A DNA stretch of 51,052 nucleotides, taken from positions 1 through 51,052 of IMG/VR virus record IMGVR_UViG_3300013093_000066. One strand, written 5' to 3'. This document shows positions 1-51,052 of the stretch, one piece after another (positions within the stretch are counted from its first letter, which is position 1; every line of letters starts with the position of its first letter). Position numbers and translations under genes: made by a program. Origin of the DNA: a virus. The notes beneath the pieces are model-generated. The model saw only the letters and a list, made by a program, of their open reading frames with translations. It did not search any database and was not told where the DNA came from.

Positions 1-100
1 CCCTGTGTATAAGAGGAGCCCCTGGCTGGTACTGGCGAAAAACGCAGGTGGTTTCCAGCAGGGCAGAAGAGAGTTGTCTCTTCATAGATACTACACAGGG
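1..100 (+). ncRNA. Structured RNA of unknown identity at the window edge
   Basis: A 9-bp outer stem pairs 1-9 with 92-100 exactly. Inside it an imperfect stem joins 19-29 to 55-64, capped by GCG-AAAAA-CGC, and a perfect 7-bp hairpin with loop GTTG lies at 66-83. There is no ORF. The strand is assumed from the neighbouring tRNAs. It is not recognisable as tRNA, tmRNA or RNase P RNA. T4 encodes stable RNAs of unknown role in its tRNA cluster, so an analogous phage RNA is plausible. The 5' end may extend outside the window. Confidence 0.5.
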
Positions 101-234
101 TACCGTATATGGACGCATACACTAATGGATGATAGGGCCATCTTGCCATCCTAAGACAACCTGATCAATGGCTAAGGACGGCAGCAACCGACTCCAAAAT
201 TCGATTTTATGTAGTATCTTTGAAGAGATAATTG

Positions 235-319
235 TGGCAGTATGGCACTGCTTGTGAAGCACCTACGGAGATGGTAGGAGAGCAGGTGAGCAATCACCCA
301 ACAAAACAAATGCCAACCA
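235..319 (+). ncRNA. tRNA-like structured RNA ending in ACCA
   Basis: Five bases TGGCA (235-239) can pair with TGCCA (311-315), followed directly by ACCA as in a tRNA 3' end. Between them are small hairpins: GCAGT/ACTGC, GCTT/AAGC, CCTAC/GTAGG and GGTGA/TCACC. There is no recognisable T-loop or anticodon loop, so it is not called a tRNA. It lies directly upstream of tRNA-His. It could be a decayed tRNA or a tRNA-like RNA. The stretch 101-234 holds only short possible hairpins and no gene. Confidence 0.35.
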
Positions 320-323
320 ATTT

Positions 324-399
324 GCGGTCTTGGTGTTGAGGGTCAGCACGTGAGTTTGTGGCACTTAAGGAACTGGTTCGATCCCAGTAGACCGTACCA
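324..399 (+). tRNA. tRNA-His (GTG)
   Basis: Cloverleaf with a 7-bp acceptor (first pair G-T), anticodon stem TGAGT/ACTTA, loop TTGTGGC giving anticodon GTG, T-arm ACTGG-TTCGATC-CCAGT and an encoded ACCA end. It reads both His codons. Confidence 0.85.
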
Positions 400-567
400 A
401 GAATTGCGGGAGATGGATACCTGCAGTCACCAATGTATCTGGTCGTGTGAATACATTGGATATAGGTTTAGGCTACCTGGAATGTCCTGGTACACGATCG
501 TCTTATCCAATTAAATCTACTCCGCGAAAAGGGAGATGCTGGATGGCAGTAACCAGCAACAAGTTTA
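400..567 (+). ncRNA. Structured intergenic RNA with mutually exclusive pairings
   Basis: No ORF is seen between tRNA-His and tRNA-Tyr. A perfect 9-bp hairpin pairs 430-438 with 451-459. An alternative 8-bp pairing uses 455-462 with 504-511 and shares ATTGG, so the two cannot coexist. A CTCC/GGAG hairpin and a CTGG/CCAG hairpin follow. It may be a tRNA precursor spacer, a separate RNA or a switch. Its function is unknown. Confidence 0.4.
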
Positions 568-655
568 GGGGCGGCTGCTCAGACGGCGGATGGGCACCGG
601 ACTGTAAATCCGGCACATAGAAACGGAGTTGGTTCGAATCCAACCCGCCCCACCA
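568..655 (+). tRNA. tRNA-Tyr (GTA)
   Basis: Acceptor GGGGCGG/CCGCCCC, anticodon loop CTGTAAA giving GTA, a long class II variable arm as expected for bacterial tRNA-Tyr, T-loop TTCGAAT and encoded ACCA. Confidence 0.92.
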
Positions 656-666
656 AAAATAGTTGT

Positions 667-695
667 GTGTCATATATCGACGTACATGCTATATT
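667..695 (+). promoter_or_regulatory. Early-type promoter for the 737 gene
   Basis: GTGTCA (667-672), a 17-bp spacer and TATATT (690-695) match the early-type pattern seen elsewhere in the window. The predicted start near 702 is followed by a small AAGGCA/TGCCTT hairpin and then GGAG ahead of the gene. Confidence 0.55.
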
Positions 696-736
696 ATAAA
701 AGTAAGGCATGGTGCCTTTATTATGGAGAAAGTGAA

Positions 737-931
737 ATGTCTAAAGCAGAACGTGTACTTAATGCCCTCTTAAATGGTCAGCAACTCTCAACAAAGCAGA
801 TCTCGACCCGTTATAAGGCAGCTAACCCAGCAGACGTGATCTACAAGATCCGCAACTGGGGATACAATGTTTCTTTGAATAAACAAAAGACTTCTTCTGG
901 TACTTCATTCAAGTATTCAATCGCAGTCTAA
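737..931 (+). CDS. Small winged-helix-like protein
   Basis: This 64-residue basic protein starts at an ATG 7 bp after a GGAG ribosome-binding site; longer in-frame starts would run back into tRNA-Tyr. Residues about 4-45 (AERVLNALLNG, then QLSTKQIS) resemble a helix-turn-helix or winged-helix segment, of the small type that many T4-like phages carry, so DNA or RNA binding is likely but not shown. It has its own early-type promoter and is closed by a strong terminator at 956-985, which makes it a stand-alone transcription unit inside the tRNA cluster. No regulated target can be named. Confidence 0.7.
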   Translation: MSKAERVLNALLNGQQLSTKQISTRYKAANPADVIYKIRNWGYNVSLNKQKTSSGTSFKYSIAV

Positions 932-955
932 TACGTTAAGCTCTACCTCGGATGT

Positions 956-990
956 ACAGGGGGGCTTAGCGGCCCCCCTGTTTTTGTTTC
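956..990 (+). terminator. Intrinsic terminator after the 737 gene
   Basis: A perfect 9-bp GC-rich stem pairs 956-964 with 973-981 and runs directly into TTTTTGTTT. It separates the early-type unit at 667-931 from the following tRNAs. Confidence 0.9.
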
Positions 991-992
991 TA

Positions 993-1063
993 AATGGATG
1001 CATTGGTTGCAGCACGTGTCCAAGAGTGCTGTGTAATCGAGAGTGACACCGGTCCGGTGTATC
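993..1063 (+). ncRNA. Structured leader or RNA before tRNA-Lys
   Basis: GGAT near 995 can pair with ATCC near 1061. Between them lie a CAGCAC/GTGCTG hairpin and an ACACCGG/CCGGTGT hairpin. No ORF. It may be a precursor spacer of the downstream five-tRNA run. Confidence 0.35.
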
Positions 1064-1078
1064 CTTTTAGAAGCAGAC

Positions 1079-1154
1079 GAACGCTTAGCTCAGTAGGTAG
1101 AGCAAAGGTCTTTTAAACCAGAGGTCGTGGGTTCGAACCCCACAGCGTTCACCA
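1079..1154 (+). tRNA. tRNA-Lys (TTT)
   Basis: Acceptor GAACGCT/AGCGTTC, anticodon loop CTTTTAA (TTT), T-loop TTCGAAC and encoded ACCA. The outer pairs of the anticodon stem are weak. One base separates it from the next tRNA. Confidence 0.9.
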
Positions 1155-1155
1155 T

Positions 1156-1231
1156 GGACCCTTAGCTCAGTTGGTAGAGCAGGAGACTCTTAATCTCTTT
1201 GTCGCAAGTTCGATCCTTGCAGGGTCTACCA
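1156..1231 (+). tRNA. tRNA-Lys (CTT)
   Basis: Acceptor GGACCCT/AGGGTCT, anticodon stem GGAGA/TCTCT with loop CTCTTAA (CTT), T-loop TTCGATC and encoded ACCA. With tRNA-Lys(TTT) it gives dedicated readers of both Lys codons. Confidence 0.9.
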
Positions 1232-1239
1232 AAGTTTAC

Positions 1240-1316
1240 TGGCGCATAGCTCAGATGATTAGAGCACACGACTGATAATCGTGAGGTCGATGGTTTGAAT
1301 CCATCTGTGCCAACCA
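1240..1316 (+). tRNA. tRNA-Ile (GAT)
   Basis: Acceptor TGGCGCA/TGTGCCA, anticodon stem CACGA/TCGTG with loop CTGATAA (GAT), T-loop TTTGAAT and encoded ACCA. Confidence 0.9.
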
Positions 1317-1320
1317 ATAC

Positions 1321-1397
1321 GCGACGTTCTTCTAATGGAATAGGAATCCTCCCTTTCAAGGAGATCAATATCGGTTCGAGTCCGATACGTCGCACCA
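1321..1397 (+). tRNA. tRNA-Glu (TTC)
   Basis: Acceptor GCGACGT/ACGTCGC, anticodon stem CTCC/GGAG with loop CTTTCAA (TTC), T-loop TTCGAGT and encoded ACCA. Confidence 0.88.
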
Positions 1398-1398
1398 G

Positions 1399-1440
1399 TC
1401 CGGGCGTAGCGCAGTCTGATAGCGTACTTGATTTGGAGTT
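1399..1440 (+). pseudogene. 5' half of a tRNA-Pro (TGG) cut off at the anticodon loop
   Basis: The sequence from TCCGGGC through the D-arm to CTTGA-TTTGGAG matches the first half of a tRNA-Pro and looks like alphaproteobacterial tRNA-Pro. After the anticodon loop the sequence leaves the tRNA pattern and enters the leader of the HNH gene. A 3' half able to pair with TCCGGGC is not seen downstream; an intact, different tRNA-Pro lies just after the HNH gene instead. The simplest reading is a tRNA broken by insertion of the endonuclease gene. Confidence 0.7.
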
Positions 1441-1453
1441 AATCTCAAAATGC

Positions 1454-1481
1454 TTCTCTTTATAAATAATAAAAAGGAGAA
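1454..1481 (+). promoter_or_regulatory. Hairpin covering the HNH ribosome-binding site with a late promoter in it
   Basis: TTCTCTTT (1454-1461) can pair with AAAGGAGAA (1473-1481) with one bulged G, hiding the GGAG ribosome-binding site. TATAAATA (1461-1468) lies at the loop, so late transcripts would begin near 1474, lack the 5' arm and expose the site. This is the layout known for the T4 I-TevI gene. Confidence 0.6.
1461..1468 (+). promoter_or_regulatory. T4-type late promoter (TATAAATA) for the HNH gene
   Basis: Exact TATAAATA, 17 bp before the ATG, inside the hairpin described at 1454-1481. Confidence 0.65.
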
Positions 1482-1484
1482 AAT

Positions 1485-1913
1485 ATGAGACATTCTAAAA
1501 TTAAATGTGAAAAATGTGAAAGAGAATTCGGTAACAATAATTTCAGTAAACATGTAAAAGTTTGCGAAGGAATTAAAATATGTCCAGTTTGCAGTAATAA
1601 ACATACTAAAACTAGTGTAACATGCTCTTATTCTTGCTCAAATAAGTTTTTTAGATCAGGTGAAAATAATGGTAACTGGAAACAAGAAGCTTATCGTTCT
1701 ACATGTTTTCAATATCATAAAAAAGAATGTGTTGTTTGTAGCGAAAACAAAATAGTTACAGTTCATCACCTTAATGAAAATCACAGTGATAATAGACCAG
1801 AAAATTTAATTCCATTATGTCCAACTCACCATCAATATTTTCATTCAAAATATAGATCAGAAGTTGAACCTATAATTATTGATTATTTGAAAAAATGGAA
1901 TATCAGGGAATAG
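1485..1913 (+). CDS. HNH homing endonuclease with N-terminal zinc fingers
   Basis: This 142-residue protein starts at an ATG after AAGGAG. Its first half has several Cys pairs (CEKC, CPVC, CSYSC) suggesting zinc fingers. The second half is an HNH nuclease domain with HHLNENHSDNRPENL and LCPTHH. Free-standing HNH enzymes of this kind cut DNA site-specifically to copy their own genes. The gene sits between a broken tRNA-Pro half and an intact tRNA-Pro, and its last 10 bases, including the TAG stop, lie inside the latter. It is AT-rich compared with the tRNAs around it, consistent with recent arrival. The cleavage target is unknown but is probably a tRNA-Pro gene. Confidence 0.9.
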   Translation: MRHSKIKCEKCEREFGNNNFSKHVKVCEGIKICPVCSNKHTKTSVTCSYSCSNKFFRSGENNGNWKQEAYRSTCFQYHKKECVVCSENKIVTVHHLNENHSDNRPENLIPLCPTHHQYFHSKYRSEVEPIIIDYLKKWNIRE

Positions 1914-1980
1914 CTCAATCTGGTAGAGCGTTGCGTTTGGGACGCAAAGGTTGCAGGTTCGATTCCTGTTTCCCTGACCA
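1904..1980 (+). tRNA. tRNA-Pro (TGG)
   Basis: Acceptor CAGGGAA/TTCCCTG, anticodon stem TTGCG/CGCAA with loop TTTGGGA (TGG), T-loop TTCGATT and encoded ACCA. Its first ten bases are also the end of the HNH reading frame. The body differs clearly from the broken tRNA-Pro at 1399, so it is not simply that gene's missing part. Confidence 0.93.
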
Positions 1981-1986
1981 ATATCC

Positions 1987-2062
1987 GCTCCCATCATCTA
2001 GCGGCCTAGGATACCCGCCTCTCACGCGGATCACACCGGTTTGAATCACACCACTCGGACCA
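1987..2062 (+). pseudogene. Decayed copy of tRNA-Glu (CTC)
   Basis: The first ~65 bases match the intact tRNA-Glu(CTC) at 2186 almost exactly, including the anticodon loop CTCTCAC. The T-arm and acceptor 3' strand are replaced: after GGTTTGAATC the sequence no longer pairs with either the T-stem or GCTCCCA. It still ends in ACCA. It is probably non-functional, or a chimera with the 3' end of another tRNA. Confidence 0.75.
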
Positions 2063-2185
2063 TAAATATAATGGCGGGCTCACCTGTGGAAAATGTACCC
2101 GCCACCGCCGGAGCGAAATGGTGAGATGGGCTGCTGCCGCGGGGTTTGTTAGTTTTCCTGACACACAAAAAACTAACACTAATTT
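2063..2185 (+). other. Structured spacer between the two tRNA-Glu copies
   Basis: It holds a GGCGGG/CCCGCC hairpin near 2072-2103 and a TTAGTTTT/AAAACTAA hairpin near 2149-2178. There is no ORF and no promoter-like sequence. It is more GC-rich in its first half than the region around it. Confidence 0.4.
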
Positions 2186-2261
2186 GCTCCCATCATCTAG
2201 CGGCCTAGGATACCCGCCTCTCACGTGGATCACACCGGTTCGAATCCGGTTGGGAGCACCA
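2186..2261 (+). tRNA. tRNA-Glu (CTC)
   Basis: Acceptor GCTCCCA/TGGGAGC, anticodon loop CTCTCAC (CTC), T-arm CCGG-TTCGAAT-CCGG and encoded ACCA. It is the intact member of a duplicated pair and complements tRNA-Glu(TTC). Confidence 0.92.
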
Positions 2262-2270
2262 AAATATTTG

Positions 2271-2299
2271 TGTACATATATGCACGACTGATATATAGT
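2271..2299 (+). promoter_or_regulatory. Early-type promoter before tRNA-Asn
   Basis: TGTACA (2271-2276), a 17-bp spacer and TATAGT (2294-2299), inside the phage's TTGTGTACAT box. The predicted start near 2306 would yield tRNA-Asn and the genes after it. Confidence 0.7.
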
Positions 2300-2316
2300 A
2301 AGAATATAGAGTTTAT

Positions 2317-2391
2317 TTCGTGGTGGCGCAGCGGTAGCGCAGTTGACTGTTAATCAATTGGTCGTAGGTTCGAATCCTACCCACGGAGCCA
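2317..2391 (+). tRNA. tRNA-Asn (GTT)
   Basis: Acceptor TTCGTGG/CCACGGA, anticodon stem TTGA/TCAA with loop CTGTTAA (GTT), T-loop TTCGAAT, discriminator G and encoded CCA. Confidence 0.92.
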
Positions 2392-2399
2392 TTTAGGTT

Positions 2400-2505
2400 G
2401 ATCGCTTAATAGATCCGCGAGAGTTATGGTCAGCTCTCAGTATCGGGAGGGTCTGGATGGAAACACTAGATCGTAATCTGCTGGCGTTCTAGCCAGCCTC
2501 CCGCC
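2400..2505 (+). ncRNA. Structured RNA after tRNA-Asn
   Basis: A GAGAG/CTCTC hairpin (2419-2438) is followed by a 7-bp stem CGGGAGG/CCTCCCG (2444-2450 with 2497-2503) that encloses AGAT/ATCT and a 6-bp GCTGGC/GCCAGC hairpin. No ORF. The boundary with the leader of the 2525 gene is not clear. Its identity is unknown. Confidence 0.45.
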
Positions 2506-2524
2506 CAGTTTCTAGGAGTTAGTT

Positions 2525-2824
2525 ATGAAGTATATGGTGGATATCGATAATACAATCTGCGTCACTGAAGATCGTGACTACGAGAACGCTGTTCCTATCC
2601 AACATCGCATAGACTATCTAAATCAACTCTTTGATGAAGGTAATGAGATTCATTACTGGACTGCTAGAGGTACTACTAGCGGCAAAGATTGGAATCACTT
2701 GACCATGTATCAGCTGAACGCTTGGGGTTGTAAGTTCACAACCGCAAGAGTTGGTAAACCAGACTATGATGTTTGGATTGACGACAAGGCAGTTAACGAC
2801 AGAGACTTCTTTCCACCCTTTTAG
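2525..2824 (+). CDS. Small HAD-like phosphatase
   Basis: This 99-residue protein begins with a HAD motif I (DIDNTI, with two Asp), has a Thr-rich motif II region (YWTARGTTSG) and ends with a motif IV-like WIDDKA. The fold suits a minimal Mg-dependent phosphatase of the kind found near sugar or nucleotide genes in phages. The ATG is preceded by TAGGAG. The final base of the stop codon is also the first base of tRNA-Thr. The substrate is unknown; capsule- or nucleotide-type phosphates are possible. It lies downstream of a structured leader. Confidence 0.75.
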   Translation: MKYMVDIDNTICVTEDRDYENAVPIQHRIDYLNQLFDEGNEIHYWTARGTTSGKDWNHLTMYQLNAWGCKFTTARVGKPDYDVWIDDKAVNDRDFFPPF

Positions 2825-2898
2825 CCCAAATAGCACAGCGGTAGTGCAATCGCCTTGTAAGCGATAGGTCGGGAGTTCAATCCTCTCTTTGGGCACCA
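2824..2898 (+). tRNA. tRNA-Thr (TGT)
   Basis: Acceptor GCCCAAA/TTTGGGC, anticodon stem TCGC/GCGA with loop CTTGTAA (TGT), T-loop TTCAATC and encoded ACCA. It shares its first base with the preceding stop codon. Confidence 0.92.
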
Positions 2899-2904
2899 TT
2901 TTGA

Positions 2905-2995
2905 TCTAGGTACCATTAGCCCACCCAGTGTCGACCATGTTTGGTGGAGCTCGTCGCAATCCTAGACTATATAAGAGCCAACACGTGAGGCTCAG
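2905..2995 (+). ncRNA. Structured spacer after tRNA-Thr
   Basis: TCTAGG (2905-2910) pairs with CCTAGA (2961-2966), enclosing a CCACC/GGTGG stem. A GAGCC/GGCTC hairpin lies just before the ribosome-binding site of the next gene. No ORF. Confidence 0.35.
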
Positions 2996-3010
2996 CTTTA
3001 TGGAGACTAT

Positions 3011-3193
3011 ATGAAAGAAAAACAGATTAGAACTATTGCTAGAATCCTATCTTATAGGATATCAGCTTTACTTCTCACATCTATTATTACAGGTCTTCAG
3101 GAAGCAGTAATAATTCATATTTTATTAACAGCACTACACTATATTGTAGAGATTATCTGGTCAAAAATTAACTGGATGAATGAGAATGTATAA
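3011..3193 (+). CDS. DUF2061-like small membrane protein
   Basis: This 60-residue protein has two hydrophobic segments (about 12-30 and 31-48). Its pattern, with SYRISALLLTS near the start and ALHYIVEIIW near the end, resembles DUF2061, a family of small predicted inner-membrane proteins of unknown function. The ATG follows TGGAG. Its end overlaps the start of the oxygenase-like gene by 14 bases, so the two are translationally coupled and probably belong to one tailoring operon with the halogenases. Confidence 0.65.
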   Translation: MKEKQIRTIARILSYRISALLLTSIITGLQEAVIIHILLTALHYIVEIIWSKINWMNENV

Positions 3194-3833
3194 TATCATA
3201 GGTAATTATATTATTACAAAAAAATTAGAGTTAGACACGACAAAGATTCTTCAGAGCGTTAATATTCTTAATCATTATATTATGAATGATATGCCTATCT
3301 TTGTTAATGAACAGATCGATCTCTATAAAGATAAAAACATAGTTGATAATCCTAATCAACTATTATCGACACGCATGTATGATCATTATAATCTTTTCTT
3401 ATATAGTCTTGAGGGGTTTTACGAACTCTTTAAAGAAATTAGTGATATGTTTAATCAAATTAAACCAGATCGATCAGAGTATTATTATATACAAGCATGG
3501 TTTAATATATACAATAAAGGCGAGTATATTGATTGGCATAAACACTGGCCATCAGAATTTAAGGTATGGCACGGAGTTTATTGTGTAAATACAAATGGAT
3601 CTAAGACAACTTACAGATTATCATCTGGTGCAGAGTTAGATGTTCCATCGGAAGATAATCTTTTGTTTATGGGTCCAAGTGATAATGATGAACATAGAAC
3701 ATGGCCATGGACTGGTGACGAGCCAAGAGTAACTATTGCATTTGATATAGTTCCTAGATGGGCTATTCGTAATTTTAATGAGTCAAATTATTTCTTACCA
3801 AGAACACCTAATCATTGGATACCAATAATATGA
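3180..3833 (+). CDS. Putative 2OG-Fe(II) oxygenase
   Basis: This 217-residue protein has a C-terminal half typical of the double-stranded beta-helix oxygenases that use iron and 2-oxoglutarate: IDWHKHW as the likely first metal site, DEHRTWPW with the distal His, and EPRVTIAFDIV with an Arg that could hold 2-oxoglutarate. Such enzymes hydroxylate proteins, amino acids or small molecules. The first metal site reads HKH rather than the usual HxD/E, which leaves some doubt. A second start lies at 3186. The stop overlaps the next start as ATGA, coupling it to two halogenase homologues. A joint oxidative tailoring role is inferred from this context only. Confidence 0.6.
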   Translation: MRMYNIIGNYIITKKLELDTTKILQSVNILNHYIMNDMPIFVNEQIDLYKDKNIVDNPNQLLSTRMYDHYNLFLYSLEGFYELFKEISDMFNQIKPDRSEYYYIQAWFNIYNKGEYIDWHKHWPSEFKVWHGVYCVNTNGSKTTYRLSSGAELDVPSEDNLLFMGPSDNDEHRTWPWTGDEPRVTIAFDIVPRWAIRNFNESNYFLPRTPNHWIPII

Positions 3834-5011
3834 CAAAAATTGCAATTTTAGGTAAAGGAACTGCTGGAGCTTTATCAGTATCTCACTTCAGAAAATATAT
3901 GCCACATGCAGAGATAGATTGGTACTATGATCCTGATAAGCCTACCCAAGCTGTAGGAGAGGGTTCTGTAGTTCAATTCCCATCTAATCTTTTTAATAGT
4001 ATGAATTTTACATACTCCGATCTAAAAAAGATCGATGGTACTATGAAGACTGGAATTGAGAAACATAATTGGGGTAAAAAGTATCAAGTGTTTGATGACA
4101 CCTTTACACCTCCATTTATTGCATATCATTTTAATGCCTTAAAATTACAGAGTTATATCTTTGATTTTTATAAAGATAGCGTCAACCAAATTGAAAAGAA
4201 TGTAACTAATAAAGACATCGATGCAGACTATATCATTGATTGTTCTGGTAAACCTAACCTAGATACAGATACTTCATTTGAAAGATCTAAGTATATACCT
4301 GTAAACTCTGTGCATGTTACTCAATGTTATTGGGATAAACCAGATTTTCAGCACACTAAAGCTATAGCCATGAAGTATGGATGGGTGTTTGCTATACCAC
4401 TATTAAACAGATGTTCTATCGGTTACCTATATAATAGGGACATTAATACTCTTGAAGATATTAAAGAAGATGTACAATCTATATTCAAAGATTTAAATCT
4501 AACACCTAGTACTGATCATAATACGTTTGACTTCTCTAACTATTATAGAAAACAAAACTATATAGGAAATGTTGCATACAACGGGAACGCATCTTTCTTT
4601 CTTGAGCCTTTACAGGCACAGTCTATTGGAATGATGGACATGACAGTTAGATACGCGTATGACATTATAAACAGAAATGGTGATACAGATAAATTTAATA
4701 AGATGTATGAGTTTGACGTAGCAGCATCAGAGAACGTTATAATGATGCATTACTTTGCAGGCTCACGCTTTAATACTCCATTCTGGGACTTTGCTGAAGA
4801 GAGAGGTGCTAGATGTATGGAGAGAGCAGTTAAAGACCCTAAGTTTGTACAAGCATTTAAAGATGTATCAAAGTTTGATAGTCTTATAGATGTTACAGAC
4901 AATAAGTCTAATCTCGGTGGATATATATTTTGGGGACCTTTATTCTTTTATCAAAATGTTAAAGGCCTTGGTATAGAAGATAAGTTTCAAGTATTAATAG
5001 ACAAATCATGA
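3830..5011 (+). CDS. Flavin-dependent tryptophan-halogenase-like protein 1
   Basis: This 393-residue protein has the FAD-binding GxGxxG motif (GKGTAGA, residues 8-14), a Lys at 73 in the position of the catalytic Lys of PrnA, and GWVFAIP (184-190), a variant of the family's WxWxIP motif. It is much shorter than the ~510-540 residues of bacterial tryptophan halogenases. At the PLEST-G site, where PrnA has its key Glu and chloride-binding residues, this copy has PLQAQSIG (260-267), so Glu is replaced by Gln. Loss or change of halide chemistry is likely. It starts by ATGA overlap and overlaps copy 2 by 4 bases. Phage homologues of this family are known from cyanophages; substrates are unknown. 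Confidence 0.85.
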   Translation: MTKIAILGKGTAGALSVSHFRKYMPHAEIDWYYDPDKPTQAVGEGSVVQFPSNLFNSMNFTYSDLKKIDGTMKTGIEKHNWGKKYQVFDDTFTPPFIAYHFNALKLQSYIFDFYKDSVNQIEKNVTNKDIDADYIIDCSGKPNLDTDTSFERSKYIPVNSVHVTQCYWDKPDFQHTKAIAMKYGWVFAIPLLNRCSIGYLYNRDINTLEDIKEDVQSIFKDLNLTPSTDHNTFDFSNYYRKQNYIGNVAYNGNASFFLEPLQAQSIGMMDMTVRYAYDIINRNGDTDKFNKMYEFDVAASENVIMMHYFAGSRFNTPFWDFAEERGARCMERAVKDPKFVQAFKDVSKFDSLIDVTDNKSNLGGYIFWGPLFFYQNVKGLGIEDKFQVLIDKS

Positions 5012-6177
5012 AGAAGATAGCTATCATAGGTAAGGGTACTGCTGGAGCACAAGCAGCTGCACATTTTAATAGATGGATGCCTGAGTGCGAATTAGAATGG
5101 CACTTTGACTCTAGCATTCCTACACAAGCTGTTGGTGAAGGATCAGTACTAACAATACCTCATAACTTGTTTGAGTCATTAAACTTTTCTCATGAAGACT
5201 TAAAACATATAGATGGTACTTTTAAGACTGGAATTATGAAGTATAATTGGGGTGATAGTAACACTACATTTATGCACGACTTCTCTCCACCAAGTATAGG
5301 TTATCACTTTAACGCCCGTGCTCTACAAGAATATATCCTTAACTATCTTAAGGATAAAATAAAGATATTTGATCACAATATCTCTATTGATGATGTAGAT
5401 GCCGATTATATAATGGATTGTTCAGGTAAACCTAAATCTTATGAAGATTATAATCTGACAAGATACATACCTGTAAATTCTGTTCATGTAGTTCAATGCT
5501 GGTGGGATAATGTTACATTCCAACATACTAAAGCTATTGCTACAAAATATGGATGGGTGTTTGCAATACCTTTATTAAACAGATGTTCTATTGGTTACCT
5601 ATATAATAAAGATATCAATACTCTAGATGAAGTTAAAGAAGATGTGCAGGATATAATTAATCAGCTAGGCTTAACATCTAGCAATGATACTATTACATTC
5701 TCTTTTAAGAACTACTCTAGAAAGCAAAACTTTAAAGCTAATATAGCTTACAATGGAAATGCTTCTTTCTTTGTAGAACCATTAGAAGCTAATTCTCTAT
5801 GTATGATGGATGCTGTACAAAGATCTGCATTTGATATATGGAGTAACGGAGCATCAATCGATCAACAAAACAAGATATATTCTGATAAAGTAAGTCGTAT
5901 AGAAAATATTGTTATGATGCACTACTTTGCAGGATCTAAGTTTAAGACACCATTTTGGGAATTTGCCCAAGAGCGTGGAGTTAAATGTATGGAGAATGCA
6001 GACAGTGATTTTAGATATATGGCTATGCACTGCAATGATCTAGAAGGAGTCGGACAATACGTTAGTCCAAGACTTAATTTTGATATAAAGTCTTATTTCT
6101 TCTGGGGTTATCCAAGCTTCTATCAAAATGTAAATGGACTTGGTGTTAAAGATAAATTAAAAGAGATATGGATATAA
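5008..6177 (+). CDS. Flavin-dependent tryptophan-halogenase-like protein 2
   Basis: This 389-residue protein is a clear tandem paralogue of the preceding gene, with the same GKGTAGA, Lys73 and GWVFAIP (182-188). Here the active-site loop reads VEPLEANSL, keeping Glu at 260, but the Thr-Gly pair that binds chloride in PrnA is still missing. The pair could act as a heterodimer or on two substrates (inference). It overlaps the upstream copy by 4 bases and ends 44 bp before tRNA-Cys. Codon use is AT-rich like its partner. Confidence 0.85.
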   Translation: MKKIAIIGKGTAGAQAAAHFNRWMPECELEWHFDSSIPTQAVGEGSVLTIPHNLFESLNFSHEDLKHIDGTFKTGIMKYNWGDSNTTFMHDFSPPSIGYHFNARALQEYILNYLKDKIKIFDHNISIDDVDADYIMDCSGKPKSYEDYNLTRYIPVNSVHVVQCWWDNVTFQHTKAIATKYGWVFAIPLLNRCSIGYLYNKDINTLDEVKEDVQDIINQLGLTSSNDTITFSFKNYSRKQNFKANIAYNGNASFFVEPLEANSLCMMDAVQRSAFDIWSNGASIDQQNKIYSDKVSRIENIVMMHYFAGSKFKTPFWEFAQERGVKCMENADSDFRYMAMHCNDLEGVGQYVSPRLNFDIKSYFFWGYPSFYQNVNGLGVKDKLKEIWI

Positions 6178-6221
6178 TGGGGAAGTGTGTACGGAAATTG
6201 CTACAGCAATAAAAAAGAAAT

Positions 6222-6298
6222 GGGACGATAGCAAAATTGGCTAATGCAATGGACTGCAAATCCTCAAGGTGTCGGTTCGAGTCCGACTCGTCCCTCCA
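6222..6298 (+). tRNA. tRNA-Cys (GCA)
   Basis: Acceptor GGGACGA/TCGTCCC, anticodon stem GGA/TCC with loop CTGCAAA (GCA), T-loop TTCGAGT, discriminator T and encoded CCA. Confidence 0.9.
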
Positions 6299-6318
6299 AA
6301 TATAGCGGAGCAATTAAG

Positions 6319-6510
6319 ATGAATAAAATAGCTTTCATAACTGGTGATAAAGAGATAGATCTGTTGATCCATAAGACTCGTATGTGCCTCTGCAATAAGT
6401 ACTACGATCAAGTCTACAGAAACCTCAACATCTTAAAAAGAAAGAACGTTTTCTTTAACGTAGAAAACGATAGAGAATACCAAGAATGGTTAACCAATAA
6501 AGGCCCGTGA
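6319..6510 (+). CDS. Small protein of unknown function
   Basis: This 63-residue protein starts at an ATG 11 bases after GGAG; a longer frame would run back through tRNA-Cys and is rejected. It is basic, with no recognised domain. Its TGA stop lies 9 bases inside tRNA-Asp, as with several other genes here that end on a tRNA. It may be a phage accessory factor. Confidence 0.6.
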   Translation: MNKIAFITGDKEIDLLIHKTRMCLCNKYYDQVYRNLNILKRKNVFFNVENDREYQEWLTNKGP

Positions 6511-6576
6511 ATCAGCTGGTGTGGATACTCGTCTGTCTAACGAGTTAGAGGGGTTCGAAACCCCTACGGGTCGCCA
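6502..6576 (+). tRNA. tRNA-Asp (GTC)
   Basis: Acceptor GGCCCGT/ACGGGTC, anticodon stem CTCGT/ACGAG with loop CTGTCTA (GTC), T-loop TTCGAAA, discriminator G and encoded CCA. Its 5' end overlaps the preceding stop codon. Confidence 0.92.
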
Positions 6577-6584
6577 TATAAATA
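6577..6584 (+). promoter_or_regulatory. T4-type late promoter (TATAAATA)
   Basis: Exact TATAAATA directly after tRNA-Asp and 27 bp before the start of the 6611 gene, with TTGGAG between. Confidence 0.7.
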
Positions 6585-6610
6585 GATTATGAAATAATTG
6601 GAGATATAAC

Positions 6611-7003
6611 ATGGCAGATAATACAGACATTGAAGCAGCCCTTAAATCGGTCTTAGATACATTAGCTAAGTCACCTATTAATCCAGCTGCACAAGCACAA
6701 CCACTAAGCACAGATCCAATTCCACCTGAGCATCATCTAGAGCTCATTGGAAATGTTTCTAATATCGTTGACTATGTCAGCACAGAGGTTGCAAAACATA
6801 AGCAACTGTTAAATATACTTGAGTCTTTTAATGCCAAGATAAATGAGAGTCACTCAATTCTTAGTAATAAGAATGTTGTTAGTGTCGTTCAGGCTGAAAA
6901 GAAAAAGTGGTACTCGATGACAACAGCTCATAAGATTGAAGCAGTTATTGTCGCAGCAGTCTTTATTATTGGTATAGTAACTGCAATTAAGTTTTTAATT
7001 TAA
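6611..7003 (+). CDS. C-terminally anchored membrane protein, probably virion or late
   Basis: This 130-residue protein has a hydrophilic N-terminal part, a helical middle (about 45-85) and one membrane helix at the C-terminus (about 108-129, EAVIVAAVFIIGIVTAIKFL). Small tail-anchored proteins of this shape occur in T4-like phages without known function. Its own TATAAATA promoter and GGAG site indicate late expression. A second coiled-coil, tail-anchored protein with its hydrophobic helix at the same place is found at 38319. Confidence 0.65.
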   Translation: MADNTDIEAALKSVLDTLAKSPINPAAQAQPLSTDPIPPEHHLELIGNVSNIVDYVSTEVAKHKQLLNILESFNAKINESHSILSNKNVVSVVQAEKKKWYSMTTAHKIEAVIVAAVFIIGIVTAIKFLI

Positions 7004-7009
7004 TAAAGT

Positions 7010-7084
7010 GTCGGTCGGGGAAGATGGTAATCCGCAGGTCTCCAAAACCTTGAGAACTAGGTTCGATTCCTAGGACCTTCGCCA
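7010..7084 (+). tRNA. tRNA-Trp (CCA anticodon)
   Basis: Anticodon stem AGGT/ACCT with loop CTCCAAA (CCA), T-arm CTAGG-TTCGATT-CCTAG and encoded GCCA. The acceptor GTCGGTC/GACCTTC has two non-pairing positions (2 and 3), so function or exact 5' end is less certain than for its neighbours. Confidence 0.78.
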
Positions 7085-7103
7085 CTTTAATAAGGGGATA
7101 TGA

Positions 7104-7760
7104 TTGGCAGGAAAAATAGCTCTATTCATAGATCACCCAAGGTGCTCCATTCATGGTGTGAATGGCATCATGAATATCCTGCAACCATATTACAAATTTA
7201 AGATCTTTACCAAGCACGAGATACTCTACGACGATTGGTTCGATGACGTAGATATGATAGCTGTGCCTGGAGGTATTGGCGATGCTGATACCTTTAATCG
7301 TATCATGAGACCACATATACCTGTTATAAGGGACTTTGTACTAAATCAAGGCGGTAAGTATCTTGGTATATGCATGGGTGCTTATTGGGCAGGAAAAGAA
7401 TATCTAAACATATTAGAGAACAGAGACTGTGTGCAGTATCTAGCAAGACCCGGCACAGATACCAGAAGACCACACGCTAAGAACTTAGAAGTCACGTGGA
7501 ACGGTCAAAAAGAGAAGATGTTCTGGTATGATGGTTGTAGTATTATCGGGGATGGTAAATTCGATACTGTAGCAACTTATACAAATGGTGATATTATGGC
7601 AGGTTTCCAAAGGAACATCGGTCTAATAGGTTCTCACCCAGAAGCTGAGAGACACTGGTACACAGAATATAGCTGGATGAATAAAGTCTGGGATGAGAAT
7701 GTTGCCAAACACAATCACAAATTATTGTTAGAGTTTGTAGACGAACTAATGAGAAGATAA
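7104..7760 (+). CDS. Class I glutamine-amidotransferase-like protein
   Basis: This 218-residue protein has a GATase1-like fold: IALFID at the start, VPGGIGD near 54, a nucleophile elbow YLGICMGAYWAG (about 88-99) with the Cys, and a late GSHPEAERHW segment supplying a possible catalytic His and Glu. It resembles the BPL_N/biotin-ligase N-terminal type of the superfamily. No synthetase partner is adjacent, so it may hydrolyse another amide or act on peptides. The start is TTG, 8 bases after AAGGGG; no in-frame ATG fits better. Its stop directly abuts tRNA-Phe. Confidence 0.72.
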   Translation: MAGKIALFIDHPRCSIHGVNGIMNILQPYYKFKIFTKHEILYDDWFDDVDMIAVPGGIGDADTFNRIMRPHIPVIRDFVLNQGGKYLGICMGAYWAGKEYLNILENRDCVQYLARPGTDTRRPHAKNLEVTWNGQKEKMFWYDGCSIIGDGKFDTVATYTNGDIMAGFQRNIGLIGSHPEAERHWYTEYSWMNKVWDENVAKHNHKLLLEFVDELMRR

Positions 7761-7836
7761 GCTTGGGTAGCTCAGCTGGTAGAGCACCTGCCTGAAGAGC
7801 AGGGTGTCGGCGGTTCGATCCCGTCTCCAAGCACCA
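7761..7836 (+). tRNA. tRNA-Phe (GAA)
   Basis: Acceptor GCTTGGG/TCCAAGC, anticodon stem CTGC/GCAG with loop CTGAAGA (GAA), T-loop TTCGATC and encoded ACCA. It starts at the base after the preceding stop codon. Confidence 0.93.
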
Positions 7837-7850
7837 TATAGGAGAACACT

Positions 7851-8051
7851 ATGACCTTTGAAGATCTACTAGCCTGGGATGGAATCACTGTAGCAGAGAG
7901 TATGGTGTTGACCGGCTTAGCAAAGACTAAGTCAGAAGCTCGCCGTATGATTGATCAAGGATCAGTTAAAGTAGACGATATAAAAGTAACTAATCCTAAA
8001 GCTGTGATATTATTTAGTCCAGATAGAATAAAACACTGTGTAGTTCACTAA
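7851..8051 (+). CDS. Stand-alone S4 RNA-binding domain protein
   Basis: This 66-residue protein is essentially one S4 domain. TGLAKTKSEARRMIDQGSV and the DDIKVTNP turn closely follow the C-terminal tRNA-binding domain of bacterial tyrosyl-tRNA synthetase. S4 domains bind structured RNA such as tRNA and rRNA. Here it has no catalytic part and sits between tRNA-Phe and tRNA-Arg, so tRNA binding is a reasonable guess. The ATG follows AGGAG. The stop abuts tRNA-Arg. Confidence 0.78.
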   Translation: MTFEDLLAWDGITVAESMVLTGLAKTKSEARRMIDQGSVKVDDIKVTNPKAVILFSPDRIKHCVVH

Positions 8052-8128
8052 GGATCCGTAGCTCAACTGAATAGAGCGCCGCGCTACGAACGCGGAGGTT
8101 AGGGGTTTGAGTCCTCTCGGGTCCTCCA
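8052..8128 (+). tRNA. tRNA-Arg (ACG)
   Basis: Acceptor GGATCCG/CGGGTCC, anticodon stem CGCG/CGCG with loop CTACGAA (ACG, requiring A-to-I editing by the host TadA), T-loop TTTGAGT and encoded CCA. It is the only Arg tRNA seen in the window. Confidence 0.9.
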
Positions 8129-8145
8129 TAATAAAGGAGTATACC

Positions 8146-8616
8146 ATGAAGAAAATTAATATAGAAGAGGTAAAAGAGTTCATCGCAGCTCAGTCTCCAG
8201 AGACCAAGATCTATATTGGTGGTGACTCCGAGAGATTTAATATGAAGGGCTTATGGTACGCTGACTATACCCTTGCTATTGTTATACATTATAATGGTAA
8301 TAGAGGTTGTAAGATCTTTGGTGAAGTAACTCGCGAGAGAGACTTTGACCAGCAAAAAGATAAGCCTCGCATGCGTCTTATGAACGAGGTATATAAGATT
8401 GCAGATCTTTATCTAAAATTATCAGAAGTACTGGAGGATAGACATGTCGAAGTACATCTTGATATTAATCCAGATGAGCACCACGGTAGTTCTTGCGTTA
8501 TCAATGAAGCAACAGGATATATTCGTGGAATGTGTAATGTCGTGCCTTTGGTTAAGCCAAACGCTTTTGCTGCATCTTATGCTGCAGATAGATTAAAAGA
8601 AGTTTTAGCAGCTTAA
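8146..8616 (+). CDS. RNase H-like protein (YkuK/DUF458-like)
   Basis: This 156-residue protein starts at an ATG after AAGGAG. It opens its core with IYIGGDSERF, the motif of the DUF458/YkuK predicted RNase H-like family, and keeps further acidic positions (GEVTRERDFD, HLDINPDEHH), which could form a metal site. The YkuK family's substrate is not established. Its position in a tRNA cluster fits an RNA-processing role, but this is inference. Confidence 0.72.
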   Translation: MKKINIEEVKEFIAAQSPETKIYIGGDSERFNMKGLWYADYTLAIVIHYNGNRGCKIFGEVTRERDFDQQKDKPRMRLMNEVYKIADLYLKLSEVLEDRHVEVHLDINPDEHHGSSCVINEATGYIRGMCNVVPLVKPNAFAASYAADRLKEVLAA

Positions 8617-8645
8617 CATATATAGAAAGAAGCCACATATACAAG

Positions 8646-8756
8646 ATGTTTAAAAGACTAGATAGAGTATTTAATTTTATCATCAAGATACTTTGGTTTA
8701 TACTCTTGTGCAAGTGGCTTGTAGGTGACCTAGATATTAGGACACTTATTCATTAA
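8646..8756 (+). CDS. Possible 36-residue membrane peptide
   Basis: A short frame with a basic start (MFKRLDRVF) and a hydrophobic segment about 10-27. The ribosome-binding site is weak (AGAAAG well upstream). It fills the gap between the 8146 gene and tRNA-Gly. It could be a real small membrane protein or chance. Confidence 0.35.
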   Translation: MFKRLDRVFNFIIKILWFILLCKWLVGDLDIRTLIH

Positions 8757-8757
8757 T

Positions 8758-8832
8758 GCGGGTGTAGCTCAGTGGTAGAGCTTCTGCCTTCCAAGCAGAA
8801 TGTCGTGGGTTCGAATCCCATCGCCCGCTCCA
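8758..8832 (+). tRNA. tRNA-Gly (TCC)
   Basis: Acceptor GCGGGTG/CGCCCGC, anticodon stem TCTGC/GCAGA with loop CTTCCAA (TCC), T-loop TTCGAAT, discriminator T and encoded CCA. Confidence 0.93.
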
Positions 8833-8836
8833 GAAT

Positions 8837-8964
8837 TCGGTAGGCAGTGTAGAACATATAGTCTGTCATGGGTCGCTCTCATGGCGAGGTCGGGGAGGCA
8901 GTGCCTCATAACCTTGGAAACCCGTACGCTGAAAAGAGGATGCATACTCGTTCCTACCGAACCA
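8837..8964 (+). ncRNA. Structured RNA closed by an 8-bp acceptor-like stem and ending in ACCA
   Basis: TCGGTAGG (8837-8844) pairs exactly with CCTACCGA (8953-8960), followed by ACCA, as in a tRNA acceptor. The interior has a CATGG-containing stem and a GAGGC/GCCTC hairpin but no T-loop or anticodon arm, so it is not a normal tRNA and no intron-containing tRNA could be fitted. It lies between tRNA-Gly and the 8980 gene. It might be a tRNA-like RNA exposed to the CCA enzyme, or a new phage RNA. Confidence 0.5.
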
Positions 8965-8979
8965 ATTTAGGAGTTTGTT

Positions 8980-9741
8980 ATGTTTTGGATCTTTAATAAG
9001 AAGAAAAAGATAGTAGTAGACTGCTTTACTCATAGTATTCTAGCACATAGCGCAGTTCCTATCTCGGTAGCGAGTAATCATATACCTGACTGGTGGAAAG
9101 ATCTTCCACCATATAAAAAAGTTCGTACTATAGAAGATGCCAAAAAAAGAACTTCAGGTGAACTAAATACAATGAAAGGTTGTTATGGATTTATTGAACT
9201 CTTTAAGAGAGGTTTTATAGTTCCAAACTGGACGGATATTATCTTTGAGATAGACAAAGATAAATATTTGTATCAGTATGCTTATGGAGATAAGCCCGGA
9301 CAACATCATGGAAGTCAGTATAATTCTGAGAGTCATGGTGTGTTTAAGGATTTTCATCACATTAAATTAAATTCACCCTGGCTAGTTAGAGAAAAAACTG
9401 GAATATTCTTTTATCAGACAGGTTGTAGCTGGCACAATGATGATAATAATTTCCTGTTTCTTCCTGGCATTAATAACTATAACATACACAATTCTACTAA
9501 TATTAATTTAATGCTTCCTATAAAGGATAAACCATATACAGTTATGCTTCCATTTGGAAGACCACTATCTCATACTATCCCATTAAGGGATGATCTAGAT
9601 ATAGAATATAAAACACATCTTATATCTCAAGACGAATATGATAAGTTTTATTCACTACATCATGCTTCTTTTGGAAGATCATATGCCATACAGAGGTATA
9701 TGACTCTTCAAAAAGAAAGAGAAAAGAAATGTCCATTTTAG
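8980..9741 (+). CDS. Conserved-looking phage protein of unknown function
   Basis: This 253-residue AT-rich protein starts at an ATG after AGGAG. It opens with a basic stretch (NKKKKIVVD), then HIPDWWKDLPPY and a Trp/His-rich middle. I recall similar proteins in marine T4-like phages, without a function. It has no obvious catalytic motif, signal peptide or membrane segment. Base composition resembles the halogenase operon rather than the replication genes. The last base of its stop codon is the first base of tRNA-Leu. Confidence 0.7.
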   Translation: MFWIFNKKKKIVVDCFTHSILAHSAVPISVASNHIPDWWKDLPPYKKVRTIEDAKKRTSGELNTMKGCYGFIELFKRGFIVPNWTDIIFEIDKDKYLYQYAYGDKPGQHHGSQYNSESHGVFKDFHHIKLNSPWLVREKTGIFFYQTGCSWHNDDNNFLFLPGINNYNIHNSTNINLMLPIKDKPYTVMLPFGRPLSHTIPLRDDLDIEYKTHLISQDEYDKFYSLHHASFGRSYAIQRYMTLQKEREKKCPF

Positions 9742-9817
9742 CGCGTGTGACGGAATTGGTATACGTACTAGTCTTAGAAACTAGGTTCTGGGGGTTCAAG
9801 TCCCTCCATGCGCACCA
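9741..9817 (+). tRNA. tRNA-Leu (TAG)
   Basis: Acceptor GCGCGTG/CATGCGC, Leu-like D-arm, anticodon stem TAGT/ACTA with loop CTTAGAA (TAG), T-loop TTCAAGT and encoded ACCA. The variable arm is short for a Leu tRNA. Confidence 0.88.
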
Positions 9818-9833
9818 AATTTAGGAGAACCAT

Positions 9834-10004
9834 ATGGATGAGGAGATGGAGAAAGAAGACTTCTCTAATGCATTCTGGGAATGGTTTGATTCCCTGGCTC
9901 GTGTAGAGAAAGAGAGATTCTGGAACTACGGAGCCGATATGGCTAAGATATACTTTTACAATAAGTATTGGGTTAAGAGAAAGGCTACCTTAGCACAGTG
10001 GTAG
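9834..10004 (+). CDS. Small acidic/aromatic protein of unknown function
   Basis: A 56-residue frame with ATG 6 bases after AGGAGAA. It has an acidic start (MDEEMEKEDF) and is rich in Trp, Phe and Tyr. Its last 21 bases overlap tRNA-Thr(GGT), and the stop is part of the D-arm. No domain is recognised. Confidence 0.6.
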   Translation: MDEEMEKEDFSNAFWEWFDSLARVEKERFWNYGADMAKIYFYNKYWVKRKATLAQW

Positions 10005-10058
10005 TGCACATCATTGGTAATGATGAGGTCGACAGTTCAATCCTGTCAGGCAGCACCA
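9984..10058 (+). tRNA. tRNA-Thr (GGT), copy 1
   Basis: Anticodon stem CATCA/TGATG with loop TTGGTAA (GGT), T-loop TTCAATC and encoded ACCA. Acceptor GCTACCT/AGGCAGC has one A-C mismatch. The body from the D-arm to the T-arm is almost identical to the second copy at 17549, whose acceptor is perfect. Confidence 0.85.
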
Positions 10059-10066
10059 TATAAATA
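10059..10066 (+). promoter_or_regulatory. T4-type late promoter (TATAAATA)
   Basis: Exact TATAAATA directly after tRNA-Thr, 22 bp before the ATG of the exported protein at 10089. Confidence 0.7.
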
Positions 10067-10088
10067 ATAGTTTAACAGGGAGGTAAGC

Positions 10089-10394
10089 ATGAGATACCTA
10101 ATACCCCTACTATTGATATCAACATCGGCACTAGCACAACAACAACCATGTGGAACAGCACAAACAGTACATGATTTTATTTCAAACAATTATGGTGAAA
10201 AACCATTCATTGAGATGAAAGATGAATATAACAGACAATTTATTATGTACGTAAATCCCGATAACGGTAGCTGGACAGTAGTACAGCTTACTGAGCAGGG
10301 TACAATGTGTGGTATATCTTCTGGTAAAGGAATGATTCCTGCAACTAAAAGATTTGAGACTACACCGCCAAAGAAAAAAGAAGATCCTAGTTAA
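10089..10394 (+). CDS. Small exported protein
   Basis: This 101-residue protein has a clear signal peptide (MRYLIPLLLISTSALA, cleavage likely before QQQPC). Two Cys (near 21 and 75) could form a disulphide. The C-terminus is a Pro/Lys tail (TPPKKKEDPS). The ATG follows GGGAGG and a late promoter, so it is made late and exported to the periplasm. A role in lysis or the envelope is possible. The stop codon abuts tRNA-Met. Confidence 0.7.
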   Translation: MRYLIPLLLISTSALAQQQPCGTAQTVHDFISNNYGEKPFIEMKDEYNRQFIMYVNPDNGSWTVVQLTEQGTMCGISSGKGMIPATKRFETTPPKKKEDPS

Positions 10395-10469
10395 GCAGGT
10401 AGGTCGGCAAGGTGTCGAACCGCTCTCATAAGGCGCATAAGATTGGTTCGATTCCAATTACCTGCACCA
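10395..10469 (+). tRNA. tRNA-Met (CAT)
   Basis: Acceptor GCAGGTA/TACCTGC, anticodon stem CGCT/GGCG with loop CTCATAA (CAT), T-loop TTCGATT and encoded ACCA. A CAT anticodon could also be modified to read Ile AUA; the sequence alone does not decide. Confidence 0.88.
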
Positions 10470-11003
10470 TTATAGCCAAGGTATAGTGAAGAAATACCAT
10501 ATACCATTTGCTAGAAATAATGCACCTAGTGCTCCTATTATTATAGAAGCAAACAGTAGTTCCATACTTACTGCAAGAATAGATGTCGAGCTTAGTACAA
10601 TAGCTATCTGCAAGAATGCAGACGCGAAGTTCGTGTAAGGACTTCTCTTCTTTGCCTCATCACGCTCAGCTTCAAGCTTCTTAGCTTTATCGTATATCTC
10701 CATACGCCCATCTGCGAGCTTAGTTATATTTCTAACATAAGACTCGCGTAGACTCATATCAGTAATCATATTATTAGCTACCTCATAAAGGTCTTGCTTA
10801 ATTGACTTAGCTTGATAGAATGCCCACGTGTCAGAAGCTGCGATATTATTTGATAATATCTTACCGCTCAAGCTACCACCGATAAGTGTGCATATAGCAA
10901 GTAGCGCTGCATATATAGATATAGTGATAGCACCACGACTCTTCATTACAGCTTCGCCCTCGGAGCGAGATAGTATCTTACCTGTCTTATCTTTTAAAAC
11001 CAT
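10470..11003 (-). CDS. Membrane protein with coiled-coil middle
   Basis: This 177-residue minus-strand protein has a hydrophobic segment near 25-45 (ISIYAALLAICTLIGGSL), a long charged helical region (about 70-120, YDKAKKLEAERDEAKKR) and further hydrophobic segments at the C-terminus. It is the last of three membrane-protein genes under one late promoter. Its stop lies against tRNA-Met on the other strand. The function is unknown; the group may act in the infected-cell membrane. Confidence 0.65.
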   Translation of the reverse strand: MVLKDKTGKILSRSEGEAVMKSRGAITISIYAALLAICTLIGGSLSGKILSNNIAASDTWAFYQAKSIKQDLYEVANNMITDMSLRESYVRNITKLADGRMEIYDKAKKLEAERDEAKKRSPYTNFASAFLQIAIVLSSTSILAVSMELLFASIIIGALGALFLANGIWYFFTIPWL

Positions 11004-11004
11004 A

Positions 11005-11280
11005 TTATTTTCCTGTAAATTGTTTGACTAATCCACCAACTTGGCTTATGGATACTGATCCACTTGATAATTCATTCACAAGGACATATCCAACGCCTAT
11101 TACTAATATGCTAATTAGAGTTAAGATAATTATAGAAGCTGTTCCTAAATTGTCTTCTAACTCCATTAATTTAGATTTTATGACATCCATACGGGCATCA
11201 TCATCGATCTTATTCCAGGATGCTAACCATGGATGAGAGTCGATATCTTCTTTTGATACGGGCTCAACCATTAGTGACAC
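11005..11280 (-). CDS. Small membrane protein
   Basis: A 91-residue minus-strand protein with one strong membrane helix near 48-70 (ASIIILTLISILVIGVGYVL) after an acidic N-terminal part. It overlaps the upstream gene by 10 bases and is followed one base later by the next gene, so the three are one operon. No family is recognised. Confidence 0.65.
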   Translation of the reverse strand: MSLMVEPVSKEDIDSHPWLASWNKIDDDARMDVIKSKLMELEDNLGTASIIILTLISILVIGVGYVLVNELSSGSVSISQVGGLVKQFTGK

Positions 11281-11765
11281 AACGCCTTCATTAAGGGAAC
11301 AATACCCTTCATGCTATAGCAAGCCATGATATCAGACATACCCCAAATAAGTAGTCCCATCCATATCATAAATGGAACTGCTATGAATAATATAACACAT
11401 ACGAGTATGAGTTCCATCATCTCCTCGTGTGCTTTCTCGGCTGCTACCTTTGCACGATGTGCTTCTTTTGCAGCCTCGGCCTTTGCCTTGTAAAACTCTT
11501 GTCTTTGTGCAGGACTCATCTGCGCAATCATCGAGGCTTCTTGCTCTGCTGCTATCTCGCGCATAGCTTGCTCTCGAAGAGCATTATTGTTACGAACTAA
11601 CTGATTGTTGATCTCGGTGATTTTGTTTTGATTAATGATGCGCTGATTATTGGCAGCCTTGATATTCTTGGCATTGCGCACATCATCAACTATACCAAAG
11701 ACTTGGTCACTTAGACCCTTTCCAAGTGAATTACCTAGCTTTGCTGCGGACTTTGGGTCTAGCAT
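11271..11765 (-). CDS. Coiled-coil membrane protein, first gene of the minus-strand operon
   Basis: This 164-residue protein has a long Ala/Glu/Lys-rich helical region (about 45-115, rich in AAEQEA and AKAEAAKEAH repeats) and then a hydrophobic segment (about 116-142, ELILVCVILFIAVPFMIWMG). A TATAAATA on the minus strand at 11837-11844 lies about 70 bp upstream, so expression is late. The shape suggests a membrane-anchored rod. No known lysis motif is visible. Confidence 0.65.
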   Translation of the reverse strand: MLDPKSAAKLGNSLGKGLSDQVFGIVDDVRNAKNIKAANNQRIINQNKITEINNQLVRNNNALREQAMREIAAEQEASMIAQMSPAQRQEFYKAKAEAAKEAHRAKVAAEKAHEEMMELILVCVILFIAVPFMIWMGLLIWGMSDIMACYSMKGIVPLMKALCH

Positions 11766-11831
11766 TAGTCATCTCCTAGCGATTTTTATTAAAATGTAAC
11801 AAAAATTCACGTAAAATAACTAAAATTCATA

Positions 11832-11860
11832 TGTACTATTTATAGGTTATAGTGTATTAT
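11832..11860 (+). promoter_or_regulatory. Early-type promoter for the cytidylyltransferase gene
   Basis: TGTACT (11832-11837), a 17-bp spacer and TATTAT (11855-11860). It overlaps a minus-strand late promoter at 11837-11844. Confidence 0.65.
11837..11844 (-). promoter_or_regulatory. T4-type late promoter, minus strand
   Basis: TATTTATA on the plus strand is TATAAATA on the minus strand. It faces the three membrane-protein genes and lies within the spacer of the divergent early-type promoter. Confidence 0.65.
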
Positions 11861-11881
11861 GGGAGATAATGGAGATTGATT

Positions 11882-12304
11882 ATGAAGAATGGATTTACCT
11901 GCAGTACATTTGATCTGCTTCATGCCGGTCATATTCTTATGCTACAAGAAGCAAAACAACATTGTGACAAACTTATTGTAGGATTACAAACAGACCCCAC
12001 AATAGACCGACCAGACACTAAGAATAAGTCTGTACAATCTATAGTAGAGAGGCAGATACAGCTAGAAGCTGTAGAATATGTTGACTATATTTTTATTTAC
12101 GAGACAGAAAAAGATCTTATGGATCTACTAACAGTCCTAGATATTGATATTAGATTTGTCGGTGAAGAGTATAAAGACAAAGATTTTACAGGAAAACAGT
12201 ACTGTATTGACAACGGGATATCGATACACTATAATTCCCGTAAACATAGGTTCTCTACAACCGAGTTAAGACAGAGAGCTGGACTTCCCAAGACGGATAT
12301 ATAA
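11882..12304 (+). CDS. Cytidylyltransferase-like protein (TagD/GCT type)
   Basis: This 140-residue protein has the nucleotidyltransferase signature HxGH (FDLLHAGH, about 11-18) and the second motif FSTTELRQR at the C-terminus, with the RFVGEEYK segment typical of glycerol-3-phosphate cytidylyltransferases. It would join CTP to a phosphorylated polyol or sugar, making an activated donor. The start is the ATG 7 bases after GGAG; a TTG two codons earlier is less likely. It has an early-type promoter and is followed by a GC-rich hairpin. It could supply the sugar genes at 49.8-51 kb. Confidence 0.82.
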   Translation: MKNGFTCSTFDLLHAGHILMLQEAKQHCDKLIVGLQTDPTIDRPDTKNKSVQSIVERQIQLEAVEYVDYIFIYETEKDLMDLLTVLDIDIRFVGEEYKDKDFTGKQYCIDNGISIHYNSRKHRFSTTELRQRAGLPKTDI

Positions 12305-12308
12305 TAGA

Positions 12309-12328
12309 CCTGTCCAATTCGGGACAGG
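12309..12328 (+). other. GC-rich hairpin after the cytidylyltransferase gene
   Basis: An 8-base arm CCTGTCC(A) pairs with GGGACAGG around a short loop. It is followed by CTAAAAAA, not by a T-run, so it is not a standard intrinsic terminator; it may protect the mRNA 3' end or mark the start of tRNA processing. Confidence 0.5.
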
Positions 12329-12340
12329 CTAAAAAACCGG

Positions 12341-12414
12341 AGCGCGGTAGTGAAACAGTATCACAGTGGAGTCATAATCCCCAATTCTAGGTGCAACTCC
12401 TAGCTGCGCAACCA
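12341..12414 (+). tRNA. tRNA-Met (CAT), possibly initiator-like
   Basis: Anticodon loop GTCATAA (CAT). The acceptor AGCGCGG/CTGCGCA pairs at six positions and has an unpaired A-A at 1-72; an unpaired 1-72 is the hallmark of bacterial initiator tRNA. The T-loop TGCAACT departs from the usual TTCRANY, and the anticodon stem lacks the three G-C pairs of a standard initiator. Encoded ACCA. It could also be an elongator or an Ile AUA tRNA. Confidence 0.7.
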
Positions 12415-12429
12415 ACAGAAGGACAAAAC

Positions 12430-12864
12430 ATGAAGAAACCGCATTTAGTCCTAGCTATAGGACTACTTACGTTGTTTTCATTGAATTCGACTGGATATGC
12501 TCAAGACAAGTCGAGCATAATTGAATTAGTCAGTAAGAAAGCAACAGAACATAACGTACCTGTAGCGTTAGCGCAGGCCGTTATTAGCCTGGAGTCAAAC
12601 TACAACACGCACGTTACAGGAGTTCGAGGGGAATATGGCCTTGGACAGATTAGATGCTCAACAGCAAAGAGCCTAGGAATGGTTGGAAAGTGTGACAAAC
12701 TTAAAGACCCTGAGACTAATCTGGAATACTCCATGGGTTATCTCAAATATGGTTTAGATATATCAAATGGCGATGTAAGACAGGCCGTTAACTACTACGC
12801 GAGTGGCATAGTAGGAGTATCTAAGAATACCAGATACTATAAGGAGATAATGAAAAGATTATAA
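12430..12864 (+). CDS. Exported SLT-type lytic transglycosylase
   Basis: This 144-residue protein has a signal peptide (MKKPHLVLAIGLLTLFSLNS, cleavage after GYAQ) and a compact SLT domain: SLESNY with the catalytic Glu (about 57), GEYGLGQI, then the NLEYSMGYLKYGL and AVNYYASG segments. It would cut peptidoglycan glycan strands in the periplasm, either for entry, lysis or late wall remodelling. The start is the ATG after AAGGAC; a longer frame runs into the upstream tRNA. It ends directly at tRNA-Ser. Confidence 0.85.
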   Translation: MKKPHLVLAIGLLTLFSLNSTGYAQDKSSIIELVSKKATEHNVPVALAQAVISLESNYNTHVTGVRGEYGLGQIRCSTAKSLGMVGKCDKLKDPETNLEYSMGYLKYGLDISNGDVRQAVNYYASGIVGVSKNTRYYKEIMKRL

Positions 12865-12954
12865 GGAGTGCATGTCTAGCCGGGGATGCTAGCACCGCCT
12901 TGAAAGCGGTAGGAGCCGAAAGGCCAGGGGTTCGATTCCGCCATCACTCCGCCA
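12865..12954 (+). tRNA. tRNA-Ser (TGA)
   Basis: Long class II variable arm, anticodon stem CCGC/GCGG with loop CTTGAAA (TGA), T-loop TTCGATT and encoded GCCA. The innermost acceptor pair is a C-T mismatch. Confidence 0.88.
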
Positions 12955-12962
12955 GTTAGCGC

Positions 12963-12989
12963 TGGTCCCGTCGCTTAAAACGGGACACC
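12963..12989. terminator. Hairpin between converging tRNA-Ser and lipase genes
   Basis: GTCCCGT (12965-12971) pairs with ACGGGAC (12980-12986) between two genes that point at each other. Neither side has a good T-run, so it is only a probable terminator. Confidence 0.45.
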
Positions 12990-12991
12990 AA

Positions 12992-13738
12992 TTACTTTGA
13001 TGGGTCTATGTTCTTGATCTTCTCAGCGTATAGACTGATGCTGTGATCTTCTATAGCGTCAACCCATTTACCCTGTTTCCAAGATCTTATGTGGGCTCTC
13101 CACTTATCCTTAATTCTCTGCCACTGTGTCAACTCGCGTATGTTTCCATAGAAGTTGATATAGTGAAGACTTCCATGATGTCTAAATCCTAAAAATACAG
13201 GTGGAACATTTGTGACACCATCATTGCAGTTAACAAAGCGATGATGCTCTACTGGAAAATAGTCGACATACTTTTGGCTTCCAACTCTAGGACTTCCGTA
13301 TGTGAATAACATCTTAGGAGTTAGATTTGCGAACTCAAGTTCTTGGGCTATATAGGTTGCCATTGCAGCCCCTAGGCTATGACCGGTAATCCATATGTTG
13401 CGACCAGGATATCTCTTAACATAGTTAAACATCATTGGCATGATCTTACGGGCTTCTTTTCTAAAGCCAGAGTGTACAAAGCCAAAGCCATGTGTTTTTG
13501 GAATAGTGTCTAGATCTGCTAGTAAGTCATTAACGGAGGTTGGTTGTGTGCCTCTGCATGTCAGGATTAAGTCTGTGTCATTGCAAGCTGCATGACCCTG
13601 TGCTCCTGCATTATCAAAGAATACATAGTTACCTAAACCTAGGTCATTAAATTCTTTACTACAATCATCCTTATAGGCAGCACCAGCTAATACTGCAAAT
13701 TGATAGGCTTTCTCTAGGAAACTTAAATCATTTATCAT
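12992..13738 (-). CDS. Class 3 (Rhizopus-type) lipase
   Basis: This 248-residue minus-strand protein is an alpha/beta hydrolase of the lipase_3 type. It has the nucleophile elbow GHSLGAAMA near 118-126, the upstream LILTCRGTQ oxyanion strand, and FTYGSPRVG with a later His (HRFVN or HGSLHYI) for the triad. These enzymes split acyl glycerols or phospholipids. It has no signal peptide, so cytoplasmic or membrane-lysis action at the end of infection is likely. A minus-strand late promoter lies 34 bp upstream. Confidence 0.85.
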   Translation of the reverse strand: MINDLSFLEKAYQFAVLAGAAYKDDCSKEFNDLGLGNYVFFDNAGAQGHAACNDTDLILTCRGTQPTSVNDLLADLDTIPKTHGFGFVHSGFRKEARKIMPMMFNYVKRYPGRNIWITGHSLGAAMATYIAQELEFANLTPKMLFTYGSPRVGSQKYVDYFPVEHHRFVNCNDGVTNVPPVFLGFRHHGSLHYINFYGNIRELTQWQRIKDKWRAHIRSWKQGKWVDAIEDHSISLYAEKIKNIDPSK

Positions 13739-13771
13739 AGTGTTGCTCCAATAAAGATATATAATAAAGCA

Positions 13772-13779
13772 TATTTATA
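13772..13779 (-). promoter_or_regulatory. T4-type late promoter for the lipase gene
   Basis: TATTTATA on the plus strand is TATAAATA on the minus strand, 34 bp before the lipase start and just ahead of tRNA-Val on the other strand. Confidence 0.7.
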
Positions 13780-13780
13780 C

Positions 13781-13856
13781 GGTCGGTTAGCTCAGTTGGT
13801 AGAGCATCTCGTTTACACCGAGAATGTCGGCGGTTCGAGCCCGTCACCGACTACCA
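13781..13856 (+). tRNA. tRNA-Val (TAC)
   Basis: Acceptor GGTCGGT/ACCGACT, anticodon stem TCTCG/CGAGA with loop TTTACAC (TAC), T-loop TTCGAGC and encoded ACCA. Confidence 0.93.
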
Positions 13857-13860
13857 AGTT

Positions 13861-13994
13861 TTAGAGTGAGTTCAGCAACTAAACAACTCCGCTCACATGA
13901 TGGAAAAAAGTGTAACCTGTTGATTTTATTGAGAAAATACTAACTCATTGAAATATAACGATTTTTTTATAGAAAAAACTCAATGATTTCAAGG
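13861..13994 (+). repeat. Degenerate copies of the Ro-leader hairpin unit
   Basis: TTTAG and GTTCAGCAAC at 13860-13880 and AAAAAAGTGTAACCTGTTGA with TTTTA at 13904-13928 match the flanks of the three hairpin units upstream of the TROVE gene at 14.9 kb, but here the outer arms do not pair. A second segment has ATTGAG (13928-13933) with CTCAAT (13979-13984) crossed by TTGAAAT (13948-13954) with ATTTCAA (13986-13992), a possible pseudoknot. No ORF. It may be a worn copy of the same RNA element or a separate variant. Confidence 0.5.
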
Positions 13995-14005
13995 TCATAT
14001 TTCTG

Positions 14006-14034
14006 TTGACTTTATATCCGTTCTATCCTATTAT
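14006..14034 (+). promoter_or_regulatory. Strong sigma70-like promoter
   Basis: TTGACT (14006-14011), a 17-bp spacer and TATTAT (14029-14034), then AATATAAGGAATGGAG. This is the best match to a host consensus in the window. Only a six-codon frame starts right after it, so it may make a leader RNA or the genes at 14213 onward. Confidence 0.7.
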
Positions 14035-14155
14035 AATAATATAAGGAATGGAGATAATCGATGAACACTATTATTGTATGATGATCATGGACCAAGTTGA
14101 TATTCAAGCCCAGGACAAGTCTGGGGTATTCCGCCATAATTTGTGAAAATAGTTG

Positions 14156-14184
14156 TGTACATAATGTCAGAACCATGCTATATA
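14156..14184 (+). promoter_or_regulatory. Early-type promoter for the 14213-14886 genes
   Basis: TGTACA (14156-14161), a 17-bp spacer and TATATA (14179-14184), followed by GGAG 8 bases before the ATG at 14213. Confidence 0.72.
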
Positions 14185-14212
14185 TAAGAATATAAGCAAT
14201 GGAGATAAAGAT

Positions 14213-14419
14213 ATGTCCGACGCCGATATAATCAACGCGAGAATCAAGCTTCTCAAAAAAAGAGTCTCTCAGCTTTGGGTAAAGCATATACTACATCAGC
14301 GTTCTACCGCACTTGGCAAACCCAGTATTGGTGCTCTCACAGAAGCGGAGATTGATGAGGTCAAGGCTTATAGGGATGAGATCCCTGCCCTAGAGCAACT
14401 TCTCGCGAAGAAGGATTAA
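14213..14419 (+). CDS. Small helical protein of unknown function
   Basis: This 68-residue protein starts at an ATG after TGGAG, behind an early-type promoter. It is predicted to be mostly helical and charged (NARIKLLKKRVSQL, then EIDEVKAYRDEIPALEQLL). No domain is recognised. Early expression next to the tRNA region suggests a host take-over role, which is a guess. Confidence 0.65.
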   Translation: MSDADIINARIKLLKKRVSQLWVKHILHQRSTALGKPSIGALTEAEIDEVKAYRDEIPALEQLLAKKD

Positions 14420-14423
14420 TGAT

Positions 14424-14663
14424 ATGAAGCCGTTGATAGTTATTGGTGTAGTTGTTGTTGGTGTTGTGAGTCTCGCCGTTGCAGCTGGTATATATGATCA
14501 GAATCAATGGAATGATTTTTCCGCAGCTCACGATTGCAAGTTGGTTGGTCATAAGAACTCAACTGTTGGCTATGGTTTGACACCGTCTGGCAAAATGGGC
14601 ACGGTAATCCTTCCTGAAGAAAATTCATATCTTTGCAATGATGGTGTAACATATACCCGTTAA
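14424..14663 (+). CDS. Small membrane-anchored or exported protein
   Basis: This 79-residue protein has a hydrophobic N-terminus (about 3-22, PLIVIGVVVVGVVSLAVAAG) that could be a signal anchor, followed by a short domain with two Cys (38 and 71) that could form a disulphide in the periplasm. It lies 4 bases after the previous gene. The function is unknown. Confidence 0.65.
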   Translation: MKPLIVIGVVVVGVVSLAVAAGIYDQNQWNDFSAAHDCKLVGHKNSTVGYGLTPSGKMGTVILPEENSYLCNDGVTYTR

Positions 14664-14688
14664 TTATACAGGAAATGGAGATAAAGAT

Positions 14689-14886
14689 ATGAAAACACAA
14701 TATCGAATCTTTATGGTAGAATCAGAACGTGGTTGGGGTCAGAAGTACTGGCACTAAGATTACGATTCTTATGAAGAAGCAAAAGAGCGTATTCGTTCTA
14801 TCAATGCAGATAATACTGCACCAACCGCTCCTGATTGGTACATGCAAGCAGAAGATCGTGTTGAAGTAGTCGAAGTTAAAGTATAA
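14689..14886 (+). pseudogene. Small early gene interrupted by an in-frame TAA
   Basis: The ATG follows ATGGAGATAAAGAT, the same leader as its neighbours. After 22 codons ending GQKYWH there is TAA (14755-14757). The same frame then continues as DYDSYEEAKERIRSINADN to a second TAA at 14884, 65 codons in all, and still looks protein-like. A single base change (for example GAA or TAC to TAA) would explain this. Either the gene was lost recently, the stop is read through, or the base is a sequencing error. None of the tRNAs seen here has a TTA anticodon that would read UAA. Confidence 0.6.
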
Positions 14887-14894
14887 AAAGTTTT

Positions 14895-14946
14895 AGGGTC
14901 AGTTCAGCAACCAACCTGCTCGCACAGATAGCAAAAAGTTGACCCT
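14895..14946 (+). ncRNA. Ro-leader hairpin unit 1 (candidate Y-RNA-like element)
   Basis: Outer stem AGGGTCA/TGACCCT (14895-14901 with 14940-14946), internal strand GTTCAGCAACC, an inner TGCT/AGCA hairpin and AAAAAGT before the 3' arm. It is preceded by TTTT and followed by GTTGATTTT. The 3' arm context GTTGACC is reminiscent of the Ro-binding stem of Y RNAs, but this resemblance is from memory. Confidence 0.65.
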
Positions 14947-14955
14947 GTTGATTTT

Positions 14956-15016
14956 AGGATCTTTACAGCACAATTGCCGTAAGGCACTTTTTTATGGAAA
15001 AAGCAGAATAGATCCT
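14956..15016 (+). ncRNA. Ro-leader hairpin unit 2
   Basis: Outer stem AGGATCT/AGATCCT (14956-14962 with 15010-15016), internal TTACAGCAC, an inner TGCC-GTAA-GGCA hairpin and an A-rich stretch before the 3' arm, followed by GTCGATTT. The stem bases differ from unit 1 at paired positions, so pairing is kept by compensating changes. Confidence 0.65.
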
Positions 15017-15024
15017 GTCGATTT

Positions 15025-15079
15025 AGATTCAGTTCCGCAACCCTCAAAATTTGTATCGAAACAAACAAAAGTTGAATCT
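15025..15079 (+). ncRNA. Ro-leader hairpin unit 3
   Basis: Outer stem AGATTCA/TGAATCT (15025-15031 with 15073-15079), internal GTTCCGCAACC, an inner TTTGT/ACAAA hairpin and ACAAAAGT before the 3' arm. It ends 21 bases before the TROVE start codon, so it is part of that gene's leader. Confidence 0.65.
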
Positions 15080-15100
15080 GTAGTAAAATGGAGAAGTGAT

Positions 15101-16537
15101 ATGACTACATTTGCAAGCGCTGTTCAAAATCAGTCTGATAGAACTACAAATGGCATGAAGGCTCGTGCATCTACTGCTAACGCTCTTACTGACTTGTTCT
15201 TCAAGATTGGTGCTATGCGTGGGCAAAACGTAATTCCTGCTTTCACAGCAGCTCGTGTTCAAGATGCAGATATCGCTGGTCGTATTGCATTGTGGGCTCG
15301 TGACATCCGTGGTGGTGCTGGTGAGCGTAAGATCTTCCGTGACATCCTTTTGGATCTTGCTAAGACAGATCAGGATCGTGCACGTGCAATGATCATGAAG
15401 GTACCAGAACTTGGTCGTTGGGATGACTTGCTCGTTCTAGTTGATACTGAGTTAGAAGGCTTTGCTTTCTCATTCATCTATGCTGCTCTTATGCAGGGCA
15501 ATGGTCTTTGTGCAAAGTGGATGCCTCGTCAGGGTGAAGTAGCTGCAAAGCTTCGTAAGCACCTTGGTTGGACTCCTAAGTTCTATCGTAAGCGTCTGGT
15601 TGAATTGACACAAGTTGTTGAGACTCAGATGTGTGCAAAGGACTGGGATAACATTAACTTCAACCACGTTCCTTCTGTTGCTTCTTCACGTTATAAGAAG
15701 GCATTCTCACGTCACACTGAGAAGTATAAGGAATGGGCTGCAAAGCTTGTCTCTGATAAGCCTGAAGATCGTGCAGAGGTTAAGGTTAATGCTGGTGCAG
15801 TTTATCCTTACGATGTTATTAAAGGTGTTTGGCCTTCTGGTTATCGTAATAACTATGATCAGTCTAACATGAACCACATCTTGGCTCAGTGGGAAGCATT
15901 GCCTAACTATGTTGGTGATGCTAATATTCTTCCACTAGTTGACGTTTCAGGTTCTATGATATCTAAGGCAGGTGGCTATAACTCTAAGTCTTCTGTTACT
16001 TGCTTGGATGTATCTGTGTCTCTAGGTCTTTACCTTGCAGATAAGAACAAGGGTAAGTTCAAGGATACCTTCTTGACTTTCTCTGAAAAACCTAAGCTTC
16101 TTAATCTCACTGGTAATATCCTTGATAAGATGAAGCAGATGGTATCATCTGAATGGGAAATGAACACTAACCTTAATGCAGCTATTCAAAAGATCTTAGA
16201 TGTTGCTATTGAGAATAATGTTCCTCACGAAGAGATGCCAGCAGCTCTGTTGATTCTGTCTGACATGCAATTTGACCAATGCGCTTGTTTCGACGACTCA
16301 GCAATGCAGATGATTGCGCGTAAGTATGCAGAGGCCGGCTACACAATTCCTAACATTGTGTTTTGGAACCTAAATGCTCAAGACAATGTTCCTGTCAAGT
16401 ATGATGTGCGTGGTGCTGCTTTGGTATCTGGTTTCTCTCCAGCAATTGTTAAGTCAGTTCTGGCAGCAGATCTGGATAACTTTACACCAGAAGCTATTAT
16501 GCTCAAGACAATCATGTCTGAGCGTTATGACTACTAA
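15101..16537 (+). CDS. TROVE/vWA protein, DUF2828-like (Ro60/Rsr relative)
   Basis: This 478-residue protein has an N-terminal helical-repeat region with ARDIRGGAGERKIFRDIL (67-84), ELGRWDDLLVL and YRKRL, features shared by TROVE and DUF2828 proteins. The C-terminal von Willebrand A domain has a complete metal site: DVSGS (281-285), Thr356 and the SDMQFD strand (387-392). Ro60 and bacterial Rsr bind Y RNAs and the ends of misfolded or unprocessed RNAs. The start chosen is the ATG after TGGAGAAG; a longer frame would cover the three leader hairpins and reads as nonsense. Those hairpins suggest it binds its own leader or partner RNA. Codons are unusually GCT/CGT/TCT rich, suggesting high expression. 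Confidence 0.88.
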   Translation: MTTFASAVQNQSDRTTNGMKARASTANALTDLFFKIGAMRGQNVIPAFTAARVQDADIAGRIALWARDIRGGAGERKIFRDILLDLAKTDQDRARAMIMKVPELGRWDDLLVLVDTELEGFAFSFIYAALMQGNGLCAKWMPRQGEVAAKLRKHLGWTPKFYRKRLVELTQVVETQMCAKDWDNINFNHVPSVASSRYKKAFSRHTEKYKEWAAKLVSDKPEDRAEVKVNAGAVYPYDVIKGVWPSGYRNNYDQSNMNHILAQWEALPNYVGDANILPLVDVSGSMISKAGGYNSKSSVTCLDVSVSLGLYLADKNKGKFKDTFLTFSEKPKLLNLTGNILDKMKQMVSSEWEMNTNLNAAIQKILDVAIENNVPHEEMPAALLILSDMQFDQCACFDDSAMQMIARKYAEAGYTIPNIVFWNLNAQDNVPVKYDVRGAALVSGFSPAIVKSVLAADLDNFTPEAIMLKTIMSERYDY

Positions 16538-16569
16538 TAAATAGAGGGGAATCCCTTCCCCCTCTATAC

Positions 16570-16644
16570 GCGGACGTAACTCAGGGGTAGAGTTTTTGCT
16601 TGCCAAGCAAAATGTCGTGGGTTCGAATCCCATCGTCCGCTCCA
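16570..16644 (+). tRNA. tRNA-Gly (GCC)
   Basis: Acceptor GCGGACG/CGTCCGC, anticodon stem TTTGC/GCAAA with loop TTGCCAA (GCC), T-loop TTCGAAT, discriminator T and encoded CCA. Confidence 0.92.
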
Positions 16645-16646
16645 AT

Positions 16647-16710
16647 ATAAGTGGTTGTGTTTTTGCTGAGAAGAAACACACGTAAGAGAAACTCAGAATC
16701 TGCCACTTAT
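16647..16710 (+). ncRNA. Compact H-type pseudoknot RNA inside an 8-bp stem
   Basis: ATAAGTGG (16647-16654) pairs exactly with CCACTTAT (16703-16710). Inside, TGTGTTT (16656-16662) pairs with AAACACA (16674-16680), and CTGAG in that loop (16666-16670) pairs with CTCAG (16692-16696), giving a classical H-type pseudoknot with loops of 3, 3 and 11. All three stems are perfect. It lies between tRNA-Gly and tRNA-Ala. The compact shape recalls pseudoknot riboswitches, but no known class was matched. Confidence 0.6.
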
Positions 16711-16716
16711 TAATAT

Positions 16717-16788
16717 GGGGTGCTAGTGATAACGGGAGCACATCTGCCTTGCACGCAGAAAGACAGGGTTCGATTCCCTGGCATTCCA
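16717..16788 (+). tRNA. tRNA-Ala (TGC) without encoded CCA
   Basis: Acceptor GGGGTGC/GCATTCC, anticodon stem CTGC/GCAG with loop CTTGCAC (TGC), T-loop TTCGATT and discriminator A. The next bases are CATTG, so the CCA end is not encoded, unlike the other tRNAs here; host CCA addition would be needed. Five bases later the GIY-YIG leader hairpin begins. Confidence 0.85.
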
Positions 16789-16792
16789 CATT

Positions 16793-16845
16793 GAAAGACT
16801 CTGCTGTATAAATAGTTCGTAAACCCTATTGCAGCAGAGTCTTTC
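16793..16845 (+). promoter_or_regulatory. 14-bp leader hairpin with a late promoter in its loop, before a GIY-YIG gene
   Basis: The arms 16793-16806 and 16832-16845 are perfect complements. The 25-base loop begins with TATAAATA (16807-16814), so a late transcript would start near 16820, lose the 5' arm and leave the start region (ATG at 16848) open. Read-through RNA from upstream would keep it closed. This matches the known control of T4 I-TevI. Confidence 0.8.
16807..16814 (+). promoter_or_regulatory. T4-type late promoter (TATAAATA) for the GIY-YIG gene
   Basis: Exact TATAAATA at the start of the hairpin loop, 33 bp before the ATG. Confidence 0.75.
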
Positions 16846-16847
16846 TT

Positions 16848-17468
16848 ATGAAATATCTCATATATAAAATCACCAATTTAGTCAATAGAAAATACTATAT
16901 TGGAAAACATCAGACTAAAGACTTAAATGATGGATATATGGGTTCTGGTAAACTCTTAAAAATAGCTATCAAGAAGTATGGGATTGAGAACTTCAAAAAA
17001 GAAATACTTCATATCTTTGATAATGAAGAAGATATGAATAATGCAGAAAAAGAACTAGTCGTCATTTCTGAAGAAACGTATAATCTTTGTGAAGGAGGTC
17101 GAGGAGGATTTAGCTATATAAATCGTACCAGAAACCATCATGAACATAATCAAAAAATAGCTGACAAGCGTGACTATTCAAAAACAGATACTTCTTACGT
17201 CACAACAGAATGGATAGAAGAGAAAAGAGTTTCAGCAAAACAACATTGGAAAAACGGTACATATACTTTCATTCCAGATACAACTGGTATGAAACATACT
17301 GATGATGTAAAAAAGAGAATGAGTGAAGCACATTCTGGAAGTAAAAATTCTCAATATGGAACGTGTTGGGTTACAGACGGTTCAAATTCCAAAAAGATAA
17401 AGAACGAAGAATTAAAAGAATATCTAGACAATGGGTTTGTTAAAGGCAGACGTATTAAGCGACCGTAG
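16848..17468 (+). CDS. GIY-YIG homing endonuclease (Seg-like)
   Basis: This 206-residue protein starts with a GIY-YIG domain (LIYKITN and YYIGKHQ, followed by GYMGSGKLL and the catalytic-Glu region AEKELV near 66-71). A C-terminal DNA-binding part has HTDDVKKRMSEAHSG, a NUMOD3-like repeat, and CWVTDG. Such enzymes spread by cutting a related phage genome near the insertion site. No good ribosome-binding site lies outside the leader hairpin. The gene ends 10 bases inside tRNA-Leu(GAG), so a neighbouring tRNA may be its target. Confidence 0.9.
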   Translation: MKYLIYKITNLVNRKYYIGKHQTKDLNDGYMGSGKLLKIAIKKYGIENFKKEILHIFDNEEDMNNAEKELVVISEETYNLCEGGRGGFSYINRTRNHHEHNQKIADKRDYSKTDTSYVTTEWIEEKRVSAKQHWKNGTYTFIPDTTGMKHTDDVKKRMSEAHSGSKNSQYGTCWVTDGSNSKKIKNEELKEYLDNGFVKGRRIKRP

Positions 17469-17535
17469 TCCAACTGGTAGAGACACTAGCTTGAGGTGCT
17501 AGGCGTTGGAGGTTCGAGTCCTCTCGGTCGCACCA
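17459..17535 (+). tRNA. tRNA-Leu (GAG)
   Basis: Acceptor GCGACCG/CGGTCGC, anticodon stem CTAGC/GCTAG with loop TTGAGGT (GAG), T-loop TTCGAGT and encoded ACCA. The variable loop is short for Leu. Its 5' end overlaps the endonuclease stop codon. Confidence 0.88.
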
Positions 17536-17548
17536 TATATAGATTAGC

Positions 17549-17623
17549 GCTGACATAGCACAGTGGTAGTGCACATCATTGGTAATGATGAGGTCGACAG
17601 TTCGATCCTGTCTGTCAGCACCA
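17549..17623 (+). tRNA. tRNA-Thr (GGT), copy 2
   Basis: Acceptor GCTGACA/TGTCAGC (fully paired), anticodon loop TTGGTAA (GGT), T-loop TTCGATC and encoded ACCA. Near-identical to copy 1 at 9984 except at the acceptor, so one is a duplicate of the other. Confidence 0.93.
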
Positions 17624-17624
17624 T

Positions 17625-17700
17625 TGGGGGTTAGTTCAGTTGGTAGAACGGCAGACTCTGACTCTGCATGTCCGAGGTTCGAGTCCTTGACCCCCAGCCA
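17625..17700 (+). tRNA. tRNA-Gln (CTG)
   Basis: Acceptor TGGGGGT/ACCCCCA, anticodon stem GCAGA/TCTGC with loop CTCTGAC (CTG), T-loop TTCGAGT and encoded GCCA. Confidence 0.93.
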
Positions 17701-17705
17701 TTTCT

Positions 17706-17780
17706 TGAGGGGTCGTCTAACAGGTAGGACAGCGGACTTTGACTCCGTCAACCTAGGTTCGAATCCTAGTCCCTCAGCCA
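17706..17780 (+). tRNA. tRNA-Gln (TTG)
   Basis: Acceptor TGAGGGG/TCCCTCA, anticodon stem GCGGA/TCCGT with loop CTTTGAC (TTG), T-loop TTCGAAT and encoded GCCA. It pairs with tRNA-Gln(CTG) to read both Gln codons. Confidence 0.93.
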
Positions 17781-17790
17781 AAAATAGTTG

Positions 17791-17819
17791 TGTACATTAT
17801 CTAAAAACTGGTTTAATAT
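17791..17819 (+). promoter_or_regulatory. Early-type promoter for the 17848 gene
   Basis: TGTACA (17791-17796), a 17-bp spacer and TAATAT (17814-17819), directly after tRNA-Gln. Confidence 0.68.
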
Positions 17820-17847
17820 ATATAAATGGTTAACGAGGGATATAAAT

Positions 17848-18066
17848 ATGAACCAGAGACCAGGTAAGACACATTCGGCGGTACTTCGTGACGGAGACCG
17901 TATTGCATTACGTGATCTAGTTGATTTTTGTAAGTCTGCTAAAGAGGACTTAGAAAAGGAAGGTGACCAAGACGCTGCCTTCAGGTTTGAGATGTTAGAA
18001 GAGTATCTTCGTACAGGTTACCAAGGCGGTAAACTGATATACAAATCTAATATTCTCGGGCTCTAA
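17848..18066 (+). CDS. Small protein of unknown function
   Basis: This 72-residue protein starts at an ATG after GAGGG; longer starts fall in the promoter. It is charged and helical (LRDLVDFCKSAKEDLEKEG) with a C-terminal Gly-rich turn. No family is recognised. It ends two bases before tRNA-Leu(TAA). Confidence 0.65.
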   Translation: MNQRPGKTHSAVLRDGDRIALRDLVDFCKSAKEDLEKEGDQDAAFRFEMLEEYLRTGYQGGKLIYKSNILGL

Positions 18067-18068
18067 CT

Positions 18069-18143
18069 GCCCACGTAACCCAACGCAGAGGTAGGAGACT
18101 TAAAATCTCTAAAGTGTCAGTTCGAATCTGACCGTGGGCACCA
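18069..18143 (+). tRNA. tRNA-Leu (TAA)
   Basis: Acceptor GCCCACG/CGTGGGC, anticodon stem GAGA/TCTC with loop CTTAAAA (TAA), T-loop TTCGAAT and encoded ACCA. It is the third Leu anticodon in the window. It reads UUA/UUG, not stop codons. Confidence 0.9.
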
Positions 18144-18166
18144 TTATTATAACCAAGGAGTAATAA

Positions 18167-18817
18167 ATGAAAAAGACCCTATTGACTATTGCTGCTCTTG
18201 TTGCAGCAACATCCGCATATGCTACTGATCTTCCTAACAAGAAGAAGGCACCATTGCCTACCCCAGTCGCAGCTGCTGCTGTTCCAGCAGAAAGCACCGA
18301 TAGTTTGACAGCTGCTTATGGCCAGGATACGGCTGTTGGCGACTTAGGTTCCAAGACTGATGACATCTATCAGCTTACCTACACCCACAAGCTAGGCAAT
18401 GGCTTTGCTGTCGGTGGTATGGCACAGACAACCCAAGTTCCTGGTTCACAGCTTAACCAGAACCTTGAGGCACAGGCTAGCTACACTCTTCCAGTAGTAA
18501 CCGGCCTCTCAGTAACCGGTAAGGTTGGTGTCGGTGAGAAGTTCACTACTGCTAACTTCCCATACGTTGCAGTCTACGGAAGCGCAGACTACAAGGTCAT
18601 GGATAAGCTTACATGGAATGCAGTCAGCTATCGTTACCGTACTGCCTTTGATACCAACACTTATGGCTATCAGAGCAACCAGCTTGGTACCGGTGTGACA
18701 TATGACGTCACTCCAGTCTATGCTGTCAGCGCAAAGTACTACCGTAACTTTGATACGACATCGAACTTTAATGCTACCGGCGATCAATTTATGCTCGGTC
18801 TGACTGCCAAGTTCTAA
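18167..18817 (+). CDS. Outer-membrane beta-barrel protein
   Basis: This 216-residue protein has a signal peptide (MKKTLLTIAALVAATSAYA), then TDLPNKKKAP, a start common in alphaproteobacterial Omp25/porin-type proteins. The body alternates short polar and hydrophobic strands, and it ends in Phe (FMLGLTAKF), the signal read by the outer-membrane assembly machinery. A phage copy may alter the cell surface, for example to block other phages (inference). Codon use is richer in GC than its neighbours, in keeping with capture from a host. It is closed by a strong terminator. Confidence 0.8.
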   Translation: MKKTLLTIAALVAATSAYATDLPNKKKAPLPTPVAAAAVPAESTDSLTAAYGQDTAVGDLGSKTDDIYQLTYTHKLGNGFAVGGMAQTTQVPGSQLNQNLEAQASYTLPVVTGLSVTGKVGVGEKFTTANFPYVAVYGSADYKVMDKLTWNAVSYRYRTAFDTNTYGYQSNQLGTGVTYDVTPVYAVSAKYYRNFDTTSNFNATGDQFMLGLTAKF

Positions 18818-18830
18818 TACTTCTGACATT

Positions 18831-18870
18831 AAAAAAATAGCGCTGGGATCCGTCCTGGCGCTATTTTTTT
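18831..18870 (+). terminator. Intrinsic terminator after the beta-barrel gene
   Basis: AAATAGCGC pairs with GCGCTATTT around a GC-rich loop and is followed by TTTTTTT. The A-run on the other side makes it potentially bidirectional. Confidence 0.9.
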
Positions 18871-18871
18871 A

Positions 18872-18900
18872 TGTACATTAATCTAAATATGGTGTACACT
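18872..18900 (+). promoter_or_regulatory. Early-type promoter for the 18929-19433 genes
   Basis: TGTACA (18872-18877), a 17-bp spacer and TACACT (18895-18900), right after the terminator. Confidence 0.68.
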
Positions 18901-18928
18901 GAGAATATAGCCAATATGGAGATTGATC

Positions 18929-19147
18929 ATGTGGAACGAAGAAGATATGAACCGTTACTCTGCCCAGCTGGAACTCCAAGAGACTTTAGTCCTGCGTGCT
19001 ATCCTTGAGGAGGGGCTTGGAGATGTTCGTGATGTAGTTACATTTGTAGCTTCTCACACCAAAGACTACGACCTGGATTATATCGAGTGTGTCTTTAACA
19101 TGACAACTCAGCCAGCTCGTATCCCTTTAGATACTCTTGGAGTCTAA
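18929..19147 (+). CDS. Small acidic protein of unknown function
   Basis: This 72-residue acidic protein starts at an ATG 7 bases after GGAG (a TTG two codons earlier is less likely). It is mostly helical (LQETLVLRAILEEGLGDVRDV). It is followed one base later by an exported protein under the same early-type promoter. No domain is recognised. Confidence 0.65.
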   Translation: MWNEEDMNRYSAQLELQETLVLRAILEEGLGDVRDVVTFVASHTKDYDLDYIECVFNMTTQPARIPLDTLGV

Positions 19148-19148
19148 C

Positions 19149-19433
19149 ATGCGTAAGCTAGCTATTGCTACTGCTCTATCCCTATTAGTTACACCGGTCA
19201 TGGCAGGAGATTATTACCGCCATGACCACTACCACTATAACCGTGGCGGAGGGGGTAACTGGGTTGCACCGTTGGTTGGTGGAATGATTTTAGGTGGAAT
19301 TATTGGCAATATGAACCAAAGACCTTACTACACAGATATTGAGCCAAATCCATATGACCAACCAGTGTGTCATCGCGTATTTGCTGGATATGACTATTAT
19401 GGTCGACCACACTTTCGTGTAATATGTGATTAA
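19149..19433 (+). CDS. Small exported Gly/Tyr/His-rich protein
   Basis: This 94-residue protein has a signal peptide (MRKLAIATALSLLVTPVMA), a His/Tyr-rich stretch (YYRHDHYHYNRGGGG), a hydrophobic glycine-zipper-like segment (APLVGGMILGGIIGN) and a C-terminal part with two Cys (VCHRVFAGYDYYG, VICD). It resembles small glycine-zipper envelope proteins of alphaproteobacteria. It may insert in or near the outer membrane. The exact function is unknown. Confidence 0.7.
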   Translation: MRKLAIATALSLLVTPVMAGDYYRHDHYHYNRGGGGNWVAPLVGGMILGGIIGNMNQRPYYTDIEPNPYDQPVCHRVFAGYDYYGRPHFRVICD

Positions 19434-19556
19434 TTATCATGTACACTGTTAATGTTCGTACCTCATTACGAGGAAAGAGACAATACGTTATAACACGTAA
19501 TCAGCGAATTGTAATTATAACAAATTCGTTGATTGTAGCTAATGGATATTTAGAGA

Positions 19557-19841
19557 TCAACTCTGCTTATCAACAGTCTTCTTCGCCTCATCAAGATATC
19601 TCTTGATCGAGGTGACACTATTTTTACAGACACTGTTATTCTTATTTAATTCAAATAGCAACTTTGCTACTTGAAGATCTGTAAGAGTTTTTGGATCTGG
19701 CAAGTTACTTACAGTTGGACAGTTATACATCGAGTCGCTAGGTACTATAACGACTTGTTCTTTTGTAGTAAGTAGTTGAGTGTCTGAGGTTGTCTGACAA
19801 CCAGTAAGTGCTAAAGCTATAAAAGGGATTAACTTCTTCAT
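19557..19841 (-). CDS. Probable outer-membrane spanin (Rz1-like lipoprotein)
   Basis: This 94-residue minus-strand protein begins with a lipoprotein signal (KKLIPFIALALTGC, lipobox ALTGC at Cys15). The rest is periplasmic, with a second pair of Cys. It directly follows, with a 4-base overlap, a gene for an N-terminally anchored coiled-coil protein. This order and pair of topologies is that of the i-spanin/o-spanin pair which fuses the two membranes in the last step of lysis. Confidence 0.75.
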   Translation of the reverse strand: MKKLIPFIALALTGCQTTSDTQLLTTKEQVVIVPSDSMYNCPTVSNLPDPKTLTDLQVAKLLFELNKNNSVCKNSVTSIKRYLDEAKKTVDKQS

Positions 19842-20179
19842 TTTGTATTTCCCTTCATCTGCGACACAGTATTCTTTAAGATTATCGTAGCTGGCTTCTC
19901 AAGCAGCTTTGTTTCTGCTGAGTATAAATAATCTTCGAGACTCTTCATCTTTGTATCGATCTCTTGATTTTGCGCAGTTAGATCTTTCTCAATATCTTTT
20001 TGTTTGGAATTTAACTCGTCCATCTTGGCCTGGAAAGCCTGCTGGTCTTTCATGACCTGCTCAAGCTGCTTCTGGTTATATGCCATTAAAGCTTGCTTTT
20101 CTACTTGGGTTTTCCAATAAGCAAATCCGCTCGATAGTATGACAAATATGAATATATAAAACTGTAGTCTTGCAACCAT
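19838..20179 (-). CDS. Probable inner-membrane spanin (Rz-like)
   Basis: This 113-residue minus-strand protein has one N-terminal membrane helix (about 5-22, LQFYIFIFVILSSGFAYW) and then a long Gln/Lys/Glu-rich coiled coil (about 27-95) in the periplasm, the layout of Rz-type inner-membrane spanins. It is driven by a TATAAATA on the minus strand 22 bp upstream, so it is made late. The partner lipoprotein overlaps its end. Confidence 0.75.
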   Translation of the reverse strand: MVARLQFYIFIFVILSSGFAYWKTQVEKQALMAYNQKQLEQVMKDQQAFQAKMDELNSKQKDIEKDLTAQNQEIDTKMKSLEDYLYSAETKLLEKPATIILKNTVSQMKGNTK

Positions 20180-20200
20180 AATGAACCTCCCATTTTTTTG

Positions 20201-20208
20201 TATTTATA
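20201..20208 (-). promoter_or_regulatory. T4-type late promoter for the spanin pair
   Basis: TATTTATA on the plus strand reads TATAAATA on the minus strand, 22 bp before the start of the probable i-spanin. Confidence 0.75.
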
Positions 20209-20218
20209 GGAAATTGAT

Positions 20219-20890
20219 ATGAAAGTATATATTGGTCCCTACACTCCTCATTGGTCGACACAACAACTCGAGCAGTCATACTTGGCTATGATGCACAAAG
20301 TCGAGTACGGTTGGCAGGTCGAAGAGGAAGAATATACCAAGCTTGACAAGGTTGTTATCTGGCTTATCGACAAGTGGCAAGACGTACTAAATCTTACTAT
20401 CAATAAGTTCTTTGCATGGAAGAACCGTAAGATTAAAGTTCATATTGATGGATATGATGTATGGTCTGCGGATCATACTCTTGCCTATATAATCCATCCT
20501 ACTCTTGTCAAGTTAAGAGAAGTAATGCATGGATCCCCGCTCGTTGATGACGAGGATGTTCCCGATTATTTAAAGTCAACCGCTGCTCCTCCAAAAGAGA
20601 ATGAGTATGACACAGATGACAATCATCACGACAGATGGAAGTGGGTACTCGACGAGATGATCTGGGCATTCTCTCAGATTCTCGATGAAAATGCCGACTC
20701 ACAATTCCATACTGGTAACTATGATATTAGGTGGGAAGAGACCGTGATCAACGGTAAGAAGATGTATGAGATGGTCCACGGACCAAACAATACACACGAG
20801 TTTGACAGAGAGGGATACGATAAGTGGAATGCTCGTATCTCCAATGGACTTATCCTTTTTGGTAAATACTATAGAGGGTTGTGGGACTAA
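20219..20890 (+). CDS. Conserved-looking phage protein of unknown function
   Basis: This 223-residue protein starts at an ATG after AGGAA. It is rich in Trp, Asp and His, with WSADHTLAYIIHPTLVKL in the middle, an acidic tract (DDNHHDRWKW) and a Trp at the end. It has no signal peptide, membrane segment or known catalytic motif. The many Trp and acidic residues suggest a folded enzyme or binding protein. It lies divergent from the spanin operon. Confidence 0.7.
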   Translation: MKVYIGPYTPHWSTQQLEQSYLAMMHKVEYGWQVEEEEYTKLDKVVIWLIDKWQDVLNLTINKFFAWKNRKIKVHIDGYDVWSADHTLAYIIHPTLVKLREVMHGSPLVDDEDVPDYLKSTAAPPKENEYDTDDNHHDRWKWVLDEMIWAFSQILDENADSQFHTGNYDIRWEETVINGKKMYEMVHGPNNTHEFDREGYDKWNARISNGLILFGKYYRGLWD

Positions 20891-20914
20891 AAATAATAAT
20901 AACAAGGAGTTCCA

Positions 20915-21148
20915 ATGGACACAGTCTATGGATTAGGAGTAAGTAACTTAATGGTCATGCCTGAGGAGATGGTGATTAAAGCCGCCAAAGACATGGAGAA
21001 AGAAGATCCTGATAATAATTTTTCTATGCTACTTAAGGGTGCTCAGAGCTTCAGGATGGTTGGTCTGACACCGATATTTCTGTGTGATACAAACATGCAA
21101 AATCTAATGGTTACTACTGAAGAAAAACTTAGAAAAAAATATCACTGA
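20915..21148 (+). CDS. Small protein of unknown function
   Basis: A 77-residue protein with ATG after AAGGAG. Met-rich (LMVMPEEMVIKAAKDMEKE) with no recognised domain. It ends 5 bases before the promoter of the Hsp20 gene. Confidence 0.65.
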   Translation: MDTVYGLGVSNLMVMPEEMVIKAAKDMEKEDPDNNFSMLLKGAQSFRMVGLTPIFLCDTNMQNLMVTTEEKLRKKYH

Positions 21149-21153
21149 GGGGG

Positions 21154-21182
21154 TTAACAAACTCACTCTGGATACATATATA
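21154..21182 (+). promoter_or_regulatory. Promoter of the Hsp20 gene
   Basis: TTAACA (21154-21159), a 17-bp spacer and TATATA (21177-21182). The predicted start near 21190 coincides with the first base of the first leader hairpin. Confidence 0.72.
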
Positions 21183-21189
21183 GTATATG

Positions 21190-21240
21190 ACGGATCGCTT
21201 CGGGTTCCGTTGTATTATTAACCTTGCCTAACAGGAGGTC
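21190..21240 (+). promoter_or_regulatory. Possible RNA thermometer in the Hsp20 leader
   Basis: The predicted ~54-base leader forms two hairpins. The first pairs ACGGA (21190-21194) with TCCGT (21206-21210). The second, CCT-TG-CCT-AAC-AGG-AGG (21222-21238), pairs the whole AGGAGG ribosome-binding site, interrupted by a TG bulge. ROSE-type thermometers before alphaproteobacterial Hsp20 genes also hide the site in a short, bulged hairpin with a UUGC-like strand. The melting behaviour is not tested. Confidence 0.55.
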
Positions 21241-21243
21241 TAC

Positions 21244-21741
21244 ATGACTAAATTTCTATTCGATCACACTTTCGCAGAACTCGATAAGTTCAATAAGTTC
21301 TTTGTCGGCGCAGATAAGTTTGCCGACCGTCTCACAGAGACAGCGAACTACCTAGCTAACTCAGCTATGGCTACATATCCACCATTCAACTTAAAAAAGA
21401 CAGACGATAACGTTTATGTTATCGAGATGGCTGTTGCTGGCTTCGGCAAGCAAGACCTAGAGATGACTCTTGAAGATAACAAGCTTATTGTTAAGGGTTC
21501 TACTACAGTCGATACACTAGTTGAAGATGGTGTTAATCAATCTTTCTTGCACAAGGGCATCTCTGATCGCCCATTCACTCGCTCGTTCACACTAGCCGAT
21601 AATGTTGTTGTTAATAATGCTGCCTTAGTTAATGGTCTATTGAAGATTTGGCTTGAGCACATCATTCCAGAAGACAAGAAACCTAAGAAGATCGACATCA
21701 CTGAAGTCTCTTCTACAGATAAAATTAAAACTAAGGACTAA
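21244..21741 (+). CDS. Small heat-shock protein (Hsp20/alpha-crystallin)
   Basis: This 165-residue protein has the alpha-crystallin fold: FNLKKTDDNVYVIEMAVAGFGKQDLEMTLEDNKLIVKG, then FLHKGISDRPFTRSFTLADNVVV and the conserved A-x-L-x-NGLL-K turn (ALVNGLLKI). It resembles bacterial IbpA and the Hsp20 proteins of T4-like marine phages. It would hold unfolding proteins in solution during infection. The ATG follows AGGAGG, which is paired in the leader hairpin. Four bases later a DUF1127 gene begins. Confidence 0.92.
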   Translation: MTKFLFDHTFAELDKFNKFFVGADKFADRLTETANYLANSAMATYPPFNLKKTDDNVYVIEMAVAGFGKQDLEMTLEDNKLIVKGSTTVDTLVEDGVNQSFLHKGISDRPFTRSFTLADNVVVNNAALVNGLLKIWLEHIIPEDKKPKKIDITEVSSTDKIKTKD

Positions 21742-21744
21742 AAA

Positions 21745-21912
21745 ATGACACAGATACTAGAAAAGATAAACTCCTGGCTTAAGCGCGAGGAGAGAATAAG
21801 ACGCACGCGCATAGAACTCAGCCAGCTAACAGATAGAGATCTTGCTGATATTGGTATTAACCGTTGTGATATCAACAGAATTTCTCGTGAGGCTATCAAT
21901 GTGGCCCTATAA
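21745..21912 (+). CDS. DUF1127 small Arg-rich protein
   Basis: This 55-residue protein ends with the DUF1127 signature: ELSQLTDRDLADIGINRCDI. The family is abundant in alphaproteobacteria; members such as CcaF1 of Rhodobacter have been linked to RNA binding and turnover. It follows Hsp20 by three bases, so it probably shares the stress-type leader by co-transcription. It is too short for automatic gene finders and easily missed. Capture from the host is likely. Confidence 0.82.
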   Translation: MTQILEKINSWLKREERIRRTRIELSQLTDRDLADIGINRCDINRISREAINVAL

Positions 21913-21950
21913 TGAAGATGAACTCGTAATCATCAATGAGGGATGCAAGT

Positions 21951-21987
21951 AATAAATAATGGGGCGTAATGCCCCATTATCATTTTT
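21951..21987 (+). promoter_or_regulatory. Terminator-like hairpin overlapped by a late-promoter-like box before the endolysin gene
   Basis: AATGGGGC (21958-21965) pairs with GCCCCATT (21971-21978), followed by ATCATTTTT, a likely terminator for upstream RNA. AATAAATA (21951-21958), one base off the late consensus, ends on its first arm, so late RNA starting near 21964 would not form it. The T4 lysozyme gene is also held back by a hairpin until late promoters fire. Confidence 0.55.
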
Positions 21988-21999
21988 CGGAGAATTATT

Positions 22000-22611
22000 A
22001 TGATTACAAAAGACCACCTAGTATCTTTCTTCGAGGACACAAAGGAGTCTATCGTTGACTCATTCCTCGACCCACTCAATAAAGCTTGTGAAAAGTTTGA
22101 GATCAATACACCAAATCGTATGGCCATGTTCCTTGCACAGGTCGGTCATGAGTCTGGCGGATTAGTTCACACAAAAGAGAACTTAAACTATAAAGCTGAT
22201 GGACTTGTACGTATATTCCCACATTATTTTAAGGACGTTGATCCTGAGGATTATGCACATAATCCAGAGAAGATTGCCAATCGTGTCTACGCAAATCGCA
22301 TGGGTAATGGTGATGAGGCTTCTGGTGATGGATACAAGTATTGTGGTCGTGGATTAATTCAATTGACAGGCTATAGCAACTATAGCCACTTTGCAGATGA
22401 CCTTGGAATGAGTGTGGATGATGCTGTGCATTATCTTGAGACACCAGAAGGTGCTGCTATGTCAGCTGCATGGTTCTGGAATAAGAATGGTCTCAACGTA
22501 GTTGCCGATGCCGGTGACATTTTAAAGTGTACAAAACGAATCAATGGTGGTACTATAGGACTTGAAGAGCGCACTGCTCTATACGAAGAGGCTCTACAAC
22601 TCTTCGCTTAA
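22000..22611 (+). CDS. GH19 chitinase-like endolysin
   Basis: This 203-residue protein is a GH19-family muramidase/chitinase type. It has FLAQVGHESGGL (about 45-56) with a catalytic Glu, DGYKYCGRGLIQLTGYSNY (about 109-127), AAWFWNKNGLN and NGGTIGLEER, all in family order. It has no signal peptide, so it needs a holin or similar for access to peptidoglycan. The ATG follows CGGAG. It would degrade the wall at the end of infection together with the spanins on the other strand. Confidence 0.9.
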   Translation: MITKDHLVSFFEDTKESIVDSFLDPLNKACEKFEINTPNRMAMFLAQVGHESGGLVHTKENLNYKADGLVRIFPHYFKDVDPEDYAHNPEKIANRVYANRMGNGDEASGDGYKYCGRGLIQLTGYSNYSHFADDLGMSVDDAVHYLETPEGAAMSAAWFWNKNGLNVVADAGDILKCTKRINGGTIGLEERTALYEEALQLFA

Positions 22612-22635
22612 TCTATTTTTTATTATGAGGATTTG

Positions 22636-25158
22636 ATGAAGTTTTACACAGACGTATTCATCCGCGGTGGTAAAGTATACTGCCGCGGGTACGACATGGG
22701 TATACGCACTAAAGAAGTTGTAAGGTATAAGCCATATTTGTTTCTTCCGTCCGAGAAGGGTAAGTACAAAACTCTAGATGGAAAACCTGTAGATAAGTTA
22801 AATTTCGATAGTGTGTATGAAGCTCGTGATTTTATCAAACGCTACGAGGGTGTCGATAACTTTGAGTACTACGGTCTAACCAACTATCAATACCTCTACA
22901 TCTATGACACTTACAAGGGTGAAGTACAGTACGATCCTGCGACAATCAATGTCGTATCTATCGATATCGAGTGTGCATCCGATGATGGCTTTCCTAATAT
23001 TCAAGTAGCTGACAAGGCTATCACTGCAATCACTCTTCGCAGCAAGGGTCAGTCAGCCGTGTTTGGTTGTGGCGACTTCTACACCAATGACTCTAAGATC
23101 TCCTATCTCAAGTGTGAGGACGAGTATGATCTCTTGCAGAAGTTTCTGCAAGTGTGGCAGTCTGATGCATGGATGCCTGACATCTTAACTGGATGGAATA
23201 CTGAGTTCTTTGATATTCCTTATATTGTTAATCGTATTCGTCGGCTGCTTGGTGACAAGGAAGTCAACAAGCTATCTCCATGGGGTTTTGTGCAAGAGCG
23301 CGAGATCATTCGTGGTAAGTCTGTAGCTAGAGGTGGTAAGGATATTGAGAACCGTAAAGATGTTGTGTACGATATTGCAGGTATCGCGTCACTCGATTAT
23401 CTAGAGCTCTACAAGAAGTTCTCCTTCTCTAATCAAGAGTCGTATAAGCTTGACTATATTGCTCAGGTAGAACTGGGTGAGAAAAAGATCGACTACTCAG
23501 AGCATGGATCTCTTCTTGATCTCTACAAGAATAACTTTCAGAAGTTTATTGAGTACAATATTCAAGACTGTATTCTTGTCGACAAGCTTGAAGATAAACT
23601 AAAGCTCATCGAGCAGGTCATGGCTCTTGCTTATGATGCTAAGGTCAACTACAACGACACTATGGCGACTGTTAAGCCGTGGGATATTATCATACACAAC
23701 TATCTGCTAGATCATAATATCGTCATCCCTCAGTCTACACGCCATGCTATGCCTATGGCATTAGTCGGTGGTCACGTTAAAGATCCTAAAGTAGGACTTA
23801 GTAAGTGGGTTGTGTCATTCGACTTAAACTCACTGTATCCTCATCTTATCATGCAGTACAATATTAGTCCTGAGACTTTAGTTGCTAGGGCAGGTAACTT
23901 TCCTACAATTGATAGTCTATTGACAGGTGAACACAACTTTGTACCTAAAGATGAGAATGACATAGGTTTCTCAGTAGCTGCAAACGGATGCCACTACAGA
24001 AGATCTAAACAAGGATTCCTCCCTGCACTAATGGAGAAGATGTATAATGACCGCTCGATGTATAAGAAAAAGATGCTCGAGGCCAAAAAGAAATATGAGA
24101 AAACCAAGTCTAGTGAAGATGCCAAGGCAGTCGCACGTTACCACAATATGCAGCTTGCGAAAAAGATTCAGCTTAACTCTGCTTACGGTGCCCTCGGGAA
24201 TGAGTTTTTTCGATGGTTCAGCTTCGACAATGCGGAGGCCATAACCACGTCAGGCCAGCTCTCTATTCGCTGGATCGAGAAGAAGATGAATGAGTTCTTG
24301 AACAAGATGCTCAAGACTAATAAGGACTACATCATTGCCTCTGACACTGACTCCATCTATATCGAGCTTGACGGTCTTGTTAGTAAACTCGGTGGACTAG
24401 ATGATGAATTAAAGATCGTAAAGGTTCTAGACCACTTTATCGAAGAGCGCATTCAACCTTACATGAATGAGTGCTATCAACAACTCGCTGACATGATGAA
24501 TGCCCGTGAGCAGAAGATGCAGATGAAGCGTGAGACGATCGCCAGCAAGGGTATATGGATCGCTAAGAAGATGTACATGCTAAACGCATGGAACATCGAG
24601 GGTGTACAGTACGATGCTCCTAAGTTAAAGATCTCAGGTCTGTCTGCTGTTCGTTCGTCTACACCTTACTCTTGCCGTGAGAACATTAAGAAAGCTCTCA
24701 CTATCATCATGAATAAGTCCGAAGACGATCTTCAGAAATTCATTGAGGACTTCCGTGCTGAGTTTATGCAGTTACCATTTGAGCAGGTAGCATTCCCACG
24801 TGGTATCAAGGGTATGGAGAAGTATCGCAACTCTAGGACTATCTACGAGAAGGGTACACCTATTCAAGTCAAAGGTGCACTGCTGTTTAACCACGCTATA
24901 CAACGCAATCAGGTTAAGAATGTCGCTCCTATTAAGAACGGCGACAAGATTAAGTTCGCGTATCTTAAGTTCCCTAATCCTATTGGCGACAGTGTGATCT
25001 CTGCACCTGACACTCTGCCTCCTGAGTTAAATGTTGATAAGTACATTGATCGTAACATGCAGTTCGAGAAGGCCTTCCTCGACCCGCTCAAGTCTATCAC
25101 AAACGTCATCGGTTGGCAGACCGAGAAGGTCGCAAACTTGGAGAGCTTCTTTGGCTAA
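22636..25158 (+). CDS. 43: DNA polymerase, family B, T4 gp43 type
   Basis: This 840-residue replicative polymerase has a 3'-5' exonuclease in the first half (DIEC at 110-113, TGWNTEFFDIPY) and polymerase motifs A (DLNSLYPHLIMQYN, from 396), B (KKIQLNSAYGALGNEF) and C (SDTDSIYIEL, about 569-578). It copies phage DNA with the clamp and helicase. The start is the ATG at 22636; a TTG just before it is less likely. It is slightly shorter than T4 gp43 (898 residues) and has no intron or intein. The next gene overlaps its 3' end by 8 bases. Confidence 0.97.
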   Translation: MKFYTDVFIRGGKVYCRGYDMGIRTKEVVRYKPYLFLPSEKGKYKTLDGKPVDKLNFDSVYEARDFIKRYEGVDNFEYYGLTNYQYLYIYDTYKGEVQYDPATINVVSIDIECASDDGFPNIQVADKAITAITLRSKGQSAVFGCGDFYTNDSKISYLKCEDEYDLLQKFLQVWQSDAWMPDILTGWNTEFFDIPYIVNRIRRLLGDKEVNKLSPWGFVQEREIIRGKSVARGGKDIENRKDVVYDIAGIASLDYLELYKKFSFSNQESYKLDYIAQVELGEKKIDYSEHGSLLDLYKNNFQKFIEYNIQDCILVDKLEDKLKLIEQVMALAYDAKVNYNDTMATVKPWDIIIHNYLLDHNIVIPQSTRHAMPMALVGGHVKDPKVGLSKWVVSFDLNSLYPHLIMQYNISPETLVARAGNFPTIDSLLTGEHNFVPKDENDIGFSVAANGCHYRRSKQGFLPALMEKMYNDRSMYKKKMLEAKKKYEKTKSSEDAKAVARYHNMQLAKKIQLNSAYGALGNEFFRWFSFDNAEAITTSGQLSIRWIEKKMNEFLNKMLKTNKDYIIASDTDSIYIELDGLVSKLGGLDDELKIVKVLDHFIEERIQPYMNECYQQLADMMNAREQKMQMKRETIASKGIWIAKKMYMLNAWNIEGVQYDAPKLKISGLSAVRSSTPYSCRENIKKALTIIMNKSEDDLQKFIEDFRAEFMQLPFEQVAFPRGIKGMEKYRNSRTIYEKGTPIQVKGALLFNHAIQRNQVKNVAPIKNGDKIKFAYLKFPNPIGDSVISAPDTLPPELNVDKYIDRNMQFEKAFLDPLKSITNVIGWQTEKVANLESFFG

Positions 25159-25393
25159 GAAACCTGTAGTTAAACCCAATAATGATTTTGGATTTAGTCT
25201 CGTATCAGAGGCAGATCTCAAGCAACAAGAGCAGCAGACGATCGATAAAGTTCGTGGGCTAAGAGATATGATTATGCCATTTCTTAATAATCTGACAAAG
25301 AATCCAGAAAAGGAATACATCATGTGGCCTGATCGTGCAAAGAAGGTCGAGGAGTTTATTAAGAAGATTAATGACTATGTGGACAGCGAATAA
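25151..25393 (+). CDS. Small protein between gp43 and uvsX
   Basis: An 80-residue charged protein starting at TTG, 8 bases after GGAG inside the end of gp43. It has a helical C-terminal half (RAKKVEEFIKKINDYVD). The overlap couples it to the polymerase. No family is recognised. A longer ATG-start frame reaches back inside gp43 but has no support. Confidence 0.65.
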   Translation: MAKKPVVKPNNDFGFSLVSEADLKQQEQQTIDKVRGLRDMIMPFLNNLTKNPEKEYIMWPDRAKKVEEFIKKINDYVDSE

Positions 25394-25396
25394 CTG

Positions 25397-25425
25397 TTTA
25401 CAAATATACAATATTGTGATATACT
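25397..25425 (+). promoter_or_regulatory. Promoter of uvsX
   Basis: TTTACA (25397-25402), a 17-bp spacer and TATACT (25420-25425), then TTGGAG and the uvsX ATG at 25454. Confidence 0.78.
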
Positions 25426-25453
25426 GAATAATGATGTAATATTGGAGATATAA

Positions 25454-26503
25454 ATGTCACTACGCGATAAACTTATTAAGAACTCAACCATCGATATGAC
25501 TGCCACACTCACTGACAGTAAGATCTTTACTAAGAAAGATATCATCTCGACACCAGTCCCTATGATTAACGTAGCGTTGTCTGGATCAGTCGATGGTGGA
25601 TTGACGCCAGGCCTAACGATGTTGGCCGGTCCCTCGAAGCATTTTAAGACTGGCTTCGCGCTCTTAATGGCGTCTGCATTCTTGAAGAAGTATAAGGATG
25701 GTATCGTACTATTCTACGACTCTGAGTTCGGCACACCTCAAGCATACTTCAATACCTTTAATATTCCATTCGACTCGGTGGTGCACACACCTATCACGGA
25801 TATCGAAGAGTTAAAGTTTGATATCATGCAGCAGATGAAAGAGTTGACACGCGGTGAGCATGTCATGATCGTTATCGACTCTATTGGCAATCTTGCTTCT
25901 AAGAAAGAAGTTGATGATGCTATGGACGGTAAGTCTGTAGCTGATATGTCACGCGCTAAACAGCTTAAGTCTCTGTTCCGCATGATCACACCTCACTTGA
26001 CACTTAAAGATATTCCTATGGTTGTGATTAACCACACTTATAAGACTATCGAGATGTACTCGAAGGATGTTGTCGGTGGTGGCACAGGATCGTACTATGG
26101 ATCTGATAACATCTGGATCTTAGGTCGTCAACAAGATAAGGATGATAAAGATATCAAGGGCTATCACTTCATCATCAATGTGGAGAAGTCACGCTATGTT
26201 AAAGAAAAATCAAAGATACCAATTACTATCTCTTATGAAGGCGGCATCAATAGATGGTCTGGCCTTCTTGATATCGCTGTTGATGGTGGGTATATTATTA
26301 AGCCAAAAGTTGGCTGGTATGCTACAGTAGACAAAGAGACTGGTGAAGTACATACACCTAGTATGCGCGCTGGCGACATCGTAGACAATAAAGAGTTTTG
26401 GATGAAGCTCTTTAAGGAAACAGACTTCGCTAAGTATATCGAGAACCGCTACATGATGGGTTCAGGCGGAGCAATCTTAGGAGATGACGATGAAGATAAC
26501 TGA
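25454..26503 (+). CDS. uvsX: UvsX RecA-like recombinase
   Basis: This 349-residue strand-exchange ATPase has the UvsX-type Walker A (AGPSKHFKTGF, about 58-68), the catalytic YDSEFGTP region, Walker B (VMIVIDSIGNL, about 137-147) and a DNA-binding loop (MITPHLTLKD). It pairs single-stranded ends with duplex DNA in recombination-dependent replication and repair. The acidic C-terminus (GDDDEDN) regulates such proteins. It has its own early-type promoter, and its end overlaps the next gene by 14 bases. Confidence 0.95.
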   Translation: MSLRDKLIKNSTIDMTATLTDSKIFTKKDIISTPVPMINVALSGSVDGGLTPGLTMLAGPSKHFKTGFALLMASAFLKKYKDGIVLFYDSEFGTPQAYFNTFNIPFDSVVHTPITDIEELKFDIMQQMKELTRGEHVMIVIDSIGNLASKKEVDDAMDGKSVADMSRAKQLKSLFRMITPHLTLKDIPMVVINHTYKTIEMYSKDVVGGGTGSYYGSDNIWILGRQQDKDDKDIKGYHFIINVEKSRYVKEKSKIPITISYEGGINRWSGLLDIAVDGGYIIKPKVGWYATVDKETGEVHTPSMRAGDIVDNKEFWMKLFKETDFAKYIENRYMMGSGGAILGDDDEDN

Positions 26504-26699
26504 GTACACGAATAGCGATAAGACGCGAGTAGCCAAGATACACCTAAACAAAGAAACACTGTCTATTGAGTTCATTGATAACGATGTGAATATTGGTGAC
26601 ATCGAGTATCCTGGTAAGAGTATGCACTATGTAGAGAGTGCTGCTCGCAACTTTACAGATGGTGTGTTTAAGGTAGAAGATGTCAGACAGCATCTGTAA
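26490..26699 (+). CDS. Small protein of unknown function after uvsX
   Basis: A 69-residue protein using the ATG 6 bases after AGGAG; an ATG two codons earlier sits on top of that site. It is rich in beta-type residues (TRVAKIHLNKETLSIEFIDND). It overlaps uvsX at one end and the DUF1289 gene at the other, so all are coupled. The function is unknown. Confidence 0.65.
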   Translation: MKITEYTNSDKTRVAKIHLNKETLSIEFIDNDVNIGDIEYPGKSMHYVESAARNFTDGVFKVEDVRQHL

Positions 26700-26916
26700 G
26701 GGTTCTTGTTGTTTTAGAATGAATGACTATGTCTGCAGCTCTTGTGGTAGATCATCACAGGAGGCTGCAGACTGGTACACTGCTAATACAGAGCAGAAGA
26801 GAGAGATTAAAGAGCGGGCCGCAGGGAGATTAGATGAGTATCGAAAAGTTAATATTCAGCAACTTGATATTGAACCAGGATTACGGCCGCAAGGTAATAC
26901 CGTTTCTGAAGGATGA
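26680..26916 (+). CDS. DUF1289-like Cys-rich protein overlapping gp41
   Basis: A 78-residue frame whose first 50 residues follow the DUF1289 pattern: SICKGSCCF, then VCSSCGRSSQEAADW, with four or more Cys likely binding a metal. DUF1289 proteins are common in proteobacteria; their role is not settled. The last 27 codons overlap the gp41 start in another frame by 83 bases, which is a lot for this phage and may be a run-on after loss of a stop. Confidence 0.6.
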   Translation: MSDSICKGSCCFRMNDYVCSSCGRSSQEAADWYTANTEQKREIKERAAGRLDEYRKVNIQQLDIEPGLRPQGNTVSEG

Positions 26917-28219
26917 GTACTTCTCTGACTTCACAGACAAGAATGTATTTAAACTCATTAACACGTATGTCGATAAGTACAACTCCTTTCCTACTAAGGA
27001 GGCTCTACTCGTAGACCTTCGTAATCAAGATAACATTAGTCAAGAGACGTATGATAAGTCTAAGGAGTTAGTCGATGGCTTATCGACAGATGATAAAACG
27101 AAGATCGACTGGCTACTCGACCAGACAGAAAAGTTCTGTCAAGAGAAGGCCGTATACAACGCGATCATGTCCTCGATCCAGATCTTGGATGACAAGACAG
27201 GAGCTAAGTCGAAGGGTTCTATTCCCCAAATTCTCTCAGATTCCTTGGCTGTATCATTTGACACTCACATCGGGCATGACTTCCTTGAAGATGCGGATGG
27301 CCGTTTTGAGTTTTACCACTCAAAGGAAGTCCGCATACCGTTCGACCTCGACTACTTTAATAAGATTACGCAGGGCGGTCTTCCACGAAAGACACTCAAC
27401 ATTGCTCTCGCCGGTACAGGTGTCGGTAAATCGCTCTTCATGTGTCACTGCGCATCGGCTAACCTCATGGCTGGTCTCAATGTTCTATACATCACTCTAG
27501 AGATGTCTGAAGAGAAGATCGCAGAGCGTATTGATGCTAACTTACTTGACATCGATATCGCACAGCTTAAAGACATGCCGAAGGATATGTACGATCGTAA
27601 GGTAGTCAAGCTTCGTGAGAAGACTAAGGGCAAACTTATCATCAAGGAATATCCTACAGCGTGTGCCGGCTCTGGTAACTTTAGGCACTTACTCAACGAG
27701 CTGAAGATCAAGCGCAACTTTATTCCAGATGTTATATATGTCGATTATCTAAATATATGCATGTCGTCACGCTTGAAGGCTGGTGCTAACGTTAACTCAT
27801 ACACGTATGTCAAGGCTATCGCCGAGGAGCTTCGTGGACTAGCAGTTGAGTTCAACGTTCCACTTATATCAGCCACGCAGACCACCAGGTCTGGCTACTC
27901 TAACAGTGATGTTGGACTCGAGGACACCTCAGAGTCGTTTGGTCTTCCTGCTACCGCAGATCTGATGTTTGCACTCATCTCTACCGATGAGTTGGCAGAG
28001 TCAAGTCAGATCATGGTTAAGCAGCTGAAGAATCGTTATGCTGATCCTAACAGCATAAAGAAGTTTGTGTTGGGAGTTGACAGGAGTAAGATGAGATTAT
28101 TTGATACAGACGAAGCAGATATTGACGTGCCTATCATGGATACGACTAAGTTCGGCCATGAAGACAATGAGAGATCTAAACCTAAGTTCGATAAATCAAA
28201 GTTTGCGGGGTTTAAATGA
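26834..28219 (+). CDS. 41: Replicative DNA helicase, T4 gp41 type
   Basis: This 461-residue DnaB-family hexameric helicase has an N-terminal helical domain, then RecA-like ATPase motifs: Walker A ALAGTGVGKSLF (about 191-202), Walker B VIYVDYLNI (about 301-309) and the Gln/Arg region SATQTTRSGYSN. It unwinds the fork with primase gp61, which is found at 38987. The start is the ATG after GGGAG. Its end overlaps the next small gene by 4 bases. Confidence 0.95.
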   Translation: MSIEKLIFSNLILNQDYGRKVIPFLKDEYFSDFTDKNVFKLINTYVDKYNSFPTKEALLVDLRNQDNISQETYDKSKELVDGLSTDDKTKIDWLLDQTEKFCQEKAVYNAIMSSIQILDDKTGAKSKGSIPQILSDSLAVSFDTHIGHDFLEDADGRFEFYHSKEVRIPFDLDYFNKITQGGLPRKTLNIALAGTGVGKSLFMCHCASANLMAGLNVLYITLEMSEEKIAERIDANLLDIDIAQLKDMPKDMYDRKVVKLREKTKGKLIIKEYPTACAGSGNFRHLLNELKIKRNFIPDVIYVDYLNICMSSRLKAGANVNSYTYVKAIAEELRGLAVEFNVPLISATQTTRSGYSNSDVGLEDTSESFGLPATADLMFALISTDELAESSQIMVKQLKNRYADPNSIKKFVLGVDRSKMRLFDTDEADIDVPIMDTTKFGHEDNERSKPKFDKSKFAGFK

Positions 28220-28428
28220 CATCCTATAAAGTAAAGAAGTTCGATTCGTTGTATGGTGTAGTCGAGAGTGCAACGAACCATATCATCTTTGAGAGCAATG
28301 ACGAGCACAAGGCTAAGACTATGTCACGTAAGCTAAACTTCGGGGCAGCATTTGATGGCTGGACACCTAACTTTTTTACAAAAAAAGCGAATGTGGATCA
28401 GATTTTTGCTAGGGTTTCTGATAAATAA
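28216..28428 (+). CDS. Small basic protein after gp41
   Basis: A 70-residue basic protein coupled to gp41 by an ATGA overlap. It contains short beta-type segments (SYKVKKFDSLYGVVES) and ends NVDQIFARVSDK. No family is recognised. It is the last gene of the replication run, ahead of a terminator. The 117 bases after it hold no supported gene. Confidence 0.65.
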   Translation: MTSYKVKKFDSLYGVVESATNHIIFESNDEHKAKTMSRKLNFGAAFDGWTPNFFTKKANVDQIFARVSDK

Positions 28429-28545
28429 CTGCAAAGAATGGTATGTTTTGCTTGTGCACAGCAAAGAGGCAAGTCGTAAAATCGAGGAAAAGCTGGGAGA
28501 AAACGGTGGGGTTCCGCCCAGCCATACTATTTTTATAACACTGAG

Positions 28546-28577
28546 AAGGGGTGGATCCAAAGGGTCCACCCCTTTTT
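28546..28577 (+). terminator. Intrinsic terminator ending the replication block
   Basis: AAGGGGTGGA pairs exactly with TCCACCCCTT (plus inner pairs), followed by TTTTC. It separates the early/middle replication genes from the late unit that begins with TATAAATA at 28581. Confidence 0.92.
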
Positions 28578-28580
28578 CAT

Positions 28581-28588
28581 TATAAATA
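28581..28588 (+). promoter_or_regulatory. T4-type late promoter (TATAAATA)
   Basis: Exact match directly after the terminator, 22 bp before the ATG of the 28610 gene. Confidence 0.8.
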
Positions 28589-28609
28589 TAGTAAAACATG
28601 GAGATTATT

Positions 28610-29380
28610 ATGTCAGAAACCTCATACCAATATGAGCGTGATGTCGCTAATCATATTAATGGAACTATAAAGGGTCTTATGGCTGAAAGACCTAAAGTTA
28701 GTACATCTTTTCCTGACGTGCGAATGAAGTATAAGAATTTAAACGAGATATGGTTAGAAGTTAAGATGAACCACACAGACAACATGATGAATCCTAGATT
28801 CTCATATGTAGATGGTAAGTGGATTACTCCTGAATCATACAAATCTCCTGGCACAGATAAATTATGTGAATATTGGAATGCTAGCCAAGAAGCTAAAGCA
28901 TGGATAGACAATTTAAAAATACATTTATTAAAGAATAATTTTAAAGGTGATGTTAGTAAAATTAGTCTATACTCGTCGAAGACTGACAGAAAGAAAGACT
29001 CTAATAGTATCTATGTTGATGAGATGAAGGGTTATCTTGAAACTCTTACAAATAAAAATATTTGTAAAGTATCTAATGTTAATGTAGGCGAGCTCGCTAC
29101 TCTTCATTATCTAAAAGGCAAAGCTGCAATTGCATATTATCTTAGTTCAGGTGATGACTTTTACCAGTTTGGGACTGATAATCCATTTAGAATACCAAAT
29201 GTACCAGTATTTGCCACATCGGCCGGAACAAATGATATAGTTCTTCGCGTAGGTGATAGGTCATCTAACTTTGAAATTCAAGCAGAAGTTAAAGCTAGAT
29301 ATTTACAAAAAAGCACCTATAGCGTAAAGCCTGGTTCAGCTAAGTTAAATCCATTTAGATTTATAGATCCTAAACTTTAA
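28610..29380 (+). CDS. Possible PD-(D/E)XK nuclease-like protein
   Basis: This 256-residue protein begins MSETSYQYERD and has SFPDVRMKYKNLNEIWLEVK near 37-56, a spacing of PD and ExK that matches the metal site of PD-(D/E)XK nucleases. A further EVKAR lies near the end. The start is the ATG 7 bases after GGAG; an ATG four codons earlier overlaps that site. It is the first gene of a late unit, so a role in packaging or DNA processing is possible. The assignment rests on motif spacing only. Confidence 0.5.
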   Translation: MSETSYQYERDVANHINGTIKGLMAERPKVSTSFPDVRMKYKNLNEIWLEVKMNHTDNMMNPRFSYVDGKWITPESYKSPGTDKLCEYWNASQEAKAWIDNLKIHLLKNNFKGDVSKISLYSSKTDRKKDSNSIYVDEMKGYLETLTNKNICKVSNVNVGELATLHYLKGKAAIAYYLSSGDDFYQFGTDNPFRIPNVPVFATSAGTNDIVLRVGDRSSNFEIQAEVKARYLQKSTYSVKPGSAKLNPFRFIDPKL

Positions 29381-29392
29381 GAAGAACATATA

Positions 29393-31426
29393 ATGATTAC
29401 ATTTAAAACATTTTTAGTCGAGTCTTTAGACGTTGATAAGCTTAAACATCTCGAACACGCTGAGGATCATATTATCCATGGTGGTCATGAAGGTGTAGGA
29501 CATGCCGCAGACACTCTAGATGACATTGATAACTTCCTTAAGACAGGAGCCGGCGGTTCTACTATCACTACAAAATATGATGGTTCTCCGTCGATTGTGT
29601 TTGGTGTTAATCCAGAGAATGGTAAGTTCTTTGTAGGATCTAAGTCTGTCTTTAACAAAGAGCCAAAGATCAACTATACGGTTCAGGACATCGAGAACAA
29701 TCATGGCCATGCTCCTGGTCTTGTAGCTAAGCTTAAAGCCGCGCTAGAACATTTACCAAAGATCATGCCAAAGAATGAGAAGGGTAAACCTGAGGGAGTC
29801 TACCAGGGAGACTTCATGTATGACAAAGGAGATCTATCAGGTGATGAGAACTCAAGCGATTATAGCTTCACTCCTAACACGATCACTTACTCTGTTCCTA
29901 AGAATGGTCCTGAAGGTCGTAAGATTAATAAGTCTGAGATGGGATTTGTTGTACACACGAAGTATGAAGGTAAAACACTGGATGACATGAAAGCTGGTTT
30001 TGATGTGGATCAGGATGCTTTCCAGAAAGATCCTGACGTAAACATAATCAATCCACAGATTGACCAATCTAAGACACGTTATTCTTCCTCGATGCAGAAA
30101 GAGTTTGAGAAGCATAAAGAAGAAGCTGCAAAAGTATACTCAGATATGGATCCTGCAACTCTAGATGATCTAGAGAAGCATGAGATAACAATGAAGACAT
30201 ATATCAACTCGACAGTTCGTGATGACACCATTCCTTCTATTGGAGGATACATACAGTTCCTTGAGGCCAAGAAGAAGAAAGATATGGATAAGGCTAAGTC
30301 TGACAAGGGCAAGCAGAAGATAGCAGCAGCCGCAGATGAAGTTATAGACCACGCTAAAGAAAAGAAAGATGAGTTTAAGAAACTCTTCGAGATGCACGGT
30401 CATCTACAAAAGGCTAAAGATGTTCTTGTCAAGGCTATAGGAAATCCTACACCATATAAGCATACTGTTGGCGGTAAAGAAGTTAAGCCAGAAGGATTTG
30501 TTGCTACACGTAATGGTAGACCTACAAAGCTTGTGGATCGTGCAGAGTTTAGTAAGAATAATTTTGCTAATAATCGTGGTAAGGGTGATCCTGATGCTAC
30601 TCCTGCAGAAGAGTCAGATACTAAGAACCCGCATGTCATGGCATTTGGCCGCATGAATCCACCAACCGCTGGCCATAAAGTACTTACTGATAAGGTACTT
30701 GAGTTAGCTAAAGACAGAAAAGCCGGTCACACCGTTGTGCTTTCAGGAACACAAGATCCAGAGAAAAATCCACTTACACCGGAACAAAAGGTAAAGCACG
30801 CTAAGCGCATGTTCCCTGGTGTTAATGTAGAGGCTGCTGGTAAAGATGCACCTACTGTTATTGAGCAAGCAAAGAAGCTAGCTGCCAAGGGCATCGACCA
30901 TCTCATAATGGTTGCTGGATCAGATCGTGTCGATGAGTTTAAGAAGTTACTCGATACATATAATGGTAAAGAGTATAACTTTAAGAGAATCGATGTCGTC
31001 TCAGCAGGAACAAGAGACCCTGACGCAGATGCTGAGGATCCGTCAAGCGTCTCAGCGACCAGACAGAGATCACACGCCATCAATAATAAGTTTGGTGAGT
31101 TTAAGAAGGGTCTTCCTAAAGATATGCAAGATGAGCATGCTAAGGAATTGTTTAATGATATCAAGCAGGGTATGGACATCAAGATCGATCAGGATACCAG
31201 TGGAATATCACTTGCAAGATATGCTAAGCGTGATGACGTTATTGGTGTGAAAGCTAGAAAAGAGCAACAGCGCAGAGAGATCATGAAAGAGATGGAAAAG
31301 AAAAACAATAAACTAAGGGGTACACCGGCTGCTACTAAGCCAGCTACACCGGCACAAAAGACTGCACCTGCACAAAAGCCGCTAGCAACTAAGAAACCAC
31401 CTAAACCAAAGCGTACCAAACTATAA
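29393..31426 (+). CDS. Fusion of a KxDG nucleotidyltransferase and an HxGH nucleotidyltransferase
   Basis: This 677-residue protein seems to have two catalytic parts. The first has TTKYDGSPSIVFG near 59-71, like the KxDG active-site Lys of ATP-dependent ligases and capping enzymes, followed by YQGDFMY and MGFVVHTKYEG. A charged linker leads to an HxGH-type domain: FGRMNPPTAGHKVL (about 419-432) and SVSATRQR, like NMN or cytidylyltransferases. The C-terminus is Lys/Pro/Ala-rich. A related uncharacterised protein is, from memory, present in cyanophages. The N-terminal FKTFLVES is shared with other late proteins here. Its substrates are unknown. Confidence 0.72.
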   Translation: MITFKTFLVESLDVDKLKHLEHAEDHIIHGGHEGVGHAADTLDDIDNFLKTGAGGSTITTKYDGSPSIVFGVNPENGKFFVGSKSVFNKEPKINYTVQDIENNHGHAPGLVAKLKAALEHLPKIMPKNEKGKPEGVYQGDFMYDKGDLSGDENSSDYSFTPNTITYSVPKNGPEGRKINKSEMGFVVHTKYEGKTLDDMKAGFDVDQDAFQKDPDVNIINPQIDQSKTRYSSSMQKEFEKHKEEAAKVYSDMDPATLDDLEKHEITMKTYINSTVRDDTIPSIGGYIQFLEAKKKKDMDKAKSDKGKQKIAAAADEVIDHAKEKKDEFKKLFEMHGHLQKAKDVLVKAIGNPTPYKHTVGGKEVKPEGFVATRNGRPTKLVDRAEFSKNNFANNRGKGDPDATPAEESDTKNPHVMAFGRMNPPTAGHKVLTDKVLELAKDRKAGHTVVLSGTQDPEKNPLTPEQKVKHAKRMFPGVNVEAAGKDAPTVIEQAKKLAAKGIDHLIMVAGSDRVDEFKKLLDTYNGKEYNFKRIDVVSAGTRDPDADAEDPSSVSATRQRSHAINNKFGEFKKGLPKDMQDEHAKELFNDIKQGMDIKIDQDTSGISLARYAKRDDVIGVKARKEQQRREIMKEMEKKNNKLRGTPAATKPATPAQKTAPAQKPLATKKPPKPKRTKL

Positions 31427-31429
31427 ATA
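31422..31429 (+). promoter_or_regulatory. T4-type late promoter (TATAAATA)
   Basis: Exact match overlapping the stop codon of the preceding gene, 65 bp before the 31495 start. Confidence 0.65.
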
Positions 31430-31494
31430 CAAATGCTGCAGAAAGCTACGGCAATCCTGCGTTGTTGTTTGGTTTAAGCCTAAGGGAAACACCA

Positions 31495-32160
31495 ATGTCG
31501 AAAGAAATAAGTCTCCAATCTAGTCCTCAGCTAGTTTTCGTAGAGCAACAAGGGGTTGCCGTAGCCCCTTCGCATAAGCAAATAATCTCCCTATACAAGA
31601 AGTCAGAGCAGAGTGGCATTCCTTTTGACACCATCTTAGAGGTGTACAAGAGAGGCTTTGCCGCGTCTCTAGACGAGCAGACTGCGTTCAATAGGGTCAA
31701 CTCATTCATAGCTGGTGGAGCTGCAACAAACCTGGATAAAGATCTATTAGAGAAGCGTGGTCTCTGGGATAACATTGACGCTAAGAGAGAAAGAATCAAG
31801 CACGGATCTGGTGAGCACATGCGCAAGCCAGGGTCAAAGGGAGCCCCATCAAAGCAGGACTTTGTTGATTCTCAATCTAAAAAAGAAGAGTATACCGGTG
31901 CCGAGAAGGTATCACGTAATTCGGACGAACCGTCCAGCAGATTTATGGGCACAACTGCTCTAACAGATGTGTACAAAAGCCAGACTCCAGGTTATAGTAA
32001 GACCCTATCGACAATTAAGAGAGTTGTCAAGGAAATGTATGTTAGAGATGCTTCAGGCAAGAAGATTCCTGTTGAAAAGAAGAAGTTTAGAGGCGCAGAC
32101 ATGAAGATGCACTCAGCTTATCCAGGTAAGAGTTCAAGTTCCGGAGATGGCGGACAATGA
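31495..32160 (+). CDS. Probable virion-associated protein
   Basis: This 221-residue basic protein starts at the ATG after AAGGGAAAC. A helical region (about 33-75, KQIISLYKKSEQSGIPFDTILEVY) is followed by a Lys/Ser-rich tail. It sits in the late block and is coupled to the DUF6321 gene by an ATGA overlap. I recall related proteins in marine T4-like phages without a function. Confidence 0.65.
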   Translation: MSKEISLQSSPQLVFVEQQGVAVAPSHKQIISLYKKSEQSGIPFDTILEVYKRGFAASLDEQTAFNRVNSFIAGGAATNLDKDLLEKRGLWDNIDAKRERIKHGSGEHMRKPGSKGAPSKQDFVDSQSKKEEYTGAEKVSRNSDEPSSRFMGTTALTDVYKSQTPGYSKTLSTIKRVVKEMYVRDASGKKIPVEKKKFRGADMKMHSAYPGKSSSSGDGGQ

Positions 32161-32492
32161 AAAGTTTTATAGAGTTTTCAAACTTATTTGAGTGTAATGG
32201 CAACTGCACTTGCGGTAAGCATCTTGAAGAGTTAAACAAGAAGGATCAGAATCCTTCTGGTGGTATGTCTAAAGCTGGTGTTGATAGATACAATAGAGAG
32301 AATCCAGGGCATCATCTTAAGACTGCAGTCACTGCAGAGCCTTCTAAGTTAAAGGCTGGTAGTAAGGCTGCAAATCGTCGTAAGTCATTCTGTGCAAGAA
32401 TGGGTGGAATGAAGAAGAGACTAACGGGATCTAAGACTGCTCATGATCCTGATTCACGCATCAATAAGGCACTTAGAAAGTGGCATTGCTGA
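32157..32492 (+). CDS. DUF6321-like conserved phage protein
   Basis: This 111-residue basic protein has GGMSKAGVDRYNRENPGHHL and KAANRRKSFCARMGGMKKRL in order, a pattern I recall as DUF6321 in cyanophages and related viruses. It also has several Cys near the N-terminus (CNGNCTC) and ends in Cys. The Lys/Arg load suggests nucleic-acid contact, perhaps inside the capsid. It overlaps the upstream stop by 4 bases. The function is unknown. Confidence 0.7.
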   Translation: MKSFIEFSNLFECNGNCTCGKHLEELNKKDQNPSGGMSKAGVDRYNRENPGHHLKTAVTAEPSKLKAGSKAANRRKSFCARMGGMKKRLTGSKTAHDPDSRINKALRKWHC

Positions 32493-32493
32493 C

Positions 32494-33120
32494 ATGATTA
32501 GATTTACACAATTCTTAGATGAAGAGAAGAAACCAGCGTTGCATGTATTTGACATAGATGACACGATGTTTCACACTACAGCTAAAGTACGTGTTAGAAA
32601 TAGTAGTGGTAAGATAGTTAAGTATCTCAGTAACTCTCAGTTTAATGACTATAAATTAAAACCAGGTGAAAAGTATGACTTTAAAGAGTTTAAGTCTGCA
32701 AAAAAGTTTCATGATGAGTCACATCCTATACACAAGATGATAAGCAAAGTTAAGAGAATACACGGTACAGTGAAGAAGAATCCACACAGCAAAGTAATTA
32801 TAAATACTGCAAGATCTGACTTTGATGATAAAGATAAGTTCTTAAAGACATTTAAGAATCAAGGAATTGATATTGATGACATTCATGTCCATCGCGCTGG
32901 TAACATTCAAAAATCTAATGAGTCACCGGCAGTAGCAAAGACAAGAATAATCAAAGACTACATACAGAAACATGGATATAAAAAAGTGATGATGTATGAC
33001 GATAGTAAGACTAATTTGAGAGCCTTGCTAGCAATGAAGAAGGAACACCCTGGTGTTAAGTTTGTGGCATATCATGCCCAACCAGATGGTTCTATTAAAA
33101 TATTTAAAGATGGAGATTGA
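32494..33120 (+). CDS. HAD-superfamily phosphatase-like protein
   Basis: This 208-residue protein has HAD motif I (HVFDIDDTMF, about 16-25), a motif II region (VIINTARSDF) and motif IV (VMMYDDSKTN). Such enzymes remove phosphate from small molecules or nucleic-acid ends. The KMISKVKRIHGT insert forms the cap. The start is the ATG one base after the previous stop. Its late setting between structural-type genes is unusual for a metabolic phosphatase; a polynucleotide phosphatase role is possible. Confidence 0.8.
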   Translation: MIRFTQFLDEEKKPALHVFDIDDTMFHTTAKVRVRNSSGKIVKYLSNSQFNDYKLKPGEKYDFKEFKSAKKFHDESHPIHKMISKVKRIHGTVKKNPHSKVIINTARSDFDDKDKFLKTFKNQGIDIDDIHVHRAGNIQKSNESPAVAKTRIIKDYIQKHGYKKVMMYDDSKTNLRALLAMKKEHPGVKFVAYHAQPDGSIKIFKDGD

Positions 33121-33121
33121 A

Positions 33122-33385
33122 ATGAACGAGAACTTTGAAATACTGTTAGTTATAGCATTTATAGCACTAGCTGGATGGGGTCTTACCAAACTAATGAGTG
33201 TTAAAGAGACTGTAAAGGCTGAGCCAGAGCAACCTAAGGAACCTGAAGTTGCGCCTGCGCCTGAGCCTGTTGTTGCAGCTGTAGAAGAGCCAGTTAAGCC
33301 TAAGAGAGGCAGAAAGAAAGCTGTACCAGCTACTCCTGCTCCTGTTAAGCCTAAGAGAGTTACAAAGAAGAAGGTAACAAAATAA
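33122..33385 (+). CDS. Membrane-anchored Pro/Lys-rich protein
   Basis: This 87-residue protein has one N-terminal membrane helix (about 5-25, FEILLVIAFIALAGWGLTKL) and then low-complexity Pro/Glu/Ala/Lys repeats ending in a KRGRKK and KPKRVTKKK tail. Such tails bind nucleic acid or span the periplasm in TonB-like proteins. It overlaps the Dps-like start by one base. The function is unknown. Confidence 0.65.
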   Translation: MNENFEILLVIAFIALAGWGLTKLMSVKETVKAEPEQPKEPEVAPAPEPVVAAVEEPVKPKRGRKKAVPATPAPVKPKRVTKKKVTK

Positions 33386-33825
33386 TGGATGAACTGATTG
33401 AACAGATGAAAGTTTGCTTGGCCAGCGTGTTTGCGCTGTACCTAAAGACACACTATTTCCATTGGAATGTGGAGGGTCCAAACTTTTATAGCAATCATAA
33501 GTTCCTTCAAAAGATGTATGAAGATCTCTTTGAGTCTGTTGATAGGCATGCCGAAGAGATTAGAACATCAAATGGATATGCTCCTGGATCTTTTATTAGA
33601 TTCAGCGAGCTATCTATCGTTAAGGACGAGACTAATATTCCACCTCCTATGTCTATGATGACAAAACTAATGGATGATAACCTTAATGTTATTAAGTTAT
33701 TAAAAGATACAAAAGATCTTGCAGAGAAGCAAAACTCTGTAGGCTATTCTAACTTTCTACAAGATAGAATAGATGTACACTATAAGCATCATTGGATGCT
33801 AAGATCCATAACAAAGGTTGTCTAA
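33385..33825 (+). CDS. Dps/ferritin-like protein
   Basis: This 146-residue all-helical protein has the Dps-type start LKTHYFHWNVEGPNF (about 19-33) and RHAEEIRTSNGY, corresponding to the ferroxidase site with His, Asp and Glu. Dps proteins store iron and shield DNA from oxidative damage. Related phage proteins occur in T4-like marine phages, often inside structural gene runs. It may be packed with the capsid or protect DNA. The last part keeps a YKHHWMLRS helix. Confidence 0.82.
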   Translation: MDELIEQMKVCLASVFALYLKTHYFHWNVEGPNFYSNHKFLQKMYEDLFESVDRHAEEIRTSNGYAPGSFIRFSELSIVKDETNIPPPMSMMTKLMDDNLNVIKLLKDTKDLAEKQNSVGYSNFLQDRIDVHYKHHWMLRSITKVV

Positions 33826-33826
33826 G

Positions 33827-34693
33827 ATGGAAAACAAGTTTAAGTCTCTAGAGTCCGTCATCAGAGAGATGGCTATGAATCGCAACTCGAAGATCCGCAT
33901 GAAGGATGTCGAGAATGTTGATCGCGAGACATTTAATAAGCGTAATCCAAAGCACATGGATGACAATGTTATGTCTCCTAAGTCAGAGCTAGCAAAGCAA
34001 GGCGAGATTAAGACTAAGATTATCGATGAGAAGAAAAAGGTCGAGAAAGAGGACGTTATGTTTGGTAAGGGCCCTCCTGACAATATGTCATCGCCTTCTA
34101 ATTCTCAGACTCCAGTGACTACAACTACAGACAGTACTCCAAAGATGCCTAATGTTTGGAATAATACTCCTAGTATGTTTCAACCTAAAATGCCTAAGAT
34201 CACAGAGGCAAAAGATAAAAACTTTGATGATGTAGAGGTTACTGACAAAAAGAATTCACCGTCACCTAGCTCAAAGAAGACAAAGCCAACCGACAGCGAA
34301 GATCATGATCTTGATGATGCCAAGAAGGTCAAAGGTGGAACTACTGAGGTCGAGCTTAATCCAAAGACAGATGATAAAGTTAACTCTGAGACAGACGAGG
34401 ACGACTCTGCTAAGAAGGGTCGTAAGAAGGCTAATAAAGAGATTGGACAGAAAGGTGCACCTATGAAGGAAGAGGTTATCTTTGAGGGTTATCACGTCAA
34501 GGATCATGCTACATTTGGTAAGGTTTTAGCTAAGGATGGTAACACCCACCTAGTAGACTATGACACGGCAGATAAGATCTCTGATAAGCATAAAGGTTCG
34601 TCTGTCATAAAGACACTAGATAGAAAAAAGTATATTGTCAAGATGCCTGAGCACATGAAACACGGTCAACAAGTAGAAGTAGAAGGATACTAA
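33827..34693 (+). CDS. Charged protein, probably prohead or virion associated
   Basis: This 288-residue protein is highly charged, with Lys/Glu/Asp-rich low-complexity stretches (KTKPTDSEDHDLDDAKK) and an ordered C-terminal domain (FEGYHVKDHATFGKVLAKDG). The pattern fits a scaffold or core protein that is partly disordered. The start is the ATG one base after the Dps-like stop; a TTG earlier is less likely. It abuts the next gene by one base. Confidence 0.6.
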   Translation: MENKFKSLESVIREMAMNRNSKIRMKDVENVDRETFNKRNPKHMDDNVMSPKSELAKQGEIKTKIIDEKKKVEKEDVMFGKGPPDNMSSPSNSQTPVTTTTDSTPKMPNVWNNTPSMFQPKMPKITEAKDKNFDDVEVTDKKNSPSPSSKKTKPTDSEDHDLDDAKKVKGGTTEVELNPKTDDKVNSETDEDDSAKKGRKKANKEIGQKGAPMKEEVIFEGYHVKDHATFGKVLAKDGNTHLVDYDTADKISDKHKGSSVIKTLDRKKYIVKMPEHMKHGQQVEVEGY

Positions 34694-34694
34694 C

Positions 34695-34991
34695 ATGCTA
34701 AAATCAAATGGAAACTTAGGTCTATCGGAAGCCATGATTGCGGCTGCTAGAGAGATCCTCGAGAAGAAACTAACTCCTGCACAAGCTAAGAATATCGATA
34801 AGAACCATAATGGTAAGATCGATAAGGGTGACTTTAATATTCTTCATAAAAAGAAGATGATGGAAGCTAAATGCCCATCATGCGGTAAGTCACCTTGCAT
34901 GTGTGAGAGCGTAAAGAAAGAAGAAGTCGAGTTCTCTGATGCTGAGTTAGAGATGATTGCATCAATTGCACAACAGCACGAAGTAGAATAA
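34695..34991 (+). CDS. Small protein with EF-hand-like and zinc-finger-like motifs
   Basis: This 98-residue protein has DKNHNGKIDKGDF (about 35-47), which fits an EF-hand or dockerin calcium loop (D-x-N-x-N-G-x-I-D-x-x-D), followed by CPSCGKSPCMC (about 57-67), a likely metal-binding cluster. Such combined motifs are unusual in small phage proteins. It may organise proteins in the head by binding metal. It overlaps the next start by one base. Confidence 0.65.
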   Translation: MLKSNGNLGLSEAMIAAAREILEKKLTPAQAKNIDKNHNGKIDKGDFNILHKKKMMEAKCPSCGKSPCMCESVKKEEVEFSDAELEMIASIAQQHEVE

Positions 34992-36133
34992 TGAATATAT
35001 TTGAAAAAGTCATGGGCAAAAAGAAGAGAGAGCCCATGGACAAGCCTACAGTCGGTAACGGTACTGGTCGCCAAAACGGTGACCAGTCCGGTTACAATGA
35101 TAAGGGTAACGTCACTGACTATACGATCAGTGATGAGTACATTACTGAGTTGTCTCCAAAAATTGTAGGTGCAGTTAATAGAAGAAGAACACTAGGTGAT
35201 CTTAAGACAGGAACACCTCCTGTACCACATAAAACCGAGGCAGGATATCGCACACTAAAGCGAGCGGTAGACAAGGCAGCCGGTGTTAAGAAGCCTGGGC
35301 CATACCAGCTTCCTAAAGTCACAGAGGGTGTTAATGCAGCGACTAGTGCAGGCGGTAAGCAAGTCACACAAAAGGCTCCTGTTGGATCTATAGCTAGAAA
35401 CGCACCAGCAAGTGCCAGAGCATTACAGACTGCTTCTAATGCTAGAGTCGCCAATAAAGAAGTTAATGCTGACAAGCAAAAAGATACACAGCATAGCGAT
35501 ATGCAAAAAGAGATTCAAAAAAGACAACAAGCATCTAAAAATACATTGGAGAAGGACATGAGCTCGATGAACAAAGAAGAGATCGATCACGTTAACGCAG
35601 TATTCGCTAAGAATCTAGAAGAAGGTTTTATTCGCCTAGATGAAAAGAAGTGGATCGCTAACGCTATTAAGAAGCCAGGCGCTATGACTGCAGCTGCTAA
35701 GCGTGAGGGTGTGTCTAACTCCGAGTACGAGAAAGAGCACATGCATGACAGCGGTAAAGCTGGTAAGCGCGCGCGCCTTGCTATGACTCTTAAAAAGATG
35801 CACGAGGAAAAGACCGATAAAGCTGATGGGGCAAAGCTCGGGCGTCCTTCCACTCAGGATGATCATCCAATTGCACAAGCCCGTAAAGTTATCTCTATGC
35901 GCGGTCAGCATAAGTTTACTCACAAAAGTGGTGAGAAACATACGATGGATCCTAAGGTTGCACACCAAATTCTTCACATGCATGACAACATGAAGACATC
36001 TGCAGAGAAGGATGAGTTTGCACAGCGCGTACATCACAGCAAGAAGTCAATGGAAGACGCTCTAGCAGGTAAGCCAGCTGAGAAGAAGCCTAAGGTCAGT
36101 CTCGCTGGTAAGATCACGGGAACACAGAAATAA
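34991..36133 (+). CDS. Basic virion-type protein
   Basis: This 380-residue Lys/Ala-rich protein begins MNIFEKVMGKKKRE and carries long helical low-complexity stretches (about 115-200) plus a more ordered DEKKWIANAIKKPGAMTAAAKREG segment that resembles DUF-type repeats seen in cyanophage structural proteins. High charge and the late gene context suggest packaging with DNA or prohead assembly. No enzyme motif is seen. Confidence 0.6.
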   Translation: MNIFEKVMGKKKREPMDKPTVGNGTGRQNGDQSGYNDKGNVTDYTISDEYITELSPKIVGAVNRRRTLGDLKTGTPPVPHKTEAGYRTLKRAVDKAAGVKKPGPYQLPKVTEGVNAATSAGGKQVTQKAPVGSIARNAPASARALQTASNARVANKEVNADKQKDTQHSDMQKEIQKRQQASKNTLEKDMSSMNKEEIDHVNAVFAKNLEEGFIRLDEKKWIANAIKKPGAMTAAAKREGVSNSEYEKEHMHDSGKAGKRARLAMTLKKMHEEKTDKADGAKLGRPSTQDDHPIAQARKVISMRGQHKFTHKSGEKHTMDPKVAHQILHMHDNMKTSAEKDEFAQRVHHSKKSMEDALAGKPAEKKPKVSLAGKITGTQK

Positions 36134-36363
36134 TGGCACTTAATGCTAACAATATAGTTCAAGCACCTAAGGTTGAGAAGCCAGTTAAAGCTAAATCTCA
36201 ACCTAATGAGAAAAAGTCTCTAAGCGCTGGATCTATAGTTGTAAAGAATAAGAAACATCTGAAGCCTAAGTATGTGACTCCTGAAGCTGGTGCTCTGACG
36301 CCGGTCAAGAAGACTCTAGACCGAAGACCGTCTAAGTACCTAATAGACATGATGACTCCCTAA
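36133..36363 (+). CDS. Small basic protein
   Basis: A 76-residue Lys/Pro-rich protein joined to the previous stop by one base. No domain recognised. It is probably another virion-associated factor of the late run. After it a 51-base gap holds AATAAATA and GGAGG before the next gene. Confidence 0.6.
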   Translation: MALNANNIVQAPKVEKPVKAKSQPNEKKSLSAGSIVVKNKKHLKPKYVTPEAGALTPVKKTLDRRPSKYLIDMMTP

Positions 36364-36414
36364 TCTTTAAGAACAATAAATAATAAAAACCAATTCTCTA
36401 GGAGGACTAATACA

Positions 36415-37365
36415 ATGGCACAATGGGGTAGAAACGATCAGGCTGTTACTGCCAACAGTACTACTACAAAAGAAACATCTAATGGCGCACCTATCGGAAC
36501 CTATGCCCGTGTCAAGGGTGATCAGGTCAACCGTGTAGACGGTGCTAATGCCCACTTCGGTAACACGTCAGTAGGTTCCCGCGCCTATACAGACTTTAAT
36601 ATGTTTGGTAACACCACAGTCGGTGCTTTCCAACCTAATATGGCAGTCGGCGTGTTTGCAGTTAACACTGCTCAGATGCAAGCAACAGGCGGTAACGTAG
36701 TTATCTCGTTTGTAACATTCGGTGGTTCAGGCTACAATGCAAACGCAAACGTATCATTTGTCTCTACAAATGGTGGATCCGGTGCCGCTGCTAATGCTCA
36801 GGTAGCTGGCGGTAGAGTAACAGCAATTAATATCACTGCTGGCGGTAACAGCTATGTCACCGCTCCTACGATTACAATCACACCTCCAAATACTCTTTCA
36901 GTTAATGGTAATACTGCGATCAGCAACGATACGATCACGTTTACTTCAGCTAATAGCTACTTCCTTGTAAATGATCAGCTTACTATCACGTCTAATGCAT
37001 CTTCATTGCCTGGTGGATTAACTAATGGTGGTACATATTATGTCGTACTATCAAATACAACAGCATTTAAGATATCAACTGCACAAGGTGGCACACCTAT
37101 TGCAATGACAAAAGCTAGCGGAAATAGTACAACTGCTGCTGGTTTTGGCTTCTATGGTACAACAGCAACTGGATATGTCGACACTAACAGTGTTCTTCCA
37201 CAAGTAACTCATGCTGGTTGGGTTCTACGCACAGAGGGAACCGGTGGTCGTGCAGGTCGTATACAATATGAGACACTAGTTGCTATGGGATCACTTGGTG
37301 AGACCGACGGTAAGTATGGTACACCTGCTTCTATATCTTCAAATACCGTTGACCAATACGTCTAA
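36415..37365 (+). CDS. Virion structural protein with Ig-like/Gly-rich repeats
   Basis: This 316-residue protein begins MAQWGRNDQAVT, like a family of cyanophage structural proteins. The middle (about 95-245) is rich in Gly, Asn, Thr and Ala, with GGSGYNANANVSF and GGNSYVTAPTITI, typical of beta-strand repeats on the virion surface. The C-terminus returns to the conserved type (HAGWVLRTEGTGGRAGRIQYETL). The central part looks inserted into a shorter core. The ATG follows AGGAGG. A head-decoration or fibre role is likely. Confidence 0.72.
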   Translation: MAQWGRNDQAVTANSTTTKETSNGAPIGTYARVKGDQVNRVDGANAHFGNTSVGSRAYTDFNMFGNTTVGAFQPNMAVGVFAVNTAQMQATGGNVVISFVTFGGSGYNANANVSFVSTNGGSGAAANAQVAGGRVTAINITAGGNSYVTAPTITITPPNTLSVNGNTAISNDTITFTSANSYFLVNDQLTITSNASSLPGGLTNGGTYYVVLSNTTAFKISTAQGGTPIAMTKASGNSTTAAGFGFYGTTATGYVDTNSVLPQVTHAGWVLRTEGTGGRAGRIQYETLVAMGSLGETDGKYGTPASISSNTVDQYV

Positions 37366-37381
37366 GATTGGATTATAGATA

Positions 37382-37762
37382 ATGGCGAATAACGCAAAGA
37401 GAATATCTGAGCTCGGTGTACCTACTACTCTGACAGCAAATGACAGAGTCGTGGTCCTCACCGGGCCAGGAACACCGATTGCCAACGTGCAGTCGATATT
37501 GCTACCTAATTTTGGAACAGCACTCGCACAAAATAACTTTCCTAAAGCTAATAGTACATCTGTAGGAATTATCGCTATTGGTGACAGTCTCACGATTGAT
37601 GCTAATACTGGTATAACTAGCGTAGCTGTGTCAACATCAGGAATTCCTAGTACATCAGTCTCTACAGGTTATCCTGGACAAATAAAAGTCGATACTACTC
37701 ACCTATATGTATGTGTGGCATTAAACGTATGGAAGAGAGTTCCGCTCGACGCAGCATTCTAA
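37382..37762 (+). CDS. Structural or tail-fibre-like protein
   Basis: This 126-residue protein is Thr/Ser/Val-rich with beta-type spacing (ISELGVPTTLTANDRVVVLTG, then GYPGQIKVDTTHLYVCVALNVWKRV). The C-terminal motif resembles the short terminal domains of phage fibre proteins and of the virion proteins of related phages. It follows the preceding structural gene by 16 bases. The exact position in the particle is unknown. Confidence 0.65.
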   Translation: MANNAKRISELGVPTTLTANDRVVVLTGPGTPIANVQSILLPNFGTALAQNNFPKANSTSVGIIAIGDSLTIDANTGITSVAVSTSGIPSTSVSTGYPGQIKVDTTHLYVCVALNVWKRVPLDAAF

Positions 37763-37775
37763 TTATGGTACAGTG

Positions 37776-38168
37776 ATGAATTATGAGAGACTAACTGATG
37801 ATAACTTTTTAATCTATTGCGCAAGACACTATGATAATCCACAATGCTACTCCACCGAGGAGTTCATCGAGGATCTAAAGCGAATTAGATATATCAAGAA
37901 ATTATTGACAAGATATATAGAGAATGGAGACTTGAAGGAGAGGTTAATACTCAATCATGTCATCATTCTCTGTAACGTTTTTACAGCTGAGCATCTTTGT
38001 CGTATACTCTACTTAAAGATGAAAGCACAATTTAGTTACGTTAAGCCTTTTTTGATTCTATTAAATATTATGCCAGATCGAATATACAATATTAAAGACG
38101 AAGACAACATAGACTTAAGTATGATACCGATGGATGAACGAATAATCGACGCATTAAGGAAACTATAA
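37776..38168 (+). CDS. Conserved-type phage protein of unknown function
   Basis: This 130-residue helical protein uses the ATG at 37776 (a GTG one codon earlier is possible). Features are YERLTDDNFLIYCARHYDNPQC and HVIILCNVFTAEHLCRILYLKM. I recall similar proteins of unknown role in T4-like marine phages. It overlaps the next small gene by one base. Confidence 0.65.
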   Translation: MNYERLTDDNFLIYCARHYDNPQCYSTEEFIEDLKRIRYIKKLLTRYIENGDLKERLILNHVIILCNVFTAEHLCRILYLKMKAQFSYVKPFLILLNIMPDRIYNIKDEDNIDLSMIPMDERIIDALRKL

Positions 38169-38326
38169 TGACTGAATCCGCAGTACCAGCAAATGCGATG
38201 GGTCCATCGAGTTCTACTTCAGGACCAATACAAACTATCGATCCTATTCTCCAAAGAGAGAAGAAAAAGAAATTAAGAGATATAGTCCCTACACCTATGG
38301 TCAAGAGGCTAGTTCCAAATGGTTGA
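38168..38326 (+). CDS. Small 52-residue protein
   Basis: It starts by TAATG overlap with the previous stop and ends 8 bases inside the next gene. The sequence is Pro/Ser-rich at first (ESAVPANAMGPSSS) and basic at the end (REKKKKLRDIV). It is short, but the tight coupling on both sides supports a real gene. Confidence 0.65.
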   Translation: MTESAVPANAMGPSSSTSGPIQTIDPILQREKKKKLRDIVPTPMVKRLVPNG

Positions 38327-38723
38327 AGATAGCGGATGGATCAACAATAGATTTGATAAGATAGATAGCTGGATGCAGAGATTGACAGAGGTGTCAGTCG
38401 ATCTCAAGAGTATGCTTGCAGTACACGAGCAGAGATTATCACAACACGATAAGCAGCAAGACTATATGGAAGACATGGTCGAGCAGCGTAGAGTACAGAT
38501 GGACAAACAAATAGATGATGTGTATAATACGATGAGAGAACAGGACAATAAGATTTTAGACGAGATCCATATCCTTAGAGCAGAGTCAAATAAGCAGCAC
38601 CAAGAGATGTCTAGTAAGATATCTAAGATGGAGCAGTTTATGTGGATGGCTATCGGTGGTGGTATGGTTGGTGTTTGGTTATTATCGTATGTAGCAAATT
38701 ACTTCAAGATATTAGGACATTAA
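38319..38723 (+). CDS. Tail-anchored coiled-coil membrane protein
   Basis: This 134-residue protein has a Gln/Glu/Lys/Asp-rich coiled coil (about 15-108) and one membrane helix at the C-terminus (about 110-128, FMWMAIGGGMVGVWLLSYV). Proteins of this build are found in many T4-like marine phages without known role. It overlaps the preceding gene by 8 bases and is followed by a small gene after one base. Confidence 0.65.
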   Translation: MVEDSGWINNRFDKIDSWMQRLTEVSVDLKSMLAVHEQRLSQHDKQQDYMEDMVEQRRVQMDKQIDDVYNTMREQDNKILDEIHILRAESNKQHQEMSSKISKMEQFMWMAIGGGMVGVWLLSYVANYFKILGH

Positions 38724-38724
38724 T

Positions 38725-38928
38725 ATGGAAAAGCTAGCACATCTTATCGGTAAGACATTTGCCGAGTCATCCCAAGAGATTGATGCATTCTCAGCATCAG
38801 TAGGTTGCCAGACACTACCATGGCCAGAGGGAATTGGTCTGGTCAGTGAAGATCCAGGCACGATCATTGTATACATAAAAAATGATATTGACGACGTTAT
38901 CACAGGATTTAAGTTCGTCGCCCCATAA
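38725..38928 (+). CDS. Small protein of unknown function
   Basis: A 67-residue protein (MEKLAHLIGKTFAESSQEI) with a beta-rich end (TIIVYIKNDIDDVITGFKFV). It is the last gene before the gp61 promoter. No family recognised. Confidence 0.6.
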   Translation: MEKLAHLIGKTFAESSQEIDAFSASVGCQTLPWPEGIGLVSEDPGTIIVYIKNDIDDVITGFKFVAP

Positions 38929-38936
38929 AATAATTG

Positions 38937-38964
38937 TTTACAAATCCTTCGATTAGTGTATAAT
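38937..38964 (+). promoter_or_regulatory. Promoter of the gp61-nrd block
   Basis: TTTACA (38937-38942), a 16-bp spacer and TATAAT (38959-38964), then TTGGAG and the primase ATG. It closely matches the uvsX promoter. Confidence 0.8.
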
Positions 38965-38986
38965 AGGACTATATTGGAGAGTAAAC

Positions 38987-40009
38987 ATGAACTGGTTAGA
39001 CCAGAAATACGTCGGTATGTTGTCACACCGGCTAGACAGATTCACACGAAAATCATCAGGTAAGTTTAACTTCCGCTGCCCAGTCTGCGGGGACTCACAG
39101 TCTAGTAAGTACAAGGCCAGAGGTTGGATCTATGACAAGCAGGGGCATGGTGTATTCCATTGCTTCAACTGTGAAGTATCTATGGGTGTGCCTAAGTTTA
39201 TCAAGATGCTTGACCAGGGGTTATACAATGAGTATAACATGGAGAAGATCAGCCAGAATAAGACTCCTGAACAGGTCGACTTAGAGACATTCGTAAACAA
39301 GATGAAGCCGCCTGTATTCCGTAAAGAAGGTGTACTGAAGGGCCTTAAGAAGATCAGCCAGCTATCTCCTGATGATCCATTAAAAAAGTATGTCGTCAAT
39401 CGTATGATACCTAATCCGTATCATGCTAAGATGTTTAAGTGCCCAAACTTCTACGCTTTTGTTAATGACTTAGTACCTGACAAGTTCTCTAAGGAGTCGC
39501 TAGACCATGATGAGACACGCTTACTTATTCCTTTTATTAACAAGGAAGGTAAGGTTCACGCTATTCAAGGCAGGTCTTTAAAGAGCACTGGTGTAAAGTA
39601 CATAACTATAGTATTGGACGAGAGTGTGGAGAAGCTATATGGGTTGGACACGGTTAACTTCGATATTGGATTTTATGTTTTGGAAGGTCCTATCGATAGT
39701 ATGTTTATTCCTAATAGTATCGCTACTGCTGGTGGTGATATTGTTTCCGCACTACCTAGTGCTTACAAATCAAACGCCGTCGTTGTGTATGACAACGAGC
39801 CAAGATCTAAAGACACGATAAAGAAGATCGATAAAGCTATTATGCAAGGTTTTAAGGTCTGTATATGGCCTGAAAATTTAGAGTATAAAGATGTTAATGA
39901 TATGGTAAAATCGGGCCTCAGCGCAGAGTTTATCAGATATATAATAGACCAAAATACATATAAAGACCTAGCAGCCAAGATGGCTCTCACTAAATGGAGT
40001 AGGAGATGA
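38987..40009 (+). CDS. 61: DNA primase, T4 gp61 type
   Basis: This 340-residue protein has an N-terminal zinc-binding domain (CPVCGDSQSS and FHCFNCE, about 31-62) and a TOPRIM-type catalytic part with VLEGPIDSMF (about 232-241) and VVVYDNEPRS. It makes RNA primers for the lagging strand in complex with helicase gp41. It has an early-type promoter. Its last 4 bases overlap ThyX. It is a similar length to T4 gp61 (342). Confidence 0.93.
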   Translation: MNWLDQKYVGMLSHRLDRFTRKSSGKFNFRCPVCGDSQSSKYKARGWIYDKQGHGVFHCFNCEVSMGVPKFIKMLDQGLYNEYNMEKISQNKTPEQVDLETFVNKMKPPVFRKEGVLKGLKKISQLSPDDPLKKYVVNRMIPNPYHAKMFKCPNFYAFVNDLVPDKFSKESLDHDETRLLIPFINKEGKVHAIQGRSLKSTGVKYITIVLDESVEKLYGLDTVNFDIGFYVLEGPIDSMFIPNSIATAGGDIVSALPSAYKSNAVVVYDNEPRSKDTIKKIDKAIMQGFKVCIWPENLEYKDVNDMVKSGLSAEFIRYIIDQNTYKDLAAKMALTKWSRR

Positions 40010-40662
40010 ATACAGCGAATATTATAGGTGTGACGAGACCAACAAGCGGACTAGGTGTGGATGAATTCATATCATATGTAGCTCGTGTATCTAACCCATC
40101 TAATCAAAACAACAAAGAGACATCGCAGAAACTGCTTAAGTATCTTATCAAGAATAAGCACTGGTCACCATTTGAGATGGTGCACATAGTCATGGAGATT
40201 AATACAACTCGTGATATCGCTAGACAGATTTTACGCCACCGTAGCTTCTCTTTCCAAGAATTTAGCCAGAGATATGCGGACCCAACGCAAGACCTTGGAT
40301 TCACAACTCGTGAAGCCCGTTTGCAAGATCCAAAAAACAGACAAAACTCAATTGAAATAGATGATAAAAAGTTGCAAGAGGATTGGGAGAGATTGCAATT
40401 AAAATTATCTTTTAAGTTTACAGAAGCGTATCATTGGGCGATTAAAAATGGAATTGCAAAAGAACAGGCTCGTGCAGTTTTGCCAGAAGGTCTTACTGTC
40501 TCTCGTCTTTATATGGCTGGTTCTCTTCGAAGCTGGATACACTACTGTGAGTTACGCATGGGTAATGGCACGCAGAAAGAACATAGAGAGATAGCTAGGG
40601 ATGCTTGGTATCAGATAACTGCTGAGTTCCCATCTCTAAAAGATACACTAGAGGTCGTATAG
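40006..40662 (+). CDS. thyX: Flavin-dependent thymidylate synthase ThyX
   Basis: This 218-residue enzyme carries the ThyX signature RHRSFSFQEFSQRY (about 77-90, RHRxxSxQxxSxRY). It methylates dUMP to dTMP using methylene-tetrahydrofolate and reduced flavin, feeding phage DNA synthesis. A further AGSLRSWIHYCELRMG segment forms part of the active site. The start overlaps the primase stop, so the two are coupled. A DNA-synthesis operon with nrdA and nrdB follows. Confidence 0.95.
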   Translation: MNTANIIGVTRPTSGLGVDEFISYVARVSNPSNQNNKETSQKLLKYLIKNKHWSPFEMVHIVMEINTTRDIARQILRHRSFSFQEFSQRYADPTQDLGFTTREARLQDPKNRQNSIEIDDKKLQEDWERLQLKLSFKFTEAYHWAIKNGIAKEQARAVLPEGLTVSRLYMAGSLRSWIHYCELRMGNGTQKEHREIARDAWYQITAEFPSLKDTLEVV

Positions 40663-40670
40663 GAGATAAG

Positions 40671-42944
40671 ATGATATCGGTATTAAAGAGAAACGGAACT
40701 AAAGAACCATTAGACCTCAATAAGTTTCATAAGGTAGTAGAGTGGGCGTGCGAGGGCGTAACGGGCGTATCAGAGAGTGAGATCGAGATTAAGTCTCAGA
40801 TCCAGTTCTATAACGGTATGAAGACGACTGACATTCAAGAGACACTCATCAAGGCAGCCGCAGATCTTATCTCTGAGGATACACCTAATTATCAATATGT
40901 CGCTGGCAACTTAATTAATTACAACTTGAGAAAGGAAGTATACGGTGATTTTAATCCAATTGATCTTGCTACTCATATTAAACAAGTTGTTGATGGAGGA
41001 TATTATGACCCTGAGATCCTATCATGGTACGGACCAGACGATCTGCGATTACTCAACAGCTATATTGATCATAAGCGCGATTTCACTCTTACGTATGCTG
41101 GTATGGAACAGTTTCGTGGTAAGTACCTAGTCAAAAATCGTGTTACTGGTAAATACTACGAGACACCTCAGATGACTTTTATGCTCATCGCAATGGTGCT
41201 CTTTAGAGACTATAAAGAAGACCGCTTAAAATGGATTAAAGAACTATATGACTCAGTTTCTAATTTCGAGATATCGCTTCCTACGCCAATCATGGCTGGA
41301 CTACGTACACCACAAAAGCAATTTAGCTCTTGTGTTCTTATCGAGACAGACGACAGCCTTGACTCTATTAATGCCACGAGCTCTTCGATTGTTAAGTACG
41401 TTTCTCAAAAAGCTGGTATTGGCATTGGTGCAGGTCGCATTCGCGCTGTTGGTAGTCCTATTCGTAGTGGTGACGCGTCTCACACTGGCGTTATTCCGTT
41501 CTATAAACATTTTCAGTCAGCAGTTAAGTCTTGCAGCCAAGGAGGCGTACGAGGCGGTGCAGCTACTCTTTACTATCCTGCATGGCATCTGGAAGTAGAA
41601 GACATTTTAGTATTAAAAAACAACAAAGGAACGGAGGATAATCGTGTTAGACACCTTGATTACGGAGTACAGTTCAACCGAGTTTTATATGAACGTCTGC
41701 TTACAGGCGGCAATATTACTCTATTCAGCCCTTCTGACGTACCAGATCTATACGATGCGTTCTTTACTGACGTGGACAAGTTTAAAGAACTCTATGAAAA
41801 GTACGAGCGCTCTAAAGTTCGCAAGAAAGTAGTATCGGCTATCGACTTATTCTCTGCGTTCATGCAAGAGCGTAAGGATACAGGTCGCATCTACCTACAA
41901 AACGTAGATCATGCAAATGATCACGGCTCCTTTATCAAGGAGTTAGCACCCATTCGCATGAGCAACTTATGCTCAGAGATCGACTTACCTACTAAGCCAC
42001 TCAACGATCTTAATGATCCTGACGGTGAGATCTCACTATGCACACTCGCAGCAATTAATTGGGGAAAGATTAAAGATCCAAATGATTTTGAGCGTCCTTG
42101 TACTCTTATTGTCCGTGCTCTCGATGAGCTACTTAGTTATCAAGACTATCCTGTCCTTGCAGCCAGAAACTCAACCATGGCACGAAGACCCCTTGGTGTG
42201 GGCATTATTAATCTCGCTTATTGGTTGGCTCGCAATGATCTCACTTATCAGCATATCGATACTGAAGGTTTAAAGAAGATACATGAGTACGCCGAAGCTT
42301 GGTCTTACTATCTCATTAAAGCCTCGATTGATCTCGCAGCTGAAAAGGGAGCTCCTTCTAAGTCTAACCAGACCAAGTACTCCCAGGGCATCATGCCTAT
42401 CGATACCTACAAGAGAGAAGTAGATGAACTTGTAACTCCTGATTACAAGTTGGATTGGAACTTACTACGTGAAAGGGCTAAACAATATGGCATTCGTAAC
42501 TCCACGCTCATGGCACTCATGCCAGCGGAGACCTCTGCTCAGATTTCAAACTCGACGAACGGTATCGAGCCGGTTAGGTCTCTCATCACTGTTAAGCAGA
42601 GCAAAGACGGTGTTCTTAAACAAGTCGTACCAGAGATCAGACGCCTTAAGAGAAAGTACGATCTACTTTGGGAGCAAGTTTCCCCAGAAGGATATATTAA
42701 GATCGCTAGCGTGCTGCAAAAATTTATCGATCAGGGAATATCAGTAAACACATCATACAATCCTAAATTCTATGATGAAGAGCAGATACCTATGTCTACT
42801 ATGTTACAGCACATGTTGATGTTCTATAAGTATGGTGGAAAGCAACTCTACTATTTTAACACAAACGATCAGGCAGGCGAGATTGATCTGGGGTCTCCAC
42901 TCGGTGAGCTTGACGACGAGGATTGTGAGGCCTGTAAGATATGA
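40671..42944 (+). CDS. nrdA: Ribonucleotide reductase large subunit (class Ia)
   Basis: This 757-residue NrdA has an N-terminal ATP-cone region (VLKRNGTKEPLDLNKFHKVVEW), the first active-site Cys in FSSCVLIETDD, the second in MSNLCSEIDLP, the radical-relay LMALMPAETSAQISN segment, and the C-terminal Cys pair CEACKI that is reduced by glutaredoxin. It makes dNDPs from NDPs with NrdB. It has no intein or intron. The stop overlaps the SET-domain gene by 4 bases. A glutaredoxin lies at 47525. Confidence 0.97.
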   Translation: MISVLKRNGTKEPLDLNKFHKVVEWACEGVTGVSESEIEIKSQIQFYNGMKTTDIQETLIKAAADLISEDTPNYQYVAGNLINYNLRKEVYGDFNPIDLATHIKQVVDGGYYDPEILSWYGPDDLRLLNSYIDHKRDFTLTYAGMEQFRGKYLVKNRVTGKYYETPQMTFMLIAMVLFRDYKEDRLKWIKELYDSVSNFEISLPTPIMAGLRTPQKQFSSCVLIETDDSLDSINATSSSIVKYVSQKAGIGIGAGRIRAVGSPIRSGDASHTGVIPFYKHFQSAVKSCSQGGVRGGAATLYYPAWHLEVEDILVLKNNKGTEDNRVRHLDYGVQFNRVLYERLLTGGNITLFSPSDVPDLYDAFFTDVDKFKELYEKYERSKVRKKVVSAIDLFSAFMQERKDTGRIYLQNVDHANDHGSFIKELAPIRMSNLCSEIDLPTKPLNDLNDPDGEISLCTLAAINWGKIKDPNDFERPCTLIVRALDELLSYQDYPVLAARNSTMARRPLGVGIINLAYWLARNDLTYQHIDTEGLKKIHEYAEAWSYYLIKASIDLAAEKGAPSKSNQTKYSQGIMPIDTYKREVDELVTPDYKLDWNLLRERAKQYGIRNSTLMALMPAETSAQISNSTNGIEPVRSLITVKQSKDGVLKQVVPEIRRLKRKYDLLWEQVSPEGYIKIASVLQKFIDQGISVNTSYNPKFYDEEQIPMSTMLQHMLMFYKYGGKQLYYFNTNDQAGEIDLGSPLGELDDEDCEACKI

Positions 42945-43312
42945 CACTAAAGGTTAGAACATACTTAGCTGAAGTAGATGGTCGTGGTATTAGTCTCTTT
43001 GCAGACCAAGATATTAAGGAAGGTGCACTTGTATGGGTGCACGATCCTATCATTGATGGTTGGTTACCTGATCCTGAAGACTATCCATATGATGATATTA
43101 CCAGAGAGACATTTATATGGATGTACTGCTATGACAAGAATCTTAAAAAGTTTATCATGTTTGCAGACAATGTTAGGTTTATAAATCATAGTGAAGATCC
43201 TAACCTTGATTGTCCTACTAAATATATACATTATGCAGCTAGAGACATCATGGCTGGTGAGGAGATAACCTGTAACTACAACGATGTCTGCGACAACGGA
43301 TTAGGATTCTAA
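42941..43312 (+). CDS. SET-domain protein
   Basis: This 123-residue protein is a compact SET domain. It has the early DGRGISLFADQDIKEG, the core RFINHSEDPNLD (about 83-94, the family's RFxNHSxxPN), and the final GEEITCNYND (about 107-116). SET enzymes methylate lysine using SAM; a few bacteria and phages carry short versions. The short length matches other viral forms. It is translationally coupled to nrdA. The target is unknown; host chromatin-like or ribosomal proteins, or a reductase subunit, are all possible. Confidence 0.85.
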   Translation: MTLKVRTYLAEVDGRGISLFADQDIKEGALVWVHDPIIDGWLPDPEDYPYDDITRETFIWMYCYDKNLKKFIMFADNVRFINHSEDPNLDCPTKYIHYAARDIMAGEEITCNYNDVCDNGLGF

Positions 43313-43534
43313 ATGAAACAGTTAGACGTACCCTTGTGTTTCTGGACACCGAAGGGAAAAGCATGGGCACACTTTGTCATCGACTATGGAATGGAGCATG
43401 ATCTATTGTGGGTATGTTTCCAAAATGATACAGGTGAGTGTTGGACCTGGAACAACAGGGACGTGAGACTAGATCAAAACCTTACATATGGAAGAAAATA
43501 TGAAAAACCGAAGCTTGATGACAAAACTACTTGA
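43313..43534 (+). CDS. Small Trp-rich protein
   Basis: This 73-residue protein starts on the base after the SET-gene stop. It is rich in aromatic residues (LCFWTPKGKAWAHF, then LLWVCFQNDTGECWTWNN). I recall related small proteins in T4-like phages near nrd genes, role unknown. It overlaps the next gene by 35 bases. Confidence 0.65.
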   Translation: MKQLDVPLCFWTPKGKAWAHFVIDYGMEHDLLWVCFQNDTGECWTWNNRDVRLDQNLTYGRKYEKPKLDDKTT

Positions 43535-43706
43535 TTACATAAAAAACTCTGACATCATTATCACTATTCTGCTAAATCCATCTAGATGGTCATTTTACTT
43601 TGACTATAGTACACACAGCGATCAAGATCCTGGATTAGTACTCGACTTAATTGTGAAGTTGGGTTTTATTAAGTTTTATATGTTTATAGATGATGGGAGA
43701 TGGTAA
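43500..43706 (+). CDS. Small protein in the nrd operon
   Basis: A 68-residue protein using the ATG 5 bases after GGAAG; an ATG four codons earlier covers that site. It has hydrophobic patches (DIIITILLNPSRW, VLDLIVKLGFIKFYMF) and may be membrane-associated. It overlaps the preceding gene, and its last base is the first base of the next. Confidence 0.55.
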   Translation: MKNRSLMTKLLDYIKNSDIIITILLNPSRWSFYFDYSTHSDQDPGLVLDLIVKLGFIKFYMFIDDGRW

Positions 43707-43918
43707 TGGATGAACAAACTACTAAGGATCTTAAGGCTTACAAAGAAGGCTTTAAAGATGGATACAATGAGGCAGTGAGATTTTATATTCTTAATCCAAT
43801 GAGTAATATGCGTCCACAAGACAATCCTTGGTCACATGCATGTCCGGTGTGTGGTAGAACTGAACCTGATGCTATGGTCTGCTATTCTTCTAATTGTCCA
43901 ACAAGAGTAACCTGCTAA
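43706..43918 (+). CDS. Small zinc-finger-like protein before nrdB
   Basis: A 70-residue protein using the ATG 7 bases after GGGAG. After a charged start (KAYKEGFKDGYNEA) it has CPVC and CYSSNC, which could bind one zinc ion. It overlaps the nrdB start by one base (TAATG). Function unknown. Confidence 0.6.
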   Translation: MDEQTTKDLKAYKEGFKDGYNEAVRFYILNPMSNMRPQDNPWSHACPVCGRTEPDAMVCYSSNCPTRVTC

Positions 43919-45015
43919 TGTCAGTATTTGATGCAACTAATCATAAAGATCCAACTAAAGTCAAAGCATTCTTTGATGATCCTGTAACTATCGCACGTTA
44001 CGATAAGCAGAAGTATCCATTTCTCGAGAAGCTTACACAGTCTCAACTTGGTTTCTTTTGGAGACCTGAAGAGATTGATGTATTCCGTGACTCTAAAGAC
44101 TTTAAAGCATTGACGAAGCATGAGCAACACATCTTTACCTCCAATCTTAAGAGACAAATCCTTCTCGACTCCGTACAAGGACGTGCACCAACAGCAGCAT
44201 TCAGTCCTATCTGCTCACTTCCTGAGCTCGAGAACTGGATCCTTACATGGGCATTCAGCGAATCTATCCACTCACGTAGTTACACTCACATCATTCGGAA
44301 CGTATACGCTGATCCGTCAGTCATCTTCGACGGAATGATGGACATGAAAGAGATTGTAGACTGCGCTGGTGACATCAGCAAGTACTACGATGACTTGATT
44401 GAAATGAATAATTTCCATAACTTGAATGGTTATAATACAAACGAAGAAAGTTACAACCACAAGAAAGCTCTCTGGCTTACTCTTATGTCAGTTAATATTC
44501 TTGAGGGTGTTCGCTTCTATGTTAGCTTTGCCTGTTCATGGGCATTTGCTGAAGTCAAGAAGATGGAGGGTAACGCTAAGATCATTAAGTTGATTGCTCG
44601 CGATGAGAACCTTCACCTTGCAGGAACTCAGCAGTTGCTTAAGGTACTACCACAAGATGATCCTGATTTTGCACAGATACGCGAAGAGACAAAGGAAGAA
44701 TGCATTAAGATGTTTATTGATGCAGTCAATCAAGAGAAAGCTTGGGCTAACTATCTATTTAAAGATGGCTCAATGATAGGTTTAAATGAAGCTCTTTTGG
44801 TTGAATATATAGAGTGGATAGGACATAAGAGAATGACTGCAGTAGGTCTTCCTTGTCCATACAAAACCGGGTCTAATCCTCTGCCGTGGACGCAGAAGTG
44901 GATCAGCGGCGCTGAAGTTCAAGTAGCTCCACAAGAAACTGAGATCACCAGCTATATTGGCGGTGGCGTTAAGAAGGATGTTAATAATGATTCGTTTAAA
45001 GGTTTTTCTCTTTAG
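43918..45015 (+). CDS. nrdB: Ribonucleotide reductase small subunit (class Ia)
   Basis: This 365-residue ferritin-like NrdB has iron ligands and nearby residues in ELENWILTWAFSESIHSRSYTHI (about 98-120) and in the second pair EGVRFYVSF and ARDENLHLAGTQ (about 227-238). It houses the tyrosyl radical used by NrdA. The start overlaps the upstream stop as TAATG. A longer frame starting earlier has no support. The 3' end overlaps the secreted nuclease gene by 26 bases. Confidence 0.96.
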   Translation: MSVFDATNHKDPTKVKAFFDDPVTIARYDKQKYPFLEKLTQSQLGFFWRPEEIDVFRDSKDFKALTKHEQHIFTSNLKRQILLDSVQGRAPTAAFSPICSLPELENWILTWAFSESIHSRSYTHIIRNVYADPSVIFDGMMDMKEIVDCAGDISKYYDDLIEMNNFHNLNGYNTNEESYNHKKALWLTLMSVNILEGVRFYVSFACSWAFAEVKKMEGNAKIIKLIARDENLHLAGTQQLLKVLPQDDPDFAQIREETKEECIKMFIDAVNQEKAWANYLFKDGSMIGLNEALLVEYIEWIGHKRMTAVGLPCPYKTGSNPLPWTQKWISGAEVQVAPQETEITSYIGGGVKKDVNNDSFKGFSL

Positions 45016-45790
45016 TCTATTAGTCGCTGCATCAGCATATGCCGCTGATCAACAGCCACCAAAACCAGTTGATACTTGTAAAGTACAGGTACCCTACGGA
45101 CAGCCGTCTACGGTCGCAGGTCATCCTGTTATTTGTCGTAATGCTTATATACTTGAGTCCGATCCAGTTGCTAAGATTCCTAATTGGGTCGCATGGACAC
45201 TTACACCTGACCATGCCATCGGTTGTGTTCCTCGTACTAATGCTTTCGCAACTGACCAGTCTCTTCTGACAGTAGGTCACGCTACTCCTGCAGACTATGC
45301 AGGATCTGGTTATGACCAAGGTCATCTAGCTAATGATGCAGACATGTCATGGGATCCACAAGTTGAACACGAGTCGTTCTACATGTCTAACATGAGCCCG
45401 CAATTACCGTCAGTTAATCGTGGTACATGGAAGAACCTTGAGTCTGCAGAGCGAGCATGGGTTTATAAGCTTAAGCATCCATTCACTATCATTGCTGGTA
45501 ATATCTACTCGGCTAATGGTAAGACTATTGGTCTTAATAAAGTTGTAGTGCCTGACTATCTCTTTAAGATTGTTACTGACGACACTACTAAGCAGACATA
45601 TGCATTTTTGTTTCCACACAAAGATGGACTAGACACTGATTTCACTAAATACCAGGTGACGGTTGCCGACGTAGAGAAGGCAAGCGGTATCACATTCTCT
45701 ATTCCTGATGCTAAGACAGTGAAGAACAAGGTCCCTGATACGGATCTCAAGACTCTCGCAGACGACAAGAAAAAGCAATGTAAGGAGTAA
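44990..45790 (+). CDS. Secreted NUC1-type DNA/RNA endonuclease
   Basis: This 266-residue protein has a signal peptide (MIRLKVFLFSLLVAASAYA) and a beta-beta-alpha-metal nuclease domain. The active-site motif reads GYDQGHLANDADM (about 106-118), where the family has DRGH; here Arg is Gln. A later SNMSPQLPSVNRGTW carries the metal-binding Asn. It would degrade DNA or RNA in the periplasm, possibly host DNA salvage or defence against incoming DNA (inference). The start is the ATG inside the nrdB end. Confidence 0.85.
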   Translation: MRLKVFLFSLLVAASAYAADQQPPKPVDTCKVQVPYGQPSTVAGHPVICRNAYILESDPVAKIPNWVAWTLTPDHAIGCVPRTNAFATDQSLLTVGHATPADYAGSGYDQGHLANDADMSWDPQVEHESFYMSNMSPQLPSVNRGTWKNLESAERAWVYKLKHPFTIIAGNIYSANGKTIGLNKVVVPDYLFKIVTDDTTKQTYAFLFPHKDGLDTDFTKYQVTVADVEKASGITFSIPDAKTVKNKVPDTDLKTLADDKKKQCKE

Positions 45791-45793
45791 TAA

Positions 45794-46048
45794 ATGGCCG
45801 ACATAGAAATGGAAGACCTCATCAACATTCTTAAGGACACTGTTGATGATGAAGCTCAACGTACTAACATTTACCACGACCTAATCAACCTCTTCATCTC
45901 TGAAGGTGAAGACGACTTCGGCGACGTAGTCGGTATGGATGATGCATTTGATACCGCTCATGATGAAATCGAAGCTAATATGACTATTGAAGAGTCAGAC
46001 TACGATGAAGAAGATGAGGAAGAGCTCGACGAAAAAGACGAGCAATAA
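45794..46048 (+). CDS. Small acidic protein
   Basis: This 84-residue protein is strongly acidic, ending in a Glu/Asp run (DYDEEDEEELDEKDEQ). Acidic small phage proteins can mimic DNA or bind basic host factors; no target can be named here. It follows the nuclease gene after 3 bases with GGAG before the ATG. Confidence 0.65.
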   Translation: MADIEMEDLINILKDTVDDEAQRTNIYHDLINLFISEGEDDFGDVVGMDDAFDTAHDEIEANMTIEESDYDEEDEEELDEKDEQ

Positions 46049-46063
46049 CAGTCAATAGATAAC

Positions 46064-46102
46064 TCACTCCCGATGCATATATAGTAAGTGCATCGGGAGT
46101 GA
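46064..46102 (+). promoter_or_regulatory. 14-bp hairpin hiding the ribosome-binding site of the second GIY-YIG gene
   Basis: Arms 46064-46077 and 46089-46102 are perfect complements, with loop TATATAGTAAG. The 3' arm contains GGGAG, the ribosome-binding site of the gene at 46107, so the RNA hides it. The loop element resembles late or -10 promoter boxes but is not an exact TATAAATA, so promoter use is uncertain. Confidence 0.75.
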
Positions 46103-46106
46103 TATT

Positions 46107-46526
46107 ATGAGTTATGATAATCCTTGGACGTTTAATAGTAATATAATAGACTCAGAAGTACTAGAGAACTATCTAGGGTTTGTCTATATAATAACTAACC
46201 TCACAAATAATAAGAAGTACATAGGTAAGAAGCTTCTAAAGAAGTCAAAGACACGCCAAGTTAAGGGTAAGAAGAAGCGCTCACTAGTCGAGTCTGACTG
46301 GAAAGACTACTATGGATCTAATAAAGATCTATTAGTCGAGTTAAACAGTGAAGGCATGGCTCCTAGTAACTTTAAGCGTGAGATACTCAGGCTGTGTAAG
46401 ACCAAAGGCGAGTGCACTTATTACGAGGCTAAAGCACAGTTTGATGCAGACGTGCTAAATAAAGATGACTACTACAATGGTTGGATCATAGCCAAGGTTA
46501 GTAGAAGTCATTTACCAAAGAATTAG
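46107..46526 (+). CDS. GIY-YIG nuclease-domain protein
   Basis: This 139-residue protein has a GIY-YIG start (GFVYIITNLTNNKKYIGKKLL, motifs FVYIIT and KYIGKK), a WKDYYGSNKDL segment and a Glu-bearing helix (ECTYYEAKAQF). It is shorter than homing types and lacks a clear second DNA-binding domain, so it may be a free-standing nuclease or a reduced homing enzyme. It starts behind a hairpin that hides its ribosome-binding site, and its stop codon shares its last base with tRNA-Ser. Confidence 0.82.
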   Translation: MSYDNPWTFNSNIIDSEVLENYLGFVYIITNLTNNKKYIGKKLLKKSKTRQVKGKKKRSLVESDWKDYYGSNKDLLVELNSEGMAPSNFKREILRLCKTKGECTYYEAKAQFDADVLNKDDYYNGWIIAKVSRSHLPKN

Positions 46527-46615
46527 GAAGGGTGGCTGAGTGGCCTAAAGCACCTCACTGCTAACGAGACGTACCTTAATCGGTACCGTGGGTTCGAATC
46601 CCACCCCTTCCGCCA
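46526..46615 (+). tRNA. tRNA-Ser (GCT)
   Basis: Class II tRNA with acceptor GGAAGGG/CCCTTCC, anticodon stem CTCA/CGAG with loop CTGCTAA (GCT), a long variable arm, T-loop TTCGAAT and encoded GCCA. It is the only tRNA outside the main cluster, about 28 kb away, directly after a GIY-YIG gene. Confidence 0.93.
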
Positions 46616-46616
46616 T

Positions 46617-46624
46617 TATAAATA
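46617..46624 (+). promoter_or_regulatory. T4-type late promoter (TATAAATA)
   Basis: Exact match two bases after tRNA-Ser, 24 bp before the next ATG. An AGATG/CATCT hairpin lies between it and the start. Confidence 0.72.
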
Positions 46625-46647
46625 GATGATCTAAAAGGGGTGCATCT

Positions 46648-47406
46648 ATGAAGTCAATATTAAAAACTATGAAGAAAGTGGTTCGCGAGGAGCGTGGTCT
46701 TCCACTCAATGAGACTAAGATTAGTCTTGAGTACCATGACGAGCTGAATCCTAAATTATGGAATGGATGGGACTTAAAGCCTGAAGTTAGACAGAAACTA
46801 CTAGACTTCGCGAAGACATGGGCTGAGTTTGCCAAAATACAACCAAGTATGATTAAAGATATCATTATGATAGGTGGTAATACAAATTACAACTATACAC
46901 CTAAATCAGATATAGATGTGCATCTGCTTATAGATAGAAATAAGATTAATCCTGACAGAGAGTTTGTCGACGAGTACTTACAAGCCAAGAAAGTACTGTG
47001 GACAATGACCCATAATGTCACGATACTAGGGTATCCTATCGAGCCATATGCTCAAGATATAAATCAAGCTCATGCATCTGGTCAAGGCGTATTCAGTCTT
47101 AAGAGAAACATGTGGATTCAAAAGCCTAATCATGAGAAGCTAGACTTTAAGTCTGATAAGAATCTCAAGAAGAAGGTTATGTTCTATGCACACATGATCG
47201 ACGACATGATTAAGAACAAGATGGATGCCGGTGTGTTTAATGACCTAAGAAAGAAGATGGCAGACATGAGATCTGCCGGTATTGCCAAGGGTGGTGAGTT
47301 TAGCTTCGAGAACCTAGTCTTCAAGGAGCTACGTAACCGTGGATATCTTGACAAGATGAATAACTATGAAAAGACTATCAAGGACCAGCAACTTAGCCTA
47401 AAATAA
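46648..47406 (+). CDS. Nucleotidyltransferase-like protein (pol-beta superfamily)
   Basis: This 252-residue protein has the pol-beta-type signature IMIGGNTNYNYTPKSDIDVHLLI (near 74-96), with G-G-N in place of the usual G-S and the metal pair D-x-D. Such enzymes add nucleotides to RNA, proteins or drugs. A charged C-terminal domain follows. I recall uncharacterised homologues in marine T4-like phages. A late promoter drives it. Its target could be RNA, as the nearest gene is a tRNA, but there is no direct evidence. Confidence 0.72.
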   Translation: MKSILKTMKKVVREERGLPLNETKISLEYHDELNPKLWNGWDLKPEVRQKLLDFAKTWAEFAKIQPSMIKDIIMIGGNTNYNYTPKSDIDVHLLIDRNKINPDREFVDEYLQAKKVLWTMTHNVTILGYPIEPYAQDINQAHASGQGVFSLKRNMWIQKPNHEKLDFKSDKNLKKKVMFYAHMIDDMIKNKMDAGVFNDLRKKMADMRSAGIAKGGEFSFENLVFKELRNRGYLDKMNNYEKTIKDQQLSLK

Positions 47407-47417
47407 AGGTGTACATT

Positions 47418-47528
47418 ATGAAGATTATGATATACAGTGAACTTGAGATGCTAGTTAGGGAAGACATGATGAGAAATGGTTTTGACCCTGACACAGAGAT
47501 TGAATTATATTGGAGCACTAGACTATGA
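47418..47528 (+). CDS. Small 36-residue protein
   Basis: It starts 11 bases after the previous stop, with AAAGG before the ATG, and overlaps the glutaredoxin start by 4 bases (ATGA). The sequence is acidic (SELEMLVREDMMRNG). The coupling supports a real short gene. Confidence 0.55.
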   Translation: MKIMIYSELEMLVREDMMRNGFDPDTEIELYWSTRL

Positions 47529-47794
47529 TTAACCACGTTGAACTATACACAAAGCCAGACTGTCCATATTGCACGCGTGCTAAGCACCTGCTGAAGACAA
47601 TGAATATCTCATTTAACGAGCAGATGCTCAACAAAGACTTTACACGTGAGACTCTCTTAGAGAAGTTCCCACACGCCAAGACATATCCATTAGTTGTCAT
47701 TGACGGCTTTCATATCGGCGGCTACTCGCAGTTGGAAGAGAAGATCAATGAGGAATACAAGAGTGACAAGCAAGTCCTTAATGAGGGAGAGTGA
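47525..47794 (+). CDS. grx: Glutaredoxin
   Basis: This 89-residue protein has the glutaredoxin active site CPYC (positions 13-16), YPLVVIDG for glutathione binding, and HIGGYSQL at the end. It would pass electrons to the C-terminal Cys pair of NrdA. It is phage-type in length. It overlaps the upstream small gene and is followed one base later by another small gene. Confidence 0.93.
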   Translation: MINHVELYTKPDCPYCTRAKHLLKTMNISFNEQMLNKDFTRETLLEKFPHAKTYPLVVIDGFHIGGYSQLEEKINEEYKSDKQVLNEGE

Positions 47795-47795
47795 A

Positions 47796-48077
47796 ATGCA
47801 GTATACAAGACAGAACTTAATGAACGATCTAAAGCTTCACACGGTTGAGATACGCTTTACAAAGATCAATGGTGAGAAGCGTACAATGCATTGCACACTT
47901 CAACCAAGTCTATTGCCTCCACAATATGCTACTGAGGAAAGACTCGCTAAGCTTGAAGAAGAGCACGAGAAGCACGCTGATACAGGAGTGTTAGCTGTGT
48001 TTGACCTTCAAAATAATGGTTGGCGCTCATTCCGTGTCGACACTGTAGAATATGCACAAATCATTGATGGATACTAA
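47796..48077 (+). CDS. DUF2693/WYL_2-like small protein
   Basis: This 93-residue protein has an SH3- or WYL-like beta pattern (TVEIRFTKINGEKRTMHCTL, then TGVLAVFDLQNNGWRSFRVDTV), as in DUF2693-type phage proteins that may bind nucleic acid or ligands. The ATG follows GGGAG. No catalytic motif. Function unknown. Confidence 0.7.
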   Translation: MQYTRQNLMNDLKLHTVEIRFTKINGEKRTMHCTLQPSLLPPQYATEERLAKLEEEHEKHADTGVLAVFDLQNNGWRSFRVDTVEYAQIIDGY

Positions 48078-48078
48078 T

Positions 48079-48414
48079 ATGGCGAAGAAACTCGTACTAG
48101 TAACGACTATCAGCACATTTGCTCACTCATACGTCTTTAGTGAAGAAGAGGGTGTTCCTAGTGAGTTAGTGCTGGACTTTATTGGTGATGACTCGGTTGA
48201 AGAGATGTCTCAAACGTGGATCGGTGAACAAGTTATTGGACACCGTGACATTACATTTGAAGAGTACTTACAGCTCTTCGACAAAGAGAACGACTATCTC
48301 AAGGACTGGACTACTGAGCAAAAGCTTAAGTTTATCATGGATCCAGAAAAGTTAGAACAAAAAATGCAAGATCGTGTTAAAGAGCAGATGGTGTCTGTGG
48401 CTATAGGATTATAA
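48079..48414 (+). CDS. Small protein of unknown function
   Basis: This 111-residue acidic protein starts at the ATG one base after the previous stop. It has a beta start (KKLVLVTTISTFAHSYVFSE) and a helical end. I recall a related conserved phage family without a role. It lies one base from the fusion gene at 48416. Confidence 0.65.
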   Translation: MAKKLVLVTTISTFAHSYVFSEEEGVPSELVLDFIGDDSVEEMSQTWIGEQVIGHRDITFEEYLQLFDKENDYLKDWTTEQKLKFIMDPEKLEQKMQDRVKEQMVSVAIGL

Positions 48415-48415
48415 T

Positions 48416-49378
48416 ATGGCAAATAAAGTATGGGGTCAGTCCTTTGGCTATCACTATACAGTTGAAGGATCTGATTGTGATCTAGAAAGTCTTAAATCAT
48501 TTAATACATCACAACAGTTTTTAACAGAACTGTTGTTGGTTTATTCTGCCTATCCGATCATGGCATCAGGTTATCCAAATGTTTTTAAATATGCTCCAGA
48601 CTCTGATGCGTTAGCTATACATCAGGCTCTAGTCACTGGCATGATTAGTATCTACACTAATCCAAGTGATGCTACGATCTATTTTGATATGATGGTCAAT
48701 AGATCGTTTAATCCAGAACCTGTGATAGAAATGTTGTCTAAGTACTATAACATGAAAGTGTATAAGACAAACTTTATGCGCAGGCAGGCAGACCTTAAGC
48801 ATATACTCACCGGCAATAATGAAGATGATATCATTAACCAGATTAACATGGCAAGTAATATCACTTTTAGTGACATATTCTCACGTGCTTTGCCTGATGG
48901 ATTAGTGCTTGAGTTTGGTGTAGCTGAAGGCAAATCTATTAGAGAGATGTCAGCTGCAGCACCAGATAGAAAGATTTATGGCTTTGACTCATTCCAAGGA
49001 TTGCCTGAGGATTGGAAAGAAGATGTTGGTAAAGGGTACTTTGCTTGTGATCCACCAACAGACTTAGCAGATAATGTTGAGTTAGTGATTGGCTGGTTTA
49101 ATGAGACACTAGAGCAGTGGGCTGCAAATAATCCAGGCCATTTGTCAGTTATCCACCTTGATGCAGACTTATACTCGTCGACTGACTATGTCATGCGTAC
49201 ACTCGAGGATAGGTTTGTTGACGGTACAATCATCGTGTTCGATGAGATACACGGGCATCCTGACCATAAAGACCATGAGTATAAGAACTTCTTAGAGTTC
49301 CTTGATCGCACCGGCTTTAAGTGGGAATGCTTGGGACAACGCACAGGCGAAGCAGCCGCCTTTAGGATCTATAAATAA
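48416..49378 (+). CDS. SpeD-like domain fused to a TylF-like methyltransferase
   Basis: This 320-residue protein has two parts. Residues 1-125 follow the S-adenosylmethionine decarboxylase (SpeD) pattern and align with the stand-alone SpeD at 49415, sharing the FMRRQA / FLERQA end. Here the pyruvoyl-forming Ser and its neighbours are lost (ALVTGMISIY), so this domain is probably inactive. Residues about 163-320 are a class I methyltransferase of TylF/macrocin type: LEFGVAEGKSIREM, then DSFQGLPEDW and HLDADLYSSTD. The methyltransferase could act on a sugar. The fusion may hold SAM by a dead SpeD fold (inference). Confidence 0.78.
   Translation: MANKVWGQSFGYHYTVEGSDCDLESLKSFNTSQQFLTELLLVYSAYPIMASGYPNVFKYAPDSDALAIHQALVTGMISIYTNPSDATIYFDMMVNRSFNPEPVIEMLSKYYNMKVYKTNFMRRQADLKHILTGNNEDDIINQINMASNITFSDIFSRALPDGLVLEFGVAEGKSIREMSAAAPDRKIYGFDSFQGLPEDWKEDVGKGYFACDPPTDLADNVELVIGWFNETLEQWAANNPGHLSVIHLDADLYSSTDYVMRTLEDRFVDGTIIVFDEIHGHPDHKDHEYKNFLEFLDRTGFKWECLGQRTGEAAAFRIYK
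49370..49377 (+). promoter_or_regulatory. T4-type late promoter (TATAAATA) for speD
   Basis: Exact match overlapping the preceding stop codon, 38 bp before the speD ATG, with AGGAG between. Confidence 0.65.
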
Positions 49379-49414
49379 AATCACCTTAAACAATGTACAT
49401 AGGAGTACTGATAA

Positions 49415-49795
49415 ATGAGTGACTACTGGGGATATCACCTCGTTCTTGACGCATCAGGTTGTGATGCAGCATCTATCGCATCTGCTGAGAATATCACAGC
49501 CTTTGCAAAGCAATTAGTTGTAGACATCGATATGGTTCCATATGGTGAGCCACAGGTAGTTAACTTTGGCAGTGGTAACAAAGCTGGTTACACTCTTGTT
49601 CAACTCATTGAGACGTCAAACATCTGCGCACACTTCGTAGAAGAGAATAATACAATCTATCTCGACGTGTTCTCGTGCAAGCCATACGATCCTGTGATCG
49701 TTATTGAGTTGACAAAGCAATACTTCAAGTACACTAACTATCGCACTGCGTTCCTTGAACGACAGGCACCACCTTCGGTAGAACCTACCAACTGA
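49415..49795 (+). CDS. speD: S-adenosylmethionine decarboxylase (SpeD)
   Basis: This 126-residue protein matches bacterial SpeD: GYHLVLDASGCD (6-17), AFAKQLVVDIDM (29-40), YGEPQVVNFG (43-52) and TLVQLIETSNICAH (60-73), then VFSCKPYDP. Ser68 is in the position of the self-cleaving Ser that becomes the pyruvoyl group; neighbours are T and N rather than E and H of the usual ESH. It would decarboxylate SAM for spermidine, or polyamine use in packaging. SpeD is also known in cyanophages. It has a late promoter. Confidence 0.85.
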   Translation: MSDYWGYHLVLDASGCDAASIASAENITAFAKQLVVDIDMVPYGEPQVVNFGSGNKAGYTLVQLIETSNICAHFVEENNTIYLDVFSCKPYDPVIVIELTKQYFKYTNYRTAFLERQAPPSVEPTN

Positions 49796-49815
49796 TAAAC
49801 ACCTTTGAGGATGAT

Positions 49816-50823
49816 ATGACTGAACAATATAATGCTTTTGAAGAGAATGAAATTTCAAAGAACTCACAAGGCGGCACAGAGATCACTAAGCGATCAATTG
49901 CTGCCTTGGTTGATCCAGAGTTAGCCAGTAACTTCCAGGTTATTCCTGCACGAGTGCGTGAGCTACAAGACGATAAGATCCGTGTATACTGGCTGCATGA
50001 CTTGGCTGAAGATCCTGAGGCTAATCACTTACAGAATGCCAATAGCCGTGATCGCTTCCATAAGTTTGTGTTCTCGAGCAACTGGCAATACCAACAGTAT
50101 GTCGATAAGCTTGGCTTTCCACAAACAGTAGACGCTATTGTACTCGAGACACCTATCGAACCGTTCGAGCGTGTAGAGAAGAGTAAGGATGAAGTGCGTC
50201 TTATCTATTTCTCGACACCACACCGTGGATTAGAGGTGTTAGTTCCTGTGTTTGAGGAACTCACAAAGCATCACGATAACATTCATCTCGATGTTTTCTC
50301 TAGCTATAAGATCTATGGTTGGGAAGATGCAGACGAGAAGTACGAGGCACTATTCGATCGTATCCGCAATCATCCAAAGATGACTTATCATGGATTCCAG
50401 CCTAATGACGTATTGCATGAAGCTGTTAGCAAGGCACACATCTTGGCATACCCATCTATCTGGGCTGAGACGAGCTGCCGCGTATTGATGGAGTCGATGA
50501 GTGCAGGTCTCTTGTGTGTGCATCCTAACTTCGGTGCATTGGCCGACACATCTGGTGGGCTAACATCGATGTATCCATATGACACTAATCCAAATACTCA
50601 CGCCAATATCTTTTATGCACATCTCAATGAGGCAGTTAACATTGTCAATACCGAGAATGCACAGAACTATCTTGGCTTTGTTAAGTCATACGCTGATGCA
50701 CGATTCAATATTCAAAAGGTATCTAGCCAATGGACTGCAATGATGCAGGGTCTATTGAAGCAATACCCAGACGCAGAGTCGAGAGCATTGAAGAAGAGAG
50801 AGATGTTTAGGTATAAAGTCTAA
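49816..50823 (+). CDS. Glycosyltransferase (GT-B, group 1 like)
   Basis: This 335-residue protein has a GT-B C-terminal domain with YHGFQPNDVLHEAVSKAHILAYPSIWAETSCRVLMESMSAGL (about 195-235), including the ExxSCRVLME stretch that contacts the nucleotide sugar. The N-terminal KNSQGGTEITKRSI also matches phage glycosyltransferases of this type. It would move a sugar to DNA, protein or glycan. It is followed by a heptose-kinase-like gene, which points to a heptose or related donor. The ATG follows AGGATGAT. Confidence 0.88.
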   Translation: MTEQYNAFEENEISKNSQGGTEITKRSIAALVDPELASNFQVIPARVRELQDDKIRVYWLHDLAEDPEANHLQNANSRDRFHKFVFSSNWQYQQYVDKLGFPQTVDAIVLETPIEPFERVEKSKDEVRLIYFSTPHRGLEVLVPVFEELTKHHDNIHLDVFSSYKIYGWEDADEKYEALFDRIRNHPKMTYHGFQPNDVLHEAVSKAHILAYPSIWAETSCRVLMESMSAGLLCVHPNFGALADTSGGLTSMYPYDTNPNTHANIFYAHLNEAVNIVNTENAQNYLGFVKSYADARFNIQKVSSQWTAMMQGLLKQYPDAESRALKKREMFRYKV

Positions 50824-51052
50824 TGATTGTTACAAAGACTCCGTTAAGGATATCTTTCTTTGGGGGTGGAAGTGACATACCGCAATACTACAACAAGTAT
50901 CCAGGTATGGTCATCTCCACCTCTATTGATAAGAACATATACATCGCAGCCAATAAGTGTCAGGCCAATCACTTTAAGATCATCTACTCGCAGCTCGAGC
51001 TGACTAATCATAGAGTAGACATCAAGCATGACCGTATCAAGGCGATCATGGA
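50823..51052 (+). CDS. hddA: GHMP kinase, heptose-7-phosphate-kinase-like, partial
   Basis: The first 76 residues of a gene cut by the window edge. The start MIVTKTPLRISFFGGGSDIP and STSIDKNIYIAAN are typical of HddA-type GHMP kinases, which make heptose 1,7-bisphosphate on the way to ADP- or GDP-heptose. It overlaps the glycosyltransferase stop by one base. The substrate is inferred from the start only, so another sugar kinase of the same family cannot be excluded. Confidence 0.78.
   Translation, partial: MIVTKTPLRISFFGGGSDIPQYYNKYPGMVISTSIDKNIYIAANKCQANHFKIIYSQLELTNHRVDIKHDRIKAIM

What the first reader, a model, noticed from the sequence alone, without database searches (positions are those of the whole stretch)
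1454..1485. HNH gene: late promoter inside a hairpin that covers the ribosome-binding site
The stem TTCTCTTT/AAAGGAGAA covers GGAG, and TATAAATA lies at its loop. RNA from upstream would be untranslated while late RNA starting in the loop is free. This is the control scheme known for T4 I-TevI.
Basis: partly seen in the sequence, partly recalled or inferred. Interest (0 to 1): 0.7.

Follow-up and report, generated by a model that had tools for sequence, protein, structure and literature searches.

The report
Late-only HNH gene inside tRNA-Pro
In a T4-like phage, a selfish DNA-cutting gene has landed in the anticodon loop of a proline tRNA gene, brought an intact replacement proline tRNA with it, and carries an RNA hairpin with an internal late promoter that should keep it silent until late infection, a switch known from T4 and here found repeatedly in genes of this kind.

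Summary
TATAAATA (1461-1468) sits at the loop of a hairpin whose right arm covers the Shine-Dalgarno AAGGAG of an HNH gene (1485-1913). Computed cost of freeing the SD is about 7.5 kcal/mol in RNA from upstream and 0.75 in RNA starting at the expected late start. This extra cost ranks 2nd of 68 window genes, behind a GIY-YIG gene. The 8-bp stem alone is not unusual for its composition; with its outer helix it is. HNH homologues in three other phages have the same layout with different arms, and GIY-YIG genes of tRNA clusters have far stronger versions (own arms median -21, swapped -6 kcal/mol). The scheme is known: I-TevI, II, III, segB, Aeh1 mobE (PMC2988022). Going further: the HNH gene is inserted in a tRNA-Pro(UGG) gene just behind the anticodon. 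A sibling contig has the uninterrupted gene (98% and 95% identical flanks). The ~600-bp insert holds hairpin, promoter, HNH gene and an intact, different tRNA-Pro overlapping the HNH stop codon. Relatives repeat the pattern. It resembles a natural 'home-and-rescue' element. Nuclease activity, RNA 5' ends and timing are untested.

The parts
1399..1440 (+). 5' half of a disrupted tRNA-Pro(TGG) gene, broken just behind the anticodon (TGG = 1434-1436)
   Evidence: Match to phage tRNA-Pro genes ends at 1436; identical to intact tRNA-Pro of sibling L144 7686-7762 up to 1440; not called as tRNA
1441..2037 (+). inserted segment (control region + HNH gene + new tRNA-Pro + 5' part of a tRNA-Glu), absent from sibling L144
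   Evidence: Window 1233-1442 = L144 7520-7728 (98.1%) and window 2038-2998 = L144 7738-8700 (95.3%)
1443..1447 (+). outer left arm UCUCA, pairs with UGAGA 1486-1490 over the start codon
   Evidence: MFE fold; outer helix needed for significance
1454..1461 (+). inner left arm UUCUCUUU (anti-SD)
1461..1468 (+). TATAAATA, T4-type late promoter box
   Evidence: exact match; about one helical turn upstream of the start in T4 (PMC2988020)
1473..1475 (+). expected late transcription start (inferred, not mapped)
   Evidence: distance rule of T4 late promoters
1474..1481 (+). inner right arm AAGGAGAA containing the Shine-Dalgarno
1485..1913 (+). HNH endonuclease ORF, 142 aa
   Evidence: Pfam HNH_2 above its cut-off; PHROG HNH families
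1904..1980 (+). intact tRNA-Pro(TGG) carried by the insert; its first bases supply the HNH stop codon
   Evidence: ARAGORN; Rfam tRNA 70.1 bits
1986..2037 (+). 5' part of a tRNA-Glu(CTC) at the right end of the insert
   Evidence: 1987-2047 matches L144 tRNA-Glu, 93%
2038..2062 (+). 3' remnant of the disrupted tRNA-Pro (T-loop GGTTTGAATC to CGGACCA)
   Evidence: alignment to L144
16793..16845 (+). second case: 14-bp perfect hairpin arms 16793-16806 / 16832-16845 with TATAAATA 16807-16814 at the loop start, for GIY-YIG gene 16848-17468
46065..46101 (+). third case: 13-bp perfect hairpin covering GGGAG of GIY-YIG (SegE-type) gene 46107-46526; loop TATATAGTAAG has only a degenerate box

Best explanation
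The feature is the expression switch of a mobile HNH homing-endonuclease cassette. RNA read through from upstream (the tRNA operon) contains both arms, folds, and hides the SD and AUG. When phage late transcription starts, polymerase initiates at TATAAATA inside the hairpin; the RNA begins at about 1474, lacks the left arm, and is translated from a very short leader. The cassette sits in a tRNA-Pro(UGG) gene split behind its anticodon and carries an intact, divergent tRNA-Pro directly behind the HNH ORF, which probably replaces the tRNA that the insertion destroyed. Shown: sequence, fold energetics, recurrence, empty site in a sibling. Inferred: late start, translational block, endonuclease cutting of tRNA-Pro, rescue.
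For: Fold and accessibility. Exact late box, over-represented in the window; the box before window gene 6611 is kept in sibling L144. Same layout with other arms in HNH homologues: L003 AATACTCC/GGAGTATT, XbC2 AATACTC/GAGTGTT, BF TTGATAAATATTCC/GGGAGATTTATCAA. Arm-swap test in 34 GIY-YIG loci. Endonuclease versus other late genes, 16/19 vs 1/21, p = 3e-7. Empty site. HNH family lies next to tRNA-Pro: 23 of 56 adjacent tRNAs vs 12 of 227 others, p = 1e-10. Half tRNA-Pro + HNH + full tRNA-Pro also in L094, L101, L109; L094 also keeps the matching 3' half.
Against: No expression or cleavage data. The inner 8-bp stem alone is not unusual for its base composition (49/400), and in the HNH swap test 6 of 14 foreign SD regions pair with its left arm as well as its own does. 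Only a minority of HNH relatives show the layout; many belong to other phages without TATAAATA. The genome is a 51-kb fragment, so the late sigma factor gp55 and the early promoter of the tRNA operon were not identified.
Confidence: 0.8

Rival explanations
1. The pyrimidine stretch pairs with the SD by chance; the gene simply has a late promoter close to its start and the hairpin does nothing.
For: Inner stem alone 49/400 in shuffles; left arm also pairs with foreign SDs.
Against: Full structure 2-5/400 and 0/600 against native 20-mers; 2nd of 68 genes; the layout recurs with other arms in homologues and strongly in neighbouring endonuclease genes.
Confidence: 0.15
2. The structure acts in RNA processing (tRNA trimming, RNase E or RNase III site) or as a terminator rather than on translation; the promoter inside it is incidental.
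For: It lies between tRNA genes; T4 segB and Aeh1 mobE transcripts are RNase E processed (PMC2988022).
Against: The arms track the SD and AUG rather than a tRNA end; no U-run follows; most related hairpins end just before the start codon.
Confidence: 0.08
3. The HNH gene lies in a self-splicing group I intron of tRNA-Pro and the hairpin is part of the intron.
For: Break at the anticodon, the classic tRNA intron site; I-TevI-like control.
Against: No group I intron in Rfam at E<=1 over 1300-2300; what follows is a whole different tRNA-Pro, not the 3' exon, and about 9 bases of the target are lost at the junction.
Confidence: 0.02

Closest known systems
T4 I-TevI (td intron), with I-TevII and I-TevIII
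   Same: Late promoter placed so that late RNA lacks the 5' strand of an RBS-sequestering hairpin (PMC2988022, PMC3014915)
   Different: Those are intron-encoded; this gene is free-standing within a broken tRNA gene, with no intron
T4 SegB and Aeh1 MobE
   Same: Free-standing endonuclease genes with promoter/RBS-hairpin arrangement; SegB lies in the T4 tRNA cluster (PMC2988022); T6 SegB cuts within tRNA genes (PMC13096335)
   Different: SegB is GIY-YIG; MobE is HNH but in nrd genes. Neither is described, in what I could read, as splitting a tRNA and carrying a replacement of the same tRNA
T4 lysozyme gene e and genes soc, 49
   Same: Early RNA hides the start in a hairpin; for gene e, late promoters lie immediately upstream of the RBS so that late RNA lacks the 5' strand (PMC3014915)
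   Different: Phage genes, not mobile endonucleases
Genomic islands that restore the tRNA they integrate into
   Same: Insertion into a tRNA gene with restoration of the tRNA (general knowledge)
   Different: Islands use integrases and restore the 3' end; here an HNH gene arrives with a whole different tRNA

Membership tests
Endonuclease genes under late-promoter-in-RBS-hairpin control (I-TevI/SegB/MobE type) | Hairpin in upstream RNA covers SD/AUG | tested here: met
   7.5-10.5 kcal/mol to open SD or SD+AUG in RNAs starting 1300-1420
Endonuclease genes under late-promoter-in-RBS-hairpin control (I-TevI/SegB/MobE type) | Late promoter positioned so that late RNA lacks the left arm | tested here: met
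   Exact TATAAATA 1461-1468; opening cost 0.75 from 1473-1475; start position itself inferred
Endonuclease genes under late-promoter-in-RBS-hairpin control (I-TevI/SegB/MobE type) | Upstream transcription runs through the gene early | not testable with these tools
   Gene is co-oriented within a tRNA array; no RNA data
Endonuclease genes under late-promoter-in-RBS-hairpin control (I-TevI/SegB/MobE type) | Translation only late; arm mutations change it | not testable with these tools
   Needs experiment
HNH homing endonuclease | HNH domain | tested here: met
   HNH_2 23.7 bits vs cut-off 21; PHROG HNH
HNH homing endonuclease | Occupied and empty alleles at one site in related genomes | tested here: met
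   Window vs L144; no HNH relative found in L144, L005 or L006 contigs (same query matches G000)
HNH homing endonuclease | Cuts the empty allele and is copied into it | not testable with these tools
   Needs biochemistry and phage crosses
Group I intron ORF | Group I intron RNA around the ORF | tested here: not met
   No Rfam hit at E<=1

The most novel reading that the evidence does not exclude
A natural 'home-and-rescue' element: an HNH nuclease that cuts tRNA-Pro(UGG) genes in the anticodon arm and travels with a divergent, presumably cut-resistant tRNA-Pro that restores the function it destroys, kept translationally silent on the early tRNA transcript by an RBS hairpin with an internal late promoter.
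Probability: 0.55. Interest if true: 0.75.

Novelty: new variant of a known kind. Interest (0 to 1): 0.52.

Why it matters
The switch is known, but here the arms have been replaced many times while pairing persists across dozens of uncultured phages, which makes it a general trait of tRNA-cluster endonucleases rather than a T4 curiosity. The second layer, a selfish nuclease that brings its own replacement for the tRNA it breaks, would be a natural counterpart of engineered rescue gene drives and would explain why these genes sit on tRNA-Pro. Intact and interrupted alleles are both in hand, so it is directly testable.

Tried and rejected
Group I intron: no Rfam support and wrong 3' side. Protection of tRNA maturation as the sole reason for the hairpin: in the GIY-YIG family, overlap of the ORF end with a downstream tRNA does not go with a strong hairpin (e.g. 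L014, L022, L048, L055, L063 overlap but lack one), so this is at most part of the reason. Arm-swap in the HNH family gave only a weak overall contrast (own -6.6, swapped -5.1 kcal/mol), because many relatives are not T4-like and lack the layout; the clear cases are L003, XbC2 and BF. A first regex for half tRNAs missed known ones, so halves were read by eye and by alignment. The primary papers on SegB and the MobE hairpin are not in the library; the two 2010 reviews were used instead. The literature searches turned up no report of an HNH gene with a replacement tRNA, but the library is partial and only titles, abstracts and a few papers were read.

Full report
WHAT THE WINDOW IS. The window is an IMG/VR virus record of 51,052 bases. 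It encodes T4-type replication proteins; gp43 is about 50% identical to cyanophage gp43. It has a dense tRNA array, with 29 tRNA genes in the window. TATAAATA, the T4 late box, occurs 14 times against 4.1 expected, several times just upstream of SD-led genes.

THE OBSERVATION. Arms TTCTCTTT (1454-1461) and AAGGAGAA (1474-1481) pair over eight positions, with one G-U. TATAAATA (1461-1468) starts at the tip of the left arm. The right arm contains the SD of ORF 1485-1913, an HNH protein (HNH_2 in Pfam; PHROG HNH families). The best fold adds an outer helix, 1443-1447 with 1486-1490 and 1432-1439 with 1492-1499, that covers the AUG as well; z = -3.4.

IS IT MORE THAN CHANCE. Freeing the SD costs 7.5 kcal/mol in RNAs starting at 1300-1420, 3.0 when only the inner hairpin is present, and 0.75 in RNAs starting at 1473-1475, where a T4-type late start is expected (T4 late boxes lie about one helical turn upstream of the start, PMC2988020). 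Shuffling 1441-1460 reaches the real value in 5/400 (SD) or 2/400 (SD+AUG); native 20-mers in 0/600; shuffling only the inner arm in 49/400. Among 68 window genes with ATG and SD, the HNH gene has the second largest extra cost in upstream RNA (7.1; mean 1.3). The largest (14.8) belongs to a GIY-YIG gene, 46107-46526, behind a perfect 13-bp hairpin.

RELATED SEQUENCES: HNH. The HNH homologue in L003 has TTTATAAATACTCC..GGAGTATT. Xanthomonas phage XbC2 has AAATACTC..GGAGTGTTT, and Serratia phage BF has TTGATAAATATTCC..GGGAGATTTATCAA. In each, a promoter-like TAAATA box lies in the left arm and the right arm covers the SD, with arm sequences unlike those of the window. Many other relatives are from phages without TATAAATA and lack the layout, so the swap test over the whole HNH set is weak.

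RELATED SEQUENCES: GIY-YIG. The window's GIY-YIG gene 16848-17468 has 14-bp perfect arms (16793-16806 / 16832-16845) with TATAAATA at the start of the loop. Of 60 relatives in IMG/VR, most of the distinct ones have a long hairpin with TATAAATA or a close variant at the same place, the arms differing completely between loci. Own arms pair with a median of -21.4 kcal/mol, swapped arms -6.2, over 34 loci. The gap from the preceding tRNA to the start codon is 57-65 nt in many loci although the tRNA differs. Window, L005 and L006 share the element up to the tRNA 3' end while the preceding tRNA bodies differ, so hairpin and promoter belong to the mobile unit. Over all TATAAATA-linked genes in the fetched loci and window, after reclassifying by PHROG/Pfam hits and sequence, 16 of 19 endonuclease genes and 1 of 21 others have an extra cost of at least 5 kcal/mol (Fisher p = 3e-7). 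The loci are not fully independent, so this p is optimistic.

WHERE THE HNH GENE SITS. Bases 1399-1436 match phage tRNA-Pro genes and the match ends at the last anticodon base. Contig L144 (164 kb) has the uninterrupted gene: window 1233-1442 aligns to L144 7520-7728 at 98.1%, window 2038-2998 to 7738-8700 at 95.3%, and L144 has an intact tRNA-Pro(TGG) at 7686-7762. The left junction is after 1440; the right one lies in the T-loop sequence GGTTTGAATC (2038-2047), shared by the tRNA-Pro and the tRNA-Glu fragment of the insert. The insert of about 600 bp holds the whole control region, the HNH gene, an intact tRNA-Pro(TGG) (1904-1980, Rfam 70.1 bits) and the 5' part of a tRNA-Glu. The contigs of L005 and L006 also have tRNA-Glu - tRNA-Pro - tRNA-Glu without the HNH gene. 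The same half-tRNA-Pro + HNH + full tRNA-Pro order occurs in L094, L101 and L109; L094 also keeps a 3' half whose acceptor strand matches the 5' half (CGGGATG / CATCCCG). In ten loci the HNH stop codon lies within an intact tRNA-Pro near its 5' end. Adjacent tRNAs are Pro in 23 of 56 cases against 12 of 227 elsewhere (p = 1e-10).

HOW IT MOST LIKELY WORKS. Early, the tRNA operon transcript contains both arms; the HNH start is hidden and the RNA serves as tRNA precursor. Late, polymerase starts inside the hairpin and the HNH protein is made. Because RNase P would cut the HNH mRNA in front of its stop codon to release tRNA-Pro, translation and tRNA maturation compete for the same RNA; silencing early RNA would spare the tRNA, as delayed I-TevI translation spares td splicing (PMC2988022). 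That last point is only a possible benefit: in the GIY-YIG family, hairpins do not go with tRNA overlap. The nuclease presumably cuts tRNA-Pro of co-infecting phages behind the anticodon, and the cassette's own divergent tRNA-Pro replaces the lost function. None of these steps is shown experimentally.

KNOWN OR NEW. The control scheme is known for I-TevI, I-TevII, I-TevIII, T4 segB and Aeh1 mobE, and RBS-hiding helices for T4 e, soc and 49 (PMC2988022, PMC3014915). SegB's link to tRNAs and cutting inside tRNA genes is known (PMC13096335). What I did not find described is an HNH gene splitting tRNA-Pro and carrying a replacement; the library is partial, so this is not proof of novelty.

VERDICT. 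Observation confirmed; interpretation supported as a mechanism, unproven by experiment; ordinary as a control scheme; more interesting as the switch of an apparent home-and-rescue cassette.

Noticed in passing
window 46065-46107: SegE-type GIY-YIG gene 46107-46526 has a perfect 13-bp hairpin covering GGGAG, with loop TATATAGTAAG instead of an intact late box; its end abuts tRNA-Ser 46526.
   Followed up: partly
window 16793-17468; L005-L064: GIY-YIG family inserted right behind the 3' ends of many different tRNA genes (57-65 nt from tRNA end to start in many loci); the preceding tRNA in the window reads CA where other window tRNAs read CCA.
   Followed up: partly
L144:9358-9391: In the sibling phage a glutamine-amidotransferase-like gene has a 10-bp hairpin CTCCTATAAA/TTTATAGGAG with the late box inside and the RBS in the right arm; the window's counterpart (7104) lacks it.
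   Followed up: partly
window 20179-20208 (- strand): Late box and partial RBS hairpin before a small protein with a hydrophobic N-terminus (113 aa, phrog_1009); the only non-endonuclease late gene tested with a strong extra SD-opening cost, perhaps a lysis gene like T4 e.
   Followed up: partly
L068:1974-1986, L070:1868-1881, L073:1847-1860, L079:1847-1860, L113:1740-1752: In other HNH relatives a TATAAATA-like box lies only about 4-6 nt before the ATG, which would give leaderless late mRNA.
   Followed up: no
window 10059-10089 and 46617-46648: Late-gene RBSs are complementary to the 3' end of the tRNA just upstream (ACAGG/CCTGT; AAGGGGTG/CACCCCTT), but the computed extra SD-opening cost is small.
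   Followed up: partly
L068:1930-1985: Long perfect hairpin CAAACGGTTCAGTTTG...CAAACTGAACCGTTTG directly upstream of the late box of an HNH relative.
   Followed up: no
window 3815-6177: Two tandem tryptophan-halogenase-like genes inside the tRNA array (judged from sequence only).
   Followed up: no

What the first reader, a model, noticed from the sequence alone, without database searches (positions are those of the whole stretch)
14895..16537. Ro60/Rsr-like TROVE gene led by three tandem covarying hairpins: a candidate phage Ro-RNA system
Directly before the vWA/TROVE (DUF2828-like) gene are three ~52-61-nt units with the same plan: TTTAG, a 7-bp outer stem, an internal GTTCAGCAACC-like strand (weaker in unit 2), a small inner hairpin, an A-rich strand, and CTGT after the stem. 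The outer stems differ (AGGGTCA/TGACCCT, AGGATCT/AGATCCT, AGATTCA/TGAATCT), yet each pairs perfectly. This is compensating change within one sequence and indicates that the stems are selected. Ro60 and bacterial Rsr bind Y RNAs and aberrant or unprocessed RNAs. A phage with 30 tRNAs and such a protein could run its own tRNA quality control or repair. The units may be Y-like partners, decoys or an autoregulatory leader.
Basis: partly seen in the sequence, partly recalled or inferred. Interest (0 to 1): 0.93.

Follow-up and report, generated by a model that had tools for sequence, protein, structure and literature searches.

The report
Phage Ro-linked RNAs carrying tRNA pieces
The three hairpins belong to a large set of phage RNAs that travel with a Ro60-like protein gene: each has the same clamp-like stem and motif but a different load, often an imitation of part of a tRNA, which makes it possible to ask in the laboratory what Ro proteins and their RNAs do for viruses.

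Summary
The three hairpins (14891-15084) are members of a phage RNA family. In 80 related viral loci, 230 such units lie within 1.3 kb upstream of the Ro-like gene, against 1 on the opposite strand. They share a handle: 7-bp covarying stem beginning AG, a CAGCA strand, and a CUGU end. The load between varies: anticodon-arm hairpins, tRNA bodies, circularly permuted tRNA bodies built like the tRNA-mimic domain of bacterial Y RNA (YrlA), or long unknown domains. Units also sit 5-6 nt behind tRNA genes and, in some phages, far from the Ro-like gene. A covariance model finds units in 14 of 18 phage records with the gene and 0 of 8 without. The protein model matches Ro60/Rsr/TROVE structures over nearly its whole length. 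Best reading: a phage Ro-RNP system with modular, Y-RNA-like, tRNA-mimicking RNAs. Binding and function (decoy, tether, autoregulation) are inferred. The window's own units do not match YrlA; sister units do, below Rfam's threshold. The handle also resembles Dictyostelium Class I RNAs, again below threshold.

The parts
14891..14951 (+). Unit 1: handle stem 14895-14901/14940-14946, motif GTTCAGCAACC, short load, tail GTTGA
   Evidence: model R1 52.5 bits
14952..15021 (+). Unit 2: handle stem 14956-14962/15010-15016, motif TTACAGCA; its load ends in a hairpin 14987-15003 with 5 bp and a 7-nt loop with U at position 2 and G at position 6, like an anticodon arm (loop bases AUG)
   Evidence: same unit in L003, 4856; model R1 34.2 bits
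15021..15084 (+). Unit 3, the last unit: handle stem 15025-15031/15073-15079, motif GTTCCGCAACC; GGAG follows at 15090 and the ATG at 15101. In some sister phages the load of this unit is a Ser(UGA)-type anticodon arm (loop CTTGAAA; 4 by the strict test)
   Evidence: model R1 57.3 bits
13859..13923 (+). Unit A, whose stem strand 13863-13869 begins 6 nt behind tRNA-Val; 5' strand AGAGTGA kept, 3' strand changed (GTAACCT), so the stem is broken; in L003/L004 the same place holds an intact unit (AGAGTGA/TCACTCT) with a permuted tRNA body
   Evidence: model R1 26.7 bits
15101..16537 (+). Ro/TROVE-type protein, 478 aa, DUF2828 + DUF7788 (vWA with DVSGSM), PHROG 850 'RNA-binding protein'
13781..13856 (+). 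tRNA-Val(TAC), the tRNA gene directly before unit A

Best explanation
The hairpins are three members of a phage family of small structured RNAs that work with the Ro/TROVE-type protein encoded just behind them. Each RNA has a constant handle (7-bp stem with changing sequence, unpaired CAGCA strand, AG start and CUG end) and an exchangeable load. Shown by sequence: the handle, its covariation, its presence with the Ro-like gene, its placement in tRNA clusters as well as before the gene, and loads that imitate tRNA parts (anticodon arm, whole tRNA, or T arm-closed acceptor-D arm in permuted order as in YrlA). Inferred: the handle is the binding site of the Ro-like protein; the loads occupy or recruit enzymes that act on tRNAs. 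I think it most likely that the phage uses these RNPs as tRNA mimics that compete for, or tether, host tRNA-cutting or tRNA-processing enzymes during infection. I also infer that binding of the protein to the last unit, next to the ribosome-binding site, damps its own translation.
For: 230 units against 1 on the minus strand in 80 loci (some loci are near-identical; 174 distinct units). Pairing test without selection for pairing, 313/365 against at most 210; covariation 0.771 against 0.162. Model R1 hits (E <= 0.05) in 14 of 18 records with the Ro-like domain and 0 of 8 without; leaving out the 5 records that gave training units, 9 of 13 against 0 of 8, p = 0.0024. Vibrio phage D479, picked as a control, proved to have the gene and gave the only hit of that set. 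Units lie at a distance: about 50 kb from the gene in phage OC, 150 kb or more in the circular record of Erwinia phage pEa_SNUABM_50, within 250 nt behind the gene in two mycobacteriophages. 56 of 209 distinct units start 4-11 nt after a tRNA gene, 43 of them 5-6 nt. T arms in 44 of 138 long loads, 0 in 10 shuffles. T arm-closed acceptor-D arm in 25 of those 44, control mean 1.3. Anticodon-like arms in 35 of 92 short units, control mean 1.25. YrlA model hits of 34-46 bits on nine RNAs of permuted order. Protein model: TROVE 9kop Z 16.6, phage phiLo Ro60 9l5y Z 15.2, Rsr 2nvo Z 13.3, vertebrate Ro60 Z 11.2-12.6; best match outside that family Z 10.6, vWA part only.
Against: No transcript or binding data. 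Four of 18 records with the gene gave no hit (phiM19, CP39, vB_BcoS-136, vB_MscM-PMS2), and the hits in EF5 and AvadaKedavra are weak (E 5e-4 and 1e-3). The records were picked by me, not at random. The YrlA outer stem is not matched well and all YrlA hits are below the gathering score; other permuted units in the same loci were not hit (for example L005 533, L009 4174, L086 8374). Pairs of ordinary tandem tRNAs can score 20-32 bits with YrlA (L005, L106, L139). A strict last unit was found in 55 of 75 loci, not all. Loads are related by descent, so counts are not independent. No cargo anticodon matched the tRNA in front of its unit (0 of 20), so no simple pairing rule supports the decoy reading.
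Confidence: 0.68

Rival explanations
1. Cis-only leader: the stems serve only to regulate translation or stability of the Ro-like mRNA.
For: The last unit sits directly before the ribosome-binding site in at least 55 of 75 loci.
Against: Many units stand alone behind tRNA genes, tens of kilobases or more from the gene, or behind the gene; many loads are tRNA mimics.
Confidence: 0.12
2. Decaying or permuted tRNA genes: the units are tRNA relics or functional circularly permuted tRNAs, and the handle is a processing signal.
For: T, D and acceptor elements; loads above Rfam's tRNA cut-off in L016 and L018 and L017; 20 of 138 doubled loads called by ARAGORN; two permuted units keep a CCA (L015, L024).
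Against: The handle is kept on loads with no tRNA body; most closed acceptors have loops of 3-8 nt; the permuted order is the one of YrlA; the 8 records without the Ro-like gene carry tRNA genes but gave no R1 hit.
Confidence: 0.08
3. DNA-level cassette ends (integron attC-like), where the stem folds in single-stranded DNA and helps exchange of cassettes.
For: Modular loads, a recombined-looking unit (window unit A) and genes inserted between units or between unit and gene (window 14.0-14.9 kb, L024).
Against: None of the 20 window ORFs scanned matched an integrase (not all ORFs were scanned); the unit sits at a set place before the ribosome-binding site and 5-6 nt behind tRNAs; link to an RNA-binding protein family.
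Confidence: 0.05
4. Toxin-antitoxin of type III (ToxIN-like): tandem RNA repeats ahead of a protein gene act as RNA antitoxin.
For: Tandem structured repeats directly before a protein gene.
Against: The protein has a Ro/TROVE fold with a vWA domain, not a ToxN-type nuclease (ToxN fold recalled, not tested); repeats differ in load and also occur far from the gene.
Confidence: 0.03

Closest known systems
Bacterial Y RNA YrlA (Rfam RF02553) with Rsr/Ro60
   Same: Stem handle plus tRNA-mimic domain in the order T arm, closed acceptor hairpin, D arm; lies near a Ro-type gene; sister units score up to 46 bits.
   Different: Different handle (7-bp stem + CAGCA, AG...CUGU); up to 7 units within 1 kb of the gene; many loads, including those of the three window units, are not the YrlA domain; below Rfam's gathering score of 69.
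Dictyostelium Class I RNAs (Rfam RF01414; PMC7919456)
   Same: About 60 nt, AG...CUGU ends, short stem with compensatory changes, CUUACAGCAA next to the 5' stem strand, variable rest. The six R1 units lying wholly in a 961-nt leader stretch of Aeromonas phage LAh_6 are all hit, as 6 of the 12 matches listed among 4227 families.
   Different: Scores 19-30 bits against a gathering score of 41.5; the first A of the amoebal AAG start is mostly T here; no hit in the window nor, up to E 10, in the 8 loci that are not from LAh_6; no Ro-type partner is known to me in Dictyostelium; eukaryotic promoter.
Phage Ro60/TROVE proteins (phiLo 9l5y, TROVE domain 9kop, PHROG 850, mycobacteriophage 'Ro-like')
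   Same: Same fold over nearly the full length; PHROG 850 E 3e-134; 682 phage records carry a relative.
   Different: Sequence belongs to the DUF2828/DUF7788 branch; no Ro-partner RNA is annotated in the 10 gene neighbourhoods read.
Phage stable RNAs of T4 (species 1, 2) and T5
   Same: Stable RNAs of unknown function in tRNA clusters (annotation).
   Different: No R1 match in T4 or T5 and no Ro-like domain there.

Membership tests
Ro60/TROVE-type proteins | HEAT-ring plus vWA fold | tested here: met
   AlphaFold2 model pLDDT 74.4; 9kop Z 16.6, 5.1 A over 402; 2nvo Z 13.3; 2i91 Z 12.1
Ro60/TROVE-type proteins | vWA MIDAS motif DxSxS | tested here: met
   D281, S283, S285 invariant in 40 aligned proteins
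Ro60/TROVE-type proteins | Detectable sequence match to a TROVE profile or solved Ro chain | tested here: not met
   Pfam reports only DUF7788 and DUF2828 at E <= 0.001; no PDB sequence hit
Bacterial Y RNA (YrlA) | tRNA-like domain of T arm, closed acceptor, D arm | tested here: not met
   Not in the window's three units (13850-15120, no YrlA hit up to E 10); met in sister units
Bacterial Y RNA (YrlA) | Score above Rfam gathering threshold (69 bits) | tested here: not met
   Best sister unit 46 bits
Bacterial Y RNA (YrlA) | Gene neighbourhood with a Ro-type protein | tested here: met
   not in every phage (OC, Erwinia phage, phiAS5 units lie apart)
Bacterial Y RNA (YrlA) | Binding of the stem by the Ro protein | not testable with these tools
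   Needs pull-down or gel shift
Dictyostelium Class I RNAs | Covarying 5'/3' stem, CUGU end, CAGCAA motif beside the 5' strand, 42-65 nt | tested here: met
   Composition of 225 units, alignment A2; feature list from PMC7919456, sections 10, 11, first part of 16 and passages. Met by the short units; the window's unit 2 has CAGCAC and unit 3 CCGCAA
Dictyostelium Class I RNAs | Score above Rfam gathering threshold (41.5 bits) | tested here: not met
   Best 30.5 bits (L038); none in the window

The most novel reading that the evidence does not exclude
Phage handle RNAs and the Class I RNAs of social amoebae, reported as found only in dictyostelids and of unknown function, are one ancient kind of RNA: a Ro/TROVE-bound handle with exchangeable load. 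Phages stock it with tRNA pieces that shield their tRNAs from host anticodon nucleases; amoebae use the same handle with other loads.
Probability: 0.25. Interest if true: 0.95.

Novelty: new variant of a known kind. Interest (0 to 1): 0.87.

Why it matters
What Ro proteins and Y RNAs do is a long-open question. Here is a system with many natural variants of one RNA handle, kept with a Ro-type gene in phages of proteobacteria, a cyanobacterium, Listeria and mycobacteria, including phages of E. coli K-12 and M. smegmatis relatives that can be studied at once. The loads name testable targets: specific anticodon arms and tRNA top halves. It suggests that many RNA genes lie unannotated in phage tRNA clusters, and offers a hypothesis for Dictyostelium Class I RNAs.

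Tried and rejected
Rfam at gathering score finds only tRNAs in the window and in 12 related loci. The single-sequence fold energies are not significant. Loose motif counts inside the window do not exceed chance: 22 against 19.6 and 13 against 12.2 expected, and my first, looser unit finder gave 9 hits on the plus strand, 5 on the minus strand and 3-9 in six shuffles; it was tightened. A pseudoknot between CAGC and the GUUG tail was considered by eye and not pursued: no linker between stem and tail, and unit 3 breaks it. A further unit at 13967-14009 gave only E 1.6 and is not claimed. The AGGATCG class of long loads (10 sequences) gave only the outer stem in a consensus fold, without covariation. 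T4 and T5 stable RNAs as members: no R1 match; the finder's few low-scoring hits there lie on the strand opposite the tRNA genes. Matching of a cargo anticodon to the preceding tRNA: 0 of 20. Profile and single-sequence searches against PDB sequences gave nothing. In one search, 2-3 of the 25 D arms are loose matches. A few 'units' in coding regions or across a tRNA gene (L045 7856, L076 5099, L058 8874, L019 10361) are finder errors that were left in the counts they entered.

Papers: passages of PMC7790460, PMC8394870, PMC7824862, PMC7765460, PMC9569102, PMC8190616; sections 10, 11 and the first part of 16, and passages, of PMC7919456; listings only for the rest. Not held: PMC4201824, PMC6281776, PMC6047535, so the original YrlA papers were not read. 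That nothing in print describes this phage family rests alone; phage YrlA is mentioned in print (PMC7765460; one prophage YrlA in PMC8190616).

Full report
WHAT IS THERE. Three perfect 7-bp stems with different sequences stand in a row before a 478-aa gene. Each is preceded by T-rich sequence, starts AG, carries C(A/C)GCA 3 nt after the 5' strand, and is followed by GT. Folding energy alone says little (33, 9 and 136 of 200 shuffles fold as well), and loose motif counts within the window are at chance level. Rfam at its thresholds knows nothing here but tRNAs, and at E up to 10 gives three chance-like hits in 13850-15120, none on the units.

COMPARISON. A search of IMG/VR with the protein gave 217 relatives, of which the best 80 loci were kept (62-99% identity). 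A finder asking for a 7-bp stem, the CAGCA strand and a CTG/CCG end found 230 units within 1300 nt upstream of the gene in these 80 loci and 1 on the minus strand of the same stretches (174 distinct units within 1500 nt at the higher score). Since that finder asks for pairing, I repeated the test with sequence anchors only: 73 units, 313 of 365 variable positions paired by Watson-Crick rules, against a mean of 181 and a maximum of 210 for shuffled partners. In a 53-unit alignment from the window, IMG/VR loci and five named phages, five of seven pairs show two-sided changes and the covariation score is 0.771 against 0.162; the bare numbers of such pairs and of pair types do not differ from shuffles. 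Of 52 leaders with several units, 49 have all stems different. The last unit is met by a strict test within 100 nt of the start codon in 55 of 75 loci (control 0.02); several misses have GGG...CCCG ends, a changed CAGCA, or a bare hairpin.

THE LOADS. Between the constant ends the RNA varies from about 28 to about 260 nt. (a) Short loads: 48 of 92 contain a 5-bp hairpin with a 7-nt loop (5.6 in shuffles), and 35 of 92 have U at loop position 2 and a purine at position 6 as in anticodon arms (mean 1.25 in shuffles). Loop bases read Thr UGU, Ser UGA, Pro UGG, Lys UUU and others. In four sister phages the last unit carries CTTGAAA, the Ser(UGA) form, on a 5-bp stem, and in a few more on a shorter stem; the window's unit 3 has a near form and unit 2 an anticodon-like arm. 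(b) Ordinary tRNA bodies: loads in L016 (4733-4805), L018 (1475-1546) and L017 (1233-1305) pass Rfam's tRNA cut-off. (c) Permuted bodies: 44 of 138 long loads hold a strict T arm (0 in ten shuffles). In 25 of the 44 it is followed by an acceptor stem closed by a loop and then a D arm (control mean 1.3). ARAGORN of 138 units as they stand, 20 of 138 loads when doubled, 0 of 138 doubled shuffles. This is the order of the YrlA consensus (alignment). In the 21 loci scanned for it, the Rfam YrlA model hits nine RNAs of this order with 34-46 bits and two with 29 bits, all below its threshold of 69. Three weaker YrlA hits (20-32 bits) lie across ordinary tandem tRNAs (L005, L106, L139), so only the stronger ones count; other permuted units, such as that of phage wV8, were not hit. 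(d) Long loads without known relatives.

WHERE THE UNITS LIE. 56 of 209 distinct units start 4-11 nt behind a tRNA gene, 43 of them 5-6 nt (sequences). Named phages with units include KVP40, wV8, KP2025, BUCT-ZZ01 and Listeria LMSP-25, then LAh_6, phiAS5, OC, the Erwinia phage and others by covariance model. In OC the units lie about 50 kb from the gene, in phiAS5 about 11 kb, in the circular Erwinia record 150 kb or more. In the mycobacteriophages Moostard and AvadaKedavra an anticodon-arm unit and a YrlA-like RNA lie side by side within 250 nt behind the 'Ro-like' gene; in AvadaKedavra the YrlA-like RNA visibly carries the same kind of handle.

LINK TO THE PROTEIN. Model R1 was run on whole named records and the Ro-like domain PF25043 on the same records. 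Records with the domain: 14 of 18 have an R1 hit at E <= 0.05 (13 of 18 at 0.001). Records without: 0 of 8. Five of the 18 had given units to the model; without them 9 of 13 against 0 of 8, p = 0.0024. The records were chosen by me, not at random. The 12 IMG/VR records searched all have hits but were found through the gene, and many had given training units.

THE PROTEIN. Pfam DUF7788 and DUF2828, PHROG 850. An AlphaFold2 model from 40 relatives (pLDDT 74.4) matches, over nearly the whole chain, the TROVE domain 9kop (Z 16.6), the Ro60 of Thermus phage phiLo 9l5y (Z 15.2), Rsr 2nvo (Z 13.3) and vertebrate Ro60 (Z 11.2-12.6), above vWA-only matches (Z 10.6 at most). The MIDAS residues are invariant. 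Phages with the gene can have RNA ligase genes close by: 'tRNA-splicing ligase' 1.3 kb behind it in Listeria LMSP-25, 'putative RNA ligase' one small ORF before it in the Erwinia phage, which recalls the bacterial rsr-yrlBA-rtcBA operon (PMC7790460, passages). This was seen in 2 of the 10 neighbourhoods read.

MECHANISM. Shown: constant handle, exchangeable tRNA-like loads, linkage to a Ro-type gene. Inferred: the handle is what the protein holds, as Rsr is held by the basal stem of YrlA (PMC8394870, passages). The load then meets tRNA-acting enzymes. [quoted passage not shown] An array of anticodon arms and tRNA bodies in a phage would suit that purpose, but no data here test it (my weight about 0.35). 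Tethering of a nuclease such as PNPase to structured RNA is the other main reading (about 0.25). The last unit most likely serves autoregulation as well (about 0.5).

KNOWN OR NEW. YrlA in phages is mentioned in print (PMC7765460), and a Ro/TROVE protein with a tRNA-like partner is discussed in a survey of jumbo phages (PMC7824862). I found no report of the handle family, its anticodon-arm members or its arrays in the searches listed in Tried and rejected. The handle closely resembles Dictyostelium Class I RNAs: start AAG, end CUGU, covarying stem, about 60 nt, conserved 11-nt motif (PMC7919456); the phage units keep AG...CUGU but mostly have T before the AG. In a 961-nt leader stretch of phage LAh_6 all six R1 units lying wholly inside are hit by that model, six of twelve hits among 4227 families (E 0.0027 to 1.2). 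Outside LAh_6 I saw such hits on units of L038 (30.5 bits) and L011 (25.4 bits), none up to E 10 in the eight other loci and none in the window. It stays below threshold and could be convergence. It is a lead, not a membership.

Noticed in passing
L138 1480-2440 (Aeromonas phage LAh_6): Six handle units are hit by the Rfam model of Dictyostelium Class I RNA, a family reported as restricted to social amoebae.
   Followed up: partly
window 13859-14890: Unit A has a broken stem that looks like a fusion of two units, and about 1 kb with small ORFs separates it from unit 1; sister loci L003/L004 have an intact unit there and no insert. Units may be recombination hot spots.
   Followed up: partly
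L028, L035, L037, L039 leaders; L058, L062, L064, L073, L074 leaders: Long loads of unknown kind with recurring strings: CCGATATACTGGGGAT in the first group, and a hairpin like GAGTTTCGA..TTCTC followed by AAACAAAAAG.AGAAA or similar in the second.
   Followed up: partly
L015 375-586, L024 4131-4331, L052 1414-1634: Permuted tRNA bodies whose acceptor arm is extended by a long structured insert; those in L015 and L024 keep a CCA at the acceptor end.
   Followed up: no
L047, L049, L052, L054, L064-L066 just before the Ro-like gene: Bare AGG...CCTG hairpins without the CAGCA strand in the place of the last unit.
   Followed up: no
L089 10850-12061; L091 6320-7579: RNA ligase genes near the Ro-like gene (tRNA-splicing ligase in Listeria phage LMSP-25; putative RNA ligase in an Erwinia phage).
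   Followed up: no
window 3815-5008 and 5008-6174: Two adjacent tryptophan-halogenase-like genes within the phage tRNA cluster (PHROG 2928, E 8e-74 and 9e-66).
   Followed up: no
window 16848-17465: Homing-endonuclease-like gene between tRNA genes (PHROG 314, E 2.5e-40).
   Followed up: no
PDB 9kop, 9l5y: Recently released structures of a TROVE domain and of the Ro60 of Thermus phage phiLo; the one paper search made for them listed none that fits.
   Followed up: partly
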